From: a virus
IMG/VR virus record: IMGVR_UViG_3300021598_001798
Span: 1 to 64,000 of that record
Reading direction: 5' to 3' (one strand)
DNA length: 64,000 nt
The notes under the pieces were generated by a model. That model saw only the letters and a program-made list of their open reading frames with translations, had not been told where the DNA came from and searched no databases. The translations under genes and the position numbers were made by a program. Every line of letters begins with the position of its first letter. Position 1 is the stretch's first letter. Positions 1-64,000 of this stretch are shown piece by piece.

Positions 1-223
1 TTGCTACGTTACCTTTTTCATCAACAATTTCATCTACCTCAGTTTCAACCTTTTCTGGAATTTTCTCAAAGTCGGTATCATCAGAATATTCTTTGGCCCA
101 CTTTGACCATTTTTTTCTTTCTTTCTTTGGGATTGACTTATCGTTTGCTTTCGCGTAGAAATATCTTTGTTGTTTTTTGGACGCAAATGTCTCTTCAATT
201 ATATTTTTAACATATTTATCCAT
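1..223 (-). CDS. Small phage protein with SKKQQRYFYA motif, 3' end cut by window
   Basis: Read on the minus strand, an open frame starts at the ATG complementary to 221-223 and runs off the window edge; 74 codons are visible. The protein begins MDKYVKNIIEETFASKKQQR and is lysine- and glutamate-rich. The stretch SKKQQRYFYAKA, followed by a basic linker and a WAKE segment, resembles a short motif often seen in small phage proteins of unknown function. It has no recognisable catalytic residues and I do not assign a function. It is transcribed divergently from the gene at 280. A TATTTATA element lies 16 nt upstream of its start on the same strand, which groups it with the late genes. The frame is credible because the codon use and charge pattern match neighbouring phage genes, and the plus-strand frame over the same bases lacks a plausible start and composition. 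Confidence 0.7.
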   Translation of the reverse strand, partial: MDKYVKNIIEETFASKKQQRYFYAKANDKSIPKKERKKWSKWAKEYSDDTDFEKIPEKVETEVDEIVDEKGNVA

Positions 224-239
224 GCAATTATCTTTTTAA

Positions 240-247
240 TATAAATA
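240..247 (-). promoter_or_regulatory. Putative late promoter octamer TATTTATA (minus strand)
   Basis: The plus strand reads TATAAATA, so the minus-strand gene starting at 223 is preceded by TATTTATA in sense with 16 nt between. It lies back to back with the plus-strand copy at 265-272, giving a divergent late promoter pair. Promoter function is inferred from recurrence of this octamer before other virion genes. Confidence 0.45.
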
Positions 248-264
248 TCAAAAGAAAGGAAAGA

Positions 265-272
265 TATTTATA
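265..272 (+). promoter_or_regulatory. Putative late promoter octamer TATTTATA
   Basis: TATTTATA is separated by 7 nt from the ATG at 280. If it acts as a -10-type element, the transcript would start at or next to the start codon. This is one of the instances of the motif described in the findings. Confidence 0.5.
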
Positions 273-279
273 GAATATC

Positions 280-1404
280 ATGAATAGTCAAAACATACTT
301 AAATTTTGGGGGAGTAAATTAGATTTACAACTCGATTCTTCGGAATATTACGATTACGAAATCTCTAAAACTGAATTAGATTACGATGATTTGGTTTTAG
401 ATTTAGATAACACTATCGTGTATACCGGATTGACTATTAATACAACGGGTTTATCGGGAACCGATTGTACAAGAGATACAATATCTTTGGTTGAATATAA
501 CAATACAGTCAATGATGCTTCCTATGTGTATTTGGGACTCTCTTGGACTTTACAATATTCTGCATTTACGGCTACATTAGGTAATTCCGATACTATATTA
601 CAAAACGACGTTTATTCTTATACACTGAATAATAACACTCATTATTTAATAAATAGTGGTTATAACAACGCTTTATCAAATCCATTTTCTTTACAAACAT
701 CGGGATTAGGTTCTTCGTCATATGCGTGTACTGAACAATTAGGAGGAGATGATTGTTGTCCTCAGGATTTAATATCTGAAGCAAAACCTTGGGCTTATCA
801 AATAAATCATGGTGCGGGGGTTGATAATTGTTCCTACAAAGTCAAAAGAAGAACAGAAAAAGGATGGACAATTGATTTGGTTTTAAATAGAAATAATTCA
901 GGTTGGTCGAGCGGAAGAACCATTTATTATTTAGGTGTGAGAGGTGAATCTGATTTAAGAAACTACGCAGATAATAACCTATCTTTTTCTTTTACAAATG
1001 ACGGTAGAATTCAATGGAGAGCAATAAGATATTCGGGTATTTGTACAACAAACAGTGGATACAGTGAAACTTTTTATACATCTTCAGGTCAAACACCTGT
1101 TTTATGTACAAGTGGAACATCTAAAGATTTTAATATCACAATAACTTTTGAAAGAGATAAATATTTTAATGATTGTGAATTAGAAAATGATGGTGGTTGG
1201 AATGATTTGATTACAGGTCGAACATTGACCACCCCGATTAGTAGTTGGTTAACGGGAGCGACTCCAACATATGAAGACATTGAAATTTTAAATAAAAAAT
1301 GGGCACTAGAAAGAAATAGAAGAATTGGTACATTAAAAATTTATTTAAATGGAAGAACCATATATAAATTAAAAGGATGGGAAGAAGTTATCCCTTCATT
1401 ATGA
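280..1404 (+). CDS. LamG/concanavalin-like virion surface protein, C-terminus possibly frameshifted
   Basis: The 374-residue protein has an acidic, Tyr/Asn-rich N-terminal half. From about residue 190 to 360 there is a beta-rich region (WTIDLVLNRNN, YYLGVRGESD, LSFSFTNDGRIQWRA, and a late IYLNGRTIYKLKGWEEVIP) of the type found in LamG/concanavalin-like jelly-roll domains of phage structural proteins. Such domains often bind sugars, so a role as a tail appendage or virion decoration is plausible but inferred. The gene follows a TATTTATA element and precedes other surface-protein genes. It stops at a TGA at 1402. A different frame immediately downstream stays open for 37 more codons (see the next entry), so the C-terminus may have been lost by a frameshift or deletion. 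Confidence 0.65.
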   Translation: MNSQNILKFWGSKLDLQLDSSEYYDYEISKTELDYDDLVLDLDNTIVYTGLTINTTGLSGTDCTRDTISLVEYNNTVNDASYVYLGLSWTLQYSAFTATLGNSDTILQNDVYSYTLNNNTHYLINSGYNNALSNPFSLQTSGLGSSSYACTEQLGGDDCCPQDLISEAKPWAYQINHGAGVDNCSYKVKRRTEKGWTIDLVLNRNNSGWSSGRTIYYLGVRGESDLRNYADNNLSFSFTNDGRIQWRAIRYSGICTTNSGYSETFYTSSGQTPVLCTSGTSKDFNITITFERDKYFNDCELENDGGWNDLITGRTLTTPISSWLTGATPTYEDIEILNKKWALERNRRIGTLKIYLNGRTIYKLKGWEEVIPSL

Positions 1405-1516
1405 AGAACCATTAAATTTTGTAAGAGTAAGACATCATTATCTTGTTGATACTAAACCCAACTATGACATAACGGAATGTGTTGAAAATTGTGTGGATAG
1501 TATGATTGGCCTTTAA
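1403..1516 (+). pseudogene. Open-frame remnant continuing the preceding gene in the +1 frame
   Basis: Directly after the TGA of the 280-1404 gene, the +1 frame reads EEPLNFVRVRHHYLVDTKPN and continues to a TAA at 1514-1516, for 37 codons without its own upstream start. Amino-acid composition looks coding (paired Cys, normal mix of residues). It is best explained as the original C-terminus put out of frame by an indel, or as the end of a partner gene left by a deletion. A programmed frameshift is possible, but no classical slippery site is visible. Confidence 0.4.
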
Positions 1517-1548
1517 AAAAATGATACAAATTGATATAATTTAAATAA

Positions 1549-2475
1549 ATGGATACTTTAAAAATAGTTTCGACAAATTATACAGGTCAAAGTGCGGTTA
1601 TTACTTATTATCCAGATACTGGTGGTACTATTAATCTTGGCACCCAAGTATTACCCTATGATTATGTTGCGTCTTATTTTTATGGAACATATTCTTTATT
1701 TTTTCCCGCGTTTGGTAGTACTTGTACACTGTACGTAGAAGATTTATCAGGTAATTTTTTACTACAAGAAAACGGTGATTATATTTTCCAAGAAAACTAT
1801 TATAAAATAAAAATAGAAACAGGTCCATCTCCGACCCCAACAGTGACACCTTCAACAAGTGTAACACCATCGATAACACCATCTGTTACACCGTCTATAA
1901 CCCCAAGTGTAACACCATCTGTTACACCGTCTGTTACACCAAGTAGAACACCTTCAACAAGTGTAACACCATCAATAACACCAAGTAGAACACCGTCGGT
2001 TACCCCAACACCAACACCAACACCATCAAGACCCGCATACACATATTATAGGTGGCAGATTACTGAAAGTAAAACATCACCACCTAATGCGAATTGCATA
2101 CAAGCATCCGAATTCGTTTTTCAAATAGGTGGTGTAGACCAAAGTATGGCTGGTGTTACGGTAACTAACCCAAGTGGTAATAACCCTGTTGGTGAGGAAC
2201 CTCCAAAGTTAGCGGATGGTAATTTAACAACTAAAGCTTTGGATTTGAATTTTGTAACAAATGGAAATGTAAGTAATTTTATTTTTCAATTTAGTAGTGC
2301 AAAGGCGTTTACGGGTTATAGATGGGGTACCGCAAATGATGAAGAAAGTAGAGACCCTAAATCATGGACGATTGCCGGTAGTAATAATGGAACAACTTGG
2401 ACAACGTTACATACGGTATCAGGATTTAACTCTACCACCACAAGAAATACGTATCAAACACCTCAAACGTATTAA
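1549..2475 (+). CDS. Modular adhesin-like protein: N-terminal virion domain, Pro/Thr linker, F5/8 type C domain
   Basis: This 308-residue protein has three parts. Residues 1-90 are a compact beta-rich domain ([20 protein letters not shown], then [19 protein letters not shown]) that is clearly related to the N-terminus of the giant repeat protein starting at 57167. Residues 91-160 are a Thr/Pro/Ser repeat linker ([11 protein letters not shown] type). Residues 161-308 resemble an F5/8 type C (discoidin, galactose-binding-like) domain: [42 protein letters not shown], and [16 protein letters not shown]. The likely role is a virion-attached carbohydrate-binding fibre with the N-terminus as attachment domain; this is inferred from architecture. 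No exact TATTTATA octamer precedes it; the upstream sequence is very AT-rich. Confidence 0.7.
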
Positions 2476-2489
2476 AATATAAAAATAGA

Positions 2490-2497
2490 TATTTATA
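2490..2497 (+). promoter_or_regulatory. Putative late promoter octamer TATTTATA
   Basis: TATTTATA lies 7 nt before the ATG at 2505, the same spacing as for the gene at 280. Confidence 0.5.
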
Positions 2498-2504
2498 AAA
2501 TAAG

Positions 2505-3137
2505 ATGAATTTACCAATATCCCAATTACCCGAACTTACAGGTTTAACCGCAAATGCGGAGTTTGCTGTTTCTCAAGGTGGAACCACATATAGAGTTAAA
2601 AATAGTGTTTTAGCTCCATTTCCAACGGTTTATGGTTTGTTTTCTCAAACAGGAAATAGTGTAACTATAAGTGGTACAACATCAGAATTAAGTGTTATTG
2701 ACGGTGGGGTTGGAACCTTAAGTGTTCCCGCTAATGGATTTAGGGTTGGTGATAGCTTTAGAGCGGATTTTGGTGGTCTTTTATCCGCAAAAAATGGTGA
2801 TGATATAAGAATAAAAGTTAAAACTGGTTCGGTAATTTTAGCAGATTCTGGACTTCAAAATATGACAACATCAGTTGATGACGTTTGGCAACTTTCTATA
2901 AATTTCACAATTAGGTCTCTCGGTGTTGCGGGTGTTGCCAGTATAGTTGCTCTTGGTGTATTTCATACAACAAAACAATCTAATGGTTCACAAGGTGGGT
3001 TTGCGTTCAATACGGTTAATAGTACTACGTTTGATACCACCGTTTCAAATACAATTGAAGTAACAGCTCAGTTTAGTTCAAGTGACCCCGCAAATAAAAT
3101 ATATAGTGACATTTTTGTATTAAATAAAATATATTAA
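2505..3137 (+). CDS. Conserved virion structural protein (fibre or decoration type)
   Basis: The 210-residue protein begins MNLPISQLPELTGLTANAEF, a start that resembles short N-terminal virion-attachment segments of phage fibre proteins (ISQLPELTG, FAVSQGGTTYRVKNS). The rest is glycine-, serine- and threonine-rich beta sequence ending in IYSDIFVLNKIY, with no enzyme motif and no cysteine. I infer a small trimeric-fibre or decoration protein. It has its own TATTTATA element and is followed after 5 nt by the BppU-like gene, so the two are probably cotranscribed. Confidence 0.6.
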   Translation: MNLPISQLPELTGLTANAEFAVSQGGTTYRVKNSVLAPFPTVYGLFSQTGNSVTISGTTSELSVIDGGVGTLSVPANGFRVGDSFRADFGGLLSAKNGDDIRIKVKTGSVILADSGLQNMTTSVDDVWQLSINFTIRSLGVAGVASIVALGVFHTTKQSNGSQGGFAFNTVNSTTFDTTVSNTIEVTAQFSSSDPANKIYSDIFVLNKIY

Positions 3138-3142
3138 ATAAG

Positions 3143-3511
3143 ATGGAATTTTTTATAAGACAAGGTGCTTCACAACCGATATTAAAAATGAGACTTATTG
3201 ATGATGGAAAAAATGATAAATCCGGATTCAACGATATGTTGGAAAGTTGTGATATTACTTTTGATATGTTTGATGTTGAGACAGGTGAACCTGAAATCCT
3301 AAACTCAACTTGTTTAATCACCACAAGAGACAAAAAGTACAATCAAACCACAGACGAATATTATATTACCCACCAATTCACAGAATCACAAACCGCAAGA
3401 ATTGGTAAGTATGAAGGTAAAGTTACAGTTCAATTTTTAGATACCAACTTAAATCCAACCACAAAACTGATTCTTCCTGTAAAGGAAAAATTATTTATCA
3501 CCATATTTTGA
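3143..3511 (+). CDS. BppU-N-like baseplate/fibre-attachment protein
   Basis: The 122-residue protein starts MEFFIRQGASQPILKMRLID and continues with ITFDMFDVETGEPEILNSTC, an EYYITHQFTESQTARIGKYEGKV segment, and LPVKEKLFITIF. This pattern (short N-terminal strand, variable Asp/Gly loop, ITF.M.D, GKY.G.v) is like the BppU N-terminal domain, an Ig-like fold used in phage baseplates to hold receptor-binding proteins. The length fits a single domain. It is the last gene of the surface-protein cluster before the polymerase. Confidence 0.5.
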   Translation: MEFFIRQGASQPILKMRLIDDGKNDKSGFNDMLESCDITFDMFDVETGEPEILNSTCLITTRDKKYNQTTDEYYITHQFTESQTARIGKYEGKVTVQFLDTNLNPTTKLILPVKEKLFITIF

Positions 3512-3551
3512 TATGTGATGATTATTTCGTATAATTGTTAGCAAGACAAAC

Positions 3552-3568
3552 TACAACACGGTGTTGTA
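3552..3568 (+). promoter_or_regulatory. Hairpin upstream of DNA polymerase gene
   Basis: TACAACA-CGG-TGTTGTA is a perfect 7-bp stem with a 3-nt loop (the palindrome is TACAACAC G GTGTTGTA). It ends 30 nt before the polymerase ATG in the 87-nt gap after 3511. No T-tract follows, so it is not a typical terminator. In T4, gp43 represses its own translation by binding a hairpin near its start; a similar role here is only a hypothesis. Confidence 0.4.
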
Positions 3569-3598
3569 AGCAAATGTGTCAAAACAAAAATATACGAT

Positions 3599-6496
3599 AT
3601 GTCAGAAGTTATTTCTCAAGAGGTAATCGAAAGTTTTTTAAATGGTTGGGACCCTGAAGAATACATTGTAGGGGTTGAATACGATTACCAAACCAACAAA
3701 ATTTACAAAATTATTCAAGACCCTGTAAGGGGTAAGGTAGTAAAACCCGACACTTTAACTCCATTTCTATGGGTTGGTGATTTAAGTTCTTGTAATTTCT
3801 ATCAAGGAAGTAAATCCATACAAAAGAAAAAAATGGGGGAATACGGTATTATTATTGATAAACTTGAGACCCAAGGTAATGATAGACTTGAAAATGGACA
3901 AAATTTTTTAGTAAAAAGTCTAAAGGGTTATCGTGAATTAATTAGTTTTTTCAAACAAGGCGGTATTGACCCGTGGGGTGATAATTTTAAACACTTATTT
4001 ACTATTTTATCACCTGTAGAACAATATCTTATTCAAAAGAAAAAAAGATTATTTAAAGGTATTGATGATTATTCAGGTGTTCATCGATTTGTATTCGATA
4101 TCGAGACCACGGGCCTTGAACCTGAGACTAATGAGATAATTCTTATTGGAGTAAAGGACAACCGTGGTTTACAAAAAACCATACCCGCTTTTGGTCCTGA
4201 TGGTGAGAAAAAATGTATCGAAGAATTTTTTGAAATAATAAAAGAATTAAAACCAACAATTATTGGTGGGTATAATTCAGCGTCATTTGACTTTCCATTC
4301 ATATTAAAAAGAGCCGAAATTTTAGGTGTTGATATTGTTGAGTGTACATCAATACTCACATCGGATGGGATTAAACAAAAAGAAGGTGTATTAAAGTTAG
4401 CAAATGAAATTGAACCTTACACTCAACATATCATTTGGGGTCATAATATTGTTGATATCGCTCACGCAGTAAGAAGGGCACAAGCAATTAATTCGGAAAT
4501 TAAATCTTGGGGATTGAAATACATTACCCAATATTTGGAAAAAGAAAAACCAAATCGGGTATATGTCGATGGTGCTTTTATTTCAAAAATATATTTGGAA
4601 AATGATAGTTATTACGTTAACCCTAAAACAGGTAAATACAAAAAGATTGGTGAACCCGGTACTGAAAATTTATTAGACAAATACCCTAATAAATACGAAA
4701 TATGGCCAGGTCAAAGAATTGTAGAACAGTATCTTGATGATGACTTGTACGAAACAATGATTGTGGATGATTCGTTCTCTCAATCTACGTTCTTACTTTC
4801 TAAATTGGTACCAACAACTTATGAAAGAATTGCAACGATGGGAACTGCAACACTTTGGAAAATTATCATGTTAGCTTGGTCATATGAAAACGGTTTGGCA
4901 ATACCCACCAAAGATGAAAAAAGAGCAATTACAGGAGGTCTTTCAAGATTATTAAATGTCGGATACTCCAAGAATATTGTAAAATTTGACTACGCATCTC
5001 TTTACCCATCAATCCAATTGGTTTATGATGTATTTCCTGAATGTGATGTTATGGGTGTTCAGAAGTCTATGTTAAAGTACTTTAGAAACATTCGTATCAA
5101 ATATAAAAGACTTGCTGGTGAACTTAAAGATAGTGACCCCGTACAAGCAGAAATGTACGACCGTAAACAATTACCAATCAAGATTTTTATCAACGCTTAT
5201 TTTGGTTCCTTGTCCGCACCACAGGTATTTCCATGGGGTGATATGAACATGGGTGAAACCATCACATGTACTGGTCGTCAGTGTCTTCGTATGATGATTA
5301 TGTTCTTTGAGAAAAAAGGATATAAACCTCTTGTAATGGATACGGACGGTGTTAACTTTTCTACTCCCGATGATATTGATACCCACATATACATTGGTAA
5401 AGGTTTGAATGAATTAGTAGAAGAAGGGAAAGAATACGTTGGTATCGAAGCAGATACCGCGGAATTCAATGACACTTTTATGAGAAATGAAATGGGTCTT
5501 GATATTGATTACACCGCACCTGCGTGTATCAACGTTTCAAGAAAAAATTACATCATTAAACTTCTTAAAAAAGGTAAAGAAAAAATCAAACTTACGGGGA
5601 ATACTATTAAATCAAAAAAACTTCAACAATATGTTGTAGAATTTTTAGATGAAGGATTAAAACACCTATTAAATGGCGATGGATTATCTTTTGTTGAGCT
5701 TTATTACAGATATGTCCAACAAATTTATGATAAGAAAATCCCATTGTCTAAAATGGCTAATAAGTCTCGTGTAAAACAATCGGTCGAGGATTACAAAAAA
5801 CATATTAAAAAAACCACGAAAGCTGGTTCTTTGATGTCTCGACAAGCACATATGGAGTTGGTTATTCAGAATAACTATCCCGCCAGTCTTGGTGAGACCA
5901 TTTACTATATTAATAATGGTGAAAAAAAATCAGACGGTGATGTTCAGAAAATAACAAAACCAACCAAAAAACAACAAGAGGAGTTTACTAAATTACACGG
6001 TAAACCAATGCCAGATAATTACATACAGATTAATTGTTACATGATTTCTGAAAAGGAGTTAACAAACAATCCCGACATGACTGGTGATTATAACGTGGCG
6101 AGATACTTGACTAATTTTAATAAGAGAATAGAACCATTGTTAGTTGTTTTCAACCCTGAAATACGTCACGATATTTTGGTTGAAAAACCCGAAGACAGAC
6201 AATATTTTACAAGAGCTCAATGTGAATTAGTAAGTGGGTTTCCTCTTAAGGAAGATGGTCAAGATAAGTACGATGAGGTAATGACACTATCTGATAGTGA
6301 AGTACTATTTTGGAATAGAGTAAAAAGAGACCCTTTCTTTATGTATGTGGAGGACAGTTTGAAGTTAGCAGACCCTTATTGGGTGGATTTGAATAGAAAA
6401 GTGGTATCTCTACAAGCTGAAAGTATCAAGAGTAATGAGGATGAGATTATTCAGACCAACGGTAATGATTACGCTTATCACGCAACCAATATCTAA
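3599..6496 (+). CDS. 43: Family B DNA polymerase with 3'-5' exonuclease (T4 gp43-like)
   Basis: This 965-residue protein is the replicative polymerase. Exo I is VFDIETTGLEP near residue 166 (Asp-Ile-Glu), and Exo II is GGYNSASFDFPF near 224. Polymerase motif A is FDYASLYPSIQ near 463, motif B (Lys plus NAYFGS) is near 525-535, and motif C is MDTDGVNFS near 580. Motif C has Gly where most family members have Ser (DTDS); both catalytic aspartates are kept. T4 gp43 is about 900 residues, so this one is slightly longer. The start ATG at 3599 follows an A-rich leader without Shine-Dalgarno, downstream of a small hairpin. No TATTTATA octamer lies directly upstream, in keeping with early expression. 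The stop codon abuts the stop of the convergent neck gene with no spacer. Confidence 0.95.
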   Translation: MSEVISQEVIESFLNGWDPEEYIVGVEYDYQTNKIYKIIQDPVRGKVVKPDTLTPFLWVGDLSSCNFYQGSKSIQKKKMGEYGIIIDKLETQGNDRLENGQNFLVKSLKGYRELISFFKQGGIDPWGDNFKHLFTILSPVEQYLIQKKKRLFKGIDDYSGVHRFVFDIETTGLEPETNEIILIGVKDNRGLQKTIPAFGPDGEKKCIEEFFEIIKELKPTIIGGYNSASFDFPFILKRAEILGVDIVECTSILTSDGIKQKEGVLKLANEIEPYTQHIIWGHNIVDIAHAVRRAQAINSEIKSWGLKYITQYLEKEKPNRVYVDGAFISKIYLENDSYYVNPKTGKYKKIGEPGTENLLDKYPNKYEIWPGQRIVEQYLDDDLYETMIVDDSFSQSTFLLSKLVPTTYERIATMGTATLWKIIMLAWSYENGLAIPTKDEKRAITGGLSRLLNVGYSKNIVKFDYASLYPSIQLVYDVFPECDVMGVQKSMLKYFRNIRIKYKRLAGELKDSDPVQAEMYDRKQLPIKIFINAYFGSLSAPQVFPWGDMNMGETITCTGRQCLRMMIMFFEKKGYKPLVMDTDGVNFSTPDDIDTHIYIGKGLNELVEEGKEYVGIEADTAEFNDTFMRNEMGLDIDYTAPACINVSRKNYIIKLLKKGKEKIKLTGNTIKSKKLQQYVVEFLDEGLKHLLNGDGLSFVELYYRYVQQIYDKKIPLSKMANKSRVKQSVEDYKKHIKKTTKAGSLMSRQAHMELVIQNNYPASLGETIYYINNGEKKSDGDVQKITKPTKKQQEEFTKLHGKPMPDNYIQINCYMISEKELTNNPDMTGDYNVARYLTNFNKRIEPLLVVFNPEIRHDILVEKPEDRQYFTRAQCELVSGFPLKEDGQDKYDEVMTLSDSEVLFWNRVKRDPFFMYVEDSLKLADPYWVDLNRKVVSLQAESIKSNEDEIIQTNGNDYAYHATNI

Positions 6497-7615
6497 TTAG
6501 ATTACGTTAAATGGTGATTGGAAAGGTCTGTACTTAAGTGCTTTGTTTAGGTTTTCCGCTTCCGCTCCTTTTCTTTCCATTAACTTATCGGGTCTTAATC
6601 TTTCTAAACGATTCATTAATTCCTCAATAAGTTTTAATTTTTCATCTTTACCTTCTTGTAACAATGTTGAATAATCTAACTTAACAGAACTATCAGGTAC
6701 TTGTAAATCACCTGAGAATTTACCCCATATTCTACCTAAACCTTCTTTTGAATATGCGATAAGATATTTCCTAACCCAGTTTTGTGCTGGTTTATTTAAC
6801 ATGTCCCAAGTAAGTTCTTCGGTTTCAACATCAGAAGGTAATTTTACAATACCACTATTTTTGTCTAAACAAGTATCGGGGTCTGTGGTATCATAATACC
6901 AATACCACACTTTTTGTCTATTGTTTTGAATCGAACCAAAATCAAATCTACCACCTGGTACATTGTATAGGTGAACTATTTTTGTTCCGTTTGGTCCTGC
7001 CGTAATTCTATATGTTAAGTCACCACCAATTAATCGGTTTTTAATATTTCTATCGCCCATTCTTAATAATAAATCATAAGCTGGTAATAAGAAATAAGAA
7101 CCCGAAGCTCCTTGTTGTGCAAATCCACCGACACCACCAAAAGCAACACCCCCAAGACCACCAAAACCGCCTAAAAATGGGTCAACAATTGAGTCTGTTA
7201 ATTCCGCTCTTGAGAACCACAATAATTCATTAATCTCTCTACCAGCAGGAATCACATAAGTTTGTGTGTTCGCAGATAATGAAATATAATCTTTTTTTAA
7301 TTCACTATTACCACCCGTCTGTAGACCTACAATCTTAGAGTAAGAATGGGTGTATTGTGTCTCGTAATCTAAACTCCTTGTGGTAAACGCTCTTGTTAAT
7401 GATTGTGTATCCACATTAAGACCAGCGAGTGCTGACCACTGTGATTCAATCAACCAATCACTTACATATTGTTCATATTCAGATACTGACAACTCTAAAA
7501 AGGTGTCCATTTGTTCTTCTGTGAGTTCAACTCCCCTAACGGGTAAACCCAATAAATGAAACACTTGGGTGTACAATTTTTGTTTTTCAGTATTTGAAAT
7601 GACAGTTGTTGACAT
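6497..7615 (-). CDS. Probable neck/head-completion protein (T4 gp13-like)
   Basis: The frame is open to 7744, but the start chosen is the internal ATG at 7613-7615 (MSTTVISNTEKQKLYTQVFH), because the extra N-terminal part is hydrophobic and overlaps the divergent promoter region. The 372-residue product has a helical N-terminus (LTEEQMDTFLELSVSEYEQYVSDW), a Gly/Phe-rich loop near residues 150-175 (DPFLGGFGGLGGV), a beta-rich middle (DLTYRITAGPNGTKIVHLYNVPGGRFDFG) and a helical C-terminus. It has no enzyme motif. With gp14-like and gp15-like genes nearby and the sheath downstream, a gp13-type neck role is likely by synteny, although the gene is on the opposite strand. A sense TATTTATT element lies 15 nt upstream. 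Confidence 0.55.
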   Translation of the reverse strand: MSTTVISNTEKQKLYTQVFHLLGLPVRGVELTEEQMDTFLELSVSEYEQYVSDWLIESQWSALAGLNVDTQSLTRAFTTRSLDYETQYTHSYSKIVGLQTGGNSELKKDYISLSANTQTYVIPAGREINELLWFSRAELTDSIVDPFLGGFGGLGGVAFGGVGGFAQQGASGSYFLLPAYDLLLRMGDRNIKNRLIGGDLTYRITAGPNGTKIVHLYNVPGGRFDFGSIQNNRQKVWYWYYDTTDPDTCLDKNSGIVKLPSDVETEELTWDMLNKPAQNWVRKYLIAYSKEGLGRIWGKFSGDLQVPDSSVKLDYSTLLQEGKDEKLKLIEELMNRLERLRPDKLMERKGAEAENLNKALKYRPFQSPFNVI

Positions 7616-7619
7616 TAAC

Positions 7620-7650
7620 TTTGATTTATCAATAAATATCTGTATATTTG
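7620..7650 (+). promoter_or_regulatory. Bacteroidota-type promoter (TTTG - 19 nt - TATATTTG)
   Basis: TTTG at 7620-7623 is followed after 19 nt by TATATTTG at 7643-7650. This matches the Bacteroidota primary-sigma consensus (-33 TTTG, 19-21 nt, -7 TAnnTTTG). It faces the gene at 7671 and would give a leader of roughly 15 nt. This suggests transcription by unmodified host RNA polymerase, that is, early expression. Confidence 0.6.
7631..7638 (-). promoter_or_regulatory. Putative late promoter octamer TATTTATT (minus strand)
   Basis: The plus strand reads AATAAATA, so the minus-strand neck gene has TATTTATT 15 nt before its start at 7615. The element sits inside the host-type promoter facing the other way, so the two could be mutually exclusive. 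Confidence 0.45.
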
Positions 7651-7670
7651 TTTTAATATTCCAAATATTA

Positions 7671-8825
7671 ATGTATTCCACCGGAAACTTAAGAAACATA
7701 GAAAACCACGTAAAAAAGATTTGCACAATAAAGGGACCTATCAAGGACCTTTTTTTGAGTGAATGGAGAGAGGTTTTTAAGGAATGCTACTTGAGTAAAA
7801 ACCAATATGGTTTTTGTCAAAAAAATGGGACATATGGTGTTTTAACCCCAAGGGGGTCGTGGTCTCCTGTAAATCAGTTTAATACGAACTATATTGTCAA
7901 CATAAAAATTGTTGAGAAATTAAACGAATGGATTTTTCAAGATTATTTTCTTAAGGGAATAAACAATCTAAATGGCGTACCATTAAAAGAAATTACTTTT
8001 GATGGTAATAGTTCAAGTTATATTGAAGAAGAAATAAAAAACTATTTTAAATGGTTTCGAGTATACAAAGACAAAATATTGATAGACCATAGGACTGTTG
8101 GTCCTAGCGATTTTTTATATGAACTTTTTCATATTGCATCCAAAACGATTGGTACGGGTACATATGGTGAATTGTGTATTGAACATTATTTTAAAAAAAA
8201 TGTAAAAACAGCTAAGATTTACAGGACATCATTGGTGAGGGGTTCTTCGATTGACATGGTTAACGGTTGTGATTTATTCACGGTCAACAACGATGATAAT
8301 ACAAAAGTTAAAAGAATCCAAAGCAAGGTTGTTAAATTTCAAGGTGATAGTTTTAAAAATATTATAGATGTAAGGGATTACATTGGTAAAAATATTGATT
8401 ATTTAGTTTTGGTATCATTGAACTATGATTTTAGATTTCATACTGTGAACCCAACGAGAATGATTTTTTTACATCTTAAAGAAGATACCATTATAACCGA
8501 ATTAAATGGTTGGTATACATATAACAAAAATAATATACTAATGGAAGAAAAAATTGATGATATTTTTAACTCAAAAATTTTCTTTGAGTTTTTCATGTAT
8601 TGTTCAAAAAACGATGTAGAGTTTTCTCTTGAAGTTTCTGAAGACACAAACTTAAATTTTATAAAAGAAGAAAGAAAAGTTTGTGTGAGTTTGCCTTCAA
8701 GTAGTGAAAATTTTGATATTGATAAAATCCACGATGTGTGGGTTGAAATAATTCAGAGTATTTCTCAAAAACAAGAGGACATTGATTTCATGATGAATAT
8801 CTTAAAGAATCTCTTTAAGAATTGA
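7671..8825 (+). CDS. Putative PD-(D/E)XK-like nuclease, early gene
   Basis: The frame is open from 7569, but the ATG at 7671 is preferred because it lies just after a host-type promoter and outside the divergent neck gene. The 384-residue protein has a helical stretch with GELCIEHYFKKN near residues 165-180, then GSSIDMVNGCDLFTVNNDD and VKRIQSKVVKF. The order Glu ... Asp-x-x-x-Gly-Cys-Asp ... Gln-x-Lys is what a PD-(D/E)XK nuclease core looks like. This is an inference from one pattern; the rest of the protein is not recognisable to me. It is Lys/Asn-rich, single-domain in appearance, and convergent with the SNF2 gene, overlapping it by 24 bp. It could act on host or rival DNA early in infection, but no direct evidence is visible. 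Confidence 0.5.
   Translation: MYSTGNLRNIENHVKKICTIKGPIKDLFLSEWREVFKECYLSKNQYGFCQKNGTYGVLTPRGSWSPVNQFNTNYIVNIKIVEKLNEWIFQDYFLKGINNLNGVPLKEITFDGNSSSYIEEEIKNYFKWFRVYKDKILIDHRTVGPSDFLYELFHIASKTIGTGTYGELCIEHYFKKNVKTAKIYRTSLVRGSSIDMVNGCDLFTVNNDDNTKVKRIQSKVVKFQGDSFKNIIDVRDYIGKNIDYLVLVSLNYDFRFHTVNPTRMIFLHLKEDTIITELNGWYTYNKNNILMEEKIDDIFNSKIFFEFFMYCSKNDVEFSLEVSEDTNLNFIKEERKVCVSLPSSSENFDIDKIHDVWVEIIQSISQKQEDIDFMMNILKNLFKN
8800..8820. terminator. Weak bidirectional hairpin at convergent gene ends
   Basis: TCTTAAAG-AATCT-CTTTAAGA forms an 8-bp stem with a 5-nt loop, exactly where the plus-strand gene ending at 8825 and the minus-strand gene ending at 8802 overlap. Neither side has a strong T-tract, so termination is only possible. 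Confidence 0.3.
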
Positions 8826-10556
8826 TTGTGCAAAACTTTCTGAGAAATCTCCATCACCCATTACTTGGTCGATAATATTCTTTTTCTTTTGAAGCATATT
8901 ATACACTATCTTTTCAATAGTATTTTCGAAAATCGGATAATACACTAATACATTTTTCTTTTGTCCGTATCTAAACGCTCTGTCTTCTGCTTGACTGTGA
9001 TGTGCAGGAACAAATGATAAGTCATTCATAATCACACATTCCGCAGCGGTTAAGGTGATACCAACTCCACCTGCAATAATATTTGAAATAAACACTTTTA
9101 CTTTGTCTTCATTTTGAAAACGGTCAACAGATTGTTGTCTTTTTTCTTTAGACATTCTACCATCTAAAACCACCGAGTTCTTTTTGTATTTCTCATGTAA
9201 CATATCTAAAGACATGGTGAAGTTCGTAAACACAATAACCTTTTTACCTTGTTCTAAACATCTATCAATAATCTCACAAGTATAATCAATTTTTTCCTGA
9301 GAGATAATTTGTCTAACTTTCATTAAACGATTAATAGTAACAGATAATGATTCTTTGTTTTTAGATTCACTTGTAATTCTTAAAAAGTCCTCAAGTTCTT
9401 CATCATAGTATGTACTCTTTAAATCTAAGAATATTGGTGTGATAATTTTATCGGGAAGGTCTAATATGTCAGTTTTCATTCTTCTTAAAACAAGATTTTT
9501 AGTTCTCATTCTAAGTTCATCTAAATTTGTTGCACCGTTAGTATTCCATATTTTCTTTTTGTTTACCGTGAATTGATAACCACCACAATACCTTTTAACA
9601 TAACCTTGCCAATTTAACGTAACATTTGAATTTACGATTCTTAATAGATTATAATAATTGATTGGTTTTGAGGTCATGGGTGTACCTGTAAGTAACCAAA
9701 CTTTTGGTATATTTTTTAATATATCATTTATTAATTTAGTTCTTTGAGCGGTAGTATTTGATATGTAATGAGCTTCATCTACTATTGCCAAATCAAATTT
9801 TTCATTGGCAATTAAATTAGTATTTTCTTGACCAATTTCAGGTGTTTCAGTTGAGTGATAGTTTTTTACAATATCATAATTTATAATATAGTAATTAAAT
9901 GTTGAACCCCACTTACGACCTTCAACAATTAAAGTTTTCTTATCTGAGTAATTTTCAATTTCTCTCTGCCAATTAATCTTTAGAGATGCTGGGCATATTA
10001 TTAAAATCTTTTTTGCTCCACTTTCTAAAGAGGCAATAATCGCTGATGTGGTTTTACCCAGTCCCATATCATCAGCGAGAATATATTTGTCGTTGGCCAA
10101 TAATTTCTCAATAGCTTCTTTTTGGTGAGGTAATGGAGGTCGGTTATCGTAAGATGAATAATCAATCTCTCTGTTTAATTTTTTTTCCTCTTGGATGATT
10201 GCGGATTTAGGAACCCACATAGCTGAATTTTTTTCAGTTTCAAAAATTTTACCCCATATGTGATATGCCATATCACTTTCACATAATAACTTTTCACACC
10301 ATATTTTTTCGGGTGGTTTTGTTAGATGTTTAGATTCCATTAACTTGTCTGCAAATCCATCAACAATACTGATATATTTTTTTGCAACCCGAGGAACTAC
10401 CTCATGGTATTTTAAAACATACTCAGCTTGGGGTCTTGTTAACTGAAAACCTTTAACTTCAGATAACTTTCTTTTCCACTCAATTAGTTGGTTGTTAAAA
10501 CCTTCGTAAGTGGACAAAATTTCCCTTGCTTCTATCTCAGGAATCTTACTCTGCAT
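8802..10556 (-). CDS. SNF2-family DNA helicase/translocase
   Basis: The 584-residue protein has all superfamily 2 helicase motifs of the SNF2 group. They are LPHQKEAIEKLL (Q-like, about residue 143), ILADDMGLGKTTSAII (Walker A, about 160), FDLAIVDEAHYIS (Walker B DEAH, about 250), and WLLTGTPMTSKPINYYNLL (motif III). The second RecA-like lobe carries VIVFTNFTMSLDML, FISNIIAGGVGITLTAAE and SQAEDRAFRYGQ (motif VI). The N-terminal 140 residues are helical and unassigned. In T4-like phages the comparable role is taken by UvsW-type helicases in recombination and fork remodelling; this one is closer to annealing-helicase/SMARCAL-like SNF2 proteins in motif style. No TATTTATA octamer in sense lies upstream, in line with early or middle expression. 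Confidence 0.85.
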   Translation of the reverse strand: MQSKIPEIEAREILSTYEGFNNQLIEWKRKLSEVKGFQLTRPQAEYVLKYHEVVPRVAKKYISIVDGFADKLMESKHLTKPPEKIWCEKLLCESDMAYHIWGKIFETEKNSAMWVPKSAIIQEEKKLNREIDYSSYDNRPPLPHQKEAIEKLLANDKYILADDMGLGKTTSAIIASLESGAKKILIICPASLKINWQREIENYSDKKTLIVEGRKWGSTFNYYIINYDIVKNYHSTETPEIGQENTNLIANEKFDLAIVDEAHYISNTTAQRTKLINDILKNIPKVWLLTGTPMTSKPINYYNLLRIVNSNVTLNWQGYVKRYCGGYQFTVNKKKIWNTNGATNLDELRMRTKNLVLRRMKTDILDLPDKIITPIFLDLKSTYYDEELEDFLRITSESKNKESLSVTINRLMKVRQIISQEKIDYTCEIIDRCLEQGKKVIVFTNFTMSLDMLHEKYKKNSVVLDGRMSKEKRQQSVDRFQNEDKVKVFISNIIAGGVGITLTAAECVIMNDLSFVPAHHSQAEDRAFRYGQKKNVLVYYPIFENTIEKIVYNMLQKKKNIIDQVMGDGDFSESFAQSILKEIL

Positions 10557-10597
10557 ACAATAAGTTAAATATAGTAAAATAGAATCAATAAATGAAC

Positions 10598-10605
10598 TAT
10601 TTATA
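10598..10605 (+). promoter_or_regulatory. Putative late promoter octamer TATTTATA
   Basis: TATTTATA lies only 4 nt before the ATG at 10610, in the 53-nt gap divergent from the SNF2 gene. Any transcript starting downstream of it would be essentially leaderless. Confidence 0.5.
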
Positions 10606-10609
10606 GTAA

Positions 10610-11122
10610 ATGAAGAATAAACTACCGATAACCAGATTAAGTAAATTTTTTTCTCAAACTGATTTTGATTTAAATGTTCAGTTAGGGGAAGAATACTTGC
10701 ATGGTGATTTAGGTATGAAATTAGTTTTATTTAGAGTAGATAGACAAAAAACCGACACTGATGATGTATACGGTGAAGTTGGTAAAGACCAAATTAAATT
10801 TTTACCACCTACCGAATTTTTCGGATTGGTTAAAATTGAAGAACCTAAAAACAATTCATATACTAAAGGTGTAAATAGATATTTGGAACCCGGTAATATG
10901 ACCATTTCAGTTTATATAAAACACTTAGAAGAAATGGGTATTGATATTAGATATGGTGATTTTATTGGGTACCCCGAATCGGAAGAAAGAATTAGATACT
11001 ATACGGTGGTAAACGATGGAAAAGTTACTTCCGATAATAAACATAATATGTTTGGTTTTAGACCTCATTATAGAACTATCACCTGTGCAATTGCACAAGA
11101 ATCTGAATTTAGAGGAATTTAA
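10610..11122 (+). CDS. Probable neck protein (T4 gp14-like)
   Basis: The 170-residue protein has the order of segments seen in T4 gp14. These are [20 protein letters not shown] near the N-terminus, [54 protein letters not shown], then [17 protein letters not shown] at the C-terminus. There is no catalytic motif. It is followed after 2 nt by the gp15-like gene and preceded by a late-type octamer, matching the T4 order 13-14-15-18-19. The assignment rests on pattern and synteny; a profile search is needed to confirm it. Confidence 0.5.
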
Positions 11123-11124
11123 TT

Positions 11125-13659
11125 ATGGGATTACCAAAAAGAAAAAAAGATATTAAAGTATACGGTGTAAACCAAAACGCGGATGGTCCTGCAATTACCG
11201 GTAGAAGAAAAGAATTATTAGAAGAAATAATTAAATCTGATACTTTTCTTCCTGATTCGATATTGCACGACGACCTTGATTTGGGTATGTTAGAATTTGT
11301 AAAAGAAAATTTTAAAGTAATATCTGACGGGGACCAAATACCAATGATTCCAAAAATTCTCACAATTCAAAGATGGGGTGAGTATACCAACAATTGGTCT
11401 TTTAGTGATGAAGATGGAAATATTAAGTTACCATTTATTGCTGTTGTAAGAAAACCTGAAGTTCAGTTAGGTACAAACCCATCTATTCAAAGAACTATTC
11501 CTGATAGAAGAGACTTTTTTTATGCATCGGTTCCGACTTGGGATGGAAATCAAATGGGTGCGGACATATACAAAATACCTCAACCAATTGCGGTTGATAT
11601 TAGTTTTGATGTAACTATTGTTTGTACAAAATTTAGAGATATAAATAAGTTCAATCAAAAGGTTTTACAAAAGTTTTCATCTCGTCAAGCATACACTCGA
11701 GTAAAAGGTCATTATATCCCAATTGTATTAGATAGAATCGAAGATAATACTCCGATGGATACTTTAGATGGTAGAAGATTCTACATTCAAAATTACGGGT
11801 TTACAATGTTAGGATTCTTAATTGATGATGAAGAATTTGAAGTTTCTCCTGCAATTAACAGAAGTATTACCATGGTGGAACCCGATTTAAGGTCAATTCC
11901 ATCTATAAAAAAAATTGAAAACTCAATAACAATATCATCAAATTATAGTAGTGGTTCAATCGTTGCGGACTACACCGCAACCGCAACAAATAAGGTAGAT
12001 AAGACGGTTGAAATTTCATTTACTGACACTTTATTAACTGTGACTGGTAGTTCAATATCAATTCCTGTTAAAATTTTTATTGAACCAAATCAATTAAGTG
12101 GTACTACACAATATACTGTCGATGGTACGTTTAGTAATTTAACTTTGGTTAATAATTTTAGTTCGGTAGATATTAATACGTCGTCTAAAACAAAATTTAG
12201 ATATGATTTTACAACACAATCAACTTTTACAATACCAATAACACCGACCCCAACACCTTCAATAACACCATCTTCATCTGTAACACCATCAATAACCCCA
12301 ACATCAACACCTACGGTTACCCCTACTTTAACCTCAACCTCTATTATCACCCCAACCATAACTGTAACACCTTCAGTTACCCCCTCAGTAACACCGTCAA
12401 TTACTCCGTCACTTACATCATCGGTTACACCAACCCCTACTTTAACCTCAACACCCACAGTTACCCCTTCGGTAACAATTGAGTCTTCACCGACACCATC
12501 ACCAACTCAATCAGTAACACCATCCATTACTCCCAATAGTTCTGTCACACCATCGGCCACCCCAACACCATCATTGATGGTGGATGATAAACTATTAATT
12601 TCTGGTGGATTCTCATTATACAATGGCACATTATATAATGACATAATTAAATTAAACTCAAATGGTTCAGTTGATAGTTCATTTAGCGGTGGAACCGGAT
12701 TTGATAATTTCTTAGAAAATCACATAATATATAATAACAAAATTTACGGTGCGGGTTATTTTACAACATACAGTGGTGTATCGTCCAATTATATAATTAG
12801 ATTAAACTTAGACGGTTCAATCGATAATACATTCAGTATCGGAACGGGATTCAATAGTATCACAAAATTTGTTGTACCCCAATCTGATGGAAAACTATTA
12901 ATCGGTGGATATTTTACATCATATAATGGCACGTCGGCGAATAAAATTATTAGGTTAAATTCTGACGGAACAATTGATAATACATTTAGTGGTTCAACGT
13001 CTACTACTTATGATGCAAACTCAACTGTTCAAGATGTTTCTTTACAATCAGATGGTAAAATGATTCTTTGTGGTAGTATGACCACAAGAAGAATTGAGAG
13101 ACTTAATTCCGATAAGAGTCACGATTCTAGTTTTACAACTACAGTCGGTACGGGATTTAATGCCTACACATACATGTCATCGGTACAATCAGATGGTAAG
13201 ATTGTCGTTGGTGGAGATTTTACATCATATAGTGGAGTGACATCTAATAGAATAATTAGATTAAATTCCGGAGGAACTATCGATGATACATTTATTATTG
13301 GAACCGGATTTAATAATAGTGTTTATTTTGTCTCGACTCTTTCAAGTGGTAAAATAATGGTCGGGGGAGCTTTCACATCGTATAGTGGTGTAACATCTAA
13401 TAGGATAGTTAGACTAAATTCTGATGGAACTATTGATAATACATTTAGTATTGGAACCGGATTTAATAATCATGTACTCAGTATTGTTGTTCAAACAAAT
13501 GGTAAAATACTAATTAGTGGTAATTTTACATCATATAACGGCACATCGGTAGGAAACATTGTACGTTTATTTTCAGATGGAACTTTAGACACGACACTTA
13601 ATACCGGTACAGGATTTGGTTCTGGAGCAACAATCACAACAGTAACCCCAATAAATTAA
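11125..13659 (+). CDS. gp15-like tail terminator fused to a Pro/Thr linker and a seven-repeat delta-60 beta-propeller
   Basis: The 844-residue protein is modular. Residues 1-255 resemble T4 gp15, the sheath-stabilising tail terminator: [51 protein letters not shown], and [16 protein letters not shown]. Residues 255-370 are an Ig-like beta segment. Residues 371-486 are a Thr/Pro/Ser repeat linker. Residues 487-844 hold seven repeats of about 50 residues with the delta-60 signature ([15 protein letters not shown], then [19 protein letters not shown]), enough for a closed seven-bladed propeller. T4 gp15 itself is only about 270 residues, so the last 500 residues are an addition. The gene sits just ahead of sheath and tube, as expected for gp15. 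The propeller would project from the neck as a decoration or receptor-contact device; this is inferred. Confidence 0.65.
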
Positions 13660-13664
13660 ACAAC

Positions 13665-13892
13665 ATGACAATACAAGAATTTTTATACGAAAAAACATTA
13701 TCTCATATTGAAATATATGAAAATTTAATAATCAATTTGGTTGTTGATAATGACATCTATGGTCTTAGTGTTGATACTAGTCATCTTGAATCATTATTGG
13801 TTTTAGAAAGAACTGACAATTTTATAATTGATGGTAATTTATTAATTTGTAATAACATTACCGTTGATATGACGGAGATTAGTATGTTATAA
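13665..13892 (+). CDS. Small protein of unknown function
   Basis: The 75-residue acidic protein (MTIQEFLYEKTLSHIEIYEN...) starts 5 nt after the preceding gene and is probably cotranscribed with it. It is rich in Ile, Leu, Asn and Asp, has no Lys-rich tail, no transmembrane segment and no motif that I recognise. Its end is convergent with a short minus-strand gene. Confidence 0.5.
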   Translation: MTIQEFLYEKTLSHIEIYENLIINLVVDNDIYGLSVDTSHLESLLVLERTDNFIIDGNLLICNNITVDMTEISML

Positions 13893-13905
13893 AAAATTAA
13901 TCTCC
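13874..13905. terminator. Inverted repeat at convergent gene ends
   Basis: GGAGATTA (13874-13881) and TAATCTCC (13898-13905) form an 8-bp stem around a 16-nt AT-rich loop with an A-tract, placed between the ends of the genes at 13892 and 13897. It could terminate transcription from either side, but the loop is large. Confidence 0.35.
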
Positions 13906-14073
13906 ATAGATATCTTTTTTCTTAGGTGAATCATTCACCTTTCCTGTTTTACAAACTTCATCAATCCATTTCTGAACAACCTTATAAATTTTTAATCCAT
14001 TTTTGTCGCAATATTCTTTTAACATTTGGTGGTGATTTTCACTAACCTTTATGTTTTTTAGGGTGTTTTTCAT
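13897..14073 (-). CDS. Small ribbon-helix-helix-like protein (58 aa)
   Basis: On the minus strand an ATG at 14071-14073 opens 58 codons ending in TAA at 13897. The protein reads MKNTLKNIKVSENHHQMLKE, then YCDKNGLKIYKVVQKWIDEV and a basic tail KKKDIYGD. A short strand (NIKVSE) followed by two helices with the spacing HHQMLKEYCDKNGLKIYKVVQKWI is what a ribbon-helix-helix DNA-binding protein looks like. The gene is shorter than 60 codons, so it is easily missed. It is divergent from the tail sheath gene, and the gap holds two inverted repeats that could be operators. A TATTTATC variant of the late octamer is 6 nt upstream. Possible regulator of late genes; inferred. Confidence 0.6.
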   Translation of the reverse strand: MKNTLKNIKVSENHHQMLKEYCDKNGLKIYKVVQKWIDEVCKTGKVNDSPKKKDIYGD

Positions 14074-14079
14074 GATAAA

Positions 14080-14087
14080 GATAAATA
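14080..14087 (-). promoter_or_regulatory. Variant late octamer TATTTATC (minus strand)
   Basis: The plus strand reads GATAAATA; in sense to the short gene starting at 14073 this is TATTTATC with 6 nt between. It differs from the main motif at the last base. Confidence 0.3.
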
Positions 14088-14089
14088 TA

Positions 14090-14113
14090 GATACTAAAGG
14101 ATAAATTAGTATC
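14090..14113. promoter_or_regulatory. Inverted repeat, possible operator
   Basis: GATACTAA (14090-14097) and TTAGTATC (14106-14113) are a perfect 8-bp inverted repeat with an 8-nt spacer. It lies in the divergent region between the ribbon-helix-helix-like gene and the tail sheath gene, next to the minus-strand octamer. Its position fits autoregulation; no binding evidence is available from sequence. Confidence 0.4.
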
Positions 14114-14144
14114 CATAAGTGCCATTTTTAAAAAAATCAAGGGA

Positions 14145-14165
14145 ATCTTTGCTAAAAACAAAGAT
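14145..14165. promoter_or_regulatory. Inverted repeat abutting the sheath promoter
   Basis: ATCTTTG (14145-14151), a 7-nt loop and CAAAGAT (14159-14165) form a perfect 7-bp stem whose last base is the first T of the TATTTATT element. It could be an operator for sheath expression. Confidence 0.3.
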
Positions 14166-14172
14166 ATTTATT
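14165..14172 (+). promoter_or_regulatory. Putative late promoter octamer TATTTATT of tail sheath gene
   Basis: TATTTATT lies 38 nt before the sheath ATG at 14211. Sheath and tube, the two most abundant tail proteins, both have this longer spacing with an A/T-only leader, whereas other late genes have 3-16 nt. Confidence 0.5.
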
Positions 14173-14210
14173 GATAAAGAAATAAAATTAATTAACCAAA
14201 CAAATTAAAA

Positions 14211-17066
14211 ATGGCAAATTCAAATAGAGTTTTTGTATCTCCGGGTGTATATACATCTGAAAAAGACTTAACATTCGTAGCACAAAGTGTTGGTGTGAGC
14301 ACATTAGGTTTGGTGGGTGAAACCTTAAAAGGTCCCGCTTTTGAACCTGTATTAATAACTAATTTTGACGAATTCAAGTCATATTTTGGGGGAACAAGTC
14401 CGTTAAAAGACAACAATAACAATCCAAAATATGAATTACCTTATTTCGCAAAATCTTATTTAGAAGAATCTAACCAAATGTTTGTAACAAGAATATTAGG
14501 TTTAACGGGTTATTTACCTGTCAAAACTTATGGTGTTAAAACAATTGGTGGGGTTACATTGGGGGCTCTTAGTGGAACAACCACAAGTTTAACAATGTCA
14601 GCATCGACCACAACAATTACAGCAAGTACGATTTATAGTGAACTATCAGATAAAATATCTGTAGATGGAAATTATATTACAGAATATATTGTAGCAAACT
14701 TTAGTGGTAACACATCATCTAACCATGGACAATGGTTTGTGATGGGTGAAGTACCAACTTCAGGAACAAGTGGTCAAACATCATCACTTGAAGAAGTTTC
14801 TCCTTTAACAGGTTTGAATAACGCAAGTAATTACAACAATAAGGAATGGTTCAATAAACTTTGTAACACCACAGGTTCTGAAGTATATTCTTACTTATTT
14901 GTTTATAACAGCGGTGCGAGTAGATTTGATGTGACTAAGTACACATACTATGGAACATTGAACACGGCGTATGATGGACAAGTGGTTTTAGCGTTCAGAC
15001 CAAGAGGTTCTTACAATGGACAAACATTAAACTTGGAAACTACCGCAGATGTAAATTTTGTGGTTACAGGTTCAGGAATCACTACAAATCCATTAGCTGA
15101 ATTTACAGTTAATGTTACAGGTTCAACAAGTGGACCAAAATCATTCACTTGTAGTATGGACTCTTCGTCATCAAAATATGTAACAAAAGTTTTTGGTACC
15201 GATGTTTATGACAAATTAAAAAGTGATGTACCTGTGTATGTTTTTGAATCTTATCCAAATTACTTACAAAGAGCATATGAACAAGGTTTAATTAGAGGTT
15301 TAAGTTTAACAGAAGTTTTCGAACATGTTGGTAACGACTTTAAAACATCTTGGGATACCCCAATGACACCAACTGTTGTATCAGAGGTTAGAGGTGGTGA
15401 AGTTGATGATTTATTTGATGTAATCACAGTATCAGATGGTGATTCTGCAAACTACGAAGTAAAAGTTTCAATTATTAATATTGATGTAAACACTGGTGAC
15501 TTTGACTTAATCGTTAGAGACTTTAATGATACAGACGATAATTTAGTTGTACTTGAAAAATTTGGTAGATGTAATATGAATCCAGATTTACCAGGATATG
15601 TTGCTAAAAAAGTTGGTACATCTGATGGTGAATATGAATTACGTTCAAGATACATTATGTTGTCAATGGCTGATAATCACCCAACCGACGCATATCCTGC
15701 AGGATTTAAAGGATTTACAAACAACACATCTTTTGGTTCAAGTACTTTAGGTTCGGTGATGTACAAGACTACATTCTATAACGCTGGTGATACTACATCT
15801 TATCAAGCCGATGGAACACCTGTTTTATCTTCAGGTGACAAAGTAAGAAGAACATACTTTGGTTTATCAAGTCCAACAAACGCAGTAACATACGATAGAG
15901 ACTTGTTTAAATTCAAAGGAACATCAGCAGCTGGAACAACTAAGGGTTTCCACTTATCAACAAACGCATCTACAATCACAGGAACAACCTTCTTAACCAC
16001 GTCGTATGATTTAGAGGGTCAAACAGGTGGAGCGAATAACGTATTAACAAATATCAATTATCGTAAATTCACATTCGCAGCGGCTGGTGGATTTGACGGT
16101 TGGGATATCTACAGAAATGTGAGAACCTACGGTGATGGATACATCTTTGGTAAAAATACTTACACAAGTGGTAACACTAATAATGGTGGTGTATTTAGTA
16201 CAGTATCAGGAAACTCTGACTACTACGCTTACACTCAAGGTATTGATACCTTCGCAAACCCTGAAGCTGTTGATGTAAACATCTTCGCAACACCAGGTAT
16301 CAACTTCTATGACCACAGTTCATTAACATCTTACGCAATTGATATGATTGAAGAAGATAGAGCGGATTCACTTTATGTGATTTCATCACCAAACTACGGT
16401 ACAGCGGATGAAGTAATAGACGCTTTGGACGGCGTAGCAATTGATAGTAACTACTCAGCGGTTTACTGGCCTTGGATTCAAGTTAGAGACGCAGACAACG
16501 CTACACAATTATACTTACCACCAACAGGTGAAGTATTGAGAAATATAGCATTAACAGATAACGTATCTTTCCCTTGGTTCGCGGTAGCGGGTTATTCAAG
16601 AGGTTTAGTAAACTCAATCAAAGCTTATAAGAAATTAACTTTGGATGAGAGAGATGACCTTTACAAAGCGAGAATTAACCCTATCGCAACATTTGCGGAT
16701 ACCGGTACAATCATTTGGGGTAATAAAACACTTCAAGTACGTGAATCAGCTTTGGATAGAATTAACGTAAGAAGATTACTGTTAAGAGCAAGAAAATTAA
16801 TTTCAGCAGTAGCGGTAAGATTGTTATTTGAACAAAACGACGAACAAGTTCGTAATGAGTTTTTGAGATTGGTTAACCCGATATTAGACGCAATTAAGAG
16901 AGAAAGAGGTTTGTATGAATTCCGTGTAACGGTTTCCAACGACCCTGAAGATATTGACGCTAATACTTTGAGAGGTAAAATTTACATTAAACCAACAAGA
17001 GCTCTTGAATTTATCGATGTTGAATTCATAATCACACCAACAGGAGCATCATTTGATAATATCTAA
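14211..17066 (+). CDS. 18: Tail sheath protein (T4 gp18-like)
   Basis: The 951-residue protein begins MANSNRVFVSPGVYTSEKDL, the standard sheath N-terminus (x-SPGVYxxExD), followed by GLVGETLKGPAFEPVLITNF. The C-terminal 250 residues hold the conserved sheath core. They include AIDSNYSAVYWPWIQVRD, LPPTGEVLRNIALTD, PWFAVAGYSRGLV, ARINPIATFADTGTIIWGNK, LDRINVRRLLLRARKLI and FRVTVSNDPEDIDANTLRGK. It is about 300 residues longer than T4 gp18, with the excess in the Ser/Thr/Gly-rich middle, which should form outward-facing insertion domains. It polymerises around the tube and contracts at infection. The gene is followed by a GC-rich hairpin terminator, then the non-coding locus and the tube gene. 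Confidence 0.97.
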   Translation: MANSNRVFVSPGVYTSEKDLTFVAQSVGVSTLGLVGETLKGPAFEPVLITNFDEFKSYFGGTSPLKDNNNNPKYELPYFAKSYLEESNQMFVTRILGLTGYLPVKTYGVKTIGGVTLGALSGTTTSLTMSASTTTITASTIYSELSDKISVDGNYITEYIVANFSGNTSSNHGQWFVMGEVPTSGTSGQTSSLEEVSPLTGLNNASNYNNKEWFNKLCNTTGSEVYSYLFVYNSGASRFDVTKYTYYGTLNTAYDGQVVLAFRPRGSYNGQTLNLETTADVNFVVTGSGITTNPLAEFTVNVTGSTSGPKSFTCSMDSSSSKYVTKVFGTDVYDKLKSDVPVYVFESYPNYLQRAYEQGLIRGLSLTEVFEHVGNDFKTSWDTPMTPTVVSEVRGGEVDDLFDVITVSDGDSANYEVKVSIINIDVNTGDFDLIVRDFNDTDDNLVVLEKFGRCNMNPDLPGYVAKKVGTSDGEYELRSRYIMLSMADNHPTDAYPAGFKGFTNNTSFGSSTLGSVMYKTTFYNAGDTTSYQADGTPVLSSGDKVRRTYFGLSSPTNAVTYDRDLFKFKGTSAAGTTKGFHLSTNASTITGTTFLTTSYDLEGQTGGANNVLTNINYRKFTFAAAGGFDGWDIYRNVRTYGDGYIFGKNTYTSGNTNNGGVFSTVSGNSDYYAYTQGIDTFANPEAVDVNIFATPGINFYDHSSLTSYAIDMIEEDRADSLYVISSPNYGTADEVIDALDGVAIDSNYSAVYWPWIQVRDADNATQLYLPPTGEVLRNIALTDNVSFPWFAVAGYSRGLVNSIKAYKKLTLDERDDLYKARINPIATFADTGTIIWGNKTLQVRESALDRINVRRLLLRARKLISAVAVRLLFEQNDEQVRNEFLRLVNPILDAIKRERGLYEFRVTVSNDPEDIDANTLRGKIYIKPTRALEFIDVEFIITPTGASFDNI

Positions 17067-17073
17067 TAAAAAG

Positions 17074-17097
17074 GGGAGGGGAAACCCTCCCTATTTT
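17074..17097 (+). terminator. Terminator-like hairpin after tail sheath gene
   Basis: GGGAGGG-GAAA-CCCTCCC is a 7-bp GC stem closed by a GAAA tetraloop, followed by TATTTTAT. It starts 7 nt after the sheath stop codon. The T-tract is interrupted, but the stem is strong. Confidence 0.7.
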
Positions 17098-17115
17098 ATG
17101 TTCCACGTGGAACAT
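17098..17115. other. parS-like centromere palindrome
   Basis: ATGTTCCACGTGGAACAT is a perfect 18-bp palindrome. Its inner 16 bases, TGTTCCACGTGGAACA, differ by one base from the classical ParB-binding site TGTTCCACGTGAAACA, and they are the fully symmetric form known from several bacterial chromosomes. The site lies in non-coding DNA 32 bp after the sheath gene. No ParB gene is present in the window. ParB binding is inferred from sequence identity only. Confidence 0.6.
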
Positions 17116-17192
17116 TATAATATAGTGTGACCTACGGAATTACCAAATATAAAAAAAATAAAATTATAAATTACCCAGTATATGCACCAGTA

Positions 17193-17293
17193 TTCTAGTT
17201 CTAGTTCTAGTTTATTTTTATCTAGTTTATTTCTTTATAGTTATTCTAGTTTCTTTAATCTAGTTCTTAATTTACTAGCATCTAGTACTAGTA
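17193..17293. repeat. CTAG cluster (nine copies, consensus WTCTAGTT)
   Basis: CTAG occurs at 17195, 17201, 17207, 17222, 17246, 17260, 17275, 17282 and 17288. The first three are a tandem TTCTAG hexamer repeat; the last two form CTAGTACTAG, itself a palindrome. Several copies extend to TTCTAGTT. From base composition alone, well under one CTAG would be expected in about 100 bp of such AT-rich DNA. The array looks like a set of protein-binding sites (iteron-like). Its function is unknown. Confidence 0.75.
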
Positions 17294-17365
17294 TGGAAAA
17301 AATACGAAATAATTTTCACAAAATCAAGTATTGAGAAGATTTTTTTTGTTTTTTCATATACAACA

Positions 17366-17373
17366 TATTTATA
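17366..17373 (+). promoter_or_regulatory. Putative late promoter octamer TATTTATA of tail tube gene
   Basis: TATTTATA lies 41 nt before the tube ATG at 17415, followed by an almost pure A/T leader, as for the sheath gene. Confidence 0.5.
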
Positions 17374-17414
17374 AGAAAGATTAAAAATAAAAAAATTAAA
17401 AAACAAATATTGAC

Positions 17415-17903
17415 ATGGCAGATTTATTAATGAAAATGCCGGTTCCTTACGAACCGAAGAGAGTTAACCGATTCATACTTAGATTCCCATCATCATTGGG
17501 TATTAACGAGTGGTACGTAACCTCAAGTGCAAGACCTAGTGCAAAAATTAACTCAGTTGCAATTCCTTTCATCAACACATCAACATACGTAGCTGGTAGA
17601 TTTGAATGGAATGAAATAAGAGTAACCTTCAAAGACCCTATTGGTCCTTCAGCGGCACAAGCATTGATGGAGTGGTTCCGTCTACACGCTGAATCAGTTA
17701 CAGGTCGTATGGGTTACGCAGCTGGTTACAAAAAAGATATTGAATTAGAAATGTTAGACCCAACGGGGGTTGTGGTTGAAAAATGGATACTTCAAGGTTC
17801 TTTCATAACCGACTTAAACTTTAACGAACTTGATTATTCAAGAGATGATATTGCATCTATCACATGTTCGTTAAGAATGGATAGATGTATATTAGTTTAC
17901 TAA
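17415..17903 (+). CDS. 19: Tail tube protein (T4 gp19-like)
   Basis: The 162-residue protein has the length and pattern of T4 gp19 (163 residues). It starts MADLLMKMPVPYEPKRVNRF and continues with WYVTSSARPSAKINSVAIPF, FEWNEIRVTFKDPIGPSAAQ, LMEWFRLHAESVTGRMGYAA, YKKDIELEMLDPTGVVVEKW, and a C-terminal LNFNELDYSRDDIASITCSL. Hexamers of this protein stack to form the rigid inner tube through which DNA passes. It has its own late octamer and a strong terminator directly after it, so it can be expressed as a monocistronic unit. The reading frame continues beyond the TAA without another stop into the gp26-like gene (see findings). Confidence 0.97.
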   Translation: MADLLMKMPVPYEPKRVNRFILRFPSSLGINEWYVTSSARPSAKINSVAIPFINTSTYVAGRFEWNEIRVTFKDPIGPSAAQALMEWFRLHAESVTGRMGYAAGYKKDIELEMLDPTGVVVEKWILQGSFITDLNFNELDYSRDDIASITCSLRMDRCILVY

Positions 17904-17928
17904 TCAAATAATAAAAAATCTGTCAATA

Positions 17929-17963
17929 AAAGGTCTCTCAAAAGGAGACCTTTACTTTTTTTA
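17929..17963 (+). terminator. Strong rho-independent terminator after tail tube gene
   Basis: AAAGGTCTC-TCAAAAG-GAGACCTTT is a 9-bp stem with a 7-nt loop followed by ACTTTTTTTATTT. It lies 26 nt after the tube stop codon and would insulate tube expression from the genes downstream. Confidence 0.85.
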
Positions 17964-18110
17964 TTTGCATACTTAACGGCTGCGGATGAAAATATTTTAT
18001 CCGCGCAAAATTTAATTGCGACAAATGGTGTAATTGATGAATTACTTAGAAGAAAAATATTAGATAGAGATATTCAAATTGAAGACATTGTTGAAGAAGA
18101 TAGACAAGCA

Positions 18111-18617
18111 GTGTTAATATTTTTAAGAAACACCGCTTTTGGTCCCGAATATAAATTTTATTTAACTGACCCAAAAACTGAAAAGGATTTTGAGATTTCT
18201 GTTGATATGAGTGAATTAAAATTCAAAGATTTTAATTTAGAATCAGATTCAAACGGTGAATATCCATATTTTATGGAAAAATCAAAAGTTCAAATCACAT
18301 TTAAATTTTTAACACCAAAACAAGAGAAAGAACTTGATGATTTAAGAAAGAGTTGGAATGGTCAAGGTGTTGCACCTGTTGTCACCAAACAATTAGAAAT
18401 GATGATTAAGTCTGTTGCCGGCAATAGAGATATGATGAACATACATAATTTTGTTGAGAGATTACCAATTAAAGACTCTCAAGATTTCAGAAAATTTCTA
18501 AAAGAAAATAAACCAGGATTAGATTTAACAAAAACAGTAAAAACCCCGTCAGGAGAAGACACCCAAGTTGAAATTGGGTTCGGGGTTGAGTTTTTTCGCC
18601 CTTTCTATGGCTTATAA
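18111..18617 (+). CDS. gp26-like baseplate hub assembly chaperone, start unclear
   Basis: The first conventional start in this frame is the GTG at 18111 (168 codons), but coding similarity begins about 45 codons earlier. Upstream of it the frame reads AYLTAADENILSAQNLIATN, then VIDELLRRKILDRDIQIEDI, typical of the T4_baseplate (gp26-type) hub chaperone family. From 17904 to 18110 there is no ATG, GTG or TTG in frame, and the usual N-terminal LPSKG-type segment is missing; the tube terminator occupies its place. Later parts (RNTAFGPEYKFYLTDPKTEK, VDMSELKFKDFNLES, FKFLTPKQEKELDDL) fit the family. The gene overlaps a short downstream frame that reads like its natural C-terminus, so both ends are abnormal. 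Confidence 0.6.
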   Translation: MLIFLRNTAFGPEYKFYLTDPKTEKDFEISVDMSELKFKDFNLESDSNGEYPYFMEKSKVQITFKFLTPKQEKELDDLRKSWNGQGVAPVVTKQLEMMIKSVAGNRDMMNIHNFVERLPIKDSQDFRKFLKENKPGLDLTKTVKTPSGEDTQVEIGFGVEFFRPFYGL

Positions 18618-18750
18618 GAAAGGACAGTTAGACGAAATTTTATTTTTAATCAAAAGAGGTTTTAGTTATGGTGACATTATCACCATGCCAGTTTTCATAC
18701 GTAGATATTACGTGGAGTACATTATTGAATTAGAAAACACTCCTAAATAA
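18610..18750 (+). CDS. Tail-chaperone C-terminal fragment, probably expressed by frameshift from the preceding gene
   Basis: The frame +1 relative to the gp26-like gene encodes MAYKKGQLDEILFLIKRGFS, then YGDIITMPVFIRRYYVEYII. An ATG at 18610 would give 46 residues; a TTG at 18568 would give 60. The helical YGDIITMPVFIRRYYVEYI pattern resembles the short tail-assembly proteins that follow or end gp26-type genes in T4-like phages (GFTY.DLY.MPV.LR.FY). A shift at the TTTTTTC run (18591-18597) would join VEIGFGVEFF to ALSMAYKKGQ and yield one continuous protein. Whether this is a programmed frameshift, a real split gene or an indel cannot be decided from sequence. Confidence 0.55.
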   Translation, partial: AYKKGQLDEILFLIKRGFSYGDIITMPVFIRRYYVEYIIELENTPK

Positions 18751-18758
18751 TATTTATT
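18751..18758 (+). promoter_or_regulatory. Putative late promoter octamer TATTTATT
   Basis: TATTTATT begins right after the TAA of the preceding frame and ends 3 nt before the ATG at 18762. Confidence 0.45.
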
Positions 18759-18761
18759 GAT

Positions 18762-20717
18762 ATGACAATTAACGAAGAAGTATCCAAATTAAGAGCAGGT
18801 TTAAATTATACTCAATTCAAAAACGAGTTCTTGAAATTTGAATCCGTGAAGAATAACAGTTCTTTAATGGGTCAAGTAGATACTTATTGGTCATTTTATA
18901 ATCAAAAAGAACCATCAAGTGGAGGAAATACAGGAAGTGGTGGTAGTAAAACAGCCGCTTTTGCTACAGACCTACTTAAAACTCAAAATATTGCGGACTT
19001 AGGGTATTCAAACCCCGTTTCATCATTATCATTATCAAAAGATACTGTATTCCAATTTAGTACCATATCTGAAACAATAGGTAAAATTGCAAGAGAATCA
19101 AAAAATCTACCTGATTTTATGGTTCAATTAGGTGTTAAAGGCGCCAAAGAGATGGTATCTTTTCTTGGTGATGAATTAATAAAAATACAAACACAAGAAG
19201 TAGAGTTAAGAAATAAAATTAATTCTGAACTTGGATTAACAGGTGAATTATCAAGAGAATTTAGAAACAATATATTTGAAACATTACCAGCCGCTACCGC
19301 TATGGGATTTGGATTTGAGGATGTAAAAGATTATGCGGTACAAATGGTTGAACAAACAGGTAAGATGACAACATTTGGTAGTGATGTTTTACAAGAATCA
19401 CAAAAAACCGCTAGAGCTTTTTACGGTGATTTATCTAAATTGGGAGCTGCACTGGATTCGTTTGAAAAAGTAGGTATTGGAGCAAAAGACGCAATCAAAG
19501 AAATTGACAGGGCGGGTAAAAGTTCATTAACTCTTGGTTTAAACGCGAGAAAGGTGGTAGCAGATGTTGGTGCTAATATGGACAAATTAAACACTATTGG
19601 ATTTAAAAATGGTGTTGAGGGATTAACCAGAATGGTTCAGAAGTCTATTGAATTTAACATGAACATTGAAAAGGTTAAATCAATGGCGGAGAAACTTTTT
19701 GACCCCGACCAAGCAATTGCGTTGTCCGCAGAATTACAAGCTATAGGTGGAGCGATTGGAGATTTCAACGACCCATTGAAACTAATGTATATGGCAACAA
19801 ATGATGCCGGTGGTCTACAAGATGCGATGATAGGTGTTGCGGGTTCATTAGCGACATATAATTCCGAATTAGGTAGATTTGAAATTACAGGTGCAAACTT
19901 AAGAAAATCTAAAGCTTTAGCTGACCAAATGGGTATGAGTATGGAGGAAATGTCCAAAACCGCAATTAAAGCTGCGGAAAGGTCATCGGCGGCTACCGCG
20001 TTATTATCCTCAGGTTTACAAATAGATGAAAAAGAAAAAGAATTCTTAACCAATATCTCCAAAATGGAAGGTGGTAGAATGGTTATAGATATTCCTCAAT
20101 CTTTAGCAGATAAGATGGGATTAAAAGATACCAAAGTCGCTTTGGATGAACTAAATCCTACGATTGCAAAAGGGTTATTGGAGAATCAAAAAGCGTTTGA
20201 AGAAATGTCTGTTGAGGATATTGCGAGAGACCAATACACGGTAACTCAAAATATGCAAAAAGACATAAGTGCGTTATTGACGGTTGCTAAAGTACAAGCC
20301 GCCGCAGAAATAAGAAAACCTCTGGCTGAGTTTGACAAATACATTGAAGGTTTAGAATTATCTAGAAATTTAAAAGAAAAGACAAGTTTAGGTGGTTTAC
20401 AAAAAACAGACGAAGGTTTATTTTCCAAAATGGTTAGCGAAGCGGTTGCACCTGCTAAAGCTTTAGTTGCTAAAAGTATGGGTGTGAGTGAATCTGATTT
20501 AGAGAACAGATTAAAAGGAAAAGAATCATCTACCACACCAACAACTTCAACAGTAAATGTTAACCATACACATACTGTTAAATCAGACGGAGCCGTTGTT
20601 GATAATGTTGTTAGGGCGATTAATAATAGTCCATCATTGGCTAATGATATGTCTCAAAGTTTTATACCATCGGATTTAGATTACACATCTTTTACCTTAC
20701 CACCTCAATTTAATTAA
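18762..20717 (+). CDS. Tape measure protein
   Basis: The 651-residue protein is almost wholly helical, with long heptad-like stretches rich in Ala, Lys, Glu and Leu (GKIARESKNLPDFMVQLGVK, KTARAFYGDLSKLGAALDSF, MDKLNTIGFKNGVEGLTRMV). A Gly/Ser-rich spacer lies at residues 45-65, and a Thr/His/Val stretch (TSTVNVNHTHTVKSDG) lies near the C-terminus. This composition, the size (T4 gp29 is 590 residues) and the position right after tube and gp26-like chaperone genes identify it as the tape measure that sets tail length. The sequence itself has no enzyme motif. The downstream genes are hub proteins that would assemble with it. Confidence 0.8.
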   Translation: MTINEEVSKLRAGLNYTQFKNEFLKFESVKNNSSLMGQVDTYWSFYNQKEPSSGGNTGSGGSKTAAFATDLLKTQNIADLGYSNPVSSLSLSKDTVFQFSTISETIGKIARESKNLPDFMVQLGVKGAKEMVSFLGDELIKIQTQEVELRNKINSELGLTGELSREFRNNIFETLPAATAMGFGFEDVKDYAVQMVEQTGKMTTFGSDVLQESQKTARAFYGDLSKLGAALDSFEKVGIGAKDAIKEIDRAGKSSLTLGLNARKVVADVGANMDKLNTIGFKNGVEGLTRMVQKSIEFNMNIEKVKSMAEKLFDPDQAIALSAELQAIGGAIGDFNDPLKLMYMATNDAGGLQDAMIGVAGSLATYNSELGRFEITGANLRKSKALADQMGMSMEEMSKTAIKAAERSSAATALLSSGLQIDEKEKEFLTNISKMEGGRMVIDIPQSLADKMGLKDTKVALDELNPTIAKGLLENQKAFEEMSVEDIARDQYTVTQNMQKDISALLTVAKVQAAAEIRKPLAEFDKYIEGLELSRNLKEKTSLGGLQKTDEGLFSKMVSEAVAPAKALVAKSMGVSESDLENRLKGKESSTTPTTSTVNVNHTHTVKSDGAVVDNVVRAINNSPSLANDMSQSFIPSDLDYTSFTLPPQFN

Positions 20718-20731
20718 AATTAAAAAGTTTC

Positions 20732-20739
20732 TATTTATA
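20732..20739 (+). promoter_or_regulatory. Putative late promoter octamer TATTTATA
   Basis: TATTTATA lies 6 nt before the ATG at 20746. Confidence 0.5.
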
Positions 20740-20745
20740 ATATAA

Positions 20746-23700
20746 ATGCCAACATATTTAGATTTTAATAACACCAAAACTTTCAGGGACTTTTTAATTT
20801 CAAAAACTCTGAATAGACCGAATGGACCTCAAACGTTCACGGATGCGAATTATAGTGTTCAGAATCTAAATAATTTTGCTAATGTCGACCCCGGTGACGT
20901 TAAAACAAATTGGGCGGTTTATTTTGGACAAAATTTTATCAATTTATATGTTCCACCCAATAACACAATTGAAGAATATACTGACACATCTTTACCGTCT
21001 TTAGCTTTATTATTAGGTGGTATAAATCCAGCTGGATATGTAAATTCATTCGAACCCCAAACAACAAATTTAATTAGTATTATGGCGGGCCAAAACTTCG
21101 ATAGTGATTCGAGGTTAATGAAATTCGCCACACAAAACATTAGAGAAAACAAACAAGGACCTGTCTTTGCTAGATTACAACAAAATTTGGAATCCGCAAC
21201 ATTAGGTAGGGTTAGGGCGTTAGATGCGTTAGGTGGAAATACCGCGACTGCAATTAATATTGTTACAGGTAGAGAACCTTTAGTTGAAAAAAATTATAAG
21301 ATTACCGTTGCTAAAAGTTTATTAGGAAAGGGTGTTGATTTTCTTCAAACAGTTGCAGGTATTGAATTCCCTTTTAGTGAAATACCTGGCGATTATTTAA
21401 CCAACCCAAGAAACCCTATTGAAAATAGACCAACACCAAAAACAGAAGCCGGCGCTATTTTACAAGACGTTACTGGTGTTTTAGGAAGTTTAGTTGGTAT
21501 TCAAAGAAGACCTAAACTCGGAAGAAAACCTTCCGATTTAATGATTGAATACATGGGAGAGGGTCAGAAACAAATATTATTTGACCAATTAACATATTCA
21601 ACATATGCTCCAAATTATACAACAACAGCGAGGTCACAACAGTCATCAAAAATTTTCAATTTTGCGAATAGTTTTGCTCAAGGGGTAAAAACTGTTTTAG
21701 GATTAGAAGCACCAAAAGGTGTCGCATATATTGGAGACGATAGAAGTGAAGACGTGAAATATACCATGTCAGACTTTAATGACAACATGGTTAAAAGTAG
21801 TTACTTCTTAAGTTTAATGTTTGACCCGGTACAAGCCGCGTTATTCGAGAGACAAAGAAATATTTCCCAAGGTGGACCAATTAGTGGTAAACTGACGTGG
21901 ATTAGTAAGAACTCACAAAACAAAATTGGATTATGGAACGAGGAATTCCAATCAAGAGAAAGTGATACGTACAACAATTCAATTTCAACAAAATACGGAT
22001 TTAGAGAAGATTCAATTTTGGGTAAAACTCAAGAAATCTTGGATTCAATGCCTAAAGATGGTCAAGCCACAAGAACACACGTTGGTAATGTTATTGACCA
22101 AACAAGTAGAATTTTTAAAGAAGGTGACAGTATGTTGTCTCGAGGTTCCGCAATTAAATTTGTTGACAAGTATAAACAAGAAACAGGTGCTGAATATTGT
22201 AGGGTGTGGACCAAAGATAGGTCTTATATGAACTATTCAGACACAATGAAAAGAACCGCTAATATCAGAAAATTTGATGATAGTGTAATGGGTGGTGAGA
22301 GCAGACCTTGGAATATTAATATCGCACCAATGTCAAGCGGAAACTATGATGCAAAAAATAGTTTTAAAAACTCATTTGGTGCAAAGAATTCAACAAACAT
22401 ATTTGAATCACCCACAGGTGATGGATTTTACGCTAAAAAATATATGTTCTCAATTGAGAACTTAGCATGGAGAACATCTAATACACCTGGTTTCACATAC
22501 AATGATTTACCATTCTGTGAGAGAGGTAATAATGGAGGTAGGGTTATGTGGTTTCCTCCGTATGATTTGAAAGTTAGCGAGAACAACCAAGCTAGATGGC
22601 AAGACAATACGTTTTTAGGTAGACCTGAACCAATATATACTTATCAAGATACTTCTAGAAGCGGTCAATTATCATTTAAGGTTGTAGTGGACCACCCAAG
22701 TATTTTAAATTTATTGGTTAGAGAATACTTTAAAGGAATGTCCGATGAAGAATCGGAAAATTATATCAACGCATTTTTTGCGGGGTGTGAGGAATTAGAT
22801 TTCTACGCATTAATCAGAAGATTCGCTCAATTAGATACAAACGATATAAAACTAATTCAAAGTTTCTTAAATCAAGGACAAGACCCCGAAACTATCAAAC
22901 AATATAAGGTAACCACTGAGTATCCAACAGAAACAACACCAACAAACACAACAACACAAGGTAACGAAGCAGATTCTAAAGCTGTTGATGAGGTTATAAT
23001 TAAATTAAAGTATGAAAACGATATACCGGGACCAAGAGATAAAGTTGATACCACACAAAATTATACACAATTATACAAAGCTTACAAAGACCAAAAACAA
23101 GCTTATATTAATGAATTAGGTGCCGCGTTAAATACTTTAACTGGTTTGTCTCAAACAGACACTCAAGTAAAAACAGAAAAATCTTTTATTTTTGGTGATG
23201 CTAATCACGTTATAACACAATCCGACATTGATGCTCAAAAAACAAAAATCGGTGATTATTTTGATGAAGCCGATGTGTCATTTAATAAATATGAATCTAG
23301 TTTAAATAGTTTAATATCAGACATATCTGGTAAAACAGCGGAAACAATTAGATTTCAAATTTTATCTTCATGTTCATCAGTTGCAACCAATGATTACAAC
23401 GAAAGATTATCACTAAGAAGAAGTCACTCCGTAATTCAAGATATTTTTGATAGATTATCGGCTGTCGGAGGAAAAAAAGAATGGCAAATAAAATGGCCAA
23501 CAAATTTAAATTTAGTAAATAAAAATAATTCTGATAACGACAAAGAAATAATTCAAAAAGGAGAACCTATTGTAATTGTAAAAGAATATAGTACAAAAGA
23601 TTTTGGTTTTGAACATGATACTAAAATTATTGTAGAATCGGTCAATTATGGTGAAACATTAACTGGAACCCAACCTGATAAAGATTGTGTTAATAAAGAT

Positions 23701-25581
23701 TTCGTTAGAGTACCAAAATTAAAACAATACTCACCAATTGCGTTCTATTGTAGACAAACTGCAATGTCTTTAAAGTACAATAATAAATCAGAGAAGAAAC
23801 AACCCGAAACACCCGCACCACAACCACCCATAACAAAAATTGAGGAAAATGGACAAGTTGTTGTAAATCCACCAACAAGGAAACCGGCAATTGACCCATT
23901 AAAAAGAATCATTGCAAAAACACTATCTGAATGTTTTTACTTTAAAAAATTAGAAGATAGTGACCCTGTTGTTTTTTCATCACTTAAAGAAAAATTAAAA
24001 TATTTTCATCCCGCGTTTCACTCAACAACACCTGAAGGTTTAAATGCGAGACTTACATTTTTACAACAATGTATAAGACCGGGTGATACCATACCAATTA
24101 AAGGTATATCAGAAGATTCGGATGTTAGAGCAAGAAATACCTCTTTTGGTCCACCACCTGTTTGTGTATTAAGAATCGGTGATTTTTACCATTCAAAAAT
24201 AGTCATTAGAGATGTGAACATATCTTTTGATGACGGAGGTCAAATATTGTGGGATTTAAACCCTGAAGGTATTGGTGTACAACCAATGATTGCTTCGGTC
24301 ACACTATCGATAAACTTTATTGGTGGTCAAGGTCTTTCAAAACCTGTTGAACGACTTCAAAACGCTCTATCATCTAATTTTTATGCCAACACCGAAATGT
24401 ACGATGAAAGGTCAATTGCAACAAATGAAACAATCGGTGGTAAGAAGGCCGAAGAATTTACTCGTGAATTTTTAGAAGATTTGAACAAAACTTATGGTAA
24501 TGCCATTAACAAAACCAATCAATCTCAAAATACTAAAAATGTAAAAGGTGGAAATTATATGGGAGCCCTTGATGGTAACAGTATAAAATATACGGACATA
24601 ATTAAATCCGTCTTCGCCTCAACAGAAAGTTATTTTGATAAGTACCAAGACACGTATAACAAAGTTTATACAAAATACGGTAAAGATATTACCGCTCTTT
24701 TATTTAAGGGTGAATATAGACCAATAAATCAATACGACATTTACACCTCAACATCACCAACACCGGGTAAAACATTATCATTACTTGGTTTATATAAAAA
24801 GACACAAGAATTAACAGTTTACACAACTGGATTAAAAACAGGATTAGCTAATTTTCTTAACAATTCATCATCAACTTATTTAGTTGATATGGTTGGTTTT
24901 AATAAAGAAATGACCGGCTCAATACTTACAGATACGAATGTTAAATTAAAAGATTTTATAACTAAAGAGATAATTGAAAATAAAATAAATGAACTTACCG
25001 TTTCCACTCAAATATTAGATGAACTTGAAAAATCAAGAAACCAACTAATATCTGATTTAGATAGAGTTAATTTCGTTATTAAAAATGGTAAGGATTCAAC
25101 AGTACAAGACAGTGTTGTTAAATCTGTGGCAATTAGTGGATTTACTTCTGATTTATTATATAATGAATATAGTACCTGTATTGATTATATTGAGACAAAT
25201 GCACCGAAATTAGTTGATGGTCTATCTACCAATATTACATTTTTAAATCCAACAATACAATCGGCGGATTTTGAATTTATGATGAAACAATTGTTATACG
25301 ATAAAGTAGATGCATTTATATCAGAGCTAAAAGACCCTTCGTTATATAAAGACCCTCTAAAAAATCAATTGAAAAAGAGATTAAATAAATTTGTTGAAAA
25401 ACCAGAAGAAAAGAAATTTAAATTAACCAAATTCAAAAAAAGGAAAAGTGATAAAGAAATTAAGTTTGGAATTTCATCCACAACAGATGAAACAAACCAA
25501 ACAATAATAGATGAAGCGAACCAAATCTTTTCAACATCAAACGAAGTAAAAGATAAATTAAATTATTATAGACCACAATAA
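20746..25581 (+). CDS. Very large baseplate protein with OmpA-like domain
   Basis: This 1611-residue virion protein lies between tape measure and gp53-like genes, where T4 encodes hub and tube-initiator proteins (gp27/48/54). The middle part (about 560-700) contains a conserved structural core (NLAWRTSNTPGFTYNDLPFC, GGRVMWFPPYDLKVSENN, VVVDHPSILNLLVREYFKGM). Residues about 840-900 read ADVSFNKYESSLNSLISDIS, then FQILSSCSSVATNDYNERLS and LRRSHSVIQDI, matching the OmpA/MotB peptidoglycan-binding fold. Near 1150-1210 is VIRDVNISFDDGGQILWDLN, then IASVTLSINFIGGQGLSKPV, reminiscent of gp48/gp54-type tube-initiation proteins. The C-terminus is helical and Lys-rich. The TAA overlaps the next start (TAATG). 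Assignment to one T4 protein is not possible by eye. Confidence 0.65.
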   Translation: MPTYLDFNNTKTFRDFLISKTLNRPNGPQTFTDANYSVQNLNNFANVDPGDVKTNWAVYFGQNFINLYVPPNNTIEEYTDTSLPSLALLLGGINPAGYVNSFEPQTTNLISIMAGQNFDSDSRLMKFATQNIRENKQGPVFARLQQNLESATLGRVRALDALGGNTATAINIVTGREPLVEKNYKITVAKSLLGKGVDFLQTVAGIEFPFSEIPGDYLTNPRNPIENRPTPKTEAGAILQDVTGVLGSLVGIQRRPKLGRKPSDLMIEYMGEGQKQILFDQLTYSTYAPNYTTTARSQQSSKIFNFANSFAQGVKTVLGLEAPKGVAYIGDDRSEDVKYTMSDFNDNMVKSSYFLSLMFDPVQAALFERQRNISQGGPISGKLTWISKNSQNKIGLWNEEFQSRESDTYNNSISTKYGFREDSILGKTQEILDSMPKDGQATRTHVGNVIDQTSRIFKEGDSMLSRGSAIKFVDKYKQETGAEYCRVWTKDRSYMNYSDTMKRTANIRKFDDSVMGGESRPWNINIAPMSSGNYDAKNSFKNSFGAKNSTNIFESPTGDGFYAKKYMFSIENLAWRTSNTPGFTYNDLPFCERGNNGGRVMWFPPYDLKVSENNQARWQDNTFLGRPEPIYTYQDTSRSGQLSFKVVVDHPSILNLLVREYFKGMSDEESENYINAFFAGCEELDFYALIRRFAQLDTNDIKLIQSFLNQGQDPETIKQYKVTTEYPTETTPTNTTTQGNEADSKAVDEVIIKLKYENDIPGPRDKVDTTQNYTQLYKAYKDQKQAYINELGAALNTLTGLSQTDTQVKTEKSFIFGDANHVITQSDIDAQKTKIGDYFDEADVSFNKYESSLNSLISDISGKTAETIRFQILSSCSSVATNDYNERLSLRRSHSVIQDIFDRLSAVGGKKEWQIKWPTNLNLVNKNNSDNDKEIIQKGEPIVIVKEYSTKDFGFEHDTKIIVESVNYGETLTGTQPDKDCVNKDFVRVPKLKQYSPIAFYCRQTAMSLKYNNKSEKKQPETPAPQPPITKIEENGQVVVNPPTRKPAIDPLKRIIAKTLSECFYFKKLEDSDPVVFSSLKEKLKYFHPAFHSTTPEGLNARLTFLQQCIRPGDTIPIKGISEDSDVRARNTSFGPPPVCVLRIGDFYHSKIVIRDVNISFDDGGQILWDLNPEGIGVQPMIASVTLSINFIGGQGLSKPVERLQNALSSNFYANTEMYDERSIATNETIGGKKAEEFTREFLEDLNKTYGNAINKTNQSQNTKNVKGGNYMGALDGNSIKYTDIIKSVFASTESYFDKYQDTYNKVYTKYGKDITALLFKGEYRPINQYDIYTSTSPTPGKTLSLLGLYKKTQELTVYTTGLKTGLANFLNNSSSTYLVDMVGFNKEMTGSILTDTNVKLKDFITKEIIENKINELTVSTQILDELEKSRNQLISDLDRVNFVIKNGKDSTVQDSVVKSVAISGFTSDLLYNEYSTCIDYIETNAPKLVDGLSTNITFLNPTIQSADFEFMMKQLLYDKVDAFISELKDPSLYKDPLKNQLKKRLNKFVEKPEEKKFKLTKFKKRKSDKEIKFGISSTTDETNQTIIDEANQIFSTSNEVKDKLNYYRPQ

Positions 25582-25907
25582 TGAGTAGACAGTATTTTGA
25601 TAGATATCAGTTTTTTGTTGAAGATGGTAAATTTAGGATTGTACCAGGTATTGAAATCCCAATAAAACCTTCTGACAGATATATGTTTTATAAAAAAGGT
25701 AGAGATAGATTCGATAAGATATCTCAAGATTATTATGGTTCACCAGTATTTGGTTGGTTAATATTACAAGCAAATCCAACCGCTGGTAGTGTTGAATTTC
25801 AGATACCTGATAATTTTGTTATTAGAATACCTTTTCCTCTCACAACGTCTTTACAAGATTATAAAAGAAGTGTAGAATTGTATAACCTATATTATGGCGA
25901 GCAATAA
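25581..25907 (+). CDS. gp53/LysM-like baseplate wedge protein
   Basis: The 108-residue protein contains YMFYKKGRDRFDKISQDYYG, then SPVFGWLILQAN and DNFVIRIPFP. This is the LysM-like pattern found in T4 gp53-type baseplate wedge proteins (rDRldkIs..yYGdp..wwlI..aN). It starts inside the stop codon of the preceding gene (TAATG) and overlaps the next by 14 bp, so the three are translationally coupled. T4 gp53 is longer (196 residues); here only the core domain is present. Confidence 0.65.
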   Translation: MSRQYFDRYQFFVEDGKFRIVPGIEIPIKPSDRYMFYKKGRDRFDKISQDYYGSPVFGWLILQANPTAGSVEFQIPDNFVIRIPFPLTTSLQDYKRSVELYNLYYGEQ

Positions 25908-28900
25908 TGATTACCCAAATAATGAAAACATACTTGTAAAAGTTGACCAAAACAATCTTATTTATGTTGACCCAAATAGTGTTGTTGATGCAAACGGAGA
26001 AGTTCAACCAAGAGGACATAAACAAGAAAACTTAGTCATGTATGTGAACTTGGAAGCTGATTTGATTCCAAGAACGACTCTTATTGCTGACGATAACGTA
26101 GGAAATACACTAACTCAAGTTGCAAAAGGTAATCTCAATTTTTTAAGAAACGCAAGTGGTGATGGGAACTTTGATGCCACATGGACTGACGCTTTTGTTC
26201 CCAAACCAATTCAGGGTCAAGAATCTACATATAAAGATGGATATGACGTAACATTCGGTGAGGACCAATTCAAAGACCCAACAGGACAATCTTTTGGTAT
26301 TGATTCAATTAATATTGACGTAAAAGGTGCCAACTTTGTTCCACAAATCACTATAAACTTTGTTGACGTAAGAGGTAAAACTCTTTTCGAATCTTCTGAA
26401 AACTCACCTTATCGAGCTTTCTTCCATTTACCGTGGCCAATTTTTTATTTAACAGTTAAAGGTTACTACGGTAAAGCCATTCGTTATAGATTACATATGA
26501 CCGATTTTAAATCGAGATTTAATGAATCTAATGGTAATTTTGAAATAACAACAAAGTTTGTTGGTTCAACTTTTGCATGGTTAAACGATATCCCATTGTC
26601 TGCAATTATCAACTGCCCTTATATGTTTTTGGTCGAAGAAAAAGACAATACAAAATTTAATGAAAGTACAGGATTATATGAAAAAAGAGTAAAACAATCA
26701 TCAAGAGGTTATACGATATTAAAATCGGTGTATAGACAATACGAACAAAAAGGTTTAATCCCAAAAGGTTTTCCTGTTCGTACCCTAAAAGAAATTGGTT
26801 ACATCGCTGAAACTCTTGATAAAATACTTGAACAACAAATTTTTAGTAAAGTCAGTATGGATGTCTTTTCTGGTATAAAAGAAATGGACACCCTTCTCAA
26901 TGATTTTGAAAATTCAATTAAGGCTTGGGGTAAACAATATCTATCACAAGAATATACATCATTTACTAAAACTGCAACCAATAATGAAACAATTAGTGAT
27001 TTATGGTTTTATTTGAACGCGAAAGATAAGACAGAGACAAAACATATATTAGGTAACGGAGCGGGTGCTCTTGAACTCCTTTTATCTAGTTTCAATGCCG
27101 CTATGGGTAAAACCAAACTTTTAACTCAAGAACTATTAAATCAAACAAGTGGAGACTTCAAAAGGATTTCAATTAGGAATGTTAAAAACGTAAGTTCATA
27201 TTATAAAGTTCTTAATGATAAAAAAGTAGTTGTACATATTGATGGAATTTTTGAAGACATTTTTCAAATAAGAAAATCATTTGAGGAACAAAGAAAAAAA
27301 GTCGAAGATGATGTTGAATCAGAAATGAATAAGGTCATCAAAAGTAAAGAATATGGATTTGGATTCGAACCAACCGTAAGAAATATGTTTGCGGTTTTAT
27401 TAGCTAATGCTGAGGTTTTTATTAGGTTAATGAAAGATGTTCATAACAAGGCTTTTGATGCTGCTAATAATAGAAAAAAGACTTTAACAAATTTATCAAA
27501 AGAATCAAAAGGTGAAAACATATATCCATGGCCTGAAGTAAAAAAACCCCAAGGTGGTGGTAAACAAAATGTAATTGCGTATCCCGGTGATGAAGAATTA
27601 GTTCACAAATTAAAATCTTATGACAAAACCCTTTGGCCTGAAATTGACTTTATTGAAGAGTATATTAAAATTGTAACCAATAGGGTAGAAACAAACGTAA
27701 ATGGGGAACCCACAAGAAATGATGTAAATTATGTTTTTGATTCAAATACTGAAAATCAAAAAATTGAAGACTTATCAGGTATTGACGTTATAAATGAATC
27801 TATACCATTTATTGATAAAAGTTACGCGGGATTTGTTTACGAATTGTACGAAAGAGCACTGTATTCAACATTGTTTGATTCTTTTAATGACCAAATGATT
27901 AGACAGTTGGCCAATGAAGAATTTAAAAATATTCAAGAATTAATAAAAGACGATAACGATATTATTGAGTTAGCAAAAAAAATAACCAATAAAGACCAAT
28001 TAATTGCTCCTGTTACAAAAACAGAATTAAGAGAAAACGGTGTTATTCAAAAAAATGAAGATGGGACACCTAAGACCACTACGGTTTATGATGGATATCT
28101 ACCTGGATTATCACCATATGAAAGATTCAATTATTTTAAAGACCATCTACCAACAACCAATTATATATCTTCAGTCATTGACGAACCATTTAAATTTGAA
28201 AAATATGACGAGACAGCAACTAACCCTACGGGTGATTTAAAAGAAGATGATTTAAATAAAATTTTAATTGATTACGAACCTGAAACATACAGGACAGACA
28301 TATACCCCTTCAATTCAACAACATATTTGAATTATTTAGGTAAAACAAATTTCACAAGAGATAATTTTAAATTTAATGGCATTTTAAAAGTTAACAGTTC
28401 TCAAGGTTTTATATGTTCACCAATAGAATCTAAATCATGGGTTAAACCATCAGCAGACAGCACTGACTTTTTTAAAAATACGATTAATGTTACAGGAAAC
28501 ACAACCTCAATATTAAACACACCATATTTTCATAATCAATTATTTAATGATTTTAATAAATCAACTTTACGAGGTAAGTACGCTGGTTCATCGTATTTGT
28601 TATTAAACTCATTACCTTTCATTGATTTAGATGAACAAATAACATTTGGAGGTCAGTCAATATTAACATCTTCTTTATTTAGAGAAGTATCGTCTACACA
28701 TTTTATACCATATCATTTAATGTTAAAATGGGGTTCAATTTATCATAGATATAAAACACACTTAATAGATGGTTACGATATTTTGAATGGATGTGTAAAT
28801 TCAAGCTATGTTACAAAACCATTAACAGGTAAAACCCTATTTGATAATAATGGTGCACTAATAACATACACATCAACAAACGCAAGTAGTAGTGGTACTA

Positions 28901-31900
28901 CGATTAATGTACCAAGTACAATAGGACTACAAACAGGAATGACCGTTACGGTTATTGCTGGTACAGGACAAACAGCGCCGAATACGTACATTACAAATAT
29001 TACAAGTACTACAGGATTTACAATTTCACAAACTCCACTTACAGGACTAACAGGTGCCACAGTATTTGCTGTTTATGATGAATATGTGACCTTTGATATA
29101 GTACCAAAAATTTCCACATCATCAGGTTCAACTTCAGGTGTTACATATACTGGTTACACTAATGCAGGTATTAGACCGTTCTATCAAACTGTGTACAGTC
29201 AAATAGTAAATGACTATGCAACTTATGATATAACTTTAGGTAATGTTTCATATTCTTCCACAAGTACATCGGGTAAATTATTACATAGGGTTACACAAAA
29301 AAGCGGTATGAATTATTGGGACGTGGTTATGGATAATTCCAAATACATAACCTCAGACAAAAACTACACTTTATTACCATCTCTTGGGGGACATAAAAAT
29401 AGTGACATATCCAATAGTAACACATTCACAGTAGCTGAGGAGTTGACATTTAAAACACTTTGGTACCTAAACGACACTCTTTCAACTAGTTTTAGTGGAC
29501 AAACGTTCCCAAGTCCGTACGATTATTTTAGGACAACAGGTAACACATATTCAATATCAACTAATTACAAAAAGGCGTTAGATTTAATCGGTACATTTAG
29601 CCCTCAAATACTTGAGTATTTTGAAAGTTTCTTTCTTGATTTTGCTAGTGAAAAAATAAATGAAGAAATACCGTATAACATTTTTAGGAATATTAGTTAT
29701 CCTAAATTCCAAGATATGTTAAAGAAATTATCCGTTGTTGAAAAGAAAGACGATGATAGTAATGATATTGATTTATTAATTGGTAACACATTAAAAGAAA
29801 GACAAAAAAGAAACGCTGAATCTATCACTACAGATATATTAAGTGCTAACAACTTAATAAAATTTACGTTAGCAAACCCAAAAGAAATTGATGCCAATTC
29901 TTTATATGGTTTGACAGCGGTTCAACCTTATAAGTCTTTGACAACTTATAAACCACAACCTTTCAGTGCTTCAGATTTAACAACCCCAAATCTTAATTTT
30001 ATTAAATTATATATTGGTGAAGATATTGATAGTTACTATGTTAATTTCTTTAGTTTATTGGACGTTAAATTAACTGAAGATAACATAAAAAAACATAGGC
30101 CGTTGGCTCAAATATATGGTGGATATCGAAAAGCGGGAGGAACCAACACCAAAGCCGCGTTTTTAACTTATTTACAAGATTCAATAATACTTAAAAATAC
30201 AGGTGGAACAAATGTTCCAAAAGGGGCTGAAGCTAGACTTGCTTTGTATTTGAATACACTTTTACCATTATTAGGTAATTTAACGAGTAACGCCACGGGT
30301 AATCCTGCTGCTAGTATTGATATGTTTAGAGGTTACAATTCAACTCAAACAAAGTTAGAATTGTATAACACTTTCAAATCATTTAACGATAAATGGACCG
30401 CCGGTAATTCAATTGGTCAACGTTTGTTACTTGAGGAATTTTTATTCTTAGACAAAGCCAATAGAGACATTGGTGATAAATTTTATTTAAACATAGATAA
30501 GTTTACACCTTTATTGGACCCAAACAACTCTAAACTTCCTTTGTACAACGCCATTTCTATGATAATACAAGGTACTGGATTAGATATGAGAGCGTTACCT
30601 GCCTATATAAATTTTTATGGTAATAACTTGACAAATAAGAATAAAATAACACCATCAAAAAAAGTGGCATCAACTTTATTTGGTACATTCTTAGAGGTTG
30701 ATTATCAAGAGGCGACACCAAAAGTTATCATACAATTAGTTGGACAAACATCGAAAAGAATTGATATGTCCAATAGTAAGGCGTATAAGTTTGTTGACGA
30801 TAGTTTTTATATTGGTGGACAAACTCCAAACCCATTATTAATAACATCATTAGAAGGTTTCTCACAAAACGATTTATCAAAATCTAATAGGGTAGTTGCG
30901 TTTGAGGTGAGTTTTGGTGACCAAAATCAAGGTATATTCAAAGGAGTTACATTAGACCAAAGTACACTAAAAAATACATCAGAGTCTTTTCAAGTTTTAG
31001 AAAATCTATCAAGGTCGGCTTCAGGTGCTGGTGTTCATAATGTAGACACAAGTTTATTCGATTATTATAAACAAGCATCATATAAATGTGGTGTAACTGC
31101 CATGGGTAACGTTATGATTCAACCAACAATGTTCTTTTACTTAAAAAACATACCTATGTTTAGGGGTTCATATTGGATTACTGAGGTTTCTCATCAAATC
31201 AAGGGTAATAACATCTCAACAAGTTTTTCAGGAACACGAATACCATATACTTCATTACCTGACCCTAAAGACTCATTTGTTGCAAGTTATCGAATTCTAT
31301 TTGATAAAATTCAAGCAAAAGCTATTGCTAAAATCAAACAGAGAGCCGCTAACGATACCGACACCGACCAAGAAGTTATATACCAAGGAATACCATATGT
31401 TACGGACAGACAAGGTAAAAATATACAGGGTGAAACGGTTATTCAAGAAGTTGGTATTAACAGATTTGGTGTACCATATAATGGATATAATGAAACTCGT
31501 CTAATACAAAAAGTTAGAAACGGTAATGAGGAATGGTTTAGAACTATTGTATATAAAATGGGTGGAGAAAAATACCCAATAGATGACGCACAAGGATTTA
31601 ATCTCACAAACGGAATTACATGGTCTGACGTTAAGGATTCAAGTTATAAATTCTATAATGTGGATTTTCAATTGTCAAGAACCATTACTAATGATGTTAT
31701 AAAAACTGCTAAAACAACATTTAAGAACCCTAAAAACAATACTCAATTAACAGTAAATCCTAATTACCAATTAGACAAAACTGTTGGTTCAATAGTGGTT
31801 GAAGGTCCAATTAGTAGAGGACCGAAGTCTACCGAGATTGGTATGGGTATGTCACCGAAACTTATGTCCGAATTAGGACTATACGATGGAGACGTTGTAT

Positions 31901-31917
31901 ACTTTAAAATGGATTAA
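25894..31917 (+). CDS. Giant baseplate hub protein
   Basis: The 2007-residue protein is the largest complete gene here. The N-terminal 300 residues are beta-rich (FGIDSINIDVKGANFVPQIT, FFHLPWPIFYLTVKGYYGKA, FEITTKFVGSTFAWLNDIP), the type of sequence seen in gp27-like hub domains. Helical segments lie at 300-500. A Ser/Thr/Gly-rich insertion lies near 985-1060 (NVPSTIGLQTGMTVTVIAGT, TGATVFAVYDEYVTFDIVP). The region near 1715-1790 (YKCGVTAMGNVMIQPTMFFY, IPMFRGSYWITEVSHQIKGN) is a hallmark of hub proteins that end the tube. The last 200 residues have an unassigned tail (MGMSPKLMSELGLYDGDVVY). No lysozyme motif is visible. The start overlaps the gp53-like gene. Confidence 0.65.
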   Translation: MASNNDYPNNENILVKVDQNNLIYVDPNSVVDANGEVQPRGHKQENLVMYVNLEADLIPRTTLIADDNVGNTLTQVAKGNLNFLRNASGDGNFDATWTDAFVPKPIQGQESTYKDGYDVTFGEDQFKDPTGQSFGIDSINIDVKGANFVPQITINFVDVRGKTLFESSENSPYRAFFHLPWPIFYLTVKGYYGKAIRYRLHMTDFKSRFNESNGNFEITTKFVGSTFAWLNDIPLSAIINCPYMFLVEEKDNTKFNESTGLYEKRVKQSSRGYTILKSVYRQYEQKGLIPKGFPVRTLKEIGYIAETLDKILEQQIFSKVSMDVFSGIKEMDTLLNDFENSIKAWGKQYLSQEYTSFTKTATNNETISDLWFYLNAKDKTETKHILGNGAGALELLLSSFNAAMGKTKLLTQELLNQTSGDFKRISIRNVKNVSSYYKVLNDKKVVVHIDGIFEDIFQIRKSFEEQRKKVEDDVESEMNKVIKSKEYGFGFEPTVRNMFAVLLANAEVFIRLMKDVHNKAFDAANNRKKTLTNLSKESKGENIYPWPEVKKPQGGGKQNVIAYPGDEELVHKLKSYDKTLWPEIDFIEEYIKIVTNRVETNVNGEPTRNDVNYVFDSNTENQKIEDLSGIDVINESIPFIDKSYAGFVYELYERALYSTLFDSFNDQMIRQLANEEFKNIQELIKDDNDIIELAKKITNKDQLIAPVTKTELRENGVIQKNEDGTPKTTTVYDGYLPGLSPYERFNYFKDHLPTTNYISSVIDEPFKFEKYDETATNPTGDLKEDDLNKILIDYEPETYRTDIYPFNSTTYLNYLGKTNFTRDNFKFNGILKVNSSQGFICSPIESKSWVKPSADSTDFFKNTINVTGNTTSILNTPYFHNQLFNDFNKSTLRGKYAGSSYLLLNSLPFIDLDEQITFGGQSILTSSLFREVSSTHFIPYHLMLKWGSIYHRYKTHLIDGYDILNGCVNSSYVTKPLTGKTLFDNNGALITYTSTNASSSGTTINVPSTIGLQTGMTVTVIAGTGQTAPNTYITNITSTTGFTISQTPLTGLTGATVFAVYDEYVTFDIVPKISTSSGSTSGVTYTGYTNAGIRPFYQTVYSQIVNDYATYDITLGNVSYSSTSTSGKLLHRVTQKSGMNYWDVVMDNSKYITSDKNYTLLPSLGGHKNSDISNSNTFTVAEELTFKTLWYLNDTLSTSFSGQTFPSPYDYFRTTGNTYSISTNYKKALDLIGTFSPQILEYFESFFLDFASEKINEEIPYNIFRNISYPKFQDMLKKLSVVEKKDDDSNDIDLLIGNTLKERQKRNAESITTDILSANNLIKFTLANPKEIDANSLYGLTAVQPYKSLTTYKPQPFSASDLTTPNLNFIKLYIGEDIDSYYVNFFSLLDVKLTEDNIKKHRPLAQIYGGYRKAGGTNTKAAFLTYLQDSIILKNTGGTNVPKGAEARLALYLNTLLPLLGNLTSNATGNPAASIDMFRGYNSTQTKLELYNTFKSFNDKWTAGNSIGQRLLLEEFLFLDKANRDIGDKFYLNIDKFTPLLDPNNSKLPLYNAISMIIQGTGLDMRALPAYINFYGNNLTNKNKITPSKKVASTLFGTFLEVDYQEATPKVIIQLVGQTSKRIDMSNSKAYKFVDDSFYIGGQTPNPLLITSLEGFSQNDLSKSNRVVAFEVSFGDQNQGIFKGVTLDQSTLKNTSESFQVLENLSRSASGAGVHNVDTSLFDYYKQASYKCGVTAMGNVMIQPTMFFYLKNIPMFRGSYWITEVSHQIKGNNISTSFSGTRIPYTSLPDPKDSFVASYRILFDKIQAKAIAKIKQRAANDTDTDQEVIYQGIPYVTDRQGKNIQGETVIQEVGINRFGVPYNGYNETRLIQKVRNGNEEWFRTIVYKMGGEKYPIDDAQGFNLTNGITWSDVKDSSYKFYNVDFQLSRTITNDVIKTAKTTFKNPKNNTQLTVNPNYQLDKTVGSIVVEGPISRGPKSTEIGMGMSPKLMSELGLYDGDVVYFKMD

Positions 31918-31942
31918 TTTTTAAGTTTTCCACTTTTTTAGA

Positions 31943-31950
31943 TATTTATT
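31943..31950 (+). promoter_or_regulatory. Putative late promoter octamer TATTTATT
   Basis: TATTTATT lies 12 nt before the ATG at 31963. Confidence 0.45.
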
Positions 31951-31962
31951 AAAGAAAATACC

Positions 31963-32169
31963 ATGAACAACGAAAAATTGAATAATACTTTGGATAACTA
32001 CATGAAAAATCCAAAACAAGTAAAATCCGTTTCAAAAGACGGAATGGAAACAGAAGAATGCGACCTTCAAACCGGTGAATGTTATGTTATCAGGTCTAAG
32101 GATGGTATAGTAGAAAGAATAAACAAAAAATTTATAACCGAAGACGGTAGACAACTTTTACAAGACTAA
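31963..32169 (+). CDS. Small conserved phage protein, unknown function
   Basis: The 68-residue hydrophilic protein (MNNEKLNNTLDNYMKNPKQV, ECDLQTGECYVIRSKDGIVE, FITEDGRQLLQD) has two cysteines in ECDLQTGEC. I recognise no domain. It carries a late octamer and is followed after 2 nt by the proline-rich gene, so it probably belongs to a virion-associated operon. Confidence 0.6.
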   Translation: MNNEKLNNTLDNYMKNPKQVKSVSKDGMETEECDLQTGECYVIRSKDGIVERINKKFITEDGRQLLQD

Positions 32170-32171
32170 CT

Positions 32172-32801
32172 ATGAAAAAATTAGAAAAATCACTTATGGA
32201 AGAACTCGCGAGATACAACGCGATTAACAAATATGCAAAAACCTTAATGGAACAAGGTGAAGTACCACCTCCTGTTGGAGATGTACCACCCCCACCACCT
32301 GGTGATGTACCACCTATGGACCCAGCAGCACCGATGCCCGCTGAAGTCCCACCAGCACCGGCAGCACCCGTGGAAGATACCGAAGAAATCGATATCACAG
32401 ATTTAGTTAATATGACTAAATCAATTAAAAAGGATTTGGATGATAGCAAATCTAATAACAATGATGTTGTTGGTAAAATGGAAACAGTATTTACTAAACT
32501 GACAGATTTGGAACAAAAATTATCTCAGATGGATGCGGTAATGAACAAAATTGATGAATTAGGTAGCAAGGTTGAAACCATGAAAGAAAAATCACCACAA
32601 GAAAAGTTGGAGTTACGTTCTTTGGATTCATACCCTTTCAATCTAAATCCCCAAGAGTTTTTTGCTCAAAAACAAGGTGAGATGCAACAAACAGGTAAAA
32701 ACGAATACGTCCTCACCAAGCAAGATATTGAAGATTATTCAAACGACACAATAAAAGATAGTTTTAACGCAGAAACAGAGGAAGATGAATTTAAGTTCTA
32801 A
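32172..32801 (+). CDS. Pro-rich coiled-coil protein, probably virion-associated
   Basis: The 209-residue protein has a helical N-terminus, a proline-rich segment at residues 36-72 (PPPVGDVPPPPPGDVPP) and an acidic EDTEEIDITDLV stretch. A coiled coil follows at about 80-140 (VVGKMETVFTKLTDLEQKLS, MDAVMNKIDELGSKVETM). The C-terminal segment is SLDSYPFNLNPQEFFAQKQG, then EYVLTKQDIEDYSNDTIKDS. No enzyme motif is seen. It overlaps the Dps-like gene by 17 bp. A structural or scaffold role is plausible; this is inferred. Confidence 0.55.
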   Translation: MKKLEKSLMEELARYNAINKYAKTLMEQGEVPPPVGDVPPPPPGDVPPMDPAAPMPAEVPPAPAAPVEDTEEIDITDLVNMTKSIKKDLDDSKSNNNDVVGKMETVFTKLTDLEQKLSQMDAVMNKIDELGSKVETMKEKSPQEKLELRSLDSYPFNLNPQEFFAQKQGEMQQTGKNEYVLTKQDIEDYSNDTIKDSFNAETEEDEFKF

Positions 32802-33159
32802 AGTAAACTTCTTATTAGGTTTACAATTACAAATGAAAATAAACCATTGGCAAACAAAAGGTATTGCCAGGCACGACGCTTTTGGTAAAACCTATGATGG
32901 TTTATCAGACCTTATTGACGAATTTGTTGAGGTTGCCATGGGTAAATATGGTAGATTTACACTTGAAGAGGATACAAATACTATTCAGTTAGTAAACCTT
33001 TCAGAGGTCAATCCCGTTGACATGGTCAAAGTTTGTACTGAAGCTCTTGTTGAGTTCTCAGATGACTTAGATGATAGATTAGACACTGATTTGTTAAATT
33101 TAAGAGATGAGATGCTTGGTTTATTGAATAAATTACTGTATCTTTTAACTCTTGAGTAA
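32785..33159 (+). CDS. Dps/ferritin-like small protein
   Basis: The 124-residue helical protein contains LQLQMKINHWQTKGIARHDA, then YDGLSDLIDEFVEVAMGKYG. The order is His-Trp in helix 1, a second His, then Asp and Glu in helix 2. This resembles Dps-type ferroxidase sites and the DUF5856-like ferritin-fold family of phages. The C-terminal helices (VEFSDDLDDRLDTDLLNLRD) complete a four-helix bundle, although the protein is shorter than bacterial Dps (about 160). Iron or DNA binding is not established. It ends the operon just before a terminator. Confidence 0.6.
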   Translation: MNLSSKVNFLLGLQLQMKINHWQTKGIARHDAFGKTYDGLSDLIDEFVEVAMGKYGRFTLEEDTNTIQLVNLSEVNPVDMVKVCTEALVEFSDDLDDRLDTDLLNLRDEMLGLLNKLLYLLTLE

Positions 33160-33191
33160 CCCCTTCCCAAAACAATTTTAAAAAAAAAGAG

Positions 33192-33219
33192 AGTCAGATT
33201 TTGTAATCTGACTTTTTTT
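33192..33219 (+). terminator. Rho-independent terminator between tail and replication modules
   Basis: AGTCAGATT-TTGT-AATCTGACT is a 9-bp stem with a 4-nt loop followed by seven T. It separates the Dps-like gene from the SSB gene. Confidence 0.85.
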
Positions 33220-33267
33220 GTCTATACTTTACATAGAAACATTTTCTAACTTTTAAAAAACAAACAT

Positions 33268-34125
33268 ATGATGTCAACAACAGAGTCAGTACTGGCACAG
33301 TACGAAAAAGACAAACAGGTCGCAAGCGGCAACACAAACAAGGTATCCCAAGAGGATAGAATGAAGAAGTATTTTACCACACTCCTACCAAAAGGTGAAA
33401 GAAGTGGTGAAAGAAGAATTAGAATCCTACCTATGAAAGATGGTAGTAGCCCATTTGTTCCCGTGTATTTCCACGAGGTACAGGTTGATGGTAATTGGGT
33501 TAAACTGTATGACCCAAATCAAGAAGGTAAACGTTCACCATTGAACGAAGTACATGAAGGATTAAAAATGACAGGTGACGAACAAGATGCTATTTTAGCT
33601 CGTCAGTATAAATCTAAAATGTTCTATATCGTAAAAGTTATTGATAGAGATAGAGAACAAGATGGTGTTAAATTTTGGAGATTTAAAAGAAACACTAAAA
33701 GTGAAGGTGTTTTGGATAAAATTGCACCTCTTTTCAGAAATAAAGGTGATATTACCGACCCACAGAAAGGAAGGGATTTGATTCTTAATCTTAACCTAAC
33801 TAAGGCGGGTAACGGTAGAGAATACACAACAATTACATCTATCATCCCTGAAGACCAATCACCACTACACTCTGATTCAGTTATTGCAGATACTTGGATT
33901 AATGATGAATTGGTTTGGTCTGATGTATATTCTAAAAAACCTGAAGAGTATTTAGAAATGATTGCTAAAGGTGAAGTCCCAAGATGGGATACAACAACTG
34001 GTAAATATGTTTCAAATTCCACTCAAGAAATTGAAATGTCTAAACCATCTTCACCAACAAAAACATCAGTTCCTCAAGTTGACCCACAAGAAGACATGGA
34101 GGGGGATGACGACCTACCATTCTAA
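33268..34125 (+). CDS. 32: Single-stranded DNA-binding protein (T4 gp32-like)
   Basis: The 285-residue protein resembles gp32-type proteins in layout. It has a short basic N-terminus, then a core with KKYFTTLLPKGERSGERRIR, FVPVYFHEVQVDGNWVKLYD, YIVKVIDRDREQDGVKFWRF and RDLILNLNLTKAGNGREYTT. The tail is acidic and ends MEGDDDLPF. The last residues resemble the DDIPF tip of bacterial SSB, through which repair and replication proteins bind. The zinc-binding cysteines of T4 gp32 are absent. Two ATG codons in tandem are possible starts. The gene stands between two strong terminators, so it is expressed as its own unit, as in T4. Confidence 0.85.
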   Translation: MMSTTESVLAQYEKDKQVASGNTNKVSQEDRMKKYFTTLLPKGERSGERRIRILPMKDGSSPFVPVYFHEVQVDGNWVKLYDPNQEGKRSPLNEVHEGLKMTGDEQDAILARQYKSKMFYIVKVIDRDREQDGVKFWRFKRNTKSEGVLDKIAPLFRNKGDITDPQKGRDLILNLNLTKAGNGREYTTITSIIPEDQSPLHSDSVIADTWINDELVWSDVYSKKPEEYLEMIAKGEVPRWDTTTGKYVSNSTQEIEMSKPSSPTKTSVPQVDPQEDMEGDDDLPF

Positions 34126-34132
34126 TTAAAAT

Positions 34133-34177
34133 GAACTTGGACACATACTTAGACATTGTGTCCAAGTTCTTCTTTTT
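34133..34177 (+). terminator. Rho-independent terminator after SSB gene
   Basis: GAACTTGGACACA pairs with TGTGTCCAAGTTC, a 13-bp stem with an 11-nt loop, followed by TTCTTTTTT. It starts 8 nt after the SSB stop. Confidence 0.9.
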
Positions 34178-34203
34178 TAATTAAAAACAATAGAAAATAT
34201 ACA

Positions 34204-35202
34204 ATGGCAATCAAGAAAAAAGAATTCGATTATATATCCAAATTCTCATCAAAAACAAAATATAAGGATGAAAACTTTTATTATTGTGGTGAGGCGTTTA
34301 ACAACGCATGTGGATTACCAGGACCCGTGATGGGAGGTATTAATATGTTCTTAGGACATACAAACTCATCAAAAACAACCGCAATGATTTTAGCTGCGGT
34401 TGATGCACAAAAGAAAGGCCATTTACCCGTACTTATTATCACTGAAAGAAAATGGAAATGGGAACACGCAATTGAACTTGGTTTCCAAGCTGAAAAAGAT
34501 GCGAATGGCGAGTGGACAGGTGATTTTATTTTCAATGATTCATTTGACTATATTGAACAAGCAACCGATTTTATAAATGACATCATTGATGCTCATGAAA
34601 AAGGTGAAATCCCAAGACACATTTTATTTTGTTGGGATTCAATTGGTTCAATACCATGTAAGATGACTTTTGATGGTAAAGGTGGTAAACAACACAACGC
34701 AAGTGCATTATCCGATAAAATTGGTATGGGTATTCACTCAAGAATTACCAAATCAAAAAAAGAAGATTACCCATCTAAAGACTCGTCATATTATTTGACA
34801 ATGGTTGTGGTGAATCAACCATGGGTAGAATTACCTGACAATCCAATGGGTCAACCTGAAATCAAACCAAAAGGTGGTGAAGCATTAAAATTAGCGTCTT
34901 CACTTATCTTCTTATTTGGTAATCAGAAAAAATCAGGTATCAACCACATTGATGCAACCAAAGACGGTAGAAAAATTGTTTACGCTGTTAGAACCAAAAT
35001 TTCAATCCTTAAAAACCACGTTAATGGATTAGGTTACAAAGACGGTAAAGTTATCGTTGTCCATAATGGATATATTGCCGACACCAAAGAAGCTTTGGAG
35101 TCGTATAAAAAAGAATATTCAAGTTTTTGGAAAGAAAAATTAGGGTCTAGCGACTTTGATTTAGCGGAATCAACAACTTACGATTTCGAAGAAGAAGATT
35201 AA
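34204..35202 (+). CDS. uvsX: UvsX-like recombinase (RecA family)
   Basis: The 332-residue protein (start at the ATG at 34204; upstream in-frame codons lie in the terminator) is a RecA-fold ATPase. Walker A is FLGHTNSSKTTAMI near residue 48, where Ser replaces the usual Gly before Lys-Thr; T4 UvsX also departs from the consensus there. Walker B is HILFCWDSIGSIPC near 140. Further motifs are YYLTMVVVNQPWVEL and IKPKGGEALKLASSLIFLF, the L2-loop region. The acidic C-terminus (FEEED) is typical of UvsX. It catalyses strand exchange in recombination-dependent replication with the gp32-like protein encoded just upstream. Confidence 0.85.
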   Translation: MAIKKKEFDYISKFSSKTKYKDENFYYCGEAFNNACGLPGPVMGGINMFLGHTNSSKTTAMILAAVDAQKKGHLPVLIITERKWKWEHAIELGFQAEKDANGEWTGDFIFNDSFDYIEQATDFINDIIDAHEKGEIPRHILFCWDSIGSIPCKMTFDGKGGKQHNASALSDKIGMGIHSRITKSKKEDYPSKDSSYYLTMVVVNQPWVELPDNPMGQPEIKPKGGEALKLASSLIFLFGNQKKSGINHIDATKDGRKIVYAVRTKISILKNHVNGLGYKDGKVIVVHNGYIADTKEALESYKKEYSSFWKEKLGSSDFDLAESTTYDFEEED

Positions 35203-35233
35203 TTTTTGTTTAACCCTATAAGAGTGATGATTA

Positions 35234-36256
35234 ATGTCTAATGTATTATTGGTAGATGGTGACAATTTACTTACTATTGGTTTTTTTGGATTAAAAAATC
35301 ACTTTTATAAGGGGGAACATATTGGTGGGATATATCATTTTATAAACACCTTAAGACGAACAATTGAAATCCATCATTTGGATAAGATTGTCGTTTTTTG
35401 GGATGGACAAGATGGTTCTATAACAAGAAAAAGGTTCTACCATCAATACAAAGAGAATAGAAAATCTCGTATCAGGTCTGAAGAAGAATTACATTCTTAC
35501 GGAAAACAAAGAAACAGAATTAAACAATATCTTGAAGAACTATTTGTTAGACAAGGTGAATATGAATTCTGTGAGTCAGACGATTCAATCGCATATTATG
35601 TTCAAAACTCACCAAAAGAAAACAAAATAATTTTTTCTTCAGATGGTGATTTGACTCAATTAGTTTCAGAAAATACCAAACTCTTTAATCCCTCACACAG
35701 TAAAATATACCAACCAAATGATATGTTCGTTTATGACCATGAACAAATTCTTATACAGAATATAAAATTGGTCAAGATGATTTGTGGTGACCCATCGGAT
35801 AATATTGCGGGCATCAAAAATTTAGGTGTCAGGAGATTAATTTCATTAGTTCCTGAAATTAAAACCGAAGAGATTACCGTTGAATTTATTCTTGAAAGAT
35901 TTAACAATTTATTTGAGGAAGACAACGATAATCGTCTTGTAAAGAATCTTCTGACAGGTGTTACCAAATATGGGATATTAGGTGAGGAATTTTTTGATGT
36001 CAATAGTCGTATTGTAAGTCTTGATAATCCTTTCTTAACTGATGAAGCAAGGGAATCTATAACTTCATTAATAAACGATTTGATTGACCCTGAAGGTCGG
36101 TCATATAAAAACACCATGAAGATGATGATGGAAGATGGTATATTTTTATTACTTCCAAAATCGGATGATGCGTGGATAAACTTCCTCAATCCATTTTTAA
36201 GATTAACAAGAAAAGAAAAGAATAAAAAATTAATTAAAATCAAAAACAATGAGTAA
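35234..36256 (+). CDS. rnh: 5'-3' exonuclease/RNase H (T4 Rnh, FEN family)
   Basis: The 340-residue protein has the metal-binding acidic residues of the FEN/5'-exonuclease family in order. They are VLLVDGDNLLTIGF, KIVVFWDGQDG, the basic KRFYHQYKENRKSRIRS arch region, YEFCESDDSIAYYVQ, IIFSSDGDLTQLVS and MICGDPSDNIAGIKNLGVRR (helix-hairpin-helix). T4 RNase H is 305 residues and removes RNA primers during lagging-strand synthesis. The last 8 bp overlap the next gene. Confidence 0.85.
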   Translation: MSNVLLVDGDNLLTIGFFGLKNHFYKGEHIGGIYHFINTLRRTIEIHHLDKIVVFWDGQDGSITRKRFYHQYKENRKSRIRSEEELHSYGKQRNRIKQYLEELFVRQGEYEFCESDDSIAYYVQNSPKENKIIFSSDGDLTQLVSENTKLFNPSHSKIYQPNDMFVYDHEQILIQNIKLVKMICGDPSDNIAGIKNLGVRRLISLVPEIKTEEITVEFILERFNNLFEEDNDNRLVKNLLTGVTKYGILGEEFFDVNSRIVSLDNPFLTDEARESITSLINDLIDPEGRSYKNTMKMMMEDGIFLLLPKSDDAWINFLNPFLRLTRKEKNKKLIKIKNNE

Positions 36257-36692
36257 TCAAGAAGTAACAAAGTTCGAGTTCCTTTTGACATTAGAAGGAA
36301 ACATTATCTGTCAGCGCTTCTTCAATGTAAGAGAGCATAACCCAAAGTCGAGACGTTCTATGGATTTACACTATTACGTTAAAAATATTTGTGACGATAT
36401 TGGTGTAGATTTGAAAACAAAAACATTGGATTATCTACATGAAAATCGTGATTATTTTTACGGTTTGGATAGTGCAGAAACCGATGAACAAAATGAAAAA
36501 GAGTACTTTTTGCTCGAGATTAAGATGGGTGACGATGTATTTATTCAAAGGATGTTTTCCGCTAAAGTCTATCACCCAAAGGTTAGATATACGGTAGACA
36601 TTCGTCCTTATTTAAAGAGATATTTGTCAGATTTAACCGACATTTTATCATCTAGAGATTTGGAAACAACTTATTTAAACTATCAATTATAA
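36249..36692 (+). CDS. Unknown protein with internal duplication
   Basis: The 147-residue protein contains two copies of a 45-residue unit. Copy 1 is FEFLLTLEGNIICQRFFNVR, then NPKSRRSMDLHYYVKNICDD. Copy 2 is YFLLEIKMGDDVFIQRMFSA, then HPKVRYTVDIRPYLKRYLSD. The shared pattern is FLL-I--G--IIQR-F----HP--R-T-DI--Y-K----D. I do not recognise the family. The position between RNase H and helicase suggests a replication accessory role; overlap with rnh suggests coupled translation. Confidence 0.65.
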   Translation: MSNQEVTKFEFLLTLEGNIICQRFFNVREHNPKSRRSMDLHYYVKNICDDIGVDLKTKTLDYLHENRDYFYGLDSAETDEQNEKEYFLLEIKMGDDVFIQRMFSAKVYHPKVRYTVDIRPYLKRYLSDLTDILSSRDLETTYLNYQL

Positions 36693-36706
36693 AAAAATAA
36701 AAAACT

Positions 36707-38083
36707 ATGTCAGAAAAAAATTTTGGTTTTCTCGGAGCGTCATTTCAACAAACGTTAATTAAATCAATTGTAGAGGATAAAAAGTACGGTGAACAGATTA
36801 TTGATGTAATCGAGAGCAAATATTTTGATAATAGTTCTTTTAGATTTATTACCTCCCATATCAAAGAGTACTATCAGAAATATGGGAAAATTCCTGATTA
36901 TCAAAGTTTGTGTCAAACTATAATTCTTGAAATGGGTTCACAAGAAACCGCGAGAATACATTTAGATACAATTCACGACATCAAAGAAAATACCGTAGAT
37001 GACCCAATGGTCAGAGAAGAGGCTTTGAATTTTTGTAAACAACAAAATTTAAAGAAGGAACTTAAAATGGTAACAACCATTATTGAAAATGGTAAATTCC
37101 AAGAGTATCATAAGATTGAAGGTATTATTCAAAAGGCACTACAAGTCGGATTACCACCTGAAGAATGTATGGATGTTTTTCACAATATCGACGCCGCTTT
37201 AGAAAAAGATAATAGACAACCAATACCAACAGGTATAGAGGGTCTTGACACCGCTTTAAAAGGTGGTTTGGGTATTGGGGAACTTGGTGTTGTATTAGCA
37301 CCAACAGGTACGGGTAAAACGACCATATTATCATTATTTGCAAATACTGCTTACTTACATGGGTACAATGTTCTTCAAATATTTTTTGAAGACAATCCCG
37401 ATAACATCAAAAAGAAACATTACACAATTTGGTCAGGAATTGCACCCGATGAACAACCTGAAAATAAAGATTTTGTAAAAGAAAAGATAAACGAGGTTCA
37501 AACTCAAAGTAAAGGAACCTTGGATATTTTAAAGTTACCAAGTGATTCAGTTTCAATATCTGAGATTAAATCTCGATTGAGAAAAAGAATTTCAGAAGGT
37601 AAAAAGATTGACCTTTTAGTTATTGATTATGTCGACTGTATCAGTCCCGAAAAATCTAATTTCGGTGAAGAATGGAAAGGTGAAGGTTCAGTAATGAGAA
37701 GTTTAGAAGCGATGACAAGTGAATTTGGAATTGTTATATGGACGGCTACTCAGGGTAACAGAGAATCTATTTCATCTGAAGTTGTAAACAGTGACCAAAT
37801 GGGTGGGTCAATTAAAAAAGCGCAAATTGCCCACGTAATTTTATCAATAGGTAAAACCATAGAACAAAAAGAACATAACTTAGCAACCATGACTTTACTT
37901 AAGTCAAGAATTGGTCGTGACGGAATTATTTGGCAGAATTGTAAATTTGACAATAGACTGTTAGTCATTGATACTGAGTCTCAAACAACACTCCTTGGTC
38001 ATAAAGAGGAGAAACAAAAAAACGCTGCTGACAGGGTGAGAGAAGCTTTCACCAAAAGACAGGAAACTTTAAACAGAAATTAA
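36707..38083 (+). CDS. 41: Replicative DNA helicase (T4 gp41/DnaB-like)
   Basis: The 458-residue protein has a helical N-terminal domain and a DnaB-type RecA core. Motifs are [20 protein letters not shown], Walker [21 protein letters not shown] (near residue 200), IFFEDNP, Walker [14 protein letters not shown] (near 310) and [20 protein letters not shown]. The segment [20 protein letters not shown] is followed by [10 protein letters not shown], the arginine-finger and beta-hairpin region. T4 gp41 is 475 residues. It unwinds the phage fork 5'-3' ahead of the polymerase. No primase gene is visible in the window. Confidence 0.9.
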
Positions 38084-38097
38084 TAATTATTATCACC

Positions 38098-39075
38098 ATG
38101 ACAGAGAAGATTTTGAAAGAAAATCCAGGACGTTTTGTCCTTTTTCCAATCGAACACCACGACATTTGGAAACTTTACAAACAACAAGAAGCATGTTTTT
38201 GGACTGCTGAAGAAATTGATTTAGCTCAAGACATTTATGATTGGGAAAACAAACTAAATGAAGATGAACAACATTTTGTTAAAAACGTATTAGCATTTTT
38301 CGCCGCTTCGGATGGTATTGTAAATGAAAACATTGCAATGAATTTTGTGAATGCGGTACAATATACGGAAGCTAAAATGTTTTATGGTTTCCAAATCATG
38401 ATGGAAAATATTCACAGTGAAACTTATTCTTTGTTGATTGATACATATATCAAGGATAAACAAGAACAAGGTAGATTATTTAATGCAATTGACACAATCC
38501 CTGCTGTTAAGAAAAAGGCGGAATGGGCGTTAAAGTATATTGAAAAGGGTACCTTCGTTGAAAGACTTATTGCCTTTGCTGCTGTTGAGGGTATTTTCTT
38601 TTCTGGCTCATTCTGTTCTATTTTCTGGCTCAAAAAACGTGGTTTAATGCCGGGTTTAACCTTTTCAAATGAGCTTATTTCAAGAGATGAAGGAATGCAC
38701 TGTGACTTTGCTTGTCATTTGTTTAATCACCATATTGAAAATAAATTAAGTGAGAAGAGAATTAAAGACATTATCTGTGGAGCTTTAGAGATTGAAAAAG
38801 AATTTATTTTAGAGGCACTACCTGTTAAACTAATTGGTATGAATTCAGATTTGATGTCTCAATATTTGGAATTTGTGACCGATAGACTATTAATGTCATT
38901 AAATTGTTCAAAGGTCTACAATGTTGAAAATCCATTTGATTTCATGCAAAATATTGCTCTTCAAGGTAAGACTAATTTCTTTGAAAAAAGAGTTGCTGAA
39001 TATCAAAAAGCTGGTGTGAATAATAACGTTTCCATTGAAGATATGGATACATCATTTGAAGATATAGATTTTTAA
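38098..39075 (+). CDS. nrdB: Ribonucleotide reductase class I small subunit
   Basis: The 325-residue protein carries the diiron ligands in order. These are [17 protein letters not shown] (first carboxylate), [15 protein letters not shown] (Glu-x-x-His plus the radical Tyr four residues after His), [13 protein letters not shown] (Glu) and [17 protein letters not shown] (Glu-x-x-His). It is shorter than the E. coli protein (376) but complete. It forms a complex with NrdA, encoded 8 nt downstream, to make deoxynucleotides for phage DNA synthesis. The C-terminal acidic tail (SFEDIDF) is the expected NrdA-docking peptide. Confidence 0.95.
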
Positions 39076-39082
39076 TTAGATT

Positions 39083-41515
39083 ATGAAAGTAAAAAAGAGA
39101 GATGGCTCATTGGAAGAAATGAGATATGACAAAATCACCAGAAGAATACAATATTTCTGTGATGATTTGAATTTAGAATACATTGACCCAACATTAGTGA
39201 CTCTTAAAGTTACTCAAGGGATTTACGATGGTATATCTACAACTGAGTTGGACACATTAGCAGCCGAGACGGCTGCGTCTATGGTAACAACACATTCAGA
39301 CTATGCTAAATTAGCTGGAAGATTGGCGGTGTCAAATCTACATAAAACGACACCAAAAAAGTTTTCCCAATGTATTAAAGAACTTCACTCATTTATTGAA
39401 CCAAGAACAGGAAAAGATTCATCTTTAATATCAGATGAGGTTTATCAATTTGTGATTCAAAACAAAGAATCTTTAGATGGTGCGATTGTTCAAGAGAGAG
39501 ATTTTGATTTTGATTATTTTGGATTTAAAACTCTTGAACGTTCTTACCTTTTGAAAATCGGAAGAAGAATCGTTGAAAGACCTCAATATATGTACATGAG
39601 AGTTGCTGTTGGTATTTGTAATGGTGACTTAGAAACTGCTTTGAGAATTTATGACGATTTATCACAACATTTTTACACTCACGCAACTCCAACTTTGTTT
39701 AATGCCGGTACTCGTAGACCACAAATGTCTTCTTGTTTCTTAATTGGTAATAAAGGTGATGACATTGATGGTTTGTTTGACACAATTAAAGATGTTGCTA
39801 AAATTTCAAAATGGGCTGGTGGTATCGGACTACATGTTCATGATGTTAGAGCCAAGGGTTCATATATTAAAGGAACAGGTGGTGAATCAGACGGACTACT
39901 CCCGATGATGAAAACATACAATGAAGTCGCTCGTTGGATTAATCAGGGTGGTAAAAGAAAAGGTTCTTTCGCGATTTATCTTGAGCCATGGCACGCAGAT
40001 GTTTTTGAATTTATTGATTTGAGAAAAAATCACGGTAAAGAAGAATTAAGGGCTCGTGATTTATTCTTAGCGATGTGGACACCCAATCTTTTTATGAAAA
40101 GAGTTGAGGAAGACGGGGAGTGGTCACTATTTTCACCTGATGAAGCTCCTGGTTTGTCAGACGCTTATGATGACCCATTTTCTTTTACTCAAGAATTCAC
40201 AGAATTGTACGAAAGGTATGAGAAAGAGGGTCGAGCAAGAAAAGTTGTTAAAGCGAGAAAATTAATGGACGCAATTTTAACGGCACAAATTGAGACCGGT
40301 ACCCCATACATGTTGTACAAGGATGCTGCTAATTACAAATCAAACCAAAAGAACTTAGGTACAATTAAATCATCTAATTTGTGTACCGAGATTATTGAGT
40401 ACTCAAGCCCAACAGAACAAGCGGTTTGTAATTTAGCGTCAATCGCATTACCAAAATACATCATTAATAAAGAATTTAATCATGAACTACTTTATGATAA
40501 TGTATATCAAGTTGTGAAAAACCTAAACAACGTTATTGATTTGAATTTTTACCCTACTGAGGAAACAAAACTTTCAAACATGAAACATAGACCAGTTGGT
40601 TTAGGTGTACAAGGATTGGCGGATGTGTTTTGTATGTTAAAATTACCTTTTGAAAGTGAGGATTCGGACAAATTACAAGTAGAAATATTTGAAACAATTT
40701 ATTTCGCGGCTCTCACATCGTCTAAAGACTTGGCTGTTGAAAACGGGGCGTACTCTTCATTTGAAGGTTCTCCGTTATCTAAAGGTCAATTTCAATACGA
40801 GTTATGGGGTAAAACAGACAAGGACACAAGTGGAAGATGGGATTGGAAGTCACTAAGAAAAGATGTTGTTAAACATGGTGTAAGAAACTCTCTATTAGTT
40901 GCTCCTATGCCAACAGCATCTACCGCACAAATTCTTGGTAATAATGAAGCATTTGAACCATTTACATCTAACCTTTACTCAAGAAGAACATTAGGAGGTG
41001 AATTTATTGTAATCAATAAACATCTCGTAAATGAATTACTTGAAAGAGGATTGTGGTCTGACGAATTAAAGAAAAAACTAATCATGGAAAATGGTTCTGT
41101 TCAAAACATTCCTGAGGTACCTGTTGATGTGAAAGAAGTTTACAAAACAGTTTGGGAAATGTCTCAAAAAAGAATCTTAACCATGGCGGCAAACAGGTCA
41201 ATTTACATTGACCAATCACAGTCTTTAAATTTATTTATTGACAACGCAAACAAAACCAAAGTTTTAGCCGCACATCTTTATGGATGGAAACTTGGTTTAA
41301 AAACGGGTATGTATTATTTACGAACCAGAGCTGCTGTTGACCCATTAAAGGGTTTAGGAATCGACACCTCAACAGCAAAACCCACAGTTGAAGCTAAAGA
41401 AGTACAAAATACTTCATACAACCAAAATAATCAAAAAGAAGAAGAAGTCGTGGAGATGTCAATACCATCAAGACCAACAGATTCTCCTTTTGAATGTGAA
41501 GGTTGTGGCTCGTAA
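39083..41515 (+). CDS. nrdA: Ribonucleotide reductase class I large subunit
   Basis: The 810-residue protein has an ATP-cone at the N-terminus (MKVKKRDGSLEEMRYDKITR) and the catalytic barrel. Barrel motifs are ATPTLFNAGTRRPQMSSCFL (first redox Cys), KWAGGIGLHVHDVRAKGSYI, SSNLCTEIIEYSSPTEQAVC (radical Cys in NLCTEI), CNLASIALP and MPTASTAQILGNNEAFEPF. The C-terminal relay is FECEGCGS. All key cysteines are kept. The gene is followed by a small inverted repeat and a strong terminator that closes the replication/nucleotide module. Confidence 0.96.
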   Translation: MKVKKRDGSLEEMRYDKITRRIQYFCDDLNLEYIDPTLVTLKVTQGIYDGISTTELDTLAAETAASMVTTHSDYAKLAGRLAVSNLHKTTPKKFSQCIKELHSFIEPRTGKDSSLISDEVYQFVIQNKESLDGAIVQERDFDFDYFGFKTLERSYLLKIGRRIVERPQYMYMRVAVGICNGDLETALRIYDDLSQHFYTHATPTLFNAGTRRPQMSSCFLIGNKGDDIDGLFDTIKDVAKISKWAGGIGLHVHDVRAKGSYIKGTGGESDGLLPMMKTYNEVARWINQGGKRKGSFAIYLEPWHADVFEFIDLRKNHGKEELRARDLFLAMWTPNLFMKRVEEDGEWSLFSPDEAPGLSDAYDDPFSFTQEFTELYERYEKEGRARKVVKARKLMDAILTAQIETGTPYMLYKDAANYKSNQKNLGTIKSSNLCTEIIEYSSPTEQAVCNLASIALPKYIINKEFNHELLYDNVYQVVKNLNNVIDLNFYPTEETKLSNMKHRPVGLGVQGLADVFCMLKLPFESEDSDKLQVEIFETIYFAALTSSKDLAVENGAYSSFEGSPLSKGQFQYELWGKTDKDTSGRWDWKSLRKDVVKHGVRNSLLVAPMPTASTAQILGNNEAFEPFTSNLYSRRTLGGEFIVINKHLVNELLERGLWSDELKKKLIMENGSVQNIPEVPVDVKEVYKTVWEMSQKRILTMAANRSIYIDQSQSLNLFIDNANKTKVLAAHLYGWKLGLKTGMYYLRTRAAVDPLKGLGIDTSTAKPTVEAKEVQNTSYNQNNQKEEEVVEMSIPSRPTDSPFECEGCGS

Positions 41516-41561
41516 CTGTAGGTGGCTCCATTGATATTTTATAATTAACCATACATCTACT

Positions 41562-41596
41562 TTGTTTGATTATACAGGAGCAAAAAAATCAAACAA
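41562..41596. ncRNA. Possible structured 3'UTR or small RNA element
   Basis: TTGTTTGATT (41562-41571) and AATCAAACAA (41587-41596) form a perfect 10-bp stem with a 15-nt loop containing AGGAGCAAAAA, a purine-rich anti-SD-like string. It lies between nrdA and the terminator. It may be just a 3'UTR stem; no promoter that I trust precedes it. Confidence 0.3.
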
Positions 41597-41602
41597 TATA
41601 TA

Positions 41603-41628
41603 ATCCCAACTTCGGTTGGGATTTTTTT
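41603..41628 (+). terminator. Rho-independent terminator after nrdA
   Basis: ATCCCAAC-TTCG-GTTGGGAT is an 8-bp stem with the extra-stable TTCG tetraloop followed by a run of seven T. Confidence 0.95.
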
Positions 41629-41654
41629 ATTTATTAGTATTTGTTCTTTAGTTA

Positions 41655-41662
41655 TATTTATT
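41655..41662 (+). promoter_or_regulatory. Putative late promoter octamer TATTTATT (two copies)
   Basis: TATTTATT at 41655-41662 ends 3 nt before the ATG at 41666. A second identical copy lies at 41628-41635, overlapping the end of the terminator T-tract; the interval is 27 bp. Confidence 0.5.
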
Positions 41663-41665
41663 AGT

Positions 41666-42118
41666 ATGGCGATTACATATGGTATAGATTTTCCATTCAG
41701 AATTAGTCCTAAGGGTGATTTTTTGGTTATGACCGAAACCCCTGAGAGAGAGATTCGTGCAAACTTGATTCACTTGTTATTAACAAGAAAGGGTTCAAGA
41801 TATTATTTACCTGATTTTGGGACTAGATTATATGAATTTATTTTTGAACCAAATGACGCTGTAACATGGGGTCAGATAGAAGATGAAATAAGAACTGCGG
41901 TGAAATTATACATACCTAATTTAGAAATAAAATCAATTAGAGTTACACCCGCTGACCAAGACCCTGAAGAATCTATGAGCCCACAAGAAGATGAGGACTC
42001 AAGATTGTTTAGAGTTTCTGATTATTCAACCAAACCATATACCGCAAAAGTTCGAATTGACTATGACATAAATAACGAACCTTTTGTTTCGTCCGATTTT
42101 ATAATTATTAACATATAA
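41666..42118 (+). CDS. 25: Baseplate wedge protein gp25-like
   Basis: The 150-residue protein has the GPW/gp25 signature: TYGIDFPFRISPKGDFLVMT, EREIRANLIHLLLTRKGSRY, LPDFGTRLYEFIFEPNDAVT, and then a long insertion before YTAKVRIDYDI. The core motif (R.....l.llT..GeR...p.fG..l..f.fe) is clear. gp25 is a sheath-docking platform at the baseplate. T4 gp25 is 132 residues; the extra residues are in an acidic loop near 105-120 (DQDPEESMSPQEDEDS). It is the first gene of a wedge operon and is followed after 1 nt by the gp6-like gene. Confidence 0.9.
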   Translation: MAITYGIDFPFRISPKGDFLVMTETPEREIRANLIHLLLTRKGSRYYLPDFGTRLYEFIFEPNDAVTWGQIEDEIRTAVKLYIPNLEIKSIRVTPADQDPEESMSPQEDEDSRLFRVSDYSTKPYTAKVRIDYDINNEPFVSSDFIIINI

Positions 42119-42119
42119 T

Positions 42120-43952
42120 ATGGCTAAAAAAATATCATACGCCGTCAGAGACTTTGCGAGTTTAAGACAGGAACTAGTTAATCTCACAAGGGAATATTAT
42201 CCCGATTTGATTAAGAATACAAATGACGCATCAATTTATTCTGTTTTATTGGATTTAAATGCCGCTGTGACAGACAATTTACATTTTCACATTGATAGGG
42301 TTTGGCAAGAGACAATGCTAGATTTTGCACAACAAAGACAATCATTGTATCATATTGCCAAAACATATGGTATGAGAATACCAGGTAATAGACCATCGGT
42401 TTCTTTGTGTGATTTTACAATACAAGTACCTGTTAGAGGAGATAAAGAAGATGAGCGTTATTTGGGGACTATAAAATCAGGTGCACAAGTATCGGGTGGG
42501 GGACAAGTTTTTGAAACCATCGACGATATTGATTTCTCAAATCCCTTCAATAAAAGAGGTGAACCAAACAGATTAAAAATCCCAAATTTTGATGGTAATA
42601 ATAGACTCATATCATACTCAATTGTAAAAAGAGAAGCTGTTGTAAATGGTGTAACAAGAATATATAGAAAAGTTATAACAGAAGTTGACCAAAAACCTTT
42701 CTTAAAAATATTCTTACCTGAACAAAACATATTAGGGGTGAGTGGAGTAATTCATAAAGAGGGAACAAACTTTGTAAATAATCCAACTAACTCTGAATTT
42801 TTAAGTTCTGAAAATAAATGGTACGAAGTAAAATCATTAATACAAGATAAAGTATTTGTGCCCGACCCAACATCGGCATCTGATAGTGATAATTTCATAT
42901 CGGGAACATACGTTCCAGTTACAAATAAATTTATTACAGAATATACTCCCGAAAATTATTTTTCGGTAACATTTGGTTCTGGTAATGTTAATCCATTGGA
43001 TAATTTGGACAACTATAACCAAGGTACTTTAAGAGTAAGTCTTGGAACGTATTTGAATAACCTATCATTAGGTGCTTTACCGAAATCAAATACAACGTTA
43101 TTCATAAAATATAGAATTGGAGGAGGTAAGGATAGTAATCTCGGTATTGATATTATTACAAGTGTAGATAATGTTGAATTTTCTATTAATGGACCTAACT
43201 CATCAACGAACACTCAAGTACAAAATTCTTTAACCGTAACCAACGTAACACCAGCTGTTGGAGGTGCGGACCAACCCACAATTGAAGAAGTTAGAAACAT
43301 GATAGCATATAACTTCTCTGCACAAAATAGGGCGGTAACTCTTAATGATTATAAATCTTTAATTGAGACAATGCCATCAACATATGGGGCTCCCGCTAAG
43401 GTAAACGTGATGGAAGAAGACAATAAAATAAAAATTAAATTATTGTCATATGATGAGAATGGTAATCTTATTGATACTGTTTCAAACACATTAAAAAACA
43501 ACATTTTATCTTACTTAGCCGAGTACCGAATGGTTAATGACTTTTTAGAAGTTCAAAGCGGTGAAGTGGTTGATTTCACACTAGAGATTGACGTTGTTAT
43601 TGATAAAAATGGTAACCAAACAGAGATTGTTAAAACTATTATCGAGGATACTGTTAGTTATTTTTCAATTGAAAAAAGAAAAATGGGTGACCCATTATTT
43701 GTTGGTGATTTATATAAAACAATAGGTGAAGTAAATGGAGTGGTAAACGCTGTCGATATAAGAGTTTTCAATAACGTAGGTGGAGAATATTCATCTTCTG
43801 AAGTGTTACAATCATATATTGACCCAACCACAAAAGAAATTGCTCAATCCGATATGACTATCTATATGAAATCTAACCAAATATATCAAATAAGATTTCC
43901 TCAGAAAGATATAAAAGTTAGAGTAAAAACATTAGGAACGACTACATTCTAA
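42120..43952 (+). CDS. 6: Baseplate wedge protein gp6-like (Baseplate J family)
   Basis: The 610-residue protein starts MAKKISYAVRDFASLRQELV and has the J-family order. It includes DLIKNTNDASIYSVLLDLNA, LHFHIDRVWQETMLDFAQQR, LYHIAKTYGMRIPGNRPSVS, VTFGSGNVNPLDNL, and then IAYNFSAQNRAVTLNDYKSL and a C-terminal EVVDFTLEIDVVIDKNGNQT. T4 gp6 (660 residues) forms the iris ring of the baseplate together with gp7 and gp25, in agreement with the neighbours here. Confidence 0.85.
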   Translation: MAKKISYAVRDFASLRQELVNLTREYYPDLIKNTNDASIYSVLLDLNAAVTDNLHFHIDRVWQETMLDFAQQRQSLYHIAKTYGMRIPGNRPSVSLCDFTIQVPVRGDKEDERYLGTIKSGAQVSGGGQVFETIDDIDFSNPFNKRGEPNRLKIPNFDGNNRLISYSIVKREAVVNGVTRIYRKVITEVDQKPFLKIFLPEQNILGVSGVIHKEGTNFVNNPTNSEFLSSENKWYEVKSLIQDKVFVPDPTSASDSDNFISGTYVPVTNKFITEYTPENYFSVTFGSGNVNPLDNLDNYNQGTLRVSLGTYLNNLSLGALPKSNTTLFIKYRIGGGKDSNLGIDIITSVDNVEFSINGPNSSTNTQVQNSLTVTNVTPAVGGADQPTIEEVRNMIAYNFSAQNRAVTLNDYKSLIETMPSTYGAPAKVNVMEEDNKIKIKLLSYDENGNLIDTVSNTLKNNILSYLAEYRMVNDFLEVQSGEVVDFTLEIDVVIDKNGNQTEIVKTIIEDTVSYFSIEKRKMGDPLFVGDLYKTIGEVNGVVNAVDIRVFNNVGGEYSSSEVLQSYIDPTTKEIAQSDMTIYMKSNQIYQIRFPQKDIKVRVKTLGTTTF

Positions 43953-43991
43953 TTTAATTTTTATTTATTTTTCTGGAAATCCATAATTTTC

Positions 43992-43999
43992 TATTTATA
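43992..43999 (+). promoter_or_regulatory. Putative late promoter octamer TATTTATA
   Basis: TATTTATA lies 5 nt before the ATG at 44005, within the 52-nt gap after the gp6-like gene. Confidence 0.5.
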
Positions 44000-44004
44000 G
44001 AATA

Positions 44005-47000
44005 ATGCAGAAACACAGAATTTCCACAAATATAGGTAAAGACCAAAAAGTTGTTGTCGAATTAAAAAACGACTTTGACTTATTGGAAATATTATCCCTT
44101 AAATTCACACAGACGGAGGTATACTCCTCAATGTGTGCGGACTATGGTGTTGTTTGTGGAAGAATCTTTGTAAACAATGGATTCGGTGTTCCAAATGCTA
44201 GAGTTTCTATTTTCATTCCAATATCCGAAGAAGATTCAAACGACCCCGTAATTTCTGAGTTATATCCATTTACCACGGTAGATAGTAAAAATGATGAAGG
44301 ATATAGATATAATCTTTTACCAAGTCGAAAACAACACGGTGGACACGAACCAACCGGTACATTCCCTGACCAAAAAGATATTTTAACGAGAGAAGAGGTT
44401 CTTGAGGTTTATGAAAAATATTACAAATACACTGTAAAAACAAACGATGCTGGTGACTTCATGATTTGGGGTGTTCCTGTAGGGACACAAACAATTCATG
44501 TTGATGTAGATTTATCTGATATTGGGTGTTTTTCACTTAGACCTGACGATTTTATTAGACAAGGTTTAGGTGTTGACAAATTCAAAAATACATATTCGTA
44601 CAAAGCGTCAAATGATTTAGACACTTTACCTCAAATAGTTTCTTTTAATCAAACTATAGAAGTTTATCCTTTTTGGGGTAACGAAGATTTATGTGAAATT
44701 GGATTAACCAGAACTGATTTTGATTTATCAAGTAAAGGGGTTAAAGTAGAGCCAAAAGCGTATCTATTAGGTTCAATATATTCGGATAAAGGTAAAAATA
44801 CAATAAATAAAAATTGTAGACCAAGAGGTGAGATGGGTCGAAAATGTGATTTAACCACATTTGATGCTGTTATTGAAATAATAAGGTTTACACCAAATAA
44901 AGACAGTAGTGGTCGACCAATACTTGAGAGATACGAAATACAAGAAGATATCGAGGACGATGGTTCATTTGTGGTCCCATTACCCATGAACATGGATTTT
45001 GTGTACACAAATGAATTTGGTGAAAATGAAACAACAAATGACCCTAACAAAGGAATACCAACATCGGCTTGTTATAGATTCAGAATATCAGGTAAAAATG
45101 AAACTTTAGGTAGGGTTAGATATGTTGCTAGTTATTTGATACCAAACATTAGGGAGTACAATTCCGACGTTGATGGTTCATATGCGTTTTCATTAAATTG
45201 GGACGACTACCCAACTTCAGCCACAAGTTCATCAGTAATATTCAATCAGACTTATGGAAGTTATTATCCTGAGGATTATTTCTATAGATTTACATATAAC
45301 AAAGTCTACACTGTAACATCTTACATGGGTGGGCATTTTAAAGGTGGTAAAGACAACTTTTTAGGTATAAAAGATATTGCACCAAAAGCGGAAGAAGATT
45401 GCGAATCAAGTGTTGTCACCCCACCAATAAATTATGCGTGGAGAAAGTTTAGTTTTGCAATTCTTTTGGCGATTATTATTAATGCGTTCGAAAGAGTCAT
45501 ATATACCGCCTTTGTTGGTGCTGTTCAAATTATCATTGCTCCATTTCAATTAATTTATGAAAAAGTTAGAATTGGTCCTTGGAATATTTTAGGATGGACT
45601 TTTTATTGGGCACCTTTTGACGGGTGGGATGAATCAATTATTGAACCATTACAAGCATTGGGAACAGTAAGATTAAGTTTAACAATATATCCCGAATGTG
45701 AATCTTGTGATGAAATTCAAGTTTTTACGGAAGATTCGTCGACTGACACCGACCCTTCTAACATATATCAAAAAGTCGCTAGTGGTACCGCGGTTCGAGA
45801 CAAACTTACTTTTTTGGTTAATTGTACAACATACACTTTACCACCACCAACTACTGGCACAACCACCTATACTTGGAGAGATTGTACTAATAACTCAATT
45901 CAATCCCAATCAATACCATTTAGTGGGTCATCAGTTACAGGTGTTTGCGCTAGAGATGGTTCTATGTCCTACGCTGGTGGAGATGGTGTACCCGTGGTAA
46001 CAGGAACCTGTGATTCCACGGTGACAGATATTTTTATATGTGACTATGACCCAACTGAAAGAGAATATTTTTTAAGTGAATCACCCTCAAGTGGTTTAAC
46101 ATCTTATTATTATACGGGTTACACGTATGGACAATCATTATCAACAATTATAAACAATATAATAGTAAATCCTAATAGAAATTATTACATAAGGGTTACT
46201 TCTTATCTAGCTCATTCAGGTGCACAAACGGCCGATATTACAGCATTAAGTGGATTAACAACAGGAAATAGTTATACTTTTCTTTACAGAAACTATACTT
46301 GTGGTTCAACAACAGGTGTTTTAGGTAGAGATTTAGCGTCCGCAAATTCGTGGTTACAATGGAACGACCCAACAATCCCAAAAGATTATGTTTGGTCGGG
46401 ATTCACTTACGAAATATACGATTCAAATTACCCGATAACCGGTTCAACAACAAGCTCGTTTGATTCCACATCTTTACCCGAAGGGTGTTTATCTCAAAAT
46501 ACAATATATGACGATAGTGGTATTGTAAAAATAAGTTACTGTGCAAGCGGTACTACTGCCGATTATAGTGGAACAACGGCAAACCCTGGTACAAATTGTA
46601 ATAATTTAAACTTAATGGTAGTTGGACAAGCAGCAGCTAATGACTTGTCCAAAAACCCTTGTTCGATAAAATGTGACACGAGAAGTGGTTTTTCTGAATT
46701 TAGATTTGGTGTTTACACAGTAATTCCCGCGGCTCATACAGACAATAGAGATGTACAATTTAAATTAATCAGAGAATATGCAAGAAGAAAATTGGTAAAT
46801 AAAGTTTTCTGCGAAGGTATTGCTAATTATTCCTTTTTTGACAACTGGTTAGCGGGTTCTCTTTATATGTTCCCTTTCAAAGCTAGAGTGAGATGGGACA
46901 ATGAAGAAACTTTAGATTTGAACGTCAGAGGGACCAATTACTGTCAAAATTTACTATATTATAAAGTTTCAGAAAAAACATCAAATGACGCAGTAAAAAA

Positions 47001-48129
47001 ATTTTATTACAGGTCCACAAAATGGAACGGCTCGATTTTCCAAAAAACGGCATCAGGTTCTGAATTCAGTACCCTAAGACACCCAACAACAATAATGGAT
47101 TTAGGTCCAAGAGATGAATTTATTAAAGAAATTTGTGTAGACCCAACATTAGACCCAAATTGCTCTATTGTTAGAAGTATAGGTTCAACATCGTATCAAA
47201 ATTTTAAAGAAATGTTGGGTCTTTACATTAATTACAGACTTGACACAAACGCCAATTATAATTATAAAGATTTTTTCTCTAATAATGGATACACTTCATA
47301 CTACCCGTTTAACACTAATAAAGAAATATTAAATGGTGACGTTTTACAATTAATATCAATTAACAATGAAGCCGGTATTGAGGAATTTGATTTACAAAAT
47401 AGATATTATGGTCAATACAGTCCTGTAATTCTTGACCCTGATGATTATGTTCAATTATTTAAATCACAATCCGGAACAACGAATGGACCAATGCCGATAA
47501 ATTTTGTTTTAGACGATGACGGTTATAGGGTTAGAGTTTGTCTAAATGAACCAGGTAGGTTAACAGAATCGTCACAAATTGTTCCATTTTTTTATTGGGA
47601 TAAGGACGGACAAGGTTTTGGTGAAGGATATGGACAATCTTGGGATTATGCCACTGTTGTTTCTCAGAGATTACAAGGAATGACGTATAATTATGCGTTT
47701 ACGGGTGATTCAACATATAATTATGTTTTATTTCCGATGACAAAAACATATTCGGGAGATACATTCACAATCGCAGGTGCTGATGTTAACGATGGTTCGT
47801 TTGATGTTGAAGATACAAACGACGTGCATCTAAACTACAACAATCAAGAGGAAGGGTTTACTGTTTTACATATAACATCAGGAACCACTTTATCACCGGA
47901 TGCTGGTACTTTGTGGATTAGAGTTGGAGAGGTGGGGGGATGGGCTTCAAAACCGTGGAATAATGATGTTGATTTTATATTAAAACCAACACAAGTAAAT
48001 TATACTGGTAATAAACAAATATTATCAACACCATTCTTATTTTATTTTGGATTAAGACCAGGCGCAACTGCGGTTGATAAATTTATAAAATTATTTGGAC
48101 CAAAAGGTGCGTTCCCATCTCAAGAATAA
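44005..48129 (+). CDS. Large baseplate wedge protein (gp7-like position) with hydrophobic segment
   Basis: The 1374-residue protein follows the gp6-like gene, where T4 encodes gp7. The N-terminus (MQKHRISTNIGKDQKVVVEL) leads into a transthyretin/carboxypeptidase-regulatory-like segment (VCGRIFVNNGFGVPNARVSI, then DFMIWGVPVGTQTIHVDVDL). A hydrophobic stretch at about residues 480-530 (FSFAILLAIIINAFERVIYT, AVQIIIAPFQLIYEKV) looks like one or two membrane-capable helices, unusual for a tail protein. A Cys/Thr-rich region spans 565-900 (YPECESCDEIQVF, GTTTYTWRDCTNN), followed by a conserved core (CEGIANYSFFDNWLAGSLYM, FKARVRWDNEETL). Its TAA overlaps the next ATG. The exact T4 counterpart is not certain. 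Confidence 0.6.
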   Translation: MQKHRISTNIGKDQKVVVELKNDFDLLEILSLKFTQTEVYSSMCADYGVVCGRIFVNNGFGVPNARVSIFIPISEEDSNDPVISELYPFTTVDSKNDEGYRYNLLPSRKQHGGHEPTGTFPDQKDILTREEVLEVYEKYYKYTVKTNDAGDFMIWGVPVGTQTIHVDVDLSDIGCFSLRPDDFIRQGLGVDKFKNTYSYKASNDLDTLPQIVSFNQTIEVYPFWGNEDLCEIGLTRTDFDLSSKGVKVEPKAYLLGSIYSDKGKNTINKNCRPRGEMGRKCDLTTFDAVIEIIRFTPNKDSSGRPILERYEIQEDIEDDGSFVVPLPMNMDFVYTNEFGENETTNDPNKGIPTSACYRFRISGKNETLGRVRYVASYLIPNIREYNSDVDGSYAFSLNWDDYPTSATSSSVIFNQTYGSYYPEDYFYRFTYNKVYTVTSYMGGHFKGGKDNFLGIKDIAPKAEEDCESSVVTPPINYAWRKFSFAILLAIIINAFERVIYTAFVGAVQIIIAPFQLIYEKVRIGPWNILGWTFYWAPFDGWDESIIEPLQALGTVRLSLTIYPECESCDEIQVFTEDSSTDTDPSNIYQKVASGTAVRDKLTFLVNCTTYTLPPPTTGTTTYTWRDCTNNSIQSQSIPFSGSSVTGVCARDGSMSYAGGDGVPVVTGTCDSTVTDIFICDYDPTEREYFLSESPSSGLTSYYYTGYTYGQSLSTIINNIIVNPNRNYYIRVTSYLAHSGAQTADITALSGLTTGNSYTFLYRNYTCGSTTGVLGRDLASANSWLQWNDPTIPKDYVWSGFTYEIYDSNYPITGSTTSSFDSTSLPEGCLSQNTIYDDSGIVKISYCASGTTADYSGTTANPGTNCNNLNLMVVGQAAANDLSKNPCSIKCDTRSGFSEFRFGVYTVIPAAHTDNRDVQFKLIREYARRKLVNKVFCEGIANYSFFDNWLAGSLYMFPFKARVRWDNEETLDLNVRGTNYCQNLLYYKVSEKTSNDAVKKFYYRSTKWNGSIFQKTASGSEFSTLRHPTTIMDLGPRDEFIKEICVDPTLDPNCSIVRSIGSTSYQNFKEMLGLYINYRLDTNANYNYKDFFSNNGYTSYYPFNTNKEILNGDVLQLISINNEAGIEEFDLQNRYYGQYSPVILDPDDYVQLFKSQSGTTNGPMPINFVLDDDGYRVRVCLNEPGRLTESSQIVPFFYWDKDGQGFGEGYGQSWDYATVVSQRLQGMTYNYAFTGDSTYNYVLFPMTKTYSGDTFTIAGADVNDGSFDVEDTNDVHLNYNNQEEGFTVLHITSGTTLSPDAGTLWIRVGEVGGWASKPWNNDVDFILKPTQVNYTGNKQILSTPFLFYFGLRPGATAVDKFIKLFGPKGAFPSQE

Positions 48130-49889
48130 TGGATAAAAAAAGGATTATATTACCATCTAAAAAATTTTTTGGTTCAATCAATGAAGACCAAACAATTCGT
48201 GTTGGGTTAGAGGAAACTGAGAATCTTTTAAGAGAAGGTGACAGAACAATTATTCTAAGTAACGCGGAGCTCTTTAATAAAGAAAGGAACGAAAGTAATA
48301 GCTATAAAATTCATGGTAAACTAAAAATGGTTTTTAGAAATCTTTATAGTGGTTCATCTGAATATAATCCATTATTAAAAAGACTGTATTTGGTTGGTGA
48401 CGGTGGTAATAATGATTTTACAGGTTTCATACCCTACCAAGAATTTGCTTTTTTAAGAAAAGATGTGGTAAGACAAATAAACACTATACAAACTATTTCA
48501 TCATTAACAACGTACAGTCCCATTTTTGCTTATTCAGGAGAAACTGAACACACCTCAATATCGTCCATACAAGCACCATATCACAATTGGAACATATACC
48601 TTTCATATGTTTATGGTCAAGACAGTGCTTATCCGATGAAATATTCATTAAGTGGTGGAACTTATTTTAGTTTTACATCAGGCGATGGAATACCTTTTAG
48701 GGTTGAAAGCAATGGTAACACATACAAGTTAACAAGTCCTGTAGAACACGGAATGTTATCGGGTGAATTTATTACACTAAGCGGAGGTAGTTTTAATAAC
48801 GCGGTAAATGTCACGGGTAAAACATTCACAATTATAAGTGTTGGTGACTCAATATATAATTCTGAAAAATATGTTTTAGAAATATCTAAATCCGAATTAC
48901 CCTCTGGTTCAACACTTTCAACAGTTGTTTTTGGTAAACGATGTCTTGACAGAAATGACATAACAGGTTCCACATCTAATTATTACGTTCACAAACACAA
49001 AACACTAACAGAAAGGGAAGATTATATATTAGACAAAATTGGATTTGAGTCATCTATTTGGGAAAACGAAAGAAAATTACTTTTAGAAAATAGTGCTGGT
49101 GTTTCTGATGTTTTGGTTGAAAGGAATATGATGGAATCATTAATTTATGATTTCAAAGAACCATTTGTTCTTACGGGATTAACTAATAATTTAGGTTATT
49201 TACCAACTGAAGTTTATGTAAGTACCATTTTGGCCAATAGAAACGGTTATTTTGAATACCCACCTAAAGTTGGTTGGAAATTCAATTTTCATGATACATG
49301 GGTTGACGAACATTTTAATGGTACAGGAACTACTGAAACGTCCATATTAACAAGTGGTTTCTCGAGAACGATTAGTGCAACAACCTATAATTTTACAACA
49401 GGTGTAGATTTACCTGTTGGTACAGTTTTACATGGTGCCTTTGTTGAATACAATCGTTCAGAATTAAAAGAAAGAATTATAAGTGAATCATATCACAGAT
49501 TCTCTAATCCTTTATTTGTTTTTGATTATGGACAAACGGGTACAACTGTAACCTTTTCAGGTGGTTCAATGACAAACATGTATGGTCTTTATTATCAACC
49601 ACACCATAGAGTAAAACTAAGACAATTGTCACCATATATTGAAACTTCAACAACAAATCAAGTATACGGATTACCACAGAATTCAAAATATTTTGAAGAC
49701 GAGGCGTTATGGAAATGGAGAGATTTATACGACCATGGATTTATTGACCCTGATGGTTTCGGTACCAACTTTCCTTTTATTAATAATATACATTATGTAA
49801 AAAGTGATATTGATTTTTATTTACGAAACGAAAATATCTACAGGAATAAACAAGATAAAGTTAAGAACGTAAACAAGTTTAAATGTTAA
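48129..49889 (+). CDS. Baseplate/tail structural protein
   Basis: The 586-residue protein starts MDKKRIILPSKKFFGSINED. It is beta-rich with Gly/Ser/Thr (GMLSGEFITLSGGSFNNAVN) and has a C-terminal region rich in Tyr and Trp (YPPKVGWKFNFHDTWVDEHF, FEDEALWKWRDLYDHGFIDP). No enzyme motif is visible. By position after the gp7-like gene it may correspond to gp8 of T4, but I cannot support this from sequence. It is joined to its upstream neighbour by a TAATG overlap and lies 1 nt before the next start. Confidence 0.55.
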   Translation: MDKKRIILPSKKFFGSINEDQTIRVGLEETENLLREGDRTIILSNAELFNKERNESNSYKIHGKLKMVFRNLYSGSSEYNPLLKRLYLVGDGGNNDFTGFIPYQEFAFLRKDVVRQINTIQTISSLTTYSPIFAYSGETEHTSISSIQAPYHNWNIYLSYVYGQDSAYPMKYSLSGGTYFSFTSGDGIPFRVESNGNTYKLTSPVEHGMLSGEFITLSGGSFNNAVNVTGKTFTIISVGDSIYNSEKYVLEISKSELPSGSTLSTVVFGKRCLDRNDITGSTSNYYVHKHKTLTEREDYILDKIGFESSIWENERKLLLENSAGVSDVLVERNMMESLIYDFKEPFVLTGLTNNLGYLPTEVYVSTILANRNGYFEYPPKVGWKFNFHDTWVDEHFNGTGTTETSILTSGFSRTISATTYNFTTGVDLPVGTVLHGAFVEYNRSELKERIISESYHRFSNPLFVFDYGQTGTTVTFSGGSMTNMYGLYYQPHHRVKLRQLSPYIETSTTNQVYGLPQNSKYFEDEALWKWRDLYDHGFIDPDGFGTNFPFINNIHYVKSDIDFYLRNENIYRNKQDKVKNVNKFKC

Positions 49890-49890
49890 T

Positions 49891-50724
49891 ATGAAAATTC
49901 TTGCTAAAAATAATGACCAAACAATTATAATTCCATCAAACCAAATGTTTAAAACAGATTTGGGTTGGACTGATAATGCTGAGCAGATGGAGCAAGAGAT
50001 TTTATATGAAATCATCAACCCAACTGAAAATTATGAAACTGTAAGATACATACATACCGCATATGACCAAGTTTCACCGGTAACTGATAATACTTTTAAC
50101 CAAACGGACATATGGTATAATTTTTATTTTTTGAATAGTTTTGGTAATTACTCACAAAATTATGAAGACGTTGGAATAACAATGGAAGAAAATTCTAAAA
50201 TGTTAAAACAGTCAACAGAAAGTTTTTTCAGATTAGAGTTTTACAAAACTAATAATGACGCATCACCAAATCAAACGAATAGAAGATTGGTTTTTGCAAA
50301 GAATTTATCACTCCCTCTTGGTGAAAGAATATATTATACAGGCACACCGTCGGGAGCTACGTTACCTCTAAACGATTTTGTTTATGTCCCTGTTTTCACT
50401 GGTTCAAACTACAGAAATACGGAAAATATGTACTTTTTTTGGTTTGCGGATGATTCACCATTTGATGAAACAAATATTACGGGAAATACATTTTATATGA
50501 CCGCCAAGTACTATAATGCAAAAGACGGAAGTGTTATTGATTTTGTAAATAAATCAAAAAATGTAAATGCAACAACACCGTATGCTGAAGAAGAAGATGT
50601 CTACTATAAAGTAATTATAGATAGAACAAATTATTCATACATAGTTTATGCGTATAATGGTTCATTAGGTACAAGAAAAGGAATAGTAACCGCACCAATA
50701 AATTTTTATGAAAGAAAACAATAA
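49891..50724 (+). CDS. Tail structural protein, unknown role
   Basis: The 277-residue protein begins MKILAKNNDQTIIIPSNQMF, a start related in style to the preceding protein (K-x-I-I-I/L-P-S). It is rich in Asn, Thr and aromatic residues, with a beta-type sequence (YFFWFADDSPFDETNITGNT, YYKVIIDRTNYSYIVYAYNG). It is coupled on both sides (1-nt gap and TAATG overlap), so it is part of the same baseplate subassembly operon. No domain is recognised. Confidence 0.5.
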   Translation: MKILAKNNDQTIIIPSNQMFKTDLGWTDNAEQMEQEILYEIINPTENYETVRYIHTAYDQVSPVTDNTFNQTDIWYNFYFLNSFGNYSQNYEDVGITMEENSKMLKQSTESFFRLEFYKTNNDASPNQTNRRLVFAKNLSLPLGERIYYTGTPSGATLPLNDFVYVPVFTGSNYRNTENMYFFWFADDSPFDETNITGNTFYMTAKYYNAKDGSVIDFVNKSKNVNATTPYAEEEDVYYKVIIDRTNYSYIVYAYNGSLGTRKGIVTAPINFYERKQ

Positions 50725-51890
50725 TGGATATTAAATCACCAACAAAATACGAAATACTTAGGAAAAATATTCCTAATGTTAAATTGTATTCAAACGATGG
50801 TCCATATTGGTACAATAGTTTGGGTAGTTTAATATCGTGGTCGGAGTCTCAATATCTTGACCCTTTAGATGGTTTTATAGTGTATAACGTCACTGGTGGT
50901 ACTGTTAGTAATGGATACTACATGTGGACGGGAACCACCATACCAACCAACTCTTACGGAGACGCTGGTTGTGATTTAACTTTAGAACTATATGGTTGGA
51001 ACAATATTACAAAAGGGGAGGCGTATGGTGAACACATGTTACCGATATTTTTAGAAACACACGTTGACGAAATGGGTGTAATGGTTGGTTTTGATGGGGA
51101 ACTTGAACAAGTTGAACAAATTTGTAACTTTTCTTATACTCAGACCGGTAACACAGTTCAGGTTTACAATACGGTGGACACGAGTAAAGTTTCTGAAATA
51201 CATTTTATCGATTTTACTGTCAGTTGGGGAGACGGGACTACAAGTATTCTATCAACAACTGGAATTACCGCAACAAAAACATATTCATCCACCGGCGAAA
51301 CAACCATATCAATTTCAATCAACACACCATGGAGTCAGTTTGAAACTAAAAAGAAAGTACAAGTACCTTCAAATACCACTGTCTCTAACCCATTAGGGAC
51401 ATTCTCCGGGTTCACAATACCATACACCAACATATCGGGTCAAAGTCAAAATTATCTAAACGATTTAGACTATAATGGAACCAACACAGGTTATACCACA
51501 TTTACATATGCTGCAATTGGTAAAAGTAAAATTAGCGAATTAAAATTATACGGTTCAAATACATACTCAGGTGTAACTACAGGAGTAACAAATGGTGTGG
51601 CTTACAGTGCATACACAATTGATAATTTGTATTATCAAGATTTTGAGGATGGAATCACTACAATTACTGGTACAACATCAGGATTTACAAAAGAAGAAGT
51701 CATCAATAAGGTTATTACAAGAAATGAACATTTCTTAGGATTTATTGATGAACCAGTAATCTATTCTGACATTTTTGTTGAAAGAGGAAAACAAGGTGTA
51801 ATGGAAAAAACATTACGATTATCTGAAATTGACAACACAGGTGAATTATCAATTTATGGAAACGGATATTTTAATATTAGAAAACAATAA
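50724..51890 (+). CDS. Tail structural protein with PKD-like domain
   Basis: The 388-residue protein has an N-terminal part of virion type (MDIKSPTKYEILRKNIPNVK) followed by a PKD-like Ig fold at about residues 155-215. That region has IHFIDFTVSWGDGTTSILST, containing the WGDGT signature, then TKTYSSTGETTISISI. The C-terminus (FLGFIDEPVIYSDIFVERGK, LSEIDNTGELSIYGNGYF) looks like an assembly segment. The PKD domain may mediate surface contacts. It is coupled to the preceding gene by TAATG. Confidence 0.6.
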   Translation: MDIKSPTKYEILRKNIPNVKLYSNDGPYWYNSLGSLISWSESQYLDPLDGFIVYNVTGGTVSNGYYMWTGTTIPTNSYGDAGCDLTLELYGWNNITKGEAYGEHMLPIFLETHVDEMGVMVGFDGELEQVEQICNFSYTQTGNTVQVYNTVDTSKVSEIHFIDFTVSWGDGTTSILSTTGITATKTYSSTGETTISISINTPWSQFETKKKVQVPSNTTVSNPLGTFSGFTIPYTNISGQSQNYLNDLDYNGTNTGYTTFTYAAIGKSKISELKLYGSNTYSGVTTGVTNGVAYSAYTIDNLYYQDFEDGITTITGTTSGFTKEEVINKVITRNEHFLGFIDEPVIYSDIFVERGKQGVMEKTLRLSEIDNTGELSIYGNGYFNIRKQ

Positions 51891-51896
51891 TTTTCA

Positions 51897-51904
51897 TATT
51901 TATT
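51897..51904 (+). promoter_or_regulatory. Putative late promoter octamer TATTTATT
   Basis: TATTTATT lies 10 nt before the ATG at 51915. Confidence 0.45.
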
Positions 51905-51914
51905 ATAAAAAAAC

Positions 51915-52832
51915 ATGGCAGTAGGTAGTTACGGTATAATTAGACCATCAGATGTGTCACCCGAAGACGTTGAAATTTATTTTCATTACGTTGCGGATAG
52001 AAATAGCACTTCGACTGTTACTCTTAAGAAATTAAGTTCAGCTGAAGTATTAACCCCTGTTTATCATAATTCGAACACCACGGATGATACTTCAGCACCT
52101 AATGTTGAAATCTTAGGTGGATTGTACAACTTAAAATTAACCGCATCCGATTTTGCGGATTTAGGTGTATACACACTCCATATAAGACCAAAACAAATAA
52201 GAACTTCAATTACTGATTGTGGAATTTTAGCGTCTCTACCTTCAGTTAGAGGATTGGTCATTGACTTATCCAATGTTCCTGCTGATGATAGAAATAAATT
52301 TACACCACAAGGACTTGTTGGATATAGAATTGAGTACATTAATTCATCTGACAATAAAAAAATTCCAAATTTTTATAGAATCGTAACATCTTCGTTCTAC
52401 TGTACACCAATTGTTTCAAATTTAACAAGTACATCACAAAAAGCTATCAGATATCAGTATAGTGAACAGGCAACCAATTTGATGTTTTTAACAGTAACAC
52501 CATCTTCAGCACCAACAAATAAACCAAATACGGTTCCATTTATTGGTGTACCATCACAAAAAATCATATTAACAAACACATATTTAAATCCCACCACAAT
52601 TGAGGTAGAAATGGTTGAACATGATGCTTCAACATTGGCACATGCTCTTTATGGTAATCAAAGTAAAGCGGTTTCACAAGGTATCTATACCATCTATGAC
52701 AATAATAATAACATCTATAGACAATACAATCTTTACGAAGTTAAAGACGAATTTAATGAAACATTATATGAGATTCGTGAAGAAAGAAATGACGTAGACG
52801 AAACCTTAAACTTTGATACTATAACAGAATAA
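51915..52832 (+). CDS. Tail structural protein, unknown role
   Basis: The 305-residue protein (MAVGSYGIIRPSDVSPEDVE) is beta-rich in its first two thirds (YNLKLTASDFADLGVYTLHI, DCGILASLPSVRGLVIDLSN), with a helical acidic C-terminus (YRQYNLYEVKDEFNETLYEI). Its clean single-domain start and TAATG coupling to the large downstream gene suggest a connector for distal fibre or wedge proteins; this is inferred. Confidence 0.55.
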   Translation: MAVGSYGIIRPSDVSPEDVEIYFHYVADRNSTSTVTLKKLSSAEVLTPVYHNSNTTDDTSAPNVEILGGLYNLKLTASDFADLGVYTLHIRPKQIRTSITDCGILASLPSVRGLVIDLSNVPADDRNKFTPQGLVGYRIEYINSSDNKKIPNFYRIVTSSFYCTPIVSNLTSTSQKAIRYQYSEQATNLMFLTVTPSSAPTNKPNTVPFIGVPSQKIILTNTYLNPTTIEVEMVEHDASTLAHALYGNQSKAVSQGIYTIYDNNNNIYRQYNLYEVKDEFNETLYEIREERNDVDETLNFDTITE

Positions 52833-55800
52833 TGGCAAGGAGAAAAGTACCGAGTCAAGCGTCAAGCGGAGCGGAAACATTTAATGATTTCTTAGTTGGT
52901 AGACAGATAACTGATGGTTCATCTGCACTAACCAACACCGTATTTGCGCTTGATAAGTCTATCCCTGACAAAGATTCTAAAAATTTTACGAGTAACCCAT
53001 TCTCTCAATTTTTAACATTAGATACGTTAAAAGAGGTTGAGGGTATTCAAACAACATCAGCAACACCAAGAAAAAAGAGAACTGACGAAGTAAGGTTTAA
53101 GGGCAACAAAAAATATGCCGATAAATCTTTATTTGGTTCGTTAACAAGTAGAATTTTAGTTTCATTAACTAGAATTATAAACAAGTTTCCGGGTGGAATT
53201 TCAATCTTATCGGACAGTCCTATAGGTGTTTCTAATTACAGTGCTAGTGGAATAACATATAACGATAGCACCAATACCACAACTTTTTACATCGAAAGAA
53301 GTAAAATATTCAATCCTTTTGATTTAGTTTTTGTTGAGCCTAATTCAGTAGTTAAACCAGAAACTGAAAACGAATTAAGAAATTTTTATTCGTCTTATAC
53401 AAAATATGTTGTTGTTACAAATAACACACCATATCCAATTTTAGAATACAGCGAACCGAATACAAACAATAGAATTTACTTAAAGGTATATGGACAACCA
53501 TTTACTGGTTCAACATATTCAGAAAATTTATTGATAAGACCAAACGATGGTTTAGTTGAAGAATTTTTCGAAGGGTTAGACGATTTAGAGGAATCACTTT
53601 TAAATAGAGAAACAAATCCAATTTATACTTCATCATTTAAAGTACCGAGAGATGTTCAAGACAATTCAAAAACATCTTTGGTTGATGTTGTAATAACTTG
53701 GCCAATATCTAATGATGGTTATAACATACAAATAACCGGTTTTGATTACGATTTATATGTTGGTAAATTAAAAGATATTGCTGATGAGATAGATGTGTAT
53801 AAATCTAATCTAATGGTTAGATTTTTAGCCGCACCACAGTTATTTGAATTTGACACCGAAGATAAAAGAGCTGAAAGTGTATTTCAATTATATGGTCAAA
53901 GCTTTGATAGTGTAAAGAAATACATAGACAACATAGCTTATATGAGAAACGTAAGTTATGATGGAATTAATAATTTACCTGATGTACTTTTAAAAAACTT
54001 AGCAGAAAATTTAGGTTTATCAACATTAAATTTATTCGATGAAAATAGTCTAAATGATGTTTTATATTCAAGATTACAATCAAATTATGACGGAGTATCA
54101 ACCGGTACGAATTTAATTGAAGCTGAGTATGAGTTTTATCGAAGATTACTTATAAATCTTGCTCACATTTATAAATCAAAAGGAACAAAATCCTCTATTG
54201 ATTTCTTTTTAAAATTTTTGGGGGCACCCGAGCCTTTGATTAGGATTGATGAATACATTTATAAAGTAACGTCAATTCCATCTAGTTTTAATTTACAACA
54301 AGACATATACGATGCGATTCAAGGTAACAAAAGATATTCTTACGCCACCTTTGATAGTACAGGTTTCACATATTCTAAAGTTTACTACTCAGCGTCAACA
54401 ACATTTGACAGAGAGGGTTACCCTGTAGACGAAAAAACTGGACTACCAAGAAGAGCATATAACGAAACTGAAAACATATTCTTTGGTAAAGGTTCAGGAT
54501 GGTACGATATTACATTATCACACCGTACTCCACTCGTTTTAGACAGTAGTAACTCAATACTAACGGGTAACACCAAAACAATTAAAACAAAGAATAAAAA
54601 CTACACATACGGAGAAGAATACTTTGATTTATATAGAACATTACCAGGTTTAGATACCGGTTATGAATTGGTTTCCGCGGTCGATAATAAAGACGGAAAA
54701 CCAATTGAGGATGATTATTTATTAATTTTAAATAGAAAAAACATTGGAATTTATATCTCACCATCACGAGGTATAGATTATGATATCTTTAGACAAAGTA
54801 GAGAATTATTAATAAGTTTTGGTACAAATACTTTATTACCCCAAACAGGTAAAACTTTTGCTGAATTTTTAGACACCTTTATTCATGGACTTGTAACAAA
54901 TTCTAACAAAATTCGTTACAAAAAAAATTATATTCAATTAGAAGATGTCTATAGAGATTATATATCACAAACAACAGGTTTTACACCATATAATCAAATA
55001 AATGTTATTGAATTTGTTAATAAATTATCACCTTATTGGCCACAATTAGTTGAACAATTAGTACCATCAACCACTCAATGGACCGGCGGTAATTTAATAG
55101 AAAATAACGTGTTTGGTAGACCAAAATATCAATATAGATATGATTGTCAACCATTAGAATTTATTGAGGAACTATACCCTGATTTTGAAAATGTAATTGA
55201 GGAAGATTTAGAAAATATTTTAGGTGAAGAAAATAATTTTAGAGGTTTAATAAACCTTACAGGTGTTACTTACTATCCTGTAATTGAAATTGATGGAACA
55301 GTTTATGGTGGGGCCGACTACACGGGTCTAACATCCTCTATGTATGTGATTGTTAGTGGAACAAGTAACACTTCAAACAGTGCAAAATTATTTGATGCAC
55401 AACCATTTACAGGATGTACAAGTGGGGTCACCAGTGGTGATACGGTAAATCTTTCCTTAATATGTGATTATAAAGATTATCTTGAACCTGATGTTACTAA
55501 AATTAAAGAACTATGGTTATCGGCGTTATCTGTATTGATTGATGACGTAACTATTACAAGAAATAGTGCAGGGTATGAACCCTATTCTGCTTTCACGGGA
55601 ACCACAGGCCAAACATATTTTTCAGAAACAATACCATTAATAAAATACACAACATACACTGATGAAAATGGTGTTGAAAAAGTTAAGTTTTCATCCGTAA
55701 AATTAGGTCCAAACGAATGTTCAGTGGTCGACTATTTTGATTATCGATTTGATGCCGATTACAAAATCACAAAAAATACAAATGGAATCAGTGTTAAAGT

Positions 55801-57076
55801 TTATACTGATAATACCGTTTATTGCGACTCAAACAGTGGATGTACATTAGTGAGTGATGTGTTTTTTGAAGTAATTGGATACAAAACAGGTATCCAACAA
55901 GGTTCAACATGGCCATTTAACATTTATGCTAATTGTGTAAGTGGAACAAATGAAAATGCGGATGTTTACATTCAAAAAGTTAGTGATTGTGTATATAAAT
56001 TAACTGGTTTTTCAGAAAATGATGTAATAGATTTTAATATTGTAGATGCAGCAAATAAAGAAGTAAAATTCAAAATTGAAGGTCTACAACCCAAAATTGA
56101 ACATGACCCATGTCCAACACCATCAGGAAAAAGTCACGTAGAATTATTTAGTATTGTTGGTTACCAAGGAACAATATCATCCCCAATTTCAGTTGTTTCA
56201 GGTGCAACATATTGTGACAATTACACAGGTTACACAATACAACCAAAAGTTGAATACAAATCAAACTTTAACTATGGTTTAAAATGTGACTCTATAGTTT
56301 TAGTAGTTGATAGCGGATTAACCATTGACAACCAAACTACAGATGACAATATTGAAAGTTATATTAGTGGTGGTACGATAAGTGGTAAAAGTGTTTGTGA
56401 TTTAAATGTTGGGGAATATGTTTTATCTGCATCTTACAAACAATGTACAGAATATAGTCACCAACAAATTGTGAATGGACCTGTATCAGGGTATTCATTT
56501 ACGTACAACTATCAAAAACTTGAAATTACAGACATTGAATGTTTAGCATCAATCAAGAAAAGTATCATTACAGGATTAACCCAAAATAATACTTATGAAG
56601 TTTTTGAAGTTTTACCAACAACACAACTAAGAGTTTATACAAATAGAATCATTGAAAATTTTGGAACACCTACAAATAGTGTTTACTTTTTTGACGATAG
56701 GTTCCCAGAGGAATTACAAAAAAAACCAACAGATTTTATTGAACCTTGTTGTGACCATCCGAAAGAATTATATAACCATGGGGATTATTTAATAAACAAA
56801 TATGGTAAAACCATAGAAGTAATTGATGTCGACTTAAATTATTGCGATACAGGATTATACTTCAATCTAAATTTTGAATTAGACAATACACCACTAACTG
56901 ATGAATTTGTTGTTGTTTTCAATGGAAATAACAGCGACCAAATTCTGATGAAACACAAATACGATAAACATCCAAATATTGGATTCAACCTCGGTCAATA
57001 TTATATCGATGCCAACCATTGTCCTACAGAACCAACTAATGAGGAATTAAGTAGTTCCATTTTTGATTGTCCATGA
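52832..57076 (+). CDS. Large distal tail/baseplate protein, possible tail protein I-like region
   Basis: The 1414-residue protein has a basic N-terminus (MARRKVPSQASSGAETFNDF). At about residues 420-475 a helical region reads YEFYRRLLINLAHIYKSKGT, then KSSIDFFLKFLGAPEPLIRI. This resembles the YK.KGT..si...L...G pattern of phage tail protein I/wedge proteins. After about 790 the sequence turns into Cys- and Thr-rich beta repeats (TYCDNYTGYTIQPKVEYKSN, CDLNVGEYVLSASYKQCTEY). It is the last structural gene before the giant repeat gene. The T4 counterpart (gp9/10 region) is uncertain. Confidence 0.55.
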   Translation: MARRKVPSQASSGAETFNDFLVGRQITDGSSALTNTVFALDKSIPDKDSKNFTSNPFSQFLTLDTLKEVEGIQTTSATPRKKRTDEVRFKGNKKYADKSLFGSLTSRILVSLTRIINKFPGGISILSDSPIGVSNYSASGITYNDSTNTTTFYIERSKIFNPFDLVFVEPNSVVKPETENELRNFYSSYTKYVVVTNNTPYPILEYSEPNTNNRIYLKVYGQPFTGSTYSENLLIRPNDGLVEEFFEGLDDLEESLLNRETNPIYTSSFKVPRDVQDNSKTSLVDVVITWPISNDGYNIQITGFDYDLYVGKLKDIADEIDVYKSNLMVRFLAAPQLFEFDTEDKRAESVFQLYGQSFDSVKKYIDNIAYMRNVSYDGINNLPDVLLKNLAENLGLSTLNLFDENSLNDVLYSRLQSNYDGVSTGTNLIEAEYEFYRRLLINLAHIYKSKGTKSSIDFFLKFLGAPEPLIRIDEYIYKVTSIPSSFNLQQDIYDAIQGNKRYSYATFDSTGFTYSKVYYSASTTFDREGYPVDEKTGLPRRAYNETENIFFGKGSGWYDITLSHRTPLVLDSSNSILTGNTKTIKTKNKNYTYGEEYFDLYRTLPGLDTGYELVSAVDNKDGKPIEDDYLLILNRKNIGIYISPSRGIDYDIFRQSRELLISFGTNTLLPQTGKTFAEFLDTFIHGLVTNSNKIRYKKNYIQLEDVYRDYISQTTGFTPYNQINVIEFVNKLSPYWPQLVEQLVPSTTQWTGGNLIENNVFGRPKYQYRYDCQPLEFIEELYPDFENVIEEDLENILGEENNFRGLINLTGVTYYPVIEIDGTVYGGADYTGLTSSMYVIVSGTSNTSNSAKLFDAQPFTGCTSGVTSGDTVNLSLICDYKDYLEPDVTKIKELWLSALSVLIDDVTITRNSAGYEPYSAFTGTTGQTYFSETIPLIKYTTYTDENGVEKVKFSSVKLGPNECSVVDYFDYRFDADYKITKNTNGISVKVYTDNTVYCDSNSGCTLVSDVFFEVIGYKTGIQQGSTWPFNIYANCVSGTNENADVYIQKVSDCVYKLTGFSENDVIDFNIVDAANKEVKFKIEGLQPKIEHDPCPTPSGKSHVELFSIVGYQGTISSPISVVSGATYCDNYTGYTIQPKVEYKSNFNYGLKCDSIVLVVDSGLTIDNQTTDDNIESYISGGTISGKSVCDLNVGEYVLSASYKQCTEYSHQQIVNGPVSGYSFTYNYQKLEITDIECLASIKKSIITGLTQNNTYEVFEVLPTTQLRVYTNRIIENFGTPTNSVYFFDDRFPEELQKKPTDFIEPCCDHPKELYNHGDYLINKYGKTIEVIDVDLNYCDTGLYFNLNFELDNTPLTDEFVVVFNGNNSDQILMKHKYDKHPNIGFNLGQYYIDANHCPTEPTNEELSSSIFDCP

Positions 57077-57166
57077 TAAAAACTGTAAAAATAGACGTTG
57101 ACAATACCCGAATAAATGAGTATATTTTTATAATAAAAATAGATATAGATAAGACTGTAGATTTAA

Positions 57167-60100
57167 ATGGCATTAATAAAAATAAACACAGGTAATTTTG
57201 ATGGTGAAATTGGTGTTATCACATTTTATCCTTGTACTGGCGGTACCTTGAATTTAGGTACTGTCGTGATGCCATATTATTACGACACAAACTACTACTT
57301 AGGTACTTACTCAGTTTATTTTCCGTCACTTGATAAAACTTGTGTGGCTGAGATTCCTTGCCCTACACCTTCACCTACACCTTCACCAACACTTACACCA
57401 TCATTAACACCAACACCAACAACCTTTACTTCAAATACCCCAACCCCAACAGTTACCAAAACCCCTACTGTTACACCTACGGTTACAAAAACACCTACTG
57501 TTACCCCAACCAATACTATCACTCCAACAAATACTCCTACGAATACCGTAACTCCGACTAATACTCCAACAAACGAGCCTACAGTTACCCCAACTGAAAC
57601 TCCTACAGTTACTCCAACTAACACAGTAACTCCAACCAATACCCCAACAAATACCCCAACGGTTACCCCAACTGAAACTCCTACAGTTACCCCAACTAAC
57701 ACAGTAACTCCAACCGAATCACCAGCCAACACACCTACTGTAACTCCTACGAATACAGTTACACCAACCGAGACACCAACTGTTACTCCGACCGAAACTC
57801 CAACTGTAACCCCAACAAATACGGTAACCCCAACCAATACACCAACTGAAACACCTACCAACACCCCAACAAATACAGTTACCCCTACCGAAACTCCAAC
57901 TGTAACTCCAACAAATACGGTAACCCCTACCGAAACACCTACCAATACACCAACTCATACAGTAACCCCTACCGAAACACCAACCAATACCCCAACTAAT
58001 ACACCGACTGAAACACCCACTAACACCCCAACAAATACTGTTACCCCAACTAATACACCAACCGAAACACCAACCGAAACACCAACCAATACCCCAACCA
58101 ACACCGTAACTCCAACTGTTACCCCAACTGTTACCCCAACTGTAACTCCAACCAATACTGTTACCCCAACTAATACACCAACCGAAACACCAACCGAAAC
58201 ACCAACCAATACTCCAACCAACACCGTAACCCTAACCGTTACCCCTACCGAAACACCAACCAACACCCCAACTAATACTCCGACTAACACAGTAACACCA
58301 ACACTGAGTCCAACCGTTACCCCTACCGAAACACCTACCAATACCCCAACCAACACCATAACACCAACTAACACTCCGACTAATACCTCAACTGTAACTC
58401 CAACCAATACTGTAACTCCAACCAATACACCCACTGTAACACAAACTGAAACACCTACCCTAACACCAACAAATACTGCAACCGTTACACCAACTCAAAC
58501 CCCAACCAATACTCCTACCAATACTGTTACACCAACGGTTACCCCAACTAACACTCCAACTGTAACTCCAACAAATACGGTAGCTCCAACTAATACACCT
58601 ACAAATACACCAACCGAAACACCAACAAATACCCCCACCAACACACCAACAAATACTCCCACAGAAACACCAACACTTACACCAACCAACACCGTAACCC
58701 CTACCAATACAGTCACACCAACCAATACTGTTACAGTGACTCCAACAGAAACTGTGACACCAACTAATACACCTACAAACACCCCAACTAATACACCAAC
58801 AAATACGGTTACACCTACGAATACTCCAACCAACACAGTAACTCCAACAAATACTCCAACTAACACTCCAACATTAAGTCCTACCAATACCGTAACTCCT
58901 ACCAACACCCCAACAAACACACCGACGAATACAGTAACTCCAACTCAGACACCTACAAATACTCCTACAAATACCGTTACACCAACCAATACCCCAACCA
59001 ATACCCCAACCAACACCGTAACTCCAACAAACACTCCTACCAACACTCCTACAAACACTCCCACAAATACCGTAACTCCAACCAACACCGTAACTCCGAC
59101 TAATACACCTACAAACACACCAACGAATACTGTGACTCCTACATTGAGTCCTACGGTAACACCAACTAACACCGTAACACCAACCAATACTCCAACCAAT
59201 ACACCTACCAATACTGTGACTCCTACATTGAGTCCTACGGTAACACCAACTAACACCGTAACACCAACCAATACTCCAACTAACACGCCGACCAACACTC
59301 CTACTAACACTGTAACACCAACATTGAGTCCAACAGTGACTCCAACCAATACAGTTACCCCCACAAACACCCCGACAAATACTGTAACTCCAACCAATAC
59401 TGTAACTCCAACAAATACACCAAGTGTAACTGTGACGGTTTCACCAACACCAGCACCTTCTTGTGACATTGATTATACAATGTTACCCTCACCAACTCCA
59501 ACGAGCACCCCAACACCCACCAATACTCCAACGGTAACACCAACCAACACTGTAACACCATCCGTTACATTAACCAATACTCCCACAAACACACCAACCA
59601 ATACAGTAACTCCTACTAACACCCCAACTAATACACCAACAAAAACTGTTACACCAACTTTAACTCCAACAAATACTCCAACTAATACTGTAACACCAAC
59701 CAATACACCAACAAACACTCCTACCAATACAGTTACTCCTACATTGAGTCCAACAGTTACTCCTACCAATACTGTTACCCCAACCAATACTCCTACCAAT
59801 ACCCCAACCAATACAGTTACACCTACATTGACTCCAACAGCGACCCCAACCAACACCGTAACCCCTACAAATACCCCAACATTAAGCCCCACCAATACTC
59901 CAACCAACACCGTAACCCCTACAAATACTGTAACACCAACGAATACCCCAACCAACACTCCGACAAACACCCCAACAAACACTGTAACACCAACCAACAC
60001 TCCAACAAACACTGTAACACCGACCAATACTCCAACAAATACCCCTACTAATACTGCTACTCCTACAAATACACCAACTAATACTCCTACCAATACGGTA

Positions 60101-63100
60101 ACCCCTACAAATACACCAACTAACACTCCTACCAATACGGTATCCCCAACACTGACACCTACTAACACCCCTACGAACACCGTAACACCAACAAACACAC
60201 CAACTAACACACCAACTAATACTGTAACACCAACTAACACTCCTACCAACACCCCAACCAACACAGTTACTCCTACCAATACGCCAACTAATACTCCTAC
60301 CAATACGGTAACGCCAACATTGAGTCCAACAGTGACTCCAACCAATACCGTTACACCAACTCAAACCCCTACAAATACCCCAACTAACACCGTAACACCA
60401 ACCAATACACCTACGAATACCCCCACTAATACTCCAACAAATACCGTAACCCCAACAAACACGCCTACGAATACACCAACAGTAACCCCTACCAATACCG
60501 TAACCCCAACAAATACACCGACGGTAACTCCGACCAATACAGTCACACCAACTAATACACCAACCAACACTCCTACCAATACGGCTACCAATACAGTTAC
60601 TCCTACCAATACACCCACAAATACACCAACAAATACGGTTACACCAACTAACACTCCTACTAATACTCCAACAAATACCGTAACACCGACACTGACACCT
60701 ACAAATACCCCGACAAACACTCCAACCAATACAGTTACTCCAACCAATACTGTAACTCCTACCAACACCCCTACCAACACCCCAACAAATACTCCAACAA
60801 ATACAGTCACCCCAACTAATACTCCAACCAATACTGTCACCCCTACCAATACTCCTACAAACACCCCCACCAATACTGTCACCCCTACCAATACTCCTAC
60901 CAATACTCCTACAAATACAGTAACTCCAACTAACACCCCAACAAATACTCCAACAAATACAGTCACCCCAACCAATACTCCTACCAATACGCCCACCAAT
61001 ACTGTCACCCCTACCAATACTCCTACCAATACTTCTACAAATACAGTAACTCCAACTAATACTCCTACCAATACGCCTACTAATACTGTAACTCCAACCA
61101 ACACCCCAACTGTAACTCCTACCAATACTGTTACACCAACAAACACTCCTACTAACACACCAACCAATACTGTTACACCAACAAACACTCCTACTAACAC
61201 ACCAACCAATACGGTAACTCCTACCAACACCCCAACTAACACACCAACCAATACGGTAACTCCTACCAACACCCCAACTAACACCCCAACAAATACTGTT
61301 ACACCAACAAATACTCCCACCAATACCCCAACAAACACGGTGACTCCAACAAACACTCCTACTAACACCCCAACAAATACAGTAACACCAACATTGAGTC
61401 CTACAGTAACTCCTACGAACACAGTAACTCCTACAAATACTCCCACAAACACTCCGACCAACACCGTTACACCAACAAATACCCCAACCAATACCCCGAC
61501 AAATACAGTAACCCCAACTAACACACCTACCAACACTCCAACTAATACAGTAACTCCCACATTAAGTCCAACTGTGACTCCTACTAATACTGTGACTCCT
61601 ACAAACACTCCTACCAACACACCAACAAATACAGTTACACCTACATTGAGTCCAACAGTGACTCCAACCAGCACCGTAACCCCAACTAATACGCCAACAT
61701 TAAGTCCTACCAATACTCCAACCAACACTGTTACTCCTACAAATACCGTTACACCAACCAATACACCTACCAATACCCCAACAAACACCGTAACCCCAAC
61801 ACTAACCCCAACTAACACTCCAACCAATACTCCTACAAATACGGTATCTCCAACCAACACCGTAACCCCAACAAATACACCAACTAACACTCCAACCAAT
61901 ACTCCCACCAACACTGTTACTCCAACCAACACCCCGACCAACACTCCGACTAATACAGTAACTCCTACCAATACCCCAACAAATACCCCAACAAATACAG
62001 TTACACCTACATTGAGTCCAACGGTGACTCCTACTAATACTGTAACTCCTACCAACACTCCGACCAACACACCAACCAATACTGTTACACCTACATTGAG
62101 TCCAACGGTGACTCCTACTAATACTGTTACACCCACTAACACGCCAACTAACACTCCTACTAACACTGTAACACCAACTCAGACTCCCACGAACACGCCT
62201 ACAAATACAGTAACACCTACTAACACACCTACTAATACACCAACAAATACGGTAACACCAACCAACACCCCTACGAACACGCCGACTAACACCCCAACCA
62301 ATACAGTCACACCAACTAATACCGTAACTCCAACAAATACGCCAACCAATACTCCTACCAATACGCCAACCAATACCGTAACACCAACTCAGACACCGAC
62401 AAATACCCCAACAAAAACTGTTACACCAACATTGAGTCCGACTGTGACACCAACAAATACTGTTACTCCAACCAATACCCCCACCAATACTCCAACTAAC
62501 ACAGTAACCCCAACCAATACTCCAACTGTAACACCTACGAATACTGTTACACCTACAAATACACCGACGAATACACCAACCAATACGGTAACTCCAACCA
62601 ACACCCCAACCAATACCCCAACTAGTACTGTTACACCAACATTAAGCCCGACACTAACACCAACCAATACAGTAACTCCAACATTGAGTCCGACTGTAAC
62701 TCCAACAAGAACGGTTACACCTACTTTAACACCAACCAATACACCGACAAATACGGTAACCCCTACAAATACTCCCACCAACACCCCAACAAACACTCCA
62801 ACCAATACAGTCACCCCAACAAACACCGTAACACCAACCAACACCCCCACAAACACTCCAACCAATACTCCAACAAACACCGTAACACCAACCAACACAC
62901 CAACCAAGACTGTAACTCCAACCAATACCCCAACCAATACTCCAACTAATACAGTAACCCCAACTAATACACCAACCAATACTCCAACGAACACCGTAAC
63001 TCCAACCAACACCCCAACCAACACTGTAACTCCAACAAATACACCTACAGTTACCCCGACTAACACAGTAACACCTACACTGAGTCCGACTGTAACCCCT

Positions 63101-64000
63101 ACGAATACAGTTACACCAACTCAGACACCTACAAATACTCCAACTAACACCGTAACTCCTACCAACACACCAACTAACACACCAACTAACACTGTTACAC
63201 CCACAAATACACCAACCAATACAGTTACTCCTACCAATACACCTACTAACACTCCAACTAACACAGTAACCCCTACCAATACCCCTACGAACACTCCTAC
63301 TAATACAGTAACTCCTACAAACACCGTAACACCAACCAACACACCAACCAATACTCCAACCAACACTGTCACCCCTACATTGAGTCCTACGGTAACTCCT
63401 ACGAACACAGTTACCCCTACTAACACACCGACTAAGACCGTGACTCCCACATTGAGTCCGACTGTGACTCCTACAAATACTGTTACACCAACTCAAACCC
63501 CTACGAATACACCAACTAATACAGTTACACCAACTAATACACCTACAAACACCCCAACAAATACAGTTACACCTACAAATACCCCAACTAACACTCCAAC
63601 CAATACAGTAACCCCTACACTGAGTCCAACCGTAACACCAACTAATACTGTCACACCCACGAATACACCAACCAATACCCCTACGAATACTGTAACCCCT
63701 ACCAACACCCCTACTAATACTCCTACAAATACGGTTACACCAACTAACACTCCAACAAGAACGGTTACACCTACTTTAACACCAACCAATACACCGACAA
63801 ATACGGTAACCCCTACAAATACTCCCACCAATACCCCAACAAACACGGTGACTCCTACATTAACACCAACTGTAACTCCTACAAATACCGTAACACCAAC
63901 CAATACTCCTACAAATACTCCTACTAACACAGTAACACCTACCAATACCCCTACAAACACACCAACAAACACTGTAACTCCAACTAACACCCCTACTAAT
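57167..64000 (+). CDS. Giant Pro/Thr/Asn repeat protein, 3' end beyond window
   Basis: An ATG at 57167 opens a frame that stays open to the last base, 2278 codons, and continues outside. Residues 1-62 form a domain homologous to the N-terminus of the 1549 gene ([36 protein letters not shown]). From residue 64 on, the protein is a low-complexity repeat built from PTNT and VT units ([15 protein letters not shown]), with variants PTETPT and PTLSPTVT. One non-repeat island near residue 764 reads [19 protein letters not shown]. Third codon positions vary freely among ACA, ACT, ACC and ACG while the amino acids stay constant, so the repeat is maintained at protein level. It is probably an extended rod or bristle on the virion anchored by the N-terminal domain; this is inferred. 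No exact late octamer precedes it, only AT-rich sequence with TATTTTTATA. Confidence 0.8.
57400..64000 (+). repeat. 12-bp-period degenerate coding repeat, extremely G-poor plus strand
   Basis: About 6.6 kb are made of 12-bp units coding for Pro-Thr-Asn-Thr, interspersed with 6-bp Val-Thr units. The plus strand is made almost entirely of A, C and T with few G. Longer exact duplications lie inside it, including an 83-bp copy at 62699-62781 and 63749-63831 (offset 1050 bp) and a 71-bp copy at 59126-59196 and 59210-59280 (offset 84 bp). All offsets are multiples of three. Confidence 0.85.

Follow-up and report, generated by a model that had tools for sequence, protein, structure and literature searches.

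The gap between the tail sheath and tail tube genes of this phage holds an exact copy of the bacterial centromere site parS, which is probably a loading site for the ParB protein of the host. Within the window, the 64,000-nucleotide stretch analysed here (positions 1 to 64,000 of a 69,884-base virus contig, IMG/VR record IMGVR_UViG_3300021598_001798), positions 17098–17115 form an 18-bp perfect palindrome, ATGTTCCACGTGGAACAT, whose inner 16-mer, TGTTCCACGTGGAACA (17099–17114), is an exact bacterial parS and fits the 16-bp parS palindrome TGTTYCACGTGRAACA. The identity of this element as parS is well supported by its sequence. The assignment to host ParB, which is probable, draws on that identity, on the junction position shared with relatives, on the placement of mismatches among them, on the absence of ParB_N matches from the phage records, and on the excess of parS palindromes in viral contigs.

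An initial annotation of this DNA had placed a perfect palindrome between the sheath and tube genes, equated its inner 16 bases with the symmetric form of parS, and judged an exact parS very unlikely to arise by chance. These points were all borne out: profile matches identify the two genes on either side, the 16-mer is identical to parS, and ~6e-6 exact copies are expected by arithmetic at the window GC of 0.34. Two places in the window match the parS 16-mer with up to three mismatches, compared to 0.40 expected from shuffles, which leaves the exact match as the sole informative one. A count over the full record, which the annotation had proposed, gave a single place within two mismatches in the 69,884 bases, namely the window site itself. 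The binding site of Noc is TATTTCCCGGGAAATA, which the window palindrome does not match, its core there reading CACGTG. The features of the gap, in order, are as follows.

14211–17066, + strand: tail sheath gene, 951 aa (phrog_23 tail sheath, 1.3e-59)
17066–17099, + strand: intrinsic-terminator-like hairpin 3′ of the sheath gene (arm complementarity, folding)
17098–17115, no strand assigned: 18-bp palindrome with inner parS at 17099–17114 (sequence, junctions of relatives)
17125–17134, no strand assigned: possible decayed second half-site, GTGTGACC... (by-eye junction comparison, weak)
17174–17296, no strand assigned: CTAG/CCAG-rich module (CYRG counts, junction sequences)
17365–17374, + strand: candidate late-promoter motif for the tube gene, ATATTTATAA (by eye)
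17415–17903, + strand: tail tube gene, 162 aa (phrog_4542 tail tube, 9.5e-25)

The sheath–tube gap is 348 nt long, and the palindrome lies ~300 nt ahead of the tube gene. The terminator-like hairpin has 15-nt arms (17066–17080 and 17085–17099) that are 87% complementary, and the palindrome begins within its 3′ foot, an overlap that the initial annotation did not mention. The counterpart of the possible half-site in two relatives (L128 and L216) reads GTGTGAAACA, by a weak by-eye comparison. The CTAG/CCAG-rich module is present also at junctions that have no parS-like element; CYRG occurs 8.2 times per junction compared to 1.4 in shuffles (82 junctions), and 9 of the 41 CTAGs of the window fall in the 500-nt bin 17001–17500. 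A ATATTTATNA-like motif, possibly a late promoter, recurs by eye upstream of several + strand late genes.

The phage looks like a large T4-like myovirus. Further gene matches in the record are a DNA polymerase, gp32, and a SNF2-type helicase, which we name UvsW-like, and a RecA match falls below the curated cut-off. Among the isolate matches listed for the sheath and tube are Flavobacterium phage immuto, Rhodothermus phage RM378 (tube), and Microcystis phage Mel-JY01, the last being the best-scoring of those listed. The nearest isolates suggest Bacteroidota as the putative host phylum. The three isolated relatives that were fetched have short sheath/tube gaps with no parS-like element; RM378 has the two genes in divergent orientation, and its junction is therefore not equivalent to that of the window. 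Toward the end of the window, an open + strand frame (57167–64000, at least 2278 aa, running past the window end) consists mostly of TPTNTPTxTPT-like repeats, which would account for the local GC of 0.44 and a GC skew near −0.7.

The junctions of related phages were collected from two relative searches, each limited to the best 80 of at least ~600 candidates and thus leaning to close relatives, together with the loci of the viral scan, L001, and the window, giving 140 junctions, 92 of them distinct. A site within three mismatches of TGTTYCACGTGRAACA was found at 61 of the 92 distinct junctions, compared to 0.45 expected from dinucleotide shuffles with any position free to differ, and all 16 positions matched at nine. 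For positions 1 to 16, the mismatches in the 61 sites number 6, 0, 6, 0, 0, 1, 2, 6, 20, 18, 1, 0, 0, 0, 2, and 34, either letter being allowed at positions 5 and 12. Positions 9, 10, and 16 thus hold 72 of the 96 mismatches, positions 3 and 8 hold six each, and positions 2, 4, 13, and 14 hold none. The remaining 31 distinct junctions, about a third, have no site within three mismatches, indicating that the parS-like element is dispensable in the phage family. Ten of the 92 junctions (L014, L141, L143, L157, L170, L171, L201, L218, L240, and L260) span 0.7–2.2 kb, a length suggestive of inserted genes.

The commonest form of the element, G[TC]T[TC]C-N4-G[AG]AAC, occurs at 57 of the 92 junctions compared to 0.06 in mononucleotide shuffles. 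Because this pattern itself fixes positions 2, 4, 6, 11, 13, 14, and 15, conservation within the 57 elements that it selects is unusable as evidence, and the free-mismatch search was used instead. The centres of these elements are ACGT (19), ACAT (15), ACGA (6), ACAA (5), ACGC (4), ATGT (3), ACGG (3), and GTGT (2), and 56 of the 57 keep an intact arm. The strict form, GTTYCACGTGRAAC, is a minority of 14; among the other 43, 38 break the CACGTG core. The expectation that the site is kept at related junctions was accordingly upheld for a parS-like element, seen at 61 of the junctions, and failed for the 31 without one and for the strict core, which most elements lack. One clade of relatives carries C at position 3. 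Extra half-sites were seen at 7 of 54 junctions, all from two clades; the half-site search gave 12 matched positions compared to 0.6 expected, and since its patterns overlap these correspond to ~7 sites.

A tree was built from 82 of the 92 rows, the ten others having too short a sheath or tube piece. Strict parS is found in 13 rows, with five changes, a degenerate element in 40, and none in 29, a distribution that could be read as a neutral relic of an ancestral phage that gained parS and whose descendants mostly lost it. We regard such a relic as quite improbable, given that 61 junctions carry a site where 0.45 were expected, that the mismatches are uneven over the 16 positions, and that the core is retained throughout the clade of the window. 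In that clade, the CACGTG core is present in the strict form in all nine rows, and positions 5, 12, and 16 are the sole ones at which the 16-mer varies, whereas the next ~30 nt diverge with indels.

The tolerance of known ParB sites bears on the degenerate forms. In the study of Pseudomonas aeruginosa PAO1 (PMC4368675), ten natural parS sites are described, two of which (parS2 and parS3) are the exact TGTTCCACGTGGAACA palindrome; others include TGTTCCACGTGGAACC, TGTTCCACGAGGAACG, and TGTTCCACAGGGAACA, and the positions at which the sites vary include 9, 10, and 16. In the same study, PAO1 sites with one intact arm have intermediate ParB affinity and outrank those in which both arms are altered; integrity of the CACGTG core is important, ParB preferring sites that have it (PMC4368675). 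For Burkholderia parSc1, a change of the 1–16 pair and a transition of the 5–12 pair are tolerated, and three of the ParBs in that study bind half-sites well (PMC5450999). The half-parS of P. aeruginosa is given as GTTCCAC or GTTTCAC in a review (PMC7022226). The three positions at which the phage mismatches cluster are therefore variable in the PAO1 sites as well. The core-breaking changes in most of the non-strict phage forms should nevertheless lower ParB affinity.

The main rival to the host-ParB reading is that a phage or host regulator other than ParB binds GTTCC-N4-GGAAC upstream of TATAA and controls transcription of the tube gene, the perfect parS being an extreme form of this operator. 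TATAA does lie 7–8 nt after the element in 18 of 35 non-redundant cases; the sheath-proximal (left) arm is the better kept one, in a fixed orientation, suggesting a directional role; and the element has a single place in 15 of the 17 records that have it. However, the TATAA spacing is seen for 16 of 25 degenerate elements and only 2 of 10 strict ones (L014 and L174), and the element of the window is without it. In addition, viral contigs, most of them unrelated to the family, show a great excess of this 16-mer, and the mismatches fall at positions similar to those that vary in known ParB sites. We therefore consider the operator unlikely.

Two further readings concern the transcript. An RNA hairpin with a GUUCC stem and an ACNN loop, acting in the sheath–tube read-through mRNA, would fit the location of the element 3′ of the terminator-like hairpin, the possible 5-bp stem, and the variation of loop bases 3 and 4. 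It is very improbable, because C-A mismatches occur at pair 2 in 6 and at pair 4 in 5 of the 57 elements, both sides are changed at pair 4 in only four, so that the pair tally does not reveal the compensatory changes of a structured RNA, and the element itself forms no hairpin in the minimum-energy fold of a 101-nt window segment. Rfam gave no matches within the window at gathering thresholds. The start of a small ORF, ATG TTY CAC NNG GAA, is suggested by the many elements that begin with ATG and read MFHxE. This is the least credible reading and can hardly hold: differences between related pairs (13 junctions) are near equal over the codon positions (175/130/129), the frame length ranges from 0 to 57 codons, and codon 4 varies at its first two positions with the third fixed. 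Both the hairpin and the ORF were set aside on these grounds.

For the host-ParB reading, the copy number of the site and the presence of a phage ParB are relevant. In 20 records, namely that of the window and 19 relatives chosen for size, many of them fragments, GTTYCACNNGRAAC was found in 17, at one place in 15 and at two places in two (G002 and G019); it occurs nowhere in G011, G015, and G017 (74–176 kb). In the four records compared by coordinates (G000, G001, G002, and G003), the place is the sheath/tube junction. ParB_N (PF02195, the sole ParB model used) had no match in the 20 phage records, several of which are fragments, and matched 10 of 14 control genomes. The initial annotation had also raised the possibility that the phage encodes its own ParB elsewhere; with no match to this single model in any of the 20 records, that proposal is not supported.

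The parS 16-mer spans several phyla, with at least 116 stretches in a scan of genome contigs. Of 60 sampled Flavobacteriales genomes, 30 carry TGTTYCACGTGRAACA in 1–3 copies each and the other 30 have none; a reversed-pattern control matched none of the 60. ParB_N was found in all 15 Flavobacteriales genomes tested, among them three that lack the strict 16-mer (G034, G037, and G039), and parB was not seen near parS in the four that have both on one contig (G076, G042, G031, and G085). Paired parS sites ~1.9 kb apart recur in Flavobacteriales genomes, and in one Flavobacteriaceae genome (L325) such a pair of 16-mers brackets gidA/mnmG. In nine Bacteroidota genomes, chosen since they hold the 16-mer, the clustered sites have the CACGTG core, save for a series of four GTTCCACCGGAAAC on a single G023 contig.

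From binding and spreading to every consequence at the phage parS, the course of events that we infer is the following. Host ParB would load at the site as a CTP-dependent clamp and then spread along the phage genome, as in the known ParB–parS mechanism. As the main outcome, the phage genome would be handled as a low-copy replicon, positioned or retained by host ParA/ParB, which would matter above all during slow infection. As a next outcome, replicated phage genomes might titrate host ParB, since Flavobacteriales chromosomes have so few sites. The possible uses of the site would thus include genome positioning or retention, ParB titration, and local transcription. Condensin loading, genome segregation, and sequestration of ParB from the host chromosome, which the initial annotation had suggested, would likewise depend on such binding.

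The parS excess in viral contigs is a more interesting result than the window site itself. Exact IMG/VR scans returned at least 120 rows each for TGTTCCACGTGGAACA and TGTTTCACGTGAAACA, whereas three control palindromes of base composition equal to TGTTCCACGTGGAACA gave 12, 2, and 5 matches; parS palindromes are in excess over matched controls. Among the 120 TGTTCCACGTGGAACA loci listed, only 2 contain the sheath or tube of the window's phage family, and the contigs are mostly unrelated to it. Simple gene calls on the 120 loci listed put 66 of 127 TGTTCCACGTGGAACA sites between genes (20.8% of random places) and 27 no more than 60 nt 3′ of a stop (3.5%). For TGTTTCACGTGAAACA, 82 of 145 sites are intergenic (18% of random places) and 22 lie near a stop (3.8%) in the 119 loci listed. 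The control palindromes are intergenic as well (8 of 19), and intergenic bias was rejected as proof of parS function; with 1 of 19 controls near a stop, near-stop placement may, weakly, be particular to parS.

In 45 records from the listed TGTTCCACGTGGAACA loci, two of which (L014 and L066) belong to the window's family, ParB_N had no match. Terminase-like matches, some of them weak, were seen in 16 of the 45 using two models, one being phrog_2, which we take to be a terminase, and both models also match cellular control genomes. Some of the remaining parS records could be cellular DNA. In two loci (L037 and L095), parS lies near a major head gene.

An INPHARED search with a 30-nt query gave 343 records at an E-value limit of 10, at which chance matches are expected. 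Eleven named phages picked from these matches, which show occurrence and not frequency, were fetched. Nine contain TGTTYCACGTGRAACA: phi29, Xenohaliotis phage, phiPsa374, XD2, KPP25, BUCTxx99, Listeria LM 4-11-1, Perkons, and Ep020. Bitten differs from it at the last base, and the site is absent from SP18. ParB_N was absent from nine of the ten searched (all except SP18) and present twice in BUCTxx99, so that eight of the nine phages with the strict site had no ParB_N match. In KPP25, parS abuts the end of the gene preceding the major head gene. In phiPsa374 (L428: 389–404), TGTTTCACGTGGAACA lies inside the annotated direct terminal repeat, and related Pseudomonas phage records have matches at similar places.

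These cases place the window phage among known systems. Chromosomal parS of Pseudomonas and Bacteroidota is the same 16-mer; in contrast, the window copy occurs at a single place in its record, between late structural genes of a phage with no ParB_N match. Bacillus phage phi29 carries TGTTCCACGTGAAACA within gene 17 and, like the window phage, has no ParB_N match, but its site is intragenic, and phi29 is an unrelated podovirus of a sporulating host. Spo0J (ParB) reportedly has a role in trapping phi29 DNA in spores, a finding credited to Meijer and colleagues in 2005. KPP25 and the Otagovirus phiPsa374 resemble the window phage in having TGTTYCACGTGRAACA with no ParB_N match, yet belong to other phage groups and have the site elsewhere, in a gap before a head gene and in a direct terminal repeat, respectively. 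P1-type phage-plasmids share with the window phage a centromere on the phage genome. They encode their own ParA and ParB, unlike the window phage, whose record has no ParB_N match. In the literature searched, which covers subscription journals thinly, no report of host-type parS in ParB-less phages was found.

Taking these viruses together, we tentatively propose, at somewhat less than even confidence, that unrelated viruses commonly keep one or a few host-type parS sites with no ParB, frequently in intergenic DNA or late modules, so that the clamp formed by host ParB would mark, position, retain, or shield the viral genomes, or would be titrated away from the chromosome as phage copies build up. 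ParB/parS is a near-universal bacterial centromere, and a phage with the DNA half alone could hijack it for 16 bp. The viral parS excess may bear on phage genome persistence in slow or dividing hosts.

One 28.9-kb viral contig (L105), in which no ParB_N was found, has five perfect parS palindromes within ~6.1 kb, at 4324, 6308, 8135, 9161, and 10442. Several of them lie just 3′ of a stop codon, ahead of similar promoter-like sequences.
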